From positions 1 to 33,512 of the forward strand of contig SVQK01000017.1 in the NCBI GenBank assembly GCA_015065385.1: a stretch of 33,512 bases of DNA. Direction: 5' to 3'. This document shows, one piece after another, positions 1 to 33,512 of the stretch. The notes under the pieces were generated by a model. That model saw nothing but the letters and a program-made list of their open reading frames with translations, was not told the origin of the DNA and made no database searches. A program made the translations under genes and the position numbers. Source of the DNA: Oscillospiraceae bacterium. Lineage in GTDB: Bacteria > Bacillota > Clostridia > Oscillospirales > CAG-272. Each line of letters begins with the position of its first letter. Positions within the stretch are counted from its first letter, which is position 1.

Positions 1-2034
1 AGGATCATCGGGACTCGGTGCTCCGTCATCTACGGGAACCGGAACGATCGGGTCGGGATCAGGGCCAGGATCATCGGGACTCGGTGCTCCGTCATCTACG
101 GGAACCGGAACGATCGGGTCGGGATCAGGGCCAGGATCATCGGGACTCGGTGCTCCGTCATCTACGGGAACCGGAACGATCGGGTCGGGATCAGGGTCAG
201 GATCATCGGGACTCGGTGCTCCGTCATCTATGGGAGTAGGAATGATCTGGTCCGAGCCGGGACCCGGATCAGCGATTGGCATAATCACAACGTAATCCGC
301 TTCCCCGACCTTCAGAGAGATATTATCCGAACTGACTGAAATTGGGGTAATATCCGGAACGCCAATATCTTCAGGAACAGTATCTTCCCATACAGCGACT
401 AAAGCCAATGTATCACCACAGTGACACGGATTCAAATAAAACAAACGCGCGCCGCTATTAGTATTAATTATATAGGGAGAAAGCAATTGGGCTCCGTTTT
501 GGAGAGTAATATTTAATGATTTGCAGTACCACCCGACAAAGGCAGAACCGTTTTTCTGAGGTTTATTCTTAGGCAATCTTACTACACAACCGTCAGGGGC
601 ACTGATTTGTGTTACAGGTGTCGCCTTCCCTTTGATTTTGAACGGGTTAAAATAAGGAATATTGATAGAGCTGAAATCTCCCTCGCCCCCGTTCAAATCA
701 AACTTTATTGTCAATCCTTTTTTAATAATAGCCAAATCTTCTTTATAATGTCGTTCGGCGTCTTCATCAAACTTCATTATTGCGGTTACAAAATCCTGCT
801 TTGGAGTCGACACTTTTTTTGTGTTGACAAAGTAACCATATTGATCATACTTTTCGAGATACTCATATTCATAAATGACCAAATTCATGCACATTTTGAA
901 TAGTGAATTATATGTTTTGTGCAATACAGTCTCCCCGTTTTGAACTGAGACATTATTTCTGCAAAGTTTTTGGACATTTTCGAGAGTTTCCAAAAACAGC
1001 TCGTTGGTATCATTAAATATCTTACAATAATACCAACATCCCGGAACTGAATTAATCCAGGTAAAAATGTATTCCGCATATGCTTTATAATCGTTGGCTT
1101 TGCTCACAACCTCGCTGAGTCCCTCACATATTCCATCTGCTATTTCTCCAACAAGATCAGCTGTCCCCTTCTTTATGAGAAGTTCCCCAATATGAATTAT
1201 CGTTTTTGCTGCATATGTAACTGCAAAATTGGAAACCAGTAATGAACGATCTTTGTTTACCGCTGCATCGTAATACGCCTTGAGCGCTGACTTTATAGAA
1301 TTCTCCTCTGCGACGCCGTATTTATTTACGGCTTGTCTGTAAACTTCTGCGAGAGCATCAATTATTCCTTCTGATTGTATCATATACTCATATGCTTTGA
1401 AAGCTAATGCCAAGCCTTGTTGATATTCATATCTGTCAGTTAATGCGCTGTCCAATTCTTTTGCTGCGTCAATGGCTTCATCCAGTACTATCTTAAACCA
1501 TGGGCTTAATTTAAGGCTGCCAGTCAGTTCTTTGGTTTTAATGTAAATCTCTATTGCATTTATCAGCTCACTGTTGTCCTGTCTTTCTGCATATTCCACG
1601 GTACCATTTGACACCAGTTTTATTAGTACTGTGTTGTAGAAACTTTGTTCGGTAACTCCATGTTCTTCCCACTCTGCCCAAAGGCTGAACACAACATTTT
1701 TAAACATTTTTTCTAACGGATTGAGTTTTGAATCAAAATCGCGTAATTTTCTGCTGCTAATTGAATTGTAAAATTTTGTTCTAACCCAAGAGGAATTATA
1801 TGTGTTTTTCATATTATAATAAGCTGTGTATAATTCTGTGTCTTTGATTTCCGAACTTCTATCGGCATATTGAATCAAATCACATGTCCTCTCGGTTTGA
1901 TGCATAACAGTCGTGTAATTGAAATTCCTGATGTCTGGGAGATTAATTGACGCCACGTTTGTTGTAAACGTCAAAAACACAATTACGATTGACAAAACAA
2001 AGCTTATTGCCTTAACTATTCTATTTTTTCCCAT
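1..2034 (-). CDS. Secreted repeat-containing surface protein, C-terminus cut by window edge
   Basis: I translated this by hand: the frame is open for 678 codons from the ATG at 2034 to the window edge with no stop, so the gene is truncated. A GAGGTG ribosome site lies just upstream. Residues 1-29 form a signal peptide (MGKNRIVKAISFVLS, then a hydrophobic run). Residues about 30-440 are Lys/Glu/Tyr-rich and probably helical; I recognise no family. Residues about 443-550 resemble the InlB B-repeat/Flg_new fold of bacterial surface proteins: KFDLNGGEG near the start, FVGWY in the middle, LVAVWED at the end. After residue about 585 come Pro/Asp-rich 22-residue repeats (DDGAPSPDDPGPDPDPIVPV type). 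The coding sequence is clearly AT-rich, unlike every other gene here, except for the GC-rich repeats. Role is inferred: an exported, probably wall-associated protein with a Pro/Asp-rich stalk. The anchor, if any, is off-window. Confidence 0.85.
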   Translation of the reverse strand, partial: MGKNRIVKAISFVLSIVIVFLTFTTNVASINLPDIRNFNYTTVMHQTERTCDLIQYADRSSEIKDTELYTAYYNMKNTYNSSWVRTKFYNSISSRKLRDFDSKLNPLEKMFKNVVFSLWAEWEEHGVTEQSFYNTVLIKLVSNGTVEYAERQDNSELINAIEIYIKTKELTGSLKLSPWFKIVLDEAIDAAKELDSALTDRYEYQQGLALAFKAYEYMIQSEGIIDALAEVYRQAVNKYGVAEENSIKSALKAYYDAAVNKDRSLLVSNFAVTYAAKTIIHIGELLIKKGTADLVGEIADGICEGLSEVVSKANDYKAYAEYIFTWINSVPGCWYYCKIFNDTNELFLETLENVQKLCRNNVSVQNGETVLHKTYNSLFKMCMNLVIYEYEYLEKYDQYGYFVNTKKVSTPKQDFVTAIMKFDEDAERHYKEDLAIIKKGLTIKFDLNGGEGDFSSINIPYFNPFKIKGKATPVTQISAPDGCVVRLPKNKPQKNGSAFVGWYCKSLNITLQNGAQLLSPYIINTNSGARLFYLNPCHCGDTLALVAVWEDTVPEDIGVPDITPISVSSDNISLKVGEADYVVIMPIADPGPGSDQIIPTPIDDGAPSPDDPDPDPDPIVPVPVDDGAPSPDDPGPDPDPIVPVPVDDGAPSPDDPGPDPDPIVPVPVDDGAPSPDDP
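11..274 (-). repeat. 66-bp tandem repeat array within the surface-protein gene
   Basis: The 66-base unit starting ggactcggtgctccgtcatc occurs at 11-76, 77-142 and 143-208 almost without change (one c/t difference near 192). A degenerate fourth copy lies at about 209-274, and bases 1-10 are the tail of a further copy, so the array continues off-window. Each unit encodes 22 residues (VDDGAPSPDDPGPDPDPIVP plus VP) and keeps the reading frame. The unit is GC-rich in an otherwise AT-rich gene. Confidence 0.95.
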
Positions 2035-2156
2035 ATTTGCCTCACACCTCAGTATGTTGTTTTCACGATGAACCACTTATAGAAACGTAAAGCCTCTTTG
2101 CTCTCAAAGTTTAGGTGCATATGTTTTCATCCAAAAGGAAGTCGCACCAAGCAATA

Positions 2157-2219
2157 GCAGGGCTTCAGCATTCCGTTTTCCTTGCCGGTACGATCACGCC
2201 CAAAATGCAAAAGCCCTGC
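2157..2219. repeat. Inverted repeat between the two surface-protein genes
   Basis: The 9-base arm GCAGGGCTT (2157-2165) is complementary to AAGCCCTGC (2211-2219). Inside, after a two-base mismatch, GCATT (2168-2172) pairs with AATGC (2204-2208). The loop is about 31 bases. It lies just downstream of the SLH gene stop (minus strand), but no U-tract follows, so an intrinsic terminator is uncertain. Confidence 0.55.
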
Positions 2220-2243
2220 CATCGAAAGAAGAAAGTTCGAAGC

Positions 2244-3827
2244 TCAGTCAAAATTGATCCCGTGCTGGATCTCGCGGCCGTCGGGGGCGGTGGTGTTGTA
2301 GTAGAGCACGCTGCCCGCGGAGTTGACCCGGATCGAGGTCACCTTGCCTTCGTAGACCGTCTGGGAGGTGCCGTCCCGGAAGACGAACAGCAGGCGGTAG
2401 TCGTCCGCCGGAGTGCCGTAGAGACCCGCGCCGTAGAGGATGCAGCAGCGGTCCGCCTCGTATTCGAAGGAGATCTCGGCGGCGGTGGACTTGGCGGCGG
2501 CGACGGCTTCGTTGTACTTGGTGTTGTCCGGCGTGACCGCGGGGTCGGCGGCTTCCGCGACAGCCTGAGCGATCTCGTCGGAGACCTGCACGCCGTACGC
2601 GTTCGCAACGAGAGCCGCGACGTCGTCCATGCCGCAGAGCTTCAGGGTGTCCGTGCCGGGCGTTCCGCACACCAGCTGGTACCGGCTGACGGAGGAAAGA
2701 TCCAGCGCTTCGTCGAAGTAGAAGGCGTAGGTCGTGTAACCGTCGTGACCGGCGTACCACAGACCGGAAATGGTCACGCGCTCGCCGTCCGCCCACAGAT
2801 AGATGAGTTCGTTGATCTTCGTGTAAACGTCCTCGCCGGGGCGCACGACGGAACCGTTCGCTCCGACGGCCGCCTCTTCGAGCTGGACCCGGAGCGTCTC
2901 GAGCGCTTCGTAGCCGGATCCGTTACGGAGCTGGAAGGAGATGTTGTCCCGCTCCACGGTCAGCTCGTTCACAAGCTCGAGGGAGTAGTTGGATGCCACG
3001 GAAGAAGCGCCGTCCTTCACGGCGATGTCGGCGGCGAATCCGGCAAGTCCCGTCAGGGCCTTCGCCTCGGTCGTGCCTGCATAGAGTGTCAGCGCGCCGG
3101 AGGATGCGGGAGCGGCTTCGGAAGCGTCGGGCGCGGCGGGAGCGTTCCCGTTCAGGCTTACGCGGACGGAGGGATCGATCACGCGGGTCACCACGGCGGC
3201 CATTTCGCTGCGCTTGATGGAATCTTCGGGGTGGATCAGGCGGTTTTCATCCCCGGCCATGATGCCCCAGCGGGCGAGGCGGTAGGCGGAGGTCGCGTAC
3301 CACGCCGCGGTGTCCACGTCGGACAGATCGCCGAACGCGAGGGTGTTGATCTCGGCGGGGGTGACGCCGGCTCCCCGGATCGCGCGGGAGAAGAGGACGG
3401 CCACCATGCCGCGGGTCGCGGGGGCGTTGTAGTTCTCGTAGGGCTCGGTCACAATGTCCCGCTGTGTTGCGTAGGCCACATAGCCGTCGTACCAGTTGGC
3501 GGGATTCTCGAGCTTGAAGGCGGAGTCGTCCACCGCGCCCTTCGACAAAAGCTGATTGCAGACGGCGGCGAGCTTCACGGTCTCGGCGATGGTCAGGGAT
3601 CCGTCGGGATCGAAGCTGTCCGCGCTCTTGCCGTCGATCAGCCCGAGCTCGTAGGACTCGGCGACGCTGTCGTAGTACCACGCGCCGGACGCCACGTCGG
3701 CGAACTGTCCGCTGTAGGTCCGTGCCCGCGCGTACTCGTCCGCGGAGGCGGAAACAGCCAGCATCACGGCGGCCAGCGAAGCAGCGGCGGCGGATAACAG
3801 AATGCGCTTCAGATTCTTGTTTTTCAT
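2244..3827 (-). CDS. S-layer homology (SLH) domain surface protein
   Basis: This is a 527-residue exported protein. Residues 1-29 are a typical signal peptide (KNKNLKRILLSAAAASLAAV, cleavage likely after SASA). Three degenerate SLH modules follow: about 37-90 (FADVASGAWYYDSV, then SFDPDGSLTIAE), about 105-155 (NWYDGYVAYATQRDI, then APATRGMVAVLFSRA) and about 165-222 (FGDLSDVDTAAWY, then IKRSEMAAVVTRVI). SLH triplets usually bind pyruvylated secondary wall polymer and hold a protein on the cell surface. Residues about 225-527 match nothing I can name and carry no catalytic motif I recognise. An AAAGGA site lies about 11 bases before the ATG. It is followed by the AT-rich surface-protein gene in the same direction, 209 bases downstream. 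SLH anchoring is well supported; the cargo function is unknown. Confidence 0.88.
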   Translation of the reverse strand: MKNKNLKRILLSAAAASLAAVMLAVSASADEYARARTYSGQFADVASGAWYYDSVAESYELGLIDGKSADSFDPDGSLTIAETVKLAAVCNQLLSKGAVDDSAFKLENPANWYDGYVAYATQRDIVTEPYENYNAPATRGMVAVLFSRAIRGAGVTPAEINTLAFGDLSDVDTAAWYATSAYRLARWGIMAGDENRLIHPEDSIKRSEMAAVVTRVIDPSVRVSLNGNAPAAPDASEAAPASSGALTLYAGTTEAKALTGLAGFAADIAVKDGASSVASNYSLELVNELTVERDNISFQLRNGSGYEALETLRVQLEEAAVGANGSVVRPGEDVYTKINELIYLWADGERVTISGLWYAGHDGYTTYAFYFDEALDLSSVSRYQLVCGTPGTDTLKLCGMDDVAALVANAYGVQVSDEIAQAVAEAADPAVTPDNTKYNEAVAAAKSTAAEISFEYEADRCCILYGAGLYGTPADDYRLLFVFRDGTSQTVYEGKVTSIRVNSAGSVLYYNTTAPDGREIQHGINFD

Positions 3828-4003
3828 CTTTATCTTTTTCCTTTCATAAGATGGGTTTTGATCGCTTCATAAAATGTGTTCACATAACCGGCCCAAACAT
3901 GTATGAGATATGAACTGAACCGGTCTGTCCCGGCTTGAAAGAGAATGATATCAACCTTTTTCAGCTCTCTCTTTTCATGCGCGTTTCGATCGCTGTTTGC
4001 GGC

Positions 4004-4069
4004 GCGTCAGCATAGCAAACCGATGAATTTCGGTGAAGCCGGAATTCATCGCATGGTGTAGGCTGACGC
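4004..4069. repeat. 66-bp imperfect palindrome
   Basis: The outer arms GCGTCAGC (4004-4011) and GCTGACGC (4062-4069) and the inner arms CGATGAATT (4021-4029) and AATTCATCG (4043-4051) are perfectly complementary. They form a long interrupted stem around a 13-base centre. No U-tract follows in either direction. Confidence 0.8.
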
Positions 4070-4084
4070 AACATAGTCCGCGGA

Positions 4085-4126
4085 AAGTTCGCCGGAGGCG
4101 AATTTCTGAAGTTCGCCGGAGGCGAA
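4085..4126. repeat. Tandem copies of a triloop hairpin
   Basis: The 18-base string aagttcgccggaggcgaa appears twice in direct orientation about 24 bases apart. Each copy contains a perfect 6-bp stem with a GGA loop. Confidence 0.75.
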
Positions 4127-4368
4127 ACTTCGCGCGAGGATTTTGGATGAACAGTCGAATCCGGTTGAAGGGACGAGCTGTCACCTTATGCCATATAGCC
4201 AAGGGACCCGCACGGGGGGCCCAAGTTTGCGGAGCGAAGCTTGATCGGCCATGAGATGGTCCCCCGTGCCGCCCGGCAGCGCGACTGCGTCGGCGCGGCG
4301 CAAGGCCATAAAATCCAGAAACCCGTAGGGTTTCTTTCCTCCTCCCTCGAAGAGGGTTAATCGAATCC

Positions 4369-4509
4369 GCAAATACGGAGTATTTGCACCTCCTCCGCCG
4401 AAGGGTCAGGAATGACCCTTCGAGCTGATGGAGAAAATCAGTTCCGACGGAGTCGGGTTCCGGTAATCAGAAACGCGCAGCGTTTCGTTTTTCATAGCGT
4501 GAACACACT
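4369..4509 (+). repeat. Dispersed two-hairpin repeat element, copy 1
   Basis: Hairpin A is GCAAATAC-GGA-GTATTTGC (4369-4387). Hairpin B is CGAAGGGTCA-GGAA-TGACCCTTCG (4399-4422). The 36 bases at 4391-4426 are identical to 30841-30876, and the later agcgtgaacacac string (4497-4509) recurs near 30926. A terminator-like hairpin, GAAACGC-GCA-GCGTTTC plus GTTTTT, sits at 4470-4492. No plus-strand gene lies upstream for it to terminate. Confidence 0.75.
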
Positions 4510-4516
4510 GTATGTG

Positions 4517-6079
4517 TTACTTCCGGAACAGGATCCCGAACAGACCCTTGCGCAGGAGCTGGCCGCCGGTCGAAATCACCTGGCTTTCGAGCTTGGCCTT
4601 GATCCGCTCCTTCTTCTTGTCGGCGGCGGCTTTCTTCTTGGCCTCCTCCTTTTCCTTCTTCTCGGCCTCTTTCTGGGCGGCCTTTTCGGCTTCCCGGGCG
4701 GCCTTTTCCTTTTCGGCCTCGAGCTTCTTCCGCTCGGCTTCGAGCTCCGCCTTCTGACGCTCGATCTCGGCCAGCTCCGCCTTTTCCGCCGCTCTCTTTT
4801 CGAGCAGCTCGTACGCGCTCTCGTTGTCCACGGCCGTGTTGTACTTGTAGCCGAACTGGGACTGCGCGAGCACGCGGTTCTTCGTCGCCTCGGCGCAGGG
4901 AGCCATCAGGGACTGCGGGCAGATGATCGCGGTCTTCTCGACGATCTGCGGGATGCCCTTTTCATCGAGGAAGGAGGTCAGCGCCTCGCCGGTCCCGAGC
5001 TCCATGATCACGTCCTCGGTCTTGAACGCAGGATTGGCCCGGAAGGATTGCGCCGCCGTCCGGACCGCCTTCATCTCGGCGGGGGTGTAGGCCCGGAGCG
5101 CGTGCTGAACCCGGTTGGAGCACTGGGCGAGGACGGAGTCCGGAATGTCGGACGGGGACTGGGTGACGAAGTAGATGCCCACGCCCTTGGAGCGGATCAG
5201 CTTCACGGTCTGCTCGATCTTCTGGACGAGGGATCTCGGCGCGTCGGTGAACAAAAGGTGCGCTTCGTCGAAGAAGAATACGATGGTGGGCTTGTCCGGG
5301 TCGCCGACCTCGGGCAGGTTCTCGAAGAGCTCGGCCATCATCCAGAGCAGGAACGCCGCGTAGAGCTTCGGATATTTCACCGTCTCCACCGCGTGGAGCA
5401 GGTTGATCATGCCCTTGCCGTTCGCGTCGGTGCGGATCCAGTCCGTGACGTCCAGCATGGGCTCGCCGAAGAAGTCGTTGCCGCCCTGATTTTCAAGCGG
5501 GATCAGCGCGCGGGTGATCGCGGAGAGGGACTGCGGCGCCATGTTGCCATACTGCTGGGAGTACTCCGCGCGGTTCTCCGTGACGTACTGAATCATCGCG
5601 TGCAGGTCCTTCAGATCGATGATGGCCAGCCCGTGCTCGTCGGCGATGCGGAAGATGATGTTGAGAACGCCCTCCTGCACTTCGGTCAGGCCGAGGATGC
5701 GGGAAAGGATCTCGGGACCCATGTCGGACACCGTCGTCCGGATCGGAGTGCCGCCCCTGCCGTAAATGTCCCAGAACGCGACGGGATAGGGACGGTAGGT
5801 GAACGTGTCGCGGATGCCGAACTTGTCGATGCGCTTCTGCATGCCGGAACTGTCCGCGCCGGGTTCGCAGAGGCCGGAGACGTCGCCCTTCACGTCGCAG
5901 AGGAAGACCGGGACGCCTGCGTCGGAGAAGGATTCCGCCATGACCTTCATGGTGATGGTCTTGCCGGTGCCGGACGCGCCCGCGATGAGCCCGTGCCGGT
6001 TGGCCTGATTCAGGTACATGTAGACTTTTTCCTTCGCGGGATCGGAGAGGCCCATGTAAATCTTGCCGTTTTCGTACAT
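4517..6079 (-). CDS. HerA-like ATPase, DUF853 (YjgR) family
   Basis: This is a 520-residue P-loop ATPase of the HerA/FtsK superfamily, in the DUF853/helicase HerA-like group (E. coli YjgR type). The nucleotide site is clear: Walker A GASGTGKT at 34-41 and Walker B IVFFFDEAH with Asp271-Glu272. The sequence FVTQSPSDIPDSVL fits the sensor strand that follows. Residues about 420-500 are a Lys/Glu/Ala-rich coiled coil (KAELEAERKKLEAEKEKAAR type), and the protein ends with a short Gly/Leu/Phe-rich tail. There is no signal peptide, so it should be cytoplasmic. HerA relatives pump or process DNA, but the job of the DUF853 branch is not established. It has its own promoter (6128-6156) and an AAGGAG site, and is divergent from the T-box unit. 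Confidence 0.9.
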   Translation of the reverse strand: MYENGKIYMGLSDPAKEKVYMYLNQANRHGLIAGASGTGKTITMKVMAESFSDAGVPVFLCDVKGDVSGLCEPGADSSGMQKRIDKFGIRDTFTYRPYPVAFWDIYGRGGTPIRTTVSDMGPEILSRILGLTEVQEGVLNIIFRIADEHGLAIIDLKDLHAMIQYVTENRAEYSQQYGNMAPQSLSAITRALIPLENQGGNDFFGEPMLDVTDWIRTDANGKGMINLLHAVETVKYPKLYAAFLLWMMAELFENLPEVGDPDKPTIVFFFDEAHLLFTDAPRSLVQKIEQTVKLIRSKGVGIYFVTQSPSDIPDSVLAQCSNRVQHALRAYTPAEMKAVRTAAQSFRANPAFKTEDVIMELGTGEALTSFLDEKGIPQIVEKTAIICPQSLMAPCAEATKNRVLAQSQFGYKYNTAVDNESAYELLEKRAAEKAELAEIERQKAELEAERKKLEAEKEKAAREAEKAAQKEAEKKEKEEAKKKAAADKKKERIKAKLESQVISTGGQLLRKGLFGILFRK

Positions 6080-6127
6080 ACGATCGCTCCTTCGGTATGT
6101 TGGGATGGGTATAACATTCTACCCTAT

Positions 6128-6156
6128 ATTATACCGTTTCCGGAGGCGCAAGTCAA
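6128..6156 (-). promoter_or_regulatory. Sigma-A type promoter of the HerA-like ATPase gene
   Basis: On the minus strand, -35 TTGACT (6151-6156) and -10 TATAAT (6128-6133) are separated by 17 bases. This is 49 bases before the start codon at 6079. Confidence 0.88.
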
Positions 6157-6227
6157 GCGGATGGGACACAAATTCCGACAAATCCGGGGCGGGCAAAGAC
6201 GGCTGTACCCATTTCAAAAGTTTTGAT

Positions 6228-6359
6228 CCAACTTTTTCAAAAGTTGGCGGGGTCTCGGTGCAGCGCCCTGAGCCGCACTCCGCAGAGTGCGAAATCCCAT
6301 GACTTCCAAGGAGTTCCTCTTTTTGCTTCTTTTTCTACTCGATAAAGGAGAAAAAGAAG
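6228..6359. repeat. Cluster of small inverted repeats between divergent promoters
   Basis: Three perfect inverted repeats lie here: CCAACTTTT-TC-AAAAGTTGG (6228-6247), GCACTC-CGCA-GAGTGC (6275-6290), and CTTCTTTTTCT/AGAAAAAGAAG with a 12-base loop (6326-6336 and 6349-6359). No gene is present. None is followed by a U-tract that would serve a neighbouring gene, so they look like remnants of dispersed intergenic repeats. Confidence 0.65.
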
Positions 6360-6428
6360 GGCGGGAGGGCTATCGCTGTCCAATCAGGCTGTCAACTTGC
6401 TGAAATAGAGGTTTTTAGAGGTTGCCTC

Positions 6429-6457
6429 TTGACAATCCGGTTCGGACGCGGTATAAT
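6429..6457 (+). promoter_or_regulatory. Sigma-A type promoter of the T-box/acyl-CoA synthetase unit
   Basis: A perfect -35 TTGACA (6429-6434) and a perfect -10 TATAAT (6452-6457) have a 17-base spacer. Transcription should start near 6464, giving a leader of about 350 bases. Confidence 0.93.
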
Positions 6458-6463
6458 ACCTCC

Positions 6464-6774
6464 AATGGCAATGACGGAGAGGGCGGCTGCCGCCTTCGTC
6501 GCAGAGAATACGGCCGGAGGGATCGTCCCGCCGCGGTGGAAGCCGTAGACGAAGAGCAGCGCGCTGTAGCTCCCAAGCCGGAGGAAAGAAAGCGGAGGGA
6601 TCCACCTCTGTCAGTAGAATCCTCCCGTGACGGCTGCGTAAAGGTCTAAGGCTTGAAGGAGCCTGAGCGGCGTTCGTCCGGCGGCGAGCCGGCGCGCGCA
6701 ATTTGAGTGGTACCGCGGACAATTTCTGATTTTGTTCGTCTCAAAGCATTCATGGTCTTTGGGGCGGTTTTTTT
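6464..6774 (+). ncRNA. T-box riboswitch leader with terminator/antiterminator
   Basis: Stem I is visible: TTCGTC (6495-6500) pairs with GACGAA (6548-6553), TACGGC (6509-6514) with GCCGTA (6542-6547), with an AGAGAA bulge at 6503-6508 and the conserved distal GGTGGAAGCC at 6535-6544. The T-box core GAGTGGTACCGCGG is at 6705-6718. CTCAAA (6740-6745) can pair with TTTGAG (6702-6707) as antiterminator. It is also part of CGTCTCAAAG (6737-6746), which pairs with CTTTGGGGCG (6757-6766) followed by seven U residues as terminator. These two folds exclude each other, as expected for tRNA-sensing attenuation. The specifier codon lies around 6554-6572 but I cannot fix it; UGU, GUA and CUG are possible readings. 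Confidence 0.94.
6737..6774 (+). terminator. Intrinsic terminator of the T-box leader
   Basis: A 10-bp stem (6737-6746 with 6757-6766, some G-U pairs) is followed by TTTTTTT at 6768-6774. It lies 40 bases before the start codon of the downstream gene, and its 5' arm is shared with the antiterminator. Confidence 0.92.
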
Positions 6775-6814
6775 ATCGCCGAAGAGCCACACTCTGTGCA
6801 GGAGGAACAACACC

Positions 6815-9133
6815 ATGCAGACCAATCTGACGGGACTGGAATTCCAGATCCGCGACATGGCGGCCCGGATCGCCGAGCTGCGCGCCATCGAGGGCTACAC
6901 CGAGGAGGAAATGGCGCAGAAAACCGACGTCTCCGTGGAGGAATACCGGAGCAGCGAGCGCGGGGAGCGGAATCTCACCTTCGCGTTCATCTACCGGTGC
7001 GCGCTGGCGCTCGGCGTGGACGTGACGGATATCATCGAGGGCACGTCCCCCACGCTGGTCGGCCATACGGTCACGAGAAAGGGACAGGGGCAGATCATCG
7101 AGAAGGCCCACGGCATGACGTACCACTCCCTTGCCGGCGCGTTCAAGAACCGGATCTCCGAGCCGCTCTATGTGGTGGCGGAATACACCCCCGGAGCCGA
7201 GCGGCGCGATATCGAGCTGACCACCCACGAGGGGCAGGAGATCGATATCGTCATTAAGGGCGCGCTCAAGGTCCAGGTCGGCGGCCACAAGGAGATCCTC
7301 CGCGAAGGGGACAGCATCTATTACGACAGCGGCACGCCCCACGGCATGGTCGCGGTGGACGGGGAGGACTGCACCTTCTACGCCATCGTCCTCAATCCCG
7401 CGAGGGACTCCAAGGGCGACGCGGATCTGCCGGAATTCTCCCGCAAGCTCATCGAGGCCTCCGGTCCCGCGCCCGAGATCCCGCTCACCGAGGAACGGAT
7501 CTACCGCCGCTATACCAAGGTGGAAAAGGACGCCAACCGCACGCCGGTCAAGATCACCTTCAAAAACACCGAGACCTTCAACTTCGCCTTCGATCTGGTG
7601 GACGAGCTCGGAAAGAAGAAGCCCGACAAGCTGGCGATGCTCTGGGTTTCCGGGGACGGGGAGACCGAAAAGCGGTTCACCTTCGCCGATATGTCCCGCC
7701 TGTCGAACCAGTGCGCGAACTATTTCACCTCCCTCGGGATCAGAAAGGGAGACCGGGTCATGCTCGTGCTCAAGCGGCACTGGCAGTTCTGGTGCGCGAT
7801 GCTGGGCCTGAACAAGCTCGGTGCGATCGCCATTCCCGCCGTCAACCAGCTTTTGTCCCATGACTTCGAATACCGTCTGAACGCGGCGGGCATCACGGCC
7901 TGCCTCTGCACCGCAGACGGGGACACCGCCCATCAGCTGGATATGGCCGCGGAGAAATGCGATGTCTTGAAGACGAAGATCCTCGTCAACGGACAGCGGG
8001 AGGGCTGGCACGACTTCAACGCGGAGTACACCCTCTTCTCCGACCGGTACGAGCGGACGGCGGACAGCCCCTGCGGCGACGATCCCCTGCTCATGTACTT
8101 CACCTCCGGTACGACCGGATATCCGAAGATCGCCGTCCACAACCACAAGTATCCCCTCGGCCACTTCCACACGGCGAAATACTGGCACTGCGTGGACTCC
8201 TCCGACACGGGCCTCCACTTCACCATCTCCGACACCGGCTGGGCGAAGGCCATGTGGGGCAAGCTCTACGGTCAGTGGCTCTCCGAGGCGGCGACCTTCG
8301 TCTACGACTTCGACCGGTTCGACGCCGCGAAGATCCTGCCGATGTTCAAGAAGTACGGCATCACCACCTTCTGCGCGCCGCCCACCATGTACCGCATGCT
8401 CATCAAGGAGGATCTGTCGAAATACGACTTCTCGAGCCTCAAGCATGCCACCACCGCGGGCGAGGCCCTGAACCCGGAGGTCTACCGGAAGTTCGAGGAG
8501 ATCACGGGGCTGCAGATCATGGAGGGCTTCGGACAGAGCGAGTCCACCTGCATGATCGGCAACCTGATCGGCGCGCCGCACAAGCTCGGCTCGATGGGCA
8601 AGCCCTGCCCGATCTACGATATCCACCTTCTGACGCCCGACGGGGAAGAGGCCGCGGTCGGCGAGAGCGGCGAGATCTGCGTCAACGTGAAGGACGGCGC
8701 GCCCTGCGGCCTGTTCACGGGTTACTACAAGGATCCCGAAAAGACGGAGGAGGTCTGGCACGACGGGTTCTACCACACCGGCGACCTCGCGTGGCGCGAC
8801 GAGGACGGCTTCTTCTGGTATGTGGGCCGGATCGACGACGTCATCAAGTCCTCCGGCTACCGGATCGGCCCGTTTGAGATCGAGAACGTCATCATGGAAC
8901 TGCCCTATGTGCTCGAATGCGGCGTCTCCGCGGCCCCGGACGAGATCCGCGGCCAGGTCGTCAAGGCGTCCATTGTCCTGACGAAGGGCACCGAGGGCAC
9001 GGAAGAGCTGAAAAAAGAGATCCAGAACTACGTCAAGAAGAACACCGCGCCGTACAAATACCCCCGGATTGTCGTCTTCCGCGACGAGCTCCCGAAGACC
9101 ACCAGCGGAAAGATCATGAGGAGCAAGCTGTAA
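6815..9133 (+). CDS. HTH-cupin-acyl-CoA synthetase (AMP-forming) fusion
   Basis: I start at ATG 6815 because AGGAGG (6800-6805) precedes it and the longer frame from 6707 would begin inside the T-box; this gives 772 residues. Residues about 10-75 are an XRE-type helix-turn-helix (AELRAIEGYTEEEMAQKT, VEEYRSSERGERNL). Residues about 105-195 are a cupin (HEGQEIDIVIKGALKVQVGG, GDSIYYDSGTPHGMV). From about 225 onward is an ANL-family acyl-CoA synthetase with YFTSGTTGYPK at 428-438, EGFGQSES, YHTGDLAWRDEDGF, the hinge KSSGYRIGPFEIE and the catalytic lysine in PKTTSGK (Lys766). The pattern is closest to medium-chain/aryl acyl-CoA synthetases: acid + ATP + CoA gives acyl-CoA + AMP + PPi. The substrate cannot be read from sequence. 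The HTH and cupin may sense a ligand or control the enzyme's own expression (inference). Two terminators follow. Confidence 0.92.
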   Translation: MQTNLTGLEFQIRDMAARIAELRAIEGYTEEEMAQKTDVSVEEYRSSERGERNLTFAFIYRCALALGVDVTDIIEGTSPTLVGHTVTRKGQGQIIEKAHGMTYHSLAGAFKNRISEPLYVVAEYTPGAERRDIELTTHEGQEIDIVIKGALKVQVGGHKEILREGDSIYYDSGTPHGMVAVDGEDCTFYAIVLNPARDSKGDADLPEFSRKLIEASGPAPEIPLTEERIYRRYTKVEKDANRTPVKITFKNTETFNFAFDLVDELGKKKPDKLAMLWVSGDGETEKRFTFADMSRLSNQCANYFTSLGIRKGDRVMLVLKRHWQFWCAMLGLNKLGAIAIPAVNQLLSHDFEYRLNAAGITACLCTADGDTAHQLDMAAEKCDVLKTKILVNGQREGWHDFNAEYTLFSDRYERTADSPCGDDPLLMYFTSGTTGYPKIAVHNHKYPLGHFHTAKYWHCVDSSDTGLHFTISDTGWAKAMWGKLYGQWLSEAATFVYDFDRFDAAKILPMFKKYGITTFCAPPTMYRMLIKEDLSKYDFSSLKHATTAGEALNPEVYRKFEEITGLQIMEGFGQSESTCMIGNLIGAPHKLGSMGKPCPIYDIHLLTPDGEEAAVGESGEICVNVKDGAPCGLFTGYYKDPEKTEEVWHDGFYHTGDLAWRDEDGFFWYVGRIDDVIKSSGYRIGPFEIENVIMELPYVLECGVSAAPDEIRGQVVKASIVLTKGTEGTEELKKEIQNYVKKNTAPYKYPRIVVFRDELPKTTSGKIMRSKL

Positions 9134-9138
9134 GGGGA

Positions 9139-9162
9139 GCAAATGCTCTGCATTTGCGTTTT
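9139..9162 (+). terminator. Intrinsic terminator after the acyl-CoA synthetase gene
   Basis: GCAAATGC-TCT-GCATTTGC forms a perfect 8-bp stem with a three-base loop, followed by GTTTTT. It begins 6 bases after the stop codon. Confidence 0.9.
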
Positions 9163-9200
9163 TCCTCCGCCGACCGGTCAGGAATGACCGTCGGCTTTTT
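9163..9200 (+). terminator. Second terminator; diverged copy of the dispersed hairpin element
   Basis: GCCGA plus CGGTCA (9169-9180) pairs with TGACCG plus TCGGC (9185-9195) around a GGAA loop, with one bulged C, then TTTTT. It begins with the same tcctccgccg as copies at 4391 and 30841. One stem pair differs on both sides (G-C becomes C-G), so pairing is kept. Confidence 0.85.
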
Positions 9201-9231
9201 CAATTCTTCCGGACTTGTTCCCGTTCGGCTG

Positions 9232-9260
9232 TTGAATTTTGCAATATCATATGGTATAAT
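9232..9260 (+). promoter_or_regulatory. Promoter of the thioredoxin-reductase-like gene
   Basis: -35 TTGAAT (9232-9237), a 17-base spacer and a perfect -10 TATAAT (9255-9260). GGAGG at 9281-9285 precedes the ATG at 9294. Confidence 0.88.
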
Positions 9261-9293
9261 ACTGACAAAACGGAACAAACGGAGGATCCATTC

Positions 9294-10148
9294 ATGATCT
9301 ACGACGCTGCCATTATCGGGACGGGGCCTGCGGGGGTGTCCGCGGCGCTGAATCTCAAAATCCACAACAAGAATTTCATCTGGATCGGGTCGAAGAACCT
9401 GAGCGACAAAATCACCAAGGCGGAGCGCATCGCCAACTATCCGGGCTTCATCAACGCGGCGGGGGCGGAGCTGAACGCGGCGTTCCGGGCGCAGATCGAC
9501 GCGATGGGGATCGAGATCACGGAGGGCATGGTCAACGCGGTCTACGATATGGGGGATCACTACGCCCTCAATCTGGGCGCGGATTTCTGCGAGGCGAAGG
9601 CTGTCGTGCTGACCACCGGGATCGCCATGAAGAACACCCTGCCCGGGGAGGCGGAGCGGGTCGGACGCGGCGTCAGTTACTGCGCAACCTGCGACGGTGC
9701 GCTGTACAAGGGGAAGACCGTCGCCGTCGTATCCACGAACGTGCGGTTTGAGCACGAGGTGAAGTACCTCGCCGAGCTGGCCGCGAAGGTGTACTTCCTG
9801 CCCTCCTACAAGGACGCGGGGACCATCGCGGAGAACGTGGAGACGGTCGCGGCCCGTCCGACCGGGATCGAGGGGGAAAAGAAACCCTTCACCGTGACGC
9901 TCTCCGACGGGGGATCGCTCACCGCCGACGGGATCTTCTTCCTCCGGGATTCCATCTCGCTCTCGACCCTTCTGCCCGGCCTTGCGACCGAGGACGGACA
10001 CATCGCGGTGGACCGCGGCATGGCGACGAATCTCAAGGGCGTGTTCGCGGCGGGAGACTGCACCGGGCGTCCGTACCAGTACACCAAGGCCGTCGGCGAG
10101 GGCAACGTCGCGGCGCACGCGGTGATCGCGTATCTGTCGGAACATTAA
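9294..10148 (+). CDS. Thioredoxin-reductase-like flavoprotein lacking an evident NADPH site
   Basis: This is a 284-residue low-molecular-weight thioredoxin reductase homologue. The FAD-binding motif GTGPAG is at 9-14, the redox-active pair is YCATCDG with Cys130 and Cys133, and the second FAD motif GVFAAGDCTGRPYQ is near 247-260. The segment after CATC, where canonical TrxB has a GGGxSA nucleotide motif and an HRR motif, reads VAVVSTNVRFEHEVKYLAEL here, with neither motif. The protein is also slightly shorter than usual TrxB (about 310). Clostridial ferredoxin-dependent flavin thioredoxin reductases (FFTR) have this architecture, so ferredoxin could be the electron donor (inference). A divergent oxidoreductase with another donor is also possible. 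It is a single-gene unit with its own promoter; no thioredoxin gene is adjacent. Confidence 0.85.
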   Translation: MIYDAAIIGTGPAGVSAALNLKIHNKNFIWIGSKNLSDKITKAERIANYPGFINAAGAELNAAFRAQIDAMGIEITEGMVNAVYDMGDHYALNLGADFCEAKAVVLTTGIAMKNTLPGEAERVGRGVSYCATCDGALYKGKTVAVVSTNVRFEHEVKYLAELAAKVYFLPSYKDAGTIAENVETVAARPTGIEGEKKPFTVTLSDGGSLTADGIFFLRDSISLSTLLPGLATEDGHIAVDRGMATNLKGVFAAGDCTGRPYQYTKAVGEGNVAAHAVIAYLSEH

Positions 10149-10287
10149 ACCGCCTTCACCCGTTTCTAATCAAACCAACACAAAGGTTTTACAGAACGGA
10201 AGCACGGAGGCAAAATTCGTCCGGTACAATGATCCCATAACCGGTTTTGACGGAATCTGACATCATCACAGGAGCGCTGAAAGCTGA

Positions 10288-11328
10288 ATGTCCATCCCCG
10301 CGATACTGAAAATCCTCGTTCCCATCGTCCTCGGCGCGGCCATCGGGTATTTCACGAACGACCTCGCCATCCGGATGCTGTTCCGCCCCCGGAAAGCCGT
10401 CTTCATCGGCAAATGGCAGCTCCCCTTCACGCCCGGGATCATCCCGAAGAATCAGAGCCGGATCGCCGGAGCCGTGGCAAACGCGGTGAGCGGACAGCTC
10501 TTCACGTCGGACGACCTCGTGAACCAGCTCAAGGGCAGCGCGGTCAAGGGGGAGATCGCCGGAAAGCTGGCGGACGCCGTATTCAGCCCCGACCTCAGCA
10601 TCCGCAGCCTCACCGCCCTCGCCGCTCCGGCATCCGAAGAAGAAGAGGCGGAAGAAGCGGAGGACGCGGGCGGAGCAGATCCCTCCCTCCCGGATCCTTC
10701 CGTCGTCACGGACGCGCTGGTGGACACGGAGACCGATCCCTGCGGCGCGGCTTCTTTGGAGGACTGGGAGGAGCAGGAGCCGAAGAGCGCGGCGGAGCGG
10801 GCGGGCAGGTTCGTCGCGGACCGGGTGGCGGAAAAGCTGGCCGAAACCGATCTGCGGGACGCCATCGACGACCTCGTGTGGGAGGGCGTGCAGGAGTACC
10901 GGAAGAATCCCGTGATCGCGCTGTTTCTGAACGAATCCGCGGTCAACTCGATCTGCGAAAAGGTCGAATCCGCGCTCCGGTCCTATGTGAGCGGGGACGG
11001 GAGGCGGGTGATCGCGTCTCTTGTGACGGAGGAGGCCGACCGTCTGGCGGATCTTCCCCTGAGCGAGCTTGCGGACAAGGCCGGACTGGACCGGGACCGG
11101 GTCGCCGGCGCGCTGGGGAGGACGTTCGACCGCTTCATCGAGCAGTTCGGGGCCTCCTTCTCGGAGAAGACGGACATCGGCGGCATCGTGCGGCGCAAGA
11201 TCGAGGAGATGGACGCCGCGCAGCTGGAAGAGCTGGTCATGTCCGTCATGAAGCGCGAATTGCAGGCCGTCATCAACCTCGGCGCCCTCCTCGGAGCCGT
11301 GATTGGGGCGGTCAATATACTGTTTTGA
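10288..11328 (+). CDS. DUF445 family membrane protein
   Basis: This 346-residue protein matches the DUF445 (YheB-like) family. The N-terminal membrane segment reads PAILKILVPIVLGAAIGYFT and is followed by the family signature NDLAIRMLFRP and LPFTPGIIPKNQSRIA. A second hydrophobic segment closes the protein (INLGALLGAVIGAVNILF), so the bulk sits between two membrane anchors. Residues about 113-175 are an acidic, low-complexity insert (EEEEAEEAEDAGG). Members of the family have no firmly established function; a role at the cell or spore envelope has been suggested. The ATG has GGAG about 14 bases upstream. It is separated by 139 bases from the oxidoreductase gene, and I see no clear promoter there, so co-transcription with that gene is possible. 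Confidence 0.87.
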   Translation: MSIPAILKILVPIVLGAAIGYFTNDLAIRMLFRPRKAVFIGKWQLPFTPGIIPKNQSRIAGAVANAVSGQLFTSDDLVNQLKGSAVKGEIAGKLADAVFSPDLSIRSLTALAAPASEEEEAEEAEDAGGADPSLPDPSVVTDALVDTETDPCGAASLEDWEEQEPKSAAERAGRFVADRVAEKLAETDLRDAIDDLVWEGVQEYRKNPVIALFLNESAVNSICEKVESALRSYVSGDGRRVIASLVTEEADRLADLPLSELADKAGLDRDRVAGALGRTFDRFIEQFGASFSEKTDIGGIVRRKIEEMDAAQLEELVMSVMKRELQAVINLGALLGAVIGAVNILF

Positions 11329-11337
11329 AGGGGAGGC

Positions 11338-11466
11338 TCGCAGTCACTGCCTTAGGGTTAGACTTGACGAGATTCTCCTACGGTGAATAAGGCAGGTTCT
11401 GTAAAAGCCTCCCTCTCGGAGGGAGGTGGCACGGCCTGAAAGGTCGTGACGGAGGGAGTGTCAAAC
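11338..11466. repeat. MITE-like intergenic repeat, copy 1 (internally deleted)
   Basis: Bases 11405-11463 are a 59-base perfect match to 11654-11712, and cttgacgagattctcctacg (11363-11382) also recurs at 11631-11650. The shared block contains a perfect triloop hairpin CCTCCCTC-TCG-GAGGGAGG and CACGGCC-TGAAA-GGTCGTG. Relative to copy 2 it lacks the hairpin block after cagtcactgc. Confidence 0.85.
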
Positions 11467-11554
11467 TTCATTTCTCCACCCTCCCTTTCAAAGGGGTTGG
11501 GTGGGGGAGCGAACCGCCGAAACATACTTGTATCGATCCTTTATTGTGTAGCGC

Positions 11555-11715
11555 GACTCCCTCAGTCACTGCGGTGACAGCTCCCTCGGTGCACGAATCT
11601 GACGATTCGTGAGGGAGCCTTGGGGTTGGGCTTGACGAGATTCTCCTACGGACAAGCCTCCCTCTCGGAGGGAGGTGGCACGGCCTGAAAGGTCGTGACG
11701 GAGGGAGTGTCACAC
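11555..11715. repeat. MITE-like intergenic repeat, copy 2, with terminal inverted repeats
   Basis: The left end GACTCCCTCAGTCAC (11555-11569) is an imperfect inverted repeat of the right end GTGACGGAGGGAGTGTC (11695-11711). Inside lie a nested palindrome (GCTCCCTC ... ACGAATC-TGAC-GATTCGT ... GAGGGAGC, about 11579-11619) and the 59-base block shared with copy 1. It holds no open reading frame of note, as expected of a non-autonomous element. Confidence 0.82.
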
Positions 11716-11779
11716 TACATTTCTTGCGGCGGTCAATGGGTGTGAAACTCGCTTACTTCTCAGTATGGATCAAATCAAT

Positions 11780-11827
11780 AAAAATAGCAGGAACGCATTT
11801 TTCCGGTTGAGCGGAGGTGCGTTCCTG
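11780..11827 (-). terminator. Terminator of the aluminium-resistance family gene
   Basis: On the minus strand CAGGAACGCA pairs over 10 bases with TGCGTTCCTG (plus coordinates 11818-11827 and 11788-11797). It is followed by CTATTTTTATT. It lies 9 bases after the stop codon. Confidence 0.87.
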
Positions 11828-11835
11828 TTTTGCTT

Positions 11836-13242
11836 TTATTCTGCTTTGCCCACGCGCTCCCGTGCGATGCGGTCGGCGGCGGACATGACGGCGAGGCGAG
11901 CGCTTTCGTAGGTGAGACCGCCCTGCATGAAGGCGGTGTACGGCGGGCGCATGGGACCGTCGGCGGAGAGCTCGATGGACGCGCCGCCCGTGAACGCTCC
12001 CGCCGCCATGATGACGGGATCGGCGTACCCGGGCATATCCCACGCCTCGGGGGTCACATGGGCGTCGATCGGGCTCGCGGACTGGATCCCCCGGCAGAAG
12101 GCGGTCAGCCCTTCGGGAGAGGCGCATTCCACGCACTGAACGATATCCGCCCGCTCCTCTTCCCACGAGGGGGACGTCCTGTATCCCATCCTTCCGAGCA
12201 GGTACGCGGCGAGGTGCGCGGTTTTCAGAGCCTCAGCCACCGTATGCGGCGCATAGAACAGGCCCTTGATCAGATTCCGGTTCTGGCCGAGGGACGCCCC
12301 GACCTCGAGTCCCACGCCGGGGGAGGTCAGCCGGTTCCCGCAGAGGCGCGCAAGCTCCTCTCCGCCGACGATGTAGCCGCCCACGTCCGCCATGCCGCCG
12401 CCCGGATTCTTGATGAGGGATCCGGCCATGAGATCGGCGGGAGCCTCGTCATCCGCACCGTCCGGCACATAACAGGGCTCCGTCTCCTCGACGAACTCCC
12501 CGTAGCAGTTGTCCACGGCGAAGACCGGCTTCGGGATCCCGAGCTCCCGCGCGGCGTCAAAGACGAATTTTGCCGTGCGGCGGATCTCACGCACCCGGAG
12601 GGACGGCCTGTCCGCATAGCCCCGGGACCGCTGGACGTAGACCATTCTGAGACGGTCCCCGGCCTCCGCCATCGCCTGCTTCACGGCTTCGAGATCCACG
12701 GGACCCGCCGCGCCGCGCGTTTCCTTCAACAGGGGAACGGACCGGAATTCCACGCCCCAGTCCCGGAGGGATCCTTCGGATATGCCGGATCCAGATCCCG
12801 CGTCGGGCTGAGGCCGGTCAAGCGGTTCCCCCCGATCGTCGATCCCGATCACGGGAAGGATCGTGTCGTACGGAACGCCCGTGACGGACAGCATGATATC
12901 CCCCGGACGGAGGACGCCGAAGAGCATCACCGTCAGCGTGTGGGTCCCGGAGAGAAGGGAGGGGCGCATGAACCCCGCCGGAGCCCGGAACACCGCCGCC
13001 GCGAGCCCGTCGATCCGGTCCCGTCCCACGTCGCCGTAGCCGTAGCCGGTGGACGGCGCGAACAGGGATTCCGACACCTGCGCCTCCCGGAAACAGTCGA
13101 GCACATGCTCCGTATTGGCCCGGGCGATCCGGTCGATCCGGCGGAACACTCCGCTCATTTCCTCCTCCGCAAGGTCTGCCGCCCGGCGGATCTCTTCCGA
13201 TATCTGCATCTTCTTCACGCTTTCCGCGGCGGTTTGTCCCAT
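11836..13242 (-). CDS. ynbB: Aluminium-resistance / methionine gamma-lyase family PLP protein (YnbB-like)
   Basis: This 468-residue protein belongs to the aluminium resistance (YnbB) family of fold-type I PLP enzymes, often labelled methionine gamma-lyase family. Supporting strings are STGYGYGDVGRDRID, RPSLLSGTHTLTVMLFGVLRPGD, VYVQRSRGYADRPSL and FAVDNCYGEFVE. The probable PLP lysine lies in MAGSLIKNPGGGMADVGGY. Its true reaction is not known; carbon-sulfur lyase or related cysteine/methionine chemistry is assumed from the family name. It should be cytoplasmic. It has its own promoter (13263-13291), so the mRNA leader is very short, and the ribosome site before the first ATG is weak (GGCGG). 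The Met at residue 12 is a possible alternative start. It follows mutY by 59 bases on the same strand. Confidence 0.87.
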   Translation of the reverse strand: MGQTAAESVKKMQISEEIRRAADLAEEEMSGVFRRIDRIARANTEHVLDCFREAQVSESLFAPSTGYGYGDVGRDRIDGLAAAVFRAPAGFMRPSLLSGTHTLTVMLFGVLRPGDIMLSVTGVPYDTILPVIGIDDRGEPLDRPQPDAGSGSGISEGSLRDWGVEFRSVPLLKETRGAAGPVDLEAVKQAMAEAGDRLRMVYVQRSRGYADRPSLRVREIRRTAKFVFDAARELGIPKPVFAVDNCYGEFVEETEPCYVPDGADDEAPADLMAGSLIKNPGGGMADVGGYIVGGEELARLCGNRLTSPGVGLEVGASLGQNRNLIKGLFYAPHTVAEALKTAHLAAYLLGRMGYRTSPSWEEERADIVQCVECASPEGLTAFCRGIQSASPIDAHVTPEAWDMPGYADPVIMAAGAFTGGASIELSADGPMRPPYTAFMQGGLTYESARLAVMSAADRIARERVGKAE

Positions 13243-13262
13243 CCGCCGTCTCTTTTTTCCGT

Positions 13263-13291
13263 ATTATAACATATCGCCGCCCCGATTGCAA
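13263..13291 (-). promoter_or_regulatory. Promoter of the YnbB-like gene
   Basis: On the minus strand -35 TTGCAA (13286-13291), a 17-base spacer and -10 TATAAT (13263-13268). The -10 box is only 20 bases from the ATG at 13242. Confidence 0.82.
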
Positions 13292-13301
13292 CCGGAGCGC
13301 G

Positions 13302-14411
13302 TCACCGCAGCTTTCTCATCCACGCGCGGAAGGCGGTGGGGACGGCCAGTGTTTCCCGGATCGCCGCGGCCTCCGCCCAGACTTCATCTGGGGGATTTTT
13401 AGGATTTTCGTTCTGCGGCGCGGGGACGGGAAGGTCGATCTCGAACCCGAACATCTGCCACTCCACATGGGTGAAAAGGTGCTTCGCCGCGCCGAGATAC
13501 GCCGGAGAGGGCACGGGGTCCGTTTCGCCGGCGATCCCCGGGATCAGCAGATCCAGCGCGCGCCGGACGTCCCCGTTTTCGGGAAAAGCCATGCGCCCGG
13601 GGAGGGACGGGAACTCAAACAGCCCGCGCAGAAGCCCCTCCTTCCGCCGCCTGAGCAGATACTTCCCGTCCGATGCGCGGAGCAGGAACACCGACCGCTC
13701 CTCGACGCGCCGCTCCTTTTTCGGCGAGCGGACCGGATAGCGGGAGACCGTCCCCGAAGCGCGCGCGCGGCATAATCCCGCGAGGGGGCACGATCCGCAC
13801 GACGGCGGGCCCGAGGGGGGACAGACGGCCTCTCCCAGCTCCATCAGCCCTTCGGTGAAGAGCGCGGCGTCCCGCCCCATCGGATAGATCCGGGAGAGCG
13901 CGTCCGTTACGGCCTTTTTCGTCGCGGGCAGGGTCACGTCGTCCTCGAGAGCGGCCAGGCGGGCGATCACCCGAAGTACGTTTCCATCCACGGCGGGCTC
14001 CGGCAAACCGAAGGCAATGGACGCCACCGCCCCCGCCGTGTAGTCCCCGATCCCGGGCAGGCTCCGGAGCAGGGCGGCGTCGGGGGGGAGCGATCCTCCG
14101 TAGTCCCGCGCGATGATGACGGCGGCCTTTTTCAGATTCCGCGCCCGGGAGTAGTAGCCGAGGCCCTCCCAGAGCTTCATGAGCCTGTCGTCCGGCGCGG
14201 CGGCGAGCGACGCGGGATCGGGAAAGGCTTCGAGAAAGCGGCGGTAGTACGGGATCACGGCCTCGATGCGCGTCTGCTGGAGCATGATCTCCGAAAGCCA
14301 GATCTTGTAGGGATCGGACGTCTCGCGCCACGGAAAGGTCCTCCCGTTTTCCGCAAACCACGCGCATACCGCCGGAACCAGCTCCGCGGGCAAATTCAAT
14401 TCAACCGACAT
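13302..14411 (-). CDS. mutY: A/G-specific adenine DNA glycosylase MutY
   Basis: This 369-residue protein is a standard MutY, which removes adenine mispaired with 8-oxoguanine in base-excision repair. The catalytic glutamate is Glu41 in LSEIMLQQT. The helix-hairpin-helix is LPGIGDYTAGAVAS (about 118-131), and the catalytic aspartate is Asp142 in PAVDGNVLRV. The [4Fe-4S] cysteines follow as C-x7-C-x2-C-x5-C (VCPPSGPPSCGSCPLAGLC), one residue longer in the first gap than the usual C-x6. Residues about 240-365 form the C-terminal NUDIX-like 8-oxoG recognition domain (LLRRRKEGLLRGLFEFP, HLFTHVEWQMFGFE). GGAGG lies 4 bases before the ATG. No clear promoter is visible between it and the terminator upstream. 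Confidence 0.96.
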   Translation of the reverse strand: MSVELNLPAELVPAVCAWFAENGRTFPWRETSDPYKIWLSEIMLQQTRIEAVIPYYRRFLEAFPDPASLAAAPDDRLMKLWEGLGYYSRARNLKKAAVIIARDYGGSLPPDAALLRSLPGIGDYTAGAVASIAFGLPEPAVDGNVLRVIARLAALEDDVTLPATKKAVTDALSRIYPMGRDAALFTEGLMELGEAVCPPSGPPSCGSCPLAGLCRARASGTVSRYPVRSPKKERRVEERSVFLLRASDGKYLLRRRKEGLLRGLFEFPSLPGRMAFPENGDVRRALDLLIPGIAGETDPVPSPAYLGAAKHLFTHVEWQMFGFEIDLPVPAPQNENPKNPPDEVWAEAAAIRETLAVPTAFRAWMRKLR

Positions 14412-14445
14412 AAAACCTCCGTTTCCCCTGCCTGACCGCCGCGCC

Positions 14446-14478
14446 TCAAAAACAGCCCCCGGATGTTGATCCGGAGGC
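14446..14478 (-). terminator. Terminator of the duplicated-domain lipoprotein gene
   Basis: On the minus strand GCCTCCGGAT-CAAC-ATCCGGGGGC forms a 10-bp stem (plus 14455-14478), followed by TGTTTTTGA. It separates the lipoprotein gene from mutY. Confidence 0.88.
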
Positions 14479-14536
14479 CGGTTCCCGCGATTGGGACGAA
14501 CCGCGGTTGTTCAAACCTGTCCGCGCGATGCGCTTC

Positions 14537-15958
14537 TCAGTTCCAATGCGCTCTGAAGCCGCAGTTCCATTCTCTGCCGCCCCACGCGTCCTTGACCGTG
14601 ACGAAGAGGTAGTTTTCGCCGCCCTTCAGAGCGGAGAGGACCAGATCCTTGTCGAGCGCGGCGTTGATGCCGTACTGCCAGTCCTGCGTGACCGTCTCGC
14701 CGTCGTCGGTGTAGATCTCCACGCCGTTCAGGAAGACGTGAACAGCGTTGTCATAGTCGCCGAAGAGGTTGAATTCGTCGCAGCCCTTGACCTCGTCGAG
14801 GTTGTCCACGTTGAAGGTCTTGTAGAGGAACAGGCCGTGGTTCGGGCCTTCCCAGCCGGTCGCGCCGGAGCTCATGGGAGCCTTGCCGCTCGGCCAGGAG
14901 GAGGCGGTCGCGGTGTCGCTCATGTAGTCCGGGTGAGCCGCGATGTAGTCCGCCATCTCGTCGGGCTCGAAGTGACCGCCGGCAGCTCCGCCCTCGGGGT
15001 TGCCCTCGCCGTCGATGTAGGGAGCGTTGAATACGGTGTACTGCCAGTCCGCGCCCTGCGGGATCATCTCGAGGTCACGCTTGGTGGAGCCGAGCTCGTA
15101 GGCCATGTACGCGTCGAATTCACGTCCGCCCCACGCGTCCTTGATGGAGACGGCGATGTAGTTCTCGCCCTCGTGGAGGAATTCTCTCAGGGTCTTGTCG
15201 CCCTGATTGCACTTGATGAGGTCGTATCCGCCGTTCCAGTCCTGCGTCGTGCAGTTGCCGTCGAGGATGAAGTAGGGCTCGCCGTTGATGTAGCAGTACA
15301 CGGTGTTGTCGTAGAACATGTACAGCTCGTAGAGGGAGCTCTCGGAGACGTCCTTCACGTTGAAGGTCTTATAGAACATGATGCCGTGGTTGTTGGCCGG
15401 GTCGGACGTCCAGGGGGTGTCCGCGGCGATGGAGGCGTTGATGCAGTCTCCGAACGGAGCGTCCGCTTCCTCCCACGCAGCCATCAGGGCCGTGTCCTTG
15501 TACCACTCGGGGTTCTGCTCGATGAACGCGGCCATCTCGTCGTTCTCATAGTGACCGCCGGCCGCCCATCCGGAGAATTCCCCGTTGCCGTCGATGTACT
15601 GGCATTCGAAGGAGCGCCAGTGCCAGGACTCCATCTGATCGAACACCGTGCCTTCTTCGGGCTCGGACACCACGACCTCGGCCGCGGCTTCCTTGACCTC
15701 TTCCACGGCGGCTTCGGCCGCTTCGCCGACGTTTTCCGCCGCGTTCTCGACCGCTTCGCCGACGTTCTCCGCCACGTTCTCCGCAGCCTCTCCGACGTTC
15801 TCCGCAGCTTCACCCACGGCGTCCGCGGCCTCGGAAACGGCGTTGTTCACGCTGTCAACGGCATCGTTCGCCGCGTCCTGAACCTTCTCGGCCGAGCAGG
15901 ACGCAAGGGAACCAAGCGTCAGCGCGAGAACGAGAAGCAATCCGATCTGTTTTTTCAT
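14537..15958 (-). CDS. Lipoprotein with Ala/Glu-rich helix and duplicated C-terminal domain
   Basis: This 473-residue protein has a lipoprotein signal with lipobox LASC (Cys21), so it should be anchored to the outer face of the membrane. Residues about 24-100 are an Ala/Glu/Val repeat (ENVGEAAENVAENVGEA type) that should be a long amphipathic helix. Two homologous domains follow, about 104-295 and 303-473. Both contain YIDG.GE near the start, then AAGGH with a two-residue D-E-M-A match, then a HG.M/LF.YKTFNV motif, then VTQDW or TTQDW, and end in KDAWGGRE. Both look like beta-sandwich (jelly-roll/galactose-binding type) folds; this is inference from the Trp/Gly/Asn-rich pattern. I cannot name the family or ligand. 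It is a single-gene unit with a promoter and a terminator. Confidence 0.85.
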   Translation of the reverse strand: MKKQIGLLLVLALTLGSLASCSAEKVQDAANDAVDSVNNAVSEAADAVGEAAENVGEAAENVAENVGEAVENAAENVGEAAEAAVEEVKEAAAEVVVSEPEEGTVFDQMESWHWRSFECQYIDGNGEFSGWAAGGHYENDEMAAFIEQNPEWYKDTALMAAWEEADAPFGDCINASIAADTPWTSDPANNHGIMFYKTFNVKDVSESSLYELYMFYDNTVYCYINGEPYFILDGNCTTQDWNGGYDLIKCNQGDKTLREFLHEGENYIAVSIKDAWGGREFDAYMAYELGSTKRDLEMIPQGADWQYTVFNAPYIDGEGNPEGGAAGGHFEPDEMADYIAAHPDYMSDTATASSWPSGKAPMSSGATGWEGPNHGLFLYKTFNVDNLDEVKGCDEFNLFGDYDNAVHVFLNGVEIYTDDGETVTQDWQYGINAALDKDLVLSALKGGENYLFVTVKDAWGGREWNCGFRAHWN

Positions 15959-15994
15959 TTGAATCGCATCCTTTCTATTTTGGCTTGCAGGACA

Positions 15995-16023
15995 AGTATA
16001 GCGCGATTCCCTCCGCTCGTCAA
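15995..16023 (-). promoter_or_regulatory. Promoter of the lipoprotein gene
   Basis: On the minus strand -35 TTGACG (16018-16023), a 17-base spacer and -10 TATACT (15995-16000). An AAAGGA site lies before the ATG at 15958. Confidence 0.85.
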
Positions 16024-16116
16024 GGGGGCGGATAAATTGTTTACATTTTTAATGATATTTCCCCCGCGCCACAGGCTCGCGCCGTCGGATACGGTCGAAA
16101 AAAGTCCGGAGGATTC

Positions 16117-16164
16117 CAAATAATTTGAGAATAAATTTATATAAAACTCTTGACAAATTATTTT
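16117..16164. promoter_or_regulatory. Candidate operator dyads at the RHH-clpB promoter
   Basis: CAAAT-A-ATTTG (16117-16127) is a perfect dyad. CAAAT-T-ATTTT (16154-16164) is the same dyad with one mismatch and overlaps the -35 box and spacer. The centres are 37 bases apart. The sequence is AT-rich, so chance cannot be excluded. Confidence 0.35.
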
Positions 16165-16177
16165 TCTGTGGTATAAT
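16150..16177 (+). promoter_or_regulatory. Promoter of the RHH-clpB operon
   Basis: A perfect -35 TTGACA (16150-16155), a 16-base spacer and a perfect -10 TATAAT (16172-16177). I see no CIRCE element here. Confidence 0.9.
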
Positions 16178-16219
16178 ATCCGTGCAAAGAAAATGAAAAC
16201 CGGAAAGGAGGCGCGGCGC

Positions 16220-16810
16220 ATGGGGAAATCCCTCTACAGCCTTATTTTATCGGACGAGGTCGTCTCCCGGGTGGACCGGCTGGCCTCGCGTCAGGGACTG
16301 AACCGCTCCCAGCTGGTCAACCGGATCCTCGCGGAATACTGCTCCCTCGTCACGCCGGAGAAGCGGATCGAATCGGTGCTCGACGCCGTGAACCGCCTCA
16401 TGGACGGGGACGGAGAGCTCGCGCCGTTTTTCACGCCGAATCAGACCGCGATGTTTCTCAAAACCTCGCTGGAGTACCGCTACCGCCCGACCGTCCGCTA
16501 CGATCTGAGACTCCTGCTCGAGCCGCGGAACGGGACCATCGGCGAGCTGAGCGTGACCTTCCGCACGACGAGCGAAGAGCTTCTCGCGCTGGCCGACCGC
16601 TATTTCCGGCTCCGGATCGAGGCGGAGACGCTGGCCTCGCCGGACAATCCCCCCGCCTTCACCCTGTCCCCGGGCAAGCTCACCCGGACGATCCCCGCTC
16701 CCCCCGACGGAACGGAGCCCGAGGAGTTCGCCGCGCGGATCTCGGAGTACGTCCGCAGGTTCGATAAGGACATGAAGGCTTTTATACACGATCAGAATCA
16801 TAAGGAGTGA
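16220..16810 (+). CDS. Ribbon-helix-helix (CopG-like) protein upstream of clpB
   Basis: I start at ATG 16220 because AAAGGAGG at 16204-16211 is ideally spaced; an earlier ATG at 16193 lacks a site. The product is 196 residues. Residues 1-45 ([20 protein letters not shown], then [15 protein letters not shown]) fit the ribbon-helix-helix DNA-binding fold: a beta strand, helix A, a turn containing NRSQL, and helix B. Residues about 50-190 are an uncharacterised domain with an [16 protein letters not shown] strand and a Pro-rich section. The stop codon lies 5 bases before the clpB start and within its ribosome-site region, so the two are translationally coupled. It could be an autoregulator of the clpB operon (inference). 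Confidence 0.82.
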
Positions 16811-16815
16811 TAGAT

Positions 16816-19416
16816 ATGCTGAACGCTGAGAAACTGACGAAAAAATCCCTTGACGCTTTGAAGAACGCCCAGAGCATCGCCCTCGAGCGCAATCACATGC
16901 AGATCGCGCCGGAGCATCTGACTTACGCGCTGGTCTCTCAGGAGGGCGGGCTCATCGGCTCGATCTTCGGAAAGATGGGCTGCGACACGACGGCCTTCCT
17001 CGCGGAGCTCGACCGGATCCTCTCCCGCATCCCCGGCGTGACCGGAAGCGGACGGGAGCCCGACAAGATCTACGTCTCGCAGGAGTGCGACCGCTGCCTC
17101 GACCTCGCGGAGAAGATCGCCGCGCAGATGAAGGACGAATACGTCTCCGTGGAGCATTTGATGCTCGCCGTGTTCGACAAGCCCACCGACCGCTTGAAAG
17201 AGCTCTTCCGGATGTTCGGCCTGACGAAGGACGCTTTCATGCAGGCGCTGGCCGGGGTGCGCAATTCCCGCGTGACCTCCGACGATCCGGAGCAGACCTA
17301 CGAGGCCCTGAAAAAATACGGCACGGATCTGGTCGAGCGCGCGCGGAACCAGCAGATGGACCCCGTGATCGGGCGCGATACGGAGATCCGCTCCGTCATC
17401 CGCATTCTCTCGCGCAAGACCAAGAACAACCCCGTGCTGATCGGCGAGCCGGGCGTCGGCAAGACCGCCATCGCGGAAGGGCTGGCCCAGCGGATCATGC
17501 GCGGCGACGTCCCGGAAGGGCTCAAGGACAAGACCGTCTTCGCTCTGGACATGGGCTCCCTCGTCGCCGGCGCGAAGTACAGGGGCGAATTCGAAGAACG
17601 GCTCAAGGCGGTGCTGAACGAGATCCGCCAGTCCGACGGGCGCATCCTGCTCTTCATCGACGAGCTGCACACCATCGTCGGCGCGGGCAAGACAGAGGGC
17701 TCGATGGACGCCGGGAACCTCTTAAAACCCATGCTGGCCCGGGGCGAGCTGCACTGCATCGGCGCGACGACCCTCGACGAGTACCGGAAGTATATCGAAT
17801 CCGACGCCGCGCTCGAACGCCGGTTCCAGCCCGTGCTGGTGGACGAACCCACGGTGGAGGACACGGTGTCCATCCTCCGCGGACTCAAGGAGAGATACGA
17901 GATCTTCCACGGCGTCACCATCCACGACCGGGCCCTCATCGCCGCCGCCACCCTGTCCCACCGGTACATCACCGACCGGTTCCTGCCCGATAAGGCCATC
18001 GACCTCGTGGACGAAGCCTGCGCCTCCCTCCGCACCGAGATGGACTCCATGCCCGCCGAGATGGACGACCTCCGCCGCCGCATCATGCAGCTGGAAATCG
18101 AGGAGGTCGCCCTGAAAAAGGAAACCGACACGCTCTCGAAGGACCGGCTCGAAAAGCTGACCGCGGAGCTGGCCGAGGAGCGCGACCGGTTCAACGAGAT
18201 GAAATCCCGCTGGGAGCTCGAAAAGAACGCCGCGGAGCAGGTAAAGACCTTGAAGGCCGAGATCGAATCCGCGACGGCCGAGATGGAGGCGGCCCAGAGG
18301 AACTACGAGTACGAAAAGGCCTCCAAGCTGCGCTACTCCACGCTGCCCGAACTCCAGAAGAAGCTCGAGGAATATCAGAAGGCCGCGGAGAACAAGGACC
18401 GCGATCCCATGGTCCGCGACACCGTGACCGAGGAGGAGATCGCCGAGATCGTGGCGCGCTGGACCGGCATCCCCGTCGCAAAGCTCATGGAGGGCGAGCG
18501 CGAGAAGATCCTCGGGCTGGACAAGATCCTGCATAAGCGGGTGATCGGTCAGGATGAAGCGGTTTCCGCCGTGTGCGACGCGATCGTGCGTTCCCGCGCG
18601 GGCATCGCCGACCCGAACCGCCCGATCGGCTCCTTCATCTTCCTCGGCCCCACCGGCGTCGGCAAGACGGAGCTGGCAAAGGCTCTGGCGGAATCCCTGT
18701 TCGACGACGAGCACAACATGGTCCGGATCGATATGTCGGAGTACATGGAGAAATTCTCCGTCTCCCGCCTGATCGGAGCGCCTCCCGGATACGTCGGATA
18801 CGACGAGGGCGGCCAGCTCACCGAGGCGGTCCGGAGAAAGCCCTATTCCGTCGTCCTCTTCGACGAGATCGAAAAGGCGCACCCGGACGTCTTCAACATC
18901 TTATTGCAGGTGCTGGACGACGGGCGGATCACGGACTCGCAGGGGCGCACGGTGGACTTCAAGAACACCATCATCATCATGACGTCCAACCTCGGCTCCT
19001 CGACCCTGCTCGAAGGCATCGACCGCAGGGGAGAGATCACGATGGACGCGAAGGAAGAGGTCACAGCGCTCCTGAGAAGGACCTTCCGCCCCGAATTTCT
19101 GAACCGGATCGACGAGACCGTGTTCTTCAAGCCTCTGACGAAGGAGAACGTCCGCGATATCGTGGATCTGTTGACCGCGTCCCTCGCAAAGCGGCTGGAG
19201 GATCAGAACCTGCACCTCGTCCTCACCGACGCGGCGAAGGATCTCGTGATCGAGCAGAGCTACGACCCCGTCTACGGCGCGCGTCCGATGAAGCGGTACC
19301 TGCAGGCGAAGGTCGAAACCCTGATCGCCCGCACGATCCTCGGCGGCAGTTTGAACGAGGGCGACACCGTCACCGTGGACGCGGACGGCGGTGTCCTGAC
19401 GTGCCGGGCAGCGTGA
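16816..19416 (+). CDS. clpB: ClpB disaggregase chaperone
   Basis: ClpB rescues aggregated proteins with DnaK, threading them through an ATP-driven hexamer. I choose ATG 16816 rather than GTG 16807 because AAGGAG (16802-16807) is then correctly spaced and the product starts [15 protein letters not shown] like other ClpB; this gives 866 residues. Residues 1-145 are the Clp N-domain. AAA1 has Walker A GEPGVGKT at 210-217, pore loop [12 protein letters not shown], Walker [11 protein letters not shown] near 280 and arginine finger ALERRFQPV. Residues about 405-520 are the coiled-coil M-domain, which separates ClpB from ClpC. AAA2 has GPTGVGKT at 611-618, pore loop [13 protein letters not shown], Walker [12 protein letters not shown] and sensor 2 GARPMKR. 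It is the second gene of an operon with an RHH protein and ends at a terminator. Confidence 0.97.
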
Positions 19417-19432
19417 TCATGATTGAAACGAC

Positions 19433-19466
19433 AAAGCCGGAAGACAGAGGTCCTCCGGCTTTTTTC
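19433..19466 (+). terminator. Terminator of the RHH-clpB operon
   Basis: AAAGCCGGA (19433-19441) pairs with TCCGGCTTT (19454-19462) and is followed by a run of T. It lies 17 bases after the clpB stop, between clpB and the convergent LysR gene. Confidence 0.9.
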
Positions 19467-19515
19467 GCAGCGTGAGGCTGCTCCCGGGTATCGCCGTACT
19501 CTCCGCGATCCCGCG

Positions 19516-20418
19516 TCACACATACAGCCTTGCCGTGGCGCGGTAGAGCTGCATCAGCTCCTCGAGCATTTCCCGGTGGGAGAAGTCGTTGTGGTAGAGG
19601 ATGTTGATCTCCCGGATCATCGAGAGGTTTTCGATGGGCAGGACGGTGATCTTGCCCTTTTTCAGCTCGTCGATGCAGGCGGACTTGGCGAGGATCGAGA
19701 TCCCCATGTCCTTCCGCACGAGATCCTTGATCGTGGCGATGTTGTCCACCTCTAAAATCACCTGAAAATCCTCGAGCGTCATGTTCATCTGCTCGATGTG
19801 GGAGACGAAGAGGTTCCGCGTGCCGGAGTTCGGGAGGCGCAGGATCAGGTTCTCCCGCCGGATGTCGGAGAGGGTCACCATGCTCTTCTTCGAGAGAGGG
19901 TGGTTGTTCGAGACGACGCAGACGAGATAGTCCGTGTCCAGCAGCAGGGCGGAGATGCCGGGATCGCGCGGGCGGCCCTCCACGATCGCCAGATCGATGC
20001 GGTAATCGGACAGCATGTCATAAAGATTGTTTATGGTGTCCGTCAGAATGGTTATGCTCCGGCGGTGCCCTTCCTCGCTCGCGTACTTTCCGAGAACCTC
20101 CGTGATGATGTTGCTCTCCGAGGTGTGGGTGATCCCGATGCGCACGCGGGTCATGTCCTTCGCCGCGTCCGAGAGCTCGATGTGCATCTTTTCGTACAGG
20201 GCGCGGACCCGCCTCGCGTATTTCAGCACGATTTCCCCCTCGGGCGTCACAAGGAGCCGGTTTTTTCCGCGCTGGAACAGCTTCGCGCCGAGTTCCTCCT
20301 CCAGCGAGGCGATGTGATGGCTCACTGCGGGCTGGGTCAGGGACAGGGCCTGCGCCGCCTGCGTGAAGTTCTGTTTCTCCGCCACCATGAGCAGCGTTTC
20401 GAGTCTGGGGCTGAACAT
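19516..20418 (-). CDS. LysR family transcriptional regulator
   Basis: This 300-residue protein has the usual LysR length and layout. The winged helix-turn-helix is residues 1-62 (METLLMVAEKQNFTQAAQ-type sequence, SLTQPAVSHHIASLEEELGA, KLFQRGKNRLLVTPEG). The two-lobed effector domain is about 90-295 (VRIGITHTSE near 92, DLAIVEGR, LILRLPNSGTR, DMGISILAK). The effector cannot be read from the sequence. It is divergent from the MATE transporter gene, with 209 bases between the two start codons, so this transporter is the likely target along with its own gene. An ATAAA...TTTAT dyad at 20472-20494 overlaps the -35 box of the MATE promoter and could be its site. GGAGGGAGG lies upstream of the ATG. 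Confidence 0.93.
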   Translation of the reverse strand: MFSPRLETLLMVAEKQNFTQAAQALSLTQPAVSHHIASLEEELGAKLFQRGKNRLLVTPEGEIVLKYARRVRALYEKMHIELSDAAKDMTRVRIGITHTSESNIITEVLGKYASEEGHRRSITILTDTINNLYDMLSDYRIDLAIVEGRPRDPGISALLLDTDYLVCVVSNNHPLSKKSMVTLSDIRRENLILRLPNSGTRNLFVSHIEQMNMTLEDFQVILEVDNIATIKDLVRKDMGISILAKSACIDELKKGKITVLPIENLSMIREINILYHNDFSHREMLEELMQLYRATARLYV

Positions 20419-20484
20419 GAAGCCGCCTCCCTCCTGCGCGCGCGATCCATAACGTTTCGGAATCGCCCGCTATAAAATCATAAT

Positions 20485-20513
20485 TTGACTTTATGCCGAT
20501 CCGGTGCTATAGT
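20485..20513 (+). promoter_or_regulatory. Promoter of the MATE transporter gene
   Basis: -35 TTGACT (20485-20490), a 17-base spacer and -10 TATAGT (20508-20513). The ATAAA/TTTAT dyad at 20472-20494 spans the -35 box. Confidence 0.83.
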
Positions 20514-20627
20514 ATATCACATTACACGGAAAAACGCAAGACGGCTCCCCCGGATTTGTCGAAACTTCCATGGGGCCGTGCGTTCGGTTCCGGGGCTTTG
20601 CGGTTTCGCTCTTCACGGGAGGACAGC

Positions 20628-22049
20628 ATGGACGGATCTTTGAAGCGGGAATCCCTTTTCTCCGAAGCGCCGGTCTGGGAGGCGGTGGCGCGCCTTGCCC
20701 TGCCTACCATCGTCAGTCAGGTCATCCTTGTCCTGTACAATATGGCGGACACCTTCTTCATCGGACGGAACGGCACGGACGCCATGATCACCGCGGCCGC
20801 CGTGTGCATGCCCGCGTTCATGATCCTCTCCGCCATATCGAACCTCTTCGGCATCGGGGCGGTGGGCGTCATCTCCCGGGCGAACGGCGCGGGCAATCCG
20901 GAAAAGGCGCGCGACGCCTCCTCCTTCGCTTTCTGGGGGTGCTTCGCCGCGGCCGCGCTCTACGCCGTCTTCTGCCTCCTGCTCCGGGATCCGTACGTCG
21001 ATCTGCTCGGCGGGAGCTCCCCGGCCGTCCATCCGTACGCGGAGGGCTATCTCTTCTGGACGGTCACGGTCGGCGGGATCTTCACGGCGGAAAACACCCT
21101 GCTCGGCCACCTCATGCGGGCGGAGGGGCGGTCCCTCACGGCCAGCGTCGGGATCGGGCTCGGCGGGGTATTGAACATCCTGCTCGATCCGCTCTTCATG
21201 TTCGTGATCTTCCCGCGGGGCGAAGAGGTGAAGGCCGCCGCGCTGGCGACGCTTCTCTCCAACTTCTGCGCGTTCCTCTATTTCCTCGCCGCCTACGCCG
21301 TCGTGCGGACCCGGGGGGAGACCCGCCTGACCCTGAAACCGCGCGGGGCGTCCGGCGATACGGTTCGGGAAGTCCTCGCCACAGGGGCCCCCGCCTGCCT
21401 CATGACCTTCTGCGAAAACCTGTCCTACGCCGTCCTCGACAACCTGATGGCACACAACGGCGTCCCCGCGCAGGCCGGCATCGGCGTGGCGAAGAAGATC
21501 AACATGCTCGCCCACTGCATCGTCCGCGGCATGTCCCAGGGCGTGCTCCCGCTGATCGGCTACACCTACGCGGCGGGAATGCGGAAGCGGATGCGGTCGG
21601 CGGTGCGGCTGTCGGCGGGCGGATCCATCGTCCTCGCGCTGCTCTGCACGGGCGCGTCCCTCGCGTTCGCCATGCCCCTTGTGCGCGTGTTCAACCAGAA
21701 CGGCGGGGAGTCCATCGTTTACGGCGCGGCGTTTCTGCGGATCCTCTGCCTCGGCGGCCCGTTCTCTGCGTGGGCTTACGCCTGCATCTCCATCTTTCAA
21801 GGCGTCGGGCGGAGCAGGGCCTCCCTCGCGCTGGCGCTCATGCGGAAAGGCGCGCTCGATATCCCGATGATGTTCCTTCTGCGCCTCGTCTCGCCGGAAT
21901 TCGGGATCGTCGCCGCAACGCCGCTTGCAGATCTTCTGGTCTGCGCCGCCGCCGCGCTCATCTACAACCGTTTCGTCAAGCGGCACGGGAAGGACAAGGA
22001 GATCCGGAAGAAAGCCGCGGTTTCCTTTGCAATGGTTCGGAAGGTATAG
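20628..22049 (+). CDS. MATE family efflux transporter
   Basis: I start at ATG 20628, which has GGGAGG just upstream. The longer frame from 20493 would begin inside the promoter region. The 473-residue product is a typical 12-helix MATE protein of the DinF/NorM-like superfamily, which exports cationic compounds in exchange for Na+ or H+. Markers are the opening LALPTIVSQVILVLYNMADTF with FIGR, the AVGVISRANGAGNPEKAR loop, LIGYTYAAGMRKRMR at the start of the second half, and IFQGVGRSRASL near the end. The cargo is unknown. It is divergent from a LysR regulator that probably controls it, and a bidirectional terminator separates it from rplS. Confidence 0.92.
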   Translation: MDGSLKRESLFSEAPVWEAVARLALPTIVSQVILVLYNMADTFFIGRNGTDAMITAAAVCMPAFMILSAISNLFGIGAVGVISRANGAGNPEKARDASSFAFWGCFAAAALYAVFCLLLRDPYVDLLGGSSPAVHPYAEGYLFWTVTVGGIFTAENTLLGHLMRAEGRSLTASVGIGLGGVLNILLDPLFMFVIFPRGEEVKAAALATLLSNFCAFLYFLAAYAVVRTRGETRLTLKPRGASGDTVREVLATGAPACLMTFCENLSYAVLDNLMAHNGVPAQAGIGVAKKINMLAHCIVRGMSQGVLPLIGYTYAAGMRKRMRSAVRLSAGGSIVLALLCTGASLAFAMPLVRVFNQNGGESIVYGAAFLRILCLGGPFSAWAYACISIFQGVGRSRASLALALMRKGALDIPMMFLLRLVSPEFGIVAATPLADLLVCAAAALIYNRFVKRHGKDKEIRKKAAVSFAMVRKV

Positions 22050-22062
22050 TATCAGGCCAGCG

Positions 22063-22112
22063 AAAAAGACCGCCCGGCGATCGTCTGGGATCGTGCGGAT
22101 ACGGTCTTTTTT
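22063..22112. terminator. Bidirectional terminator between the MATE gene and rplS
   Basis: AAAAAGACCG (22063-22072) pairs with CGGTCTTTTT (22102-22111). The A-run on one side and the T-run on the other allow it to end transcripts from both convergent genes. Confidence 0.87.
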
Positions 22113-22124
22113 GCGTGTTTTCGG

Positions 22125-22466
22125 TCAGATGAGTTCCTTGACCTTCGAGCTCTTGCCGACTCTGTCTCTCAGGTAGTAGAGCTTCGCGCGGCGGACTTTA
22201 CCGCGGCGGAGAACGTCAACCTTGACGACATGGGGGGAGTGCAGCGGGAACGTTTTTTCCACGCCGACGCCGTAAGCCATGCGGCGGACGGTGAAGGTCT
22301 CGGAGATGCCGCCGCCGTGCTTGCCGATGACGGTTCCCTCGTACATCTGGATTCTTTCGCGGGTGCCTTCTTTGATCAGGTTGTGGACGCGGATGGTGTC
22401 ACCCACGTTGAAGGACGGCACGGTCTCCTTCAGCTGCTCACTCTTAAAAGCGTCGAAATTGTTCAT
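22125..22466 (-). CDS. rplS: Ribosomal protein L19
   Basis: L19 is a protein of the 50S subunit near the 30S interface. The true start is ATG 22466, preceded by AAAGGAG; the frame extends 45 codons further upstream only because no stop is present. The 113-residue product has the family signature [54 protein letters not shown] and the Arg/Lys-rich end [16 protein letters not shown]. It stands alone here; the frequent partners trmD, rimM and rpsP are not in the window. It has a promoter (22573-22601) and a leader of about 100 bases. Confidence 0.98.
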
Positions 22467-22572
22467 GGCAATCGACTCCTTTCCGTAATGGAAGCATTCG
22501 TGCGGAGCATCGCAGAGGACTGCTTCGGCTCTGTCGCCCGGATCGCGTTCCGGACAGGCACAGGCAGAAATG

Positions 22573-22601
22573 ATTATATCACACGCGGGACAAAAAGGCA
22601 A
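22573..22601 (-). promoter_or_regulatory. Promoter of rplS
   Basis: On the minus strand -35 TTGCCT (22596-22601), a 17-base spacer and a perfect -10 TATAAT (22573-22578). It leaves a leader of about 100 bases before ATG 22466, long enough for an L19 control element, though I recognise none. Confidence 0.82.
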
Positions 22602-22805
22602 GAGGACGGAGCAAAATCAACCTTCTCAAACCTGCACGAATTTTCCTCCCGGCCCGGCGCCGTTCCCGGGGATTGTGCCGAAAAAAACGCGGGTACTTTA
22701 TTTTGATACAGAAAAGTTGCAATTTATTTACATTGAAATATTTGGTAAATTTTATATGAATATTGTAAATTCGATCGAAATTCTCTTGACAACGTGATTT
22801 TTCTC
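22602..22805. other. AT-rich, gene-free stretch upstream of the rpoB promoter
   Basis: No gene is visible. Bases about 22690-22800 are markedly AT-rich, which could act as an UP element. The string ttctcttgac occurs twice (22781-22790 and 22801-22810), the second copy providing the -35 box of the promoter and the first a TTGACA with no -10 at the right distance. Confidence 0.55.
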
Positions 22806-22834
22806 TTGACTTCCGTGGATTTCTATGATAAAAT
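22806..22834 (+). promoter_or_regulatory. Promoter of the rpoB-rpoC operon
   Basis: -35 TTGACT (22806-22811), a 17-base spacer and -10 TAAAAT (22829-22834), 105 bases before the rpoB start. Confidence 0.82.
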
Positions 22835-22939
22835 CGTAAACTGTGAAAAAAGCGCGCATCGGCAGGGATGGCCTTTTCTTTTCCTCTATTATATATCCTC
22901 CCGATGCTTTTCCATTTCTTCAAGGAGGTTGATCGCTCG

Positions 22940-25900
22940 ATGGTCAAACCGCAGAAGGTAGGCAAGAATATCCGCATGAGCTTCTCCAAGATCGACGAGC
23001 CGCTCGAAATGCCGAGCCTCATCGCCGTTCAGAAGGAGTCGTTCAACTGGTTCCTGGAAACGGGCCTCATGGAAGTGCTCGAGGACGTTTCCCCGATCAC
23101 CGACTACTCAGGCAACCTTTTCATCGATTTCGTGGGCTATTCCCTCGATCAGAAGCCCAAGTTCCCGGTGGAGGAATGCAAGGAGCGCGACGTCAACTAC
23201 GCCGCTCCCTTAAAGGTGGACGTCCGTCTCACCAACAAGCTCACCGGCGAGGTCAAGCAGTCCTCCATCTTCATGGGCGACTTCCCCCTCATGACCGAAA
23301 AGGGCACCTTTGTCATCAACGGCGCGGAGCGCGTGATCGTCTCCCAGATCGTCCGTTCCCCGGGCATCAACTACGCCAGCTCCATCGACAAGAGCGGCAA
23401 GAAGATCTATACCGCGCAGGTGATCCCGTACCGCGGCGCGTGGCTCGAATACGAAACCGACGCCAACGACGTGTTCTGGGTCAAGATCGACAAGAACCGC
23501 AAGCTCCCCGTCACCGTCCTGATCCGCTCCCTCGGCATCGAGTCCCGGGAGGATATTGCGTCCATGTTCGGCGACGAAGTGAAGCTCACCGTCACCCTTG
23601 ACAAGGAAACCTGCGAAGCCGACGCGGAGACCAACAAGACCTCCATCCGCGACGAAGCCTTGAAGCAGATCTACGCGAAGCTCCGTCCCGGCGAGCCCGC
23701 CATCGTGGAGTCCGCCAACGCCCTGATGAACAGCCTCTTCTTCGACCCGAAGCGGTACGACCTCTATCCCGTCGGCCGCCACAAGTTCGACAAGAAGCTG
23801 GCTCTCGGCGAACGCATCGCCGGCCATACCCTGTCCCGCCCCGTCGTCAACCCGCTCACCGGCGAGCTGATCTTCGAGGACGGCGTCACGCTCTCCAAGG
23901 AAGACGCGAAGGCGGTCGAGAGCGCGTGCGTCACCGAGGTTTACCTGACCTCCGAGGACGGCGGCGAGGTGAAGGTCTTCTCCAACCGGACGGTCGATCC
24001 CGTCTGGGTGCTGGGCTACGACCTCCATTCCTCCGGCGTCAACGAAAAATGCTCCTTCGACGTGCTGAACGAGATCATCGCGGACTGCGGCGGCGACGAG
24101 GAAGCCATCCGGGCCGCTGCGAAGCGCAGGATCGGCGAGCTCTGCCCGAAGCACATTACCCGCGAGGACATTCTCGCGTCCATCAACTACCTTCTCGCCC
24201 TGTCCCACGACGTCGGAAACGTGGACGATATCGACCACCTCGGCAACCGCCGCCTCCGCTCCGTGGGCGAGCTGCTCCAGAACCAGTTCCGCATCGGCCT
24301 CGCCCGTATGGACAAACAGGTCAAGGAGCGCATGAACATTCAGGACAGCGAGACCCTCTCTCCCCAGACCCTCATCAACATCCGTCCCGTGGTCACCGCC
24401 ATCCGGGAGTTCTTCGGATCCTCCCCACTTTCCCAGTTCATGGACCAGAACAACCCGCTGGCCGAGCTGACCCACAAGAGACGTCTTTCCGCGCTCGGTC
24501 CCGGCGGCCTTTCCAGAGACCGCGCCTCCTTCGAGGTCCGCGACGTCCACTATACGCATTACGGACGCATGTGCCCGATCGAGACCCCCGAAGGTCCGAA
24601 CATCGGCCTGATCTCCTACCTCGCCACCTACGCCAAGATTTCGAAGTACGGCTTCATCGAGGCGCCCTACCACAAGGTGGTGCATGAGACCATGCCCGAC
24701 GGCACCGTCCGCCACCGCGTCACCGACGAAATCGAATATATGACCGCGGACGTCGAGGACAACTACATCGTCGCTCAGGCGAACGAGCCCCTCGACGAGA
24801 ACCGCTGCTTCGCCAACGCCAAGGTCACGGCCCGCGACCGCGCCGACATCGTGTCCGTGGATCCCTCGAAGGTCTCCCTCATGGACGTCTCCCCGAAGAT
24901 GGTGGTGTCCGTGGCGACGGCGATGATCCCGTTCCTTGAAAACGACGACAACTCCCGCGCGCTGATGGGCTCCAACATGCAGAAGCAGGCCGTGCCGCTG
25001 CTCACCACCGACTCCCCGATCGTGGGAACCGGTATGGAGTACAAGGCCGCCATCGACTCCGGCGTCGTGGTGGTCGCGCAGAACGGCGGCTGGGCCGAGA
25101 GCGTCACCGCGGACGAGATCGTCATCCACTGCGACGACGGCCATAAGGATACCTACCGCCTCATCAAGTTCAAGCGCTCCAACCAGGGCACCTGCGTCAA
25201 CCAGCGCCCCATCGTCAATCAGGGCGACCGGGTCGAAGCGGGTCAGATCATCGCGGACGGCCCCGCCACCGCCAACGGCGAAGTCGCGCTCGGCAAAAAC
25301 GCCCTGATCGGCTTCATGACGTGGGAAGGCTACAACTACGAGGACGCGGTCCTTCTGAACGAACGGCTGGTCCGCGACGACGTCTATACTTCCATCCACA
25401 TCGAAGAGTACTCCCACGAGGCGAGAGACACCAAGCTCGGCCCGGAGGAGATCACCCGCGAGATCCCGAACGTCGGCGAAGACGCCCTCAAGGATCTGGA
25501 CGCCGACGGCATCATCCGCAAGGGCTCCGAGGTCCACGCCGGCGACATCCTGGTCGGCAAGACCACGCCGAAGGGCGAGACCGAGCTCACGGCCGAGGAA
25601 CGCCTGCTCCGCGCGATCTTCGGCGAGAAGGCAAGGGAAGTGCGCGACACCTCCCTCCGCGTTCCGCACGGCGAACAGGGCACGGTCGTGGACGTCCGCG
25701 TCTTCACGAGAGAGAACAGCCCCGAGCTGCCTCCGGGAGTCAACAAGGTCGTCCGCGTGTATATCGCCCAGAAGAGAAAGATCTCCGTCGGCGACAAGAT
25801 GGCGGGCCGTCACGGCAACAAAGGCGTCGTGTCCCGCATCCTGCCTCCGGAGGATATGCCCTTCCTGCCCGACGGCACCCCGCTGGATATCGTTCTGAAT

Positions 25901-26878
25901 CCGCTGGGCGTTCCGTCCCGTATGAATATCGGTCAGGTGCTTGAAGTCCACCTCGGCATCGCGGCGAAGAAGCTCGGCTGGAAGATCATGACCCCGGTCT
26001 TCGACGGCGCGACGGAGGCGGATATCTCCGAGTGCCTCAGAATGGCCGGACTTGACCGCGACGTGCTCCCGAACGAGAACGTGAACGGCAAGAACCTCTT
26101 TGAAGAGATCATCGACCCCGTCTCCGGCGAGCGCGACCTCAGACCCATCACGGGCGACGAACGCGAGGACGCCGCGCACCTCGAAGAGCTCCGGCAGGCC
26201 GGCAGGCTCAAGGTGGTGGACGGCAAGACCATTCTTTACGACGGGCGCACGGGCGTTCCCTTCGACAACCCGGTCACCGTCGGCATCATGTACTACCTCA
26301 AGCTCCACCATCTGGTGGACGACAAGATCCACGCCCGCTCCACAGGTCCCTACTCCCTCGTCACTCAGCAGCCTCTGGGCGGCAAGGCGCAGTTCGGCGG
26401 CCAGAGGTTCGGCGAAATGGAAGTCTGGGCGCTCGAAGCCTACGGCGCGGCCTACACCCTGCAGGAGATCCTGACGGTGAAATCCGACGACACGGGCGGA
26501 CGCGTCAAGACCTACGAAGCCATCGTCAAGGGCCAGAACATCCCGACGCCGGGCATCCCCGAGGCCTTCAAGGTGCTCGTGAAGGAGCTTCAGGCGCTCG
26601 GTCTGGACATCAGGATCCTTGATCACGACGAAAACGAAGTCCCGCTGGAATCCATCGGCGACGACGACTACGAAACCGGCGGCACTCCCGTGTCCTCCGA
26701 CAACGAGATCACCGAAGACGACGTGGGCCGTACCGTGGAAACCGACGACACCATGGACTTCTTCACCGAGGAAACCTTCGACGACGAACCGGACGGTCCC
26801 GACGACGCGGAACTCTTCGCGGCAGAAGCGGCGCAGAACGGGTACGGCTATGACTCGTTCGACGACATGGACGACTGA
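22940..26878 (+). CDS. rpoB: RNA polymerase beta subunit RpoB
   Basis: RpoB is the beta subunit of bacterial RNA polymerase. I start at ATG 22940 after AAGGAGG (22922-22928); the upstream 24 codons are untranslated leader. The product is 1312 residues. The N-terminal lobes ([19 protein letters not shown]-like), the rifampicin region (FFGSS at 491, [39 protein letters not shown]), [31 protein letters not shown] and [18 protein letters not shown] are all present. The rifampicin region has Pro496 where E. coli has Gln510. Residues about 1240-1312 after the conserved end ([15 protein letters not shown]) are an acidic tail ([18 protein letters not shown]). It is followed by rpoC after 54 bases. 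Unlike the common rplKAJL-rpoB arrangement, it has its own promoter and no ribosomal genes upstream. Confidence 0.98.
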
Positions 26879-26932
26879 CCCGCCCGCCGGCCTTCCTAAT
26901 CATCCCATATTTATACAGAAGGATACCTGCTG

Positions 26933-29900
26933 ATGGAACGAAACGTTTTTGAATCCATAAAAATCGGTCTCGCATCCCCGGATATGATCCGCGCGTGGTC
27001 CCACGGCGAGGTCAAGAAGCCGGAGACGATCAACTACCGTACCCTGAAGCCGGAACGCGACGGTCTGTACTGCGAGCGCATCTTCGGTCCCCAGAAGGAC
27101 TGGGAGTGCCTCTGCGGCAAGTACAAGAGGATCCGTCACAAGGGAAAGATCTGCGAGAAGTGCGGCGTCGAGGTCACCCAGAAGAAGGTCCGCCGCGAGA
27201 GAATGGGCCACATCGAGCTGGCCGCCCCGGTCTCCCATATCTGGTACTTCCGGGCGATTCCCTCCCGGATGGGACTTCTGCTCGACATCTCCCCCCGCAT
27301 CCTCGAGAAGGTCCTCTATTTCGCCGCGTATATCGTCGTCGATCCCGGCACCTCCCCCCTCGCCAAGTATCAGGTCCTCTCGGAAAAGGAACTCCGCGAG
27401 AACCGCGCCAAGTATGAAAACACCTTCCGCGTCGGCATGGGCGCGCAGGCCGTCCGCGAGCTTCTCGCCGAGCTGGATATCAACGAGCTCTCCGAGCAGC
27501 TGAAAAAAGAGCTGGACGCCGCGAACGGTCAGAAGAAGATCCGGATCATCAAGCGGCTCGAGGTCGTGGAGGCCTTCCGCAAGTCCGGCAACCGCCCCGA
27601 GTGGATGATCCTCGACGTGGTCCCCGTGATCCCGCCGGATATCCGCCCCATGGTCCAGCTGGACGGCGGACGCTTCGCTACCTCCGACCTGAACGATCTC
27701 TACCGCCGGGTCATCAACCGCAACTCCCGCCTCGACCGCCTCATCAAGCTCCACGCTCCGGACATCATCATCCGGAACGAGAAGCGCATGCTGCAGGAGG
27801 CCGTGGACGCGCTCATCGACAACGGACGCCGCGGCAAGCCCGTGACCGGCCCGAACTCCCGCCCGCTCAAGTCTCTCTCCGAGATGCTCCGCGGCAAGCA
27901 GGGACGGTTCCGTCAGAACCTGCTCGGCAAGCGCGTGGACTACTCCGGCCGTTCCGTGATCGTGGTCGGGCCGAGCCTCAAGATCTACCAGTGCGGCCTG
28001 CCGAAGGAAATGGCGCTCGAGCTGTTCAAGCCCTTCGTCATGAAGCGCCTCGTCGAGACCGGCAAGTCCGCCAACATCAAAGAGGCCAAGAAAAAGGTCG
28101 AGAAGGTCAATCCCGACGTGTGGGACGCCCTCGAGAACGTCATCAAGGCCCATCCCGTGCTTCTCAACCGCGCGCCGACGCTGCACCGCCTGTCCATTCA
28201 GGCCTTCGAGCCCGTGCTCGTGGAGGGCAAGGCCATCAAGCTCCATCCGCTGGTCTGCAAGGCGTTCAACGCGGACTTCGACGGCGACCAGATGCCGGTT
28301 CACGTTCCGCTGTCCTCCGAGGCGCAGGCGGAATCCCGGTTCCTGATGCTCTCCGCGAACAACCTCTTAAAGCCCGTGGACGGCCGCGCCATCGCCGTTC
28401 CGTCCCAGGACATGGTTCTCGGGTCCTACTACCTGACCATCAACAAGTCCGGCGAGCCCGGCGACACCGGCGATCCCGACCATCCGCGCTTCTTCCGCGA
28501 CTACGACGAGGCGGAAATGGCGTATGAAAACGGCGTCATCGGCATCCACACCCCGATCGAGGTCCGCGTCAAGAAGATCATCAACGGCGAGGAGAAGGTC
28601 GGACGGATCCGCGCCACCTTCGGACGGCTGATCTTCAACCGCCACATCCCGCAGGATCTGGGCTATGTGGACCGCTCGATCCCGGGCAACGAATTCAAGC
28701 TGGAAATCGACGAGGACACCTTCGTCTCGGCGAAGAACCCGCTCGGCGGCGTCGGCTCCAAGCAGCTCGGCGATATCGTGGACCGCTGCATCCGGAACCA
28801 CGGATTCCCCACCGCCGCCGTCGTCCTGGACGAGATCAAGTCCATGGGCTACAAATACTCCACCCGCGCGTCCATCTCCATCTCCGTGGCGGATATCACC
28901 GTCCCGCAGGAGAAGTACGACATCATCGCGCGCGCGGAGAAGAACGTGGACGTGATCCACGGCAAGTTCATGCGCGGCATGCTGACCGAAGAGGAACGCT
29001 ACAACGCCGTCGTCAAGATGTGGAACGAGACCACGGACAGCGTGACGAAGGCCCTGACCGCCAACTTCAACGACTACAACCCGATCAAGATGATGTCCGA
29101 CTCCGGCGCCCGCGGTTCCATGACCCAGATGCGCCAGCTGGCGGGCATGCGCGGCCTGATGTTCGCTACCAACGGCCGTACCATCGAGATCCCGATCAAA
29201 TCGAACTTCCGCGAGGGCCTGTCCATCCTCGAATACTTCATGGCCGCGAAGGGCGCGCGCAAATCCCTGTCCGACACGGCTCTGAAGACTGCGGACTCCG
29301 GTTATCTGACCAGACGCCTTGTGGACGTCGCGCAGGACGTGATCATCCGCGAGGACGACTGCGGCTCCCGCGAGGGCATCTGGGTCTCCGCCATCACCGT
29401 GGACAACACCGAGGTGGAGCCCCTCAAGGACCGCCTGATCGGACGCTACGTCATCGGCGATATCGTCCATCCGGAAACCGGCGAGATCCTCGTCCGCGAC
29501 AACGAGGCCGTCACCGAGGATCAGGCGAAGGCCATCGTCAAGGCCGGGATCGAGCGGGTCCACATCCGCTCCGTCCTCCAGTGCCACTCCCACTACGGCG
29601 TCTGCGCGCACTGCTACGGCTACGACCTTGCGAACAACAAGCCCGTCAACGTCGGTGAGTCCGTCGGCATCATCGCGGCGCAGTCCATCGGCGAGCCCGG
29701 CACGCAGCTGACCATGAGAACCTTCCACACCGGCGGCGTCGCGGCGGCGAACATCACGCAGGGTCTTCCGAGAGTCGAAGAGCTCTTCGAAGCCCGCAAG
29801 CCGAAGAAGACCGCGTTCGTGGCGGAAAAGGCCGGTACCTGCGCCATCGAGCTGGTGAAGAAGACCCACACGATCACCATCACCCCCGACGACGGGACCG

Positions 29901-30760
29901 CGGAGCTGGCTTATCAGATCCCGTTCGGCACCAACATCGTTGTGGAGGACGGACAGCACGTTCAGGCCGGCGTGGCACTCACCGAAGGCGACAAGAACCC
30001 GGCGGACATCCTCCGGATCAACGGCATCGTGGATGTCTACGACTATATCCTGCTCGAAGTCCAGAAGGTCTACCGGAGTCAGGGTATCGACATCAACGAC
30101 AAGCACATCGAGGTCATCGCCCGCCAGATGACGCGGAAGGTCAAGGTGACCGAGGAAGGCGACACCGGCCTGCTCTCCGGCTCCACCGTCAACGTCTCCG
30201 AGTTCCTCGCGGAAAACGAGATCATCCGGATCCGCCGGGAGGCCGGGGAGATCGACCTCATGGAAGCGAAGAGCGAACCCCTGCTCCTCGGCATCACGAA
30301 GGCGTCCCTCCAGACGGAATCCTTCCTCTCCGCGGCGTCCTTCCAGGAGACCACCAAGGTCCTCACCGAGGCCGCGATCAAGGGCAAGGTGGACCGCCTG
30401 CTGGCCCTCAAGGAGAACGTGCTGATCGGACGGCTCATCCCCGCCGGCACCGGCATGGACTGCTACCGGAACATCGAGGTGGACCGCACCGTGCCCGTAC
30501 ACCTGGCGATCCTCGACGAGGAGATCACCGAGGCCGACCGGGAAGGCGCGAAGAACACCATCCTTGACACCGAGGACGAGGACTACAGCGACGAAGAGTA
30601 CGACGAATTCGACGATTCCCTCGCCGACGATTCGCTCTCGGACGACGCGCTCTCCGATCCCGCAGACGGGGAAGAGGACGATTCCGACGACACGTTCGAG
30701 GACGAGGACTTCCCCGAGTCCGAATCCTTCGAATCCGAAGACGACTCCGAGGGGGAATAA
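26933..30760 (+). CDS. rpoC: RNA polymerase beta-prime subunit RpoC
   Basis: RpoC is the 1275-residue beta-prime subunit of RNA polymerase. The N-terminal zinc site is Cys59, Cys61, Cys74 and Cys77 ([19 protein letters not shown]). The magnesium-binding catalytic motif NADFDGDQM is at 446-454. The bridge-helix/trigger-loop region is [16 protein letters not shown] near 728-743. The second zinc site is Cys810, Cys884, Cys891 and Cys894 ([21 protein letters not shown]), matching the usual spacing. Residues about 1205-1275 are an exceptionally acidic tail ([29 protein letters not shown]) that is not part of the conserved enzyme. An AAGGA site precedes ATG 26933, and rpoB ends 54 bases upstream. 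Confidence 0.98.
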
Positions 30761-30802
30761 GCTCCCCCGCTGACGCGCAGATCCAATCACCCGCATATCC
30801 CT

Positions 30803-30840
30803 CCGCCGTACCGCAGAACACGCGATGCGGCGGATTGTTT
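30803..30840 (+). terminator. Probable terminator after rpoC
   Basis: CCGCCG (30803-30808) pairs with CGGCGG (30828-30833), or CCGCA with TGCGG inside it, and is followed by ATTGTTTTCC. The stem is short and the loop about 19 bases, so confidence is moderate. Confidence 0.55.
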
Positions 30841-30940
30841 TCCTCCGCCGAAGGGTCAGGAATGACCCTTCGAGCTTATGAAGAAAGGCGTTTCTTCCCA
30901 TAACAGTGTGAAACGTTTCTTTCCCTGACAGCGTGAACAC
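30841..30940 (+). repeat. Dispersed hairpin element, copy after rpoC
   Basis: Bases 30841-30876 are identical to 4391-4426. They include CGAAGGGTCA-GGAA-TGACCCTTCG (30849-30872). The following agcttatgaagaaa and the later agcgtgaacacac (about 30926) also resemble copy 1. No gene overlaps it. Confidence 0.8.
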
Positions 30941-31077
30941 ACCACGGTATTCCGGCGCGCGGAGCCCGTGTCATACGCCGGTTTCGGAAGCCTCTGAATT
31001 TTTTCTAAGTTTCCGGGGCGAATTTGAATGATTCTTGTGCAATCGGGAGAATATTCCTCCCGGAGGCATTTTCATGC

Positions 31078-31106
31078 TTGACATCAATGCGAACGAATGC
31101 TATAAT
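31078..31106 (+). promoter_or_regulatory. Promoter of the rpsL-rpsG-fusA operon
   Basis: A perfect -35 TTGACA (31078-31083), a 17-base spacer and a perfect -10 TATAAT (31101-31106). The leader before rpsL is about 140 bases. A hairpin CGGGAG/CTCCCG lies upstream around 31044-31062. Confidence 0.92.
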
Positions 31107-31252
31107 GAGATATCCGCGTGAAGACGGTATCTTTGTCCGTGCGCCCATAAACCGGGCCTGACAGCGGTTTCCCGCCGGCGGATGTCACTGCGTACAACGG
31201 GAGCTTCCCCGTGGTATATAAACATTTATTACTGAAGAAAAGGAGGAATCTC

Positions 31253-31669
31253 ATGCCTACGTTTAATCAGCTCGTCAAGCAGGGCAGACAGGACAAGACC
31301 TACAAGTCCAAGGCTCCGGTTCTGCAGCAGGGCTTCAACACCCTCAAGAACCGCCCCACTGACCAGAGCTCTCCCCAGAAGCGCGGCGTCTGCACGAAGG
31401 TCACCACCATGGGCCCGAAGAAGCCGAACTCCGCTCTGCGGAAGATCGCCAGAGTCAGACTGACCAACGGTATGGAGGCTACCACCTACATCCCCGGCAT
31501 CGGTCACAACCTGCAGGAGCACTCCGTGGTTCTGATCCGCGGCGGCCGTGTGCGCGACCTGCCCGGCGTTCGTTACCACATCATCCGCGGCACGCTCGAC
31601 GCTCAGGGCGTTGCGAACCGCATGCAGGCCCGTTCCAAGTACGGCGCCAAGAGGCCGAAGAAGAAATAA
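31253..31669 (+). CDS. rpsL: Ribosomal protein S12
   Basis: S12 sits at the decoding centre of the 30S subunit and controls translational accuracy. The start is ATG 31253 with AGGAGG 6 bases before it, giving 138 residues, the usual Firmicute length. [45 protein letters not shown] and [17 protein letters not shown] are canonical. Lys56 (equivalent to E. coli Lys42) is intact. Residue 101, normally lysine in [13 protein letters not shown] (E. coli Lys87), is arginine here. It is the first gene of the rpsL-rpsG-fusA operon. Confidence 0.98.
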
Positions 31670-31742
31670 TCCGGCCCACCACTCGAATCCTTCGCTCACC
31701 CCGTCTTCCTAACCAGTAATGAATGTTTATGGACGACACGGG

Positions 31743-31759
31743 CGAAAGTCACACTTTCG
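31743..31759 (+). other. Triloop hairpin in the rpsL-rpsG gap
   Basis: CGAAAGT-CAC-ACTTTCG forms a perfect 7-bp stem in the 132-base gap before rpsG. It has no U-tract, so it is not a terminator. It might be an mRNA stability or S7 autoregulatory feature, or another copy of the small hairpins seen elsewhere. Confidence 0.5.
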
Positions 31760-31801
31760 AGTACCTATGATCTCATATTTTTGATGAAGGAGGGAAGCAC
31801 A

Positions 31802-32272
31802 GTGTCCAGAAGAGGTCAGATCGCAAAGAGAGACGTCCTGCCGGATCCGCTTTACAATTCCAAGCTCGTTACCAAGCTCGTGAACAACGTAATGCTCGAC
31901 GGCAAGAAGGGCGTTGCGCAGAAGATCGTCTACGACGCTTTTGCAGAAGTTGAAGCCAAGACCAACTCGAACCCGCTGGAAGTCTTCCAGGAAGCTCTGG
32001 AAAACATCATGCCCGTTCTCGAAGTCAAGGCCCGCCGCGTCGGCGGTTCCAACTATCAGGTTCCGATGGAAGTCCGTCCGGAACGCCGTCAGACGCTGGG
32101 TCTCCGTTGGCTCGTAGCCTATTCGAGAACCCGCGGCGAGCGCACCATGTCCCAGAGACTCGCAGCCGAAATTATGGATGCGAAGAACTCTGCCGGCGGC
32201 GCGTTCAAGAGAAAAGAAGAAATGCACAGAATGGCAGACGCCAACAAGGCGTTCGCTCATTTCAGATACTGA
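31802..32272 (+). CDS. rpsG: Ribosomal protein S7
   Basis: S7 nucleates assembly of the 30S head and often represses its own operon. I choose the GTG at 31802: AAGGAGGG lies just upstream and the product then begins [16 protein letters not shown] as expected, with exactly the standard 156 residues. An in-frame ATG at 31781 would overlap the ribosome site. Conserved strings include [40 protein letters not shown] and [13 protein letters not shown]. It lies between rpsL and fusA in the same direction. Confidence 0.97.
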
Positions 32273-32330
32273 TCGCCCGATCGGTTCACACCCCGGGAAT
32301 CAGCCCGGAATAAAGGAGTAAAGCGAATCT

Positions 32331-33512
32331 ATGCCAAGGGAATATCCGCTTGAGCGTACGCGCAATATCGGCATCATGGCTCACATCGACGCCGGTAAGA
32401 CGACTACCACGGAGCGAATCCTGTTCTACACCGGAAAGACCCATAAGATCGGCGAGACCCACGAGGGGACCGCGGTCATGGACTTCATGGAGCAGGAGCA
32501 GGAGAGAGGGATCACCATCACCTCAGCGGCTACAACATGCTTCTGGAAGAATACGCGAATCAATATTATCGATACCCCCGGACACGTTGACTTTACCGCT
32601 GAAGTGGAACGTTCCCTCCGCGTGCTGGACGGCTCCGTAACCGTCTTCTGCGCCAAGGGCGGCGTCGAACCGCAGTCCGAGACCGTATGGCGTCAGGCCG
32701 ACAAGTACGGCGTGCCGCGCATGGCGTATGTCAACAAAATGGATATCATGGGCGCGAATTTCTACCGTGTTGTGGACATGATGAAGGAACGCCTCAAGAC
32801 CAACCCTGTGCCGATTCAGCTCCCCATCGGCGCCGAAGAGAAATTCAAGGGAATCATCGACCTCATGACCATGGAAGCCGACGTCTACTACGACGACCTC
32901 GGCAAGGACATGCGCGTCGAGCCCATTCCCGCGGATATGATGGAAAAGGCGCAGCAGTACCGCGACGCGATGGTCGAATCCATCGCCGAAACGGACGACG
33001 ACCTGTTCGAGAAGTTCTGCGAGGGCGAAGAGCTCACCGTGGACGAGCTGAAGGCGGGCCTGAGAAAGGCCACCATCGCCAATAAGATCGTTCCCGTGGT
33101 CTGCGGCACTTCCTATAAGAACAAGGGCGTGCAGAAGCTGCTCGACGCGATCGTGGACTATATGCCCGCTCCCGTCGATATTCCGTCCATCCGGGGCGTC
33201 AACCCCCAGACCGAGGAAGAGGAAGACCGTCACGCATCCGACGAAGAGCCTTTCTCCGCCCTCGCGTTCAAGATCATGACCGACCCCTACGTCGGCAAGC
33301 TGACCTACCTGCGCGTGTACTCGGGTACGCTCGATTCCGGCAGCTACGTCATCAACGCCACGAAGGACAAGAAAGAGCGCATCGGCCGTCTTCTGCAGAT
33401 GCACTCCAACCAGCGCATCGACATCGACAAGATCTCGGCTGGCGACATCGTCGCAGTCGTTGGTCTGAAGGACGTCGGCACGGGCGACACGCTGTGCGAC
33501 GAGACCCATCCG
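32331..33512 (+). CDS. fusA: Elongation factor G, 3' end beyond window
   Basis: EF-G is the GTPase that drives translocation. The ATG at 32331 follows AAAGGAG, and 394 codons are present, running open to the window edge; the full protein is about 690 residues. The GTPase domain has the P-loop [13 protein letters not shown] (about 17-29), [14 protein letters not shown] (switch region), [16 protein letters not shown] and NKMD. The G-prime insert follows, and domain II begins near residue 310 ([19 protein letters not shown]). [12 protein letters not shown] has Phe where most EF-G have Trp. It is the third gene of the rpsL operon. Confidence 0.97.

Follow-up and report, generated by a model that had tools for sequence, protein, structure and literature searches.

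A T-box leader with a valine specifier, and the acyl-CoA synthetase that it probably controls for valine synthesis from isobutyrate, in an Oscillospiraceae bacterium

A complete transcriptional T-box is located at positions 6462–6774 of the analyzed window, a stretch of 33,512 nucleotides that spans the full length of contig G000:C4. The contig belongs to a draft genome of 4.3 Mb, with 94% completeness, from an uncultured gut bacterium of the Clostridia. The T-box precedes a gene for an acyl-CoA synthetase, and we consider it likely that it senses tRNA-Val and controls the activation of isobutyrate for valine synthesis. The relevant features of the window are the following:

6429–6457, plus strand: sigma-70 promoter TTGACA-17-TATAAT (consensus match at 12/12 positions)
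6462–6774, plus strand: T-box leader RNA, Stem I through the U-tract of the terminator (RF00230 end to end; covariation in 35 relatives)
6467–6579, plus strand: Stem I (base formed by GGC 6467–6469 and GCC 6577–6579)
6476–6479 and 6570–6573, plus strand: specifier helix of Stem I (GGAG/CTCC)
6503–6508 and 6535–6539, plus strand: apical motifs of Stem I (AGAGAA and GGTGG)
6566–6568, plus strand: specifier read as GUA (valine), followed by a purine (G6569); position set by the covarying helix
6702–6745, plus strand: antiterminator, with the T-box bulge UGGU at 6708–6711
6737–6774, plus strand: competing intrinsic terminator with a 10-pair stem and U7 (z −3.5; helix 6 of the covariation test)
6815–9133, plus strand: HTH-cupin-acyl-CoA synthetase fusion, 772 aa (Pfam; 634 bits to 3etc)
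6869–7030, plus strand: HTH_3 domain, aa 19–72 (28.3 bits, cut-off 23)
7211–7387, plus strand: Cupin_2 domain, aa 133–191 (50.6 bits, cut-off 27.2)
7610–8728, plus strand: AMP-binding domain PF00501, aa 266–638 (214.9 bits, cut-off 29.9)
8876–9112, plus strand: AMP-binding C-terminal domain PF13193, aa 688–766 (75.8 bits, cut-off 24.5)
9139–9199, plus strand: terminator-like stems 3′ of the gene (similar sites are not rarer in shuffles, 3 versus a mean of 2.4)

The first-pass annotation had described a promoter, a Stem I with the AGAGAA bulge and GGTGGAAGCC, the T-box core GAGTGGTACCGCGG, and a mutually exclusive antiterminator and terminator, and all of these elements were recovered. The GGTGGAAGCC motif occupies 6535–6544 and the core occupies 6705–6718. 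The antiterminator is closed by TTTGAG (6702–6707) and CTCAAA (6740–6745), and the strands of the terminator (6737–6746 and 6757–6766) form 10 pairs that are followed by seven T. CTCAAA is common to both structures, which are alternative folds that exclude each other. The terminator fold was better than chance (z −3.5, none of 200 shuffles as good), and the antiterminator alone was not clearly above it (z −1.55, 13 of 200 shuffles as good). Folding of the entire leader by itself gave a z of −2.1, with 3 of 100 shuffles as good, and in single-sequence folding its minimum-energy structure differed from the T-box fold. A six-helix structure with 37 pairs was 98.6% paired across 35 valine-type leaders, with compensatory changes in 23 of the 37 pairs (mean of 14.5 in shuffles, none of 500 as high). 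Versions with slid partners reached 4–11, a comparison that favors the 37-pair structure because it was predicted from the very alignment that was tested. The same 35 leaders contained 48 further pair types, a number that was reached by 45 of 500 shuffles. The comparative evidence lends strong support to the predicted structure of the leader, and single-sequence folding lends it weak support.

A scan with the Rfam T-box model, which had been proposed earlier as a check, aligned RF00230 over its full length at 6462–6746, with 34.8 bits and an E-value of 3.3e-6. This is below the gathering score of 93, which is a database threshold and not a feature of the RNA; a search at that score found no match anywhere in the window and retrieved one of 20 relative loci. 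Among the 11 T-box matches in the genome, two passed the cut-off and nine missed it. The leaders that precede thrS, pheS, and ileS of the same genome (genes named by eye from their translated products) scored 37.6, 35.8, and 31.7 bits, respectively, and because these synthetase leaders also score low, the low score goes with the lineage. Two nearly identical T-box leaders are located at the starts of contigs C1 and C86 of this genome (L005 and L006), with a transport ATPase ORF near L005.

The specifier was read as GUA, a valine codon, at 6566–6568. The next base, G, lies directly 5′ of the CTCC strand (6570–6573) of the specifier helix (helix 2 of the covariation test), which is 100% paired with compensatory changes in three of its four pairs, so the codon ends one base before a covarying helix. 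Frames of the specifier loop that would correspond to leucine, cysteine, or alanine were ruled out, as only the GUA frame was kept and synonymously varied in relatives. Among the best 30 typed loci of 48 tRNA matches, the genome contains tRNA-Val(UAC) with discriminator A, which the UGGU bulge fits, as expected of a T-box; the leader would bind this tRNA. The genome also has a tRNA-Val(CAC). On contig C2 of the same genome, a T-box read as GUG-A (L001) precedes a P-loop kinase and a valyl-tRNA synthetase-like ORF. Given this reading and the presence of tRNA-Val(CAC), the two valine leaders may use different tRNAs.

The same arrangement recurs in relatives. Among the 146 genomes of the family to which this one belongs, 100 have a match to the gene at E 1e-100, and 85, by a list compiled by hand, hold the HTH-cupin fusion. 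Loci were picked for their likeness to the window protein (30 first loci, 40 selected regions, L012, and the best 80 matches of a further scan) and yielded 212 genes, 192 after identical fragments were merged and 186 after six with less than 450 nt upstream were dropped. The best 80 named relatives are, according to database records, mostly uncultured Clostridia, many from the rumen or hindgut of ruminants. The T-box core was found upstream of 163 of the 186 fusion genes; the 23 without it include members of tandem pairs. Of the 163 specifiers, 160 read by script and three by eye, 92 were valine (GUA, GUC, or GUG) and 71 isoleucine (AUC); no other type, including leucine, was found in these leaders. 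The closest named relative among the best 80, 90% identical, carries GUC. A valine specifier is expected to change synonymously, and the GUA/GUC/GUG variation agrees with this. Figures given for TBDB put GUA at 61% of valine and AUC at 99% of isoleucine specifiers (PMC7778990).

The clades of the enzyme match the specifiers. In a FastTree phylogeny of 184 proteins, from which two isoleucine genes were left off as too short, the specifier label changes three times over 161 labeled proteins. One branch (support 100) separates 91 valine genes and one isoleucine gene (L079) from the rest, which comprises a single valine gene (L080) among 68 isoleucine genes. Of the 55 loci that hold two such genes, 42 have the isoleucine type first and the valine type no more than 1 kb behind it. 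The genome that contains the window has one of each type, the window gene and a paralog on contig C94 (L012) that reads AUC. Among 20 loci with unfused or split homologs (L096–L115), the core was absent from 18, and a core match in L104 was rejected as it is located away from the homolog. In L099 (genome G029, core at 4841), a T-box with GUA read by eye lies ∼85 nt upstream of an HTH-cupin/ligase homolog that is 43% identical and split by a stop.

The product of the window gene had been annotated as an acyl-CoA synthetase, a description borne out by both domains of AMP-forming acyl-CoA synthetases (PF00501 and PF13193), which exceed their curated cut-offs; the N-terminal HTH and cupin encoded by the same ORF had been missed. 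In the cupin, residues H138, E142, and H176 do not vary across 12 aligned members; they may correspond to the kind of metal site found in HTH-cupin enzymes such as HppE. Among solved structures, the closest is 3etc, the medium-chain acyl-CoA synthetase of Methanosarcina acetivorans (MacsMa; 634 bits over aa 252–770), for which a preference for 2-methylbutyrate is reported in PMC10455477. The best NCBIfam match is MbcS (NF047394), with 438.8 bits against an equivalog cut-off of 850, so the window protein is not filed as MbcS. The terminator-like stems at 9139–9199 lie behind the gene, which is therefore probably monocistronic here. At the contig edge, positions 1–300 of the window contain Pro-Asp-rich tandem repeats within a long minus-strand ORF.

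Many relatives carry, directly behind the gene and on its strand, genes for a P-loop protein, a ferredoxin, VorB, VorA, and VorC (for example, L061, 8831–14452). VorB was found within 1.4 kb behind 36 of the 66 valine-type genes with 2.5 kb downstream and at 1.4–8 kb from nine; it was not seen behind the other 21. For the 66 isoleucine-type genes, the corresponding numbers are 3, 46, and 17. The conserved P-loop protein (GHYGSGKTN) that lies between the ligase and VOR genes (L061:11140–11805 and L092:5793–6482) has no Pfam or NCBIfam match.

In lists compiled by hand, the genomes with valine-type genes, assigned by an identity of 66% or more to the window protein and not by a specifier read in each, contained VorB in 40 of 40 cases and ketol-acid reductoisomerase (KARI) in three of 40, one of the three belonging to the genus of the window. 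This set includes G060, in which the gene is partial, and excludes G093 because its leader reads AUC. Genomes with a fusion gene that is not of the valine type contained VorB in 41 of 45 and KARI in 21 of 45 cases, and genomes with no fusion contained them in five and 40 of 61, so KARI is missing from 21 of the latter. The contrast between valine-type genes and KARI persists when counted by genus (p 0.0007), a comparison in which relatedness is only partly controlled. Eight genera hold both kinds of genome: in five, valine-type members are without KARI and the other members have it (in one of these, g1, this applies to two of three valine-type members), three show no difference, and none shows the reverse.

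A search for vor/ior genes, suggested in the first-pass annotation, found both in the genome of the window. VorB (NF005507) is present with 547.1 bits (cut-off 399) at L092:4429–5487; this VOR cluster is located on a different contig from the window gene, and that contig has no T-box match. The IOR alpha subunit and a branched-chain aminotransferase also exceed their cut-offs. An HMGL protein beside IOR scores below every model listed. Neither KARI (IlvC) nor IlvD/Edd has a match in the genome; these absences are not proof, as the genome is a 94%-complete draft. A weak match to acetolactate synthase was rejected as IolD. The salvage of an acid, as originally proposed, is supported by a valine specifier, the presence of VOR, its frequent position directly behind the gene in relatives, and two classical valine-pathway enzymes without a match. 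Neither of the outcomes named in the first-pass annotation as refutations arose: the T-box model aligned to the leader, although below the curated Rfam score, and the specifier designates an amino acid that has an acyl-CoA precursor.

From gene content and linkage, we infer that the substrate is isobutyrate and that VOR acts in the reductive direction. Of the branched-chain and aryl acids listed as candidates in the first-pass annotation, isobutyrate would be kept and the others set aside; isobutyryl-CoA is the acyl-CoA precursor of the amino acid that the specifier designates. In the proposed mechanism, valine shortage would leave tRNA-Val(UAC) uncharged. Base pairing of its anticodon to the specifier, GUA, and of its free ACCA terminus to the UGGU bulge would let the antiterminator form, allowing read-through and transcription of the gene. 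The fusion enzyme is predicted to convert isobutyrate to isobutyryl-CoA, which VOR would carboxylate with reduced ferredoxin to 2-oxoisovalerate, and the branched-chain aminotransferase would convert this to valine. In addition, 2-oxoisovalerate may be a source of leucine by way of a LeuA-like enzyme. The paralog with the AUC specifier would lead from 2-methylbutyrate to isoleucine in the same way. Isobutyrate and 2-methylbutyrate are described as the respective precursors of valine and isoleucine in the rumen in PMC7356843, which cites earlier work. Several observations count against this reading: the 21 valine-type genes behind which VorB was not seen, the location of VOR on a separate contig in the genome of the window, the score below the MbcS cut-off, the three valine-type genomes that have KARI, and the 21 genomes that have neither the fusion nor KARI.

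A further T-box of this genome (L013, contig C106) has a tyrosine specifier, UAC, and precedes an acyl-CoA ligase without HTH or cupin (L013:5638–7272). Related ligases are present in 69 of the 146 genomes. Of 30 loci with such ligases, 17 have the core, each of them reading UAC, and IOR alpha follows the ligase on the same strand in five of the 30 (1.5 kb downstream covered). This suggests that the L013 branch makes tyrosine from an aryl acid, for example 4-hydroxyphenylacetate.

Three other explanations were weighed against valine synthesis from isobutyrate. The acyl-CoA could serve as a FabH primer for branched-chain fatty acids, with the T-box sensing valine and isoleucine as the usual sources of primers. 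MbcS is the nearest NCBIfam model, and the Staphylococcus aureus enzyme activates 2-methylbutyrate and isobutyrate for fatty acid synthesis, as described in PMC10026030; however, VOR directly behind 36 of 66 valine-type genes and the distribution of VorB and KARI in valine-type genomes point to amino acid supply, and we regard a fatty acid role in its place as improbable. The two fates could coexist.

VOR is reversible in principle, which would allow the genes to serve valine breakdown, with VOR acting oxidatively, the acyl-CoA being converted to the acid, and the link to the T-box being incidental. A T-box turns genes on at amino acid shortage, which is the wrong sign for breakdown, and the association is repeated across 163 leaders, whose two kinds of specifier match, so this explanation seems to us very improbable. 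We give equally little credence to a misread specifier, with the leader sensing another tRNA, such as that for leucine or cysteine, in a shifted frame. The enlarged apex of Stem I in this leader and the low Rfam score could be taken in its favor, but the codon is anchored one base 5′ of the covarying helix, the clade of the window has only valine codons there (save the isoleucine gene L079), the 90% identical relative differs by a synonymous change, and UGGU fits the discriminator base.

Valine synthesis from isobutyrate under a valine-specific T-box, the reading that we prefer, combines elements that are known separately. The leader shares with class I transcriptional T-boxes (RF00230, TBDB) the Stem I specifier loop and apical motifs, the Stem II/III helices, the UGGN bulge, and the competition between antiterminator and terminator. 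It differs in that its clade falls mostly below the Rfam cut-off and in its target, acid activation for reductive carboxylation, whereas the usual targets are synthetases, transporters, or standard biosynthetic genes. The window protein differs from MacsMa, its nearest solved relative, in the HTH and cupin at its N-terminus and in its T-box control. Among NCBIfam families it most resembles MbcS, but it falls below the cut-off of that family, and MbcS of S. aureus serves fatty acid synthesis. The predicted chemistry is that of carboxylation in rumen anaerobes; the present proposal adds a defined set of genes and their control by tRNA. Both T-boxes and the chemistry are known; their pairing appears to be new. 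Among the papers listed in searches of an open-access library, none by its title or abstract joined a T-box with an acyl-CoA synthetase or CoA ligase, isobutyrate, reductive carboxylation, or a ferredoxin oxidoreductase. The main text of a T-box survey (PMC2494555) does not contain the whole words CoA, acyl, or ferredoxin and mentions 54 targets of unknown function.

A broader proposal, which we regard as evenly balanced between right and wrong, is that acid rescue in gut Clostridia is organized as a T-box regulon. Valine, isoleucine, and tyrosine would each have a T-box in charge of a separate acid:CoA ligase, with VOR or IOR as the partner of the ligase, and an uncharged tRNA would thereby directly order isobutyrate, 2-methylbutyrate, or an aryl acid to be converted to the missing amino acid. 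In the branched-chain ligases, the HTH-cupin part may be a built-in regulator that lets one polypeptide activate the acid and also act as its sensor at DNA. That branched-chain volatile fatty acids are amino acid precursors in rumen microbes is an old finding; the activating genes and the switch are the proposed additions. If the reading is correct, T-boxes would have salvage by reductive carboxylation among their targets, substrates could be assigned with the specifier codon as a guide to acyl-CoA synthetases for which sequence alone does not suffice, and a dependence of gut Clostridia on isobutyrate or 2-methylbutyrate could be predicted from their genomes.
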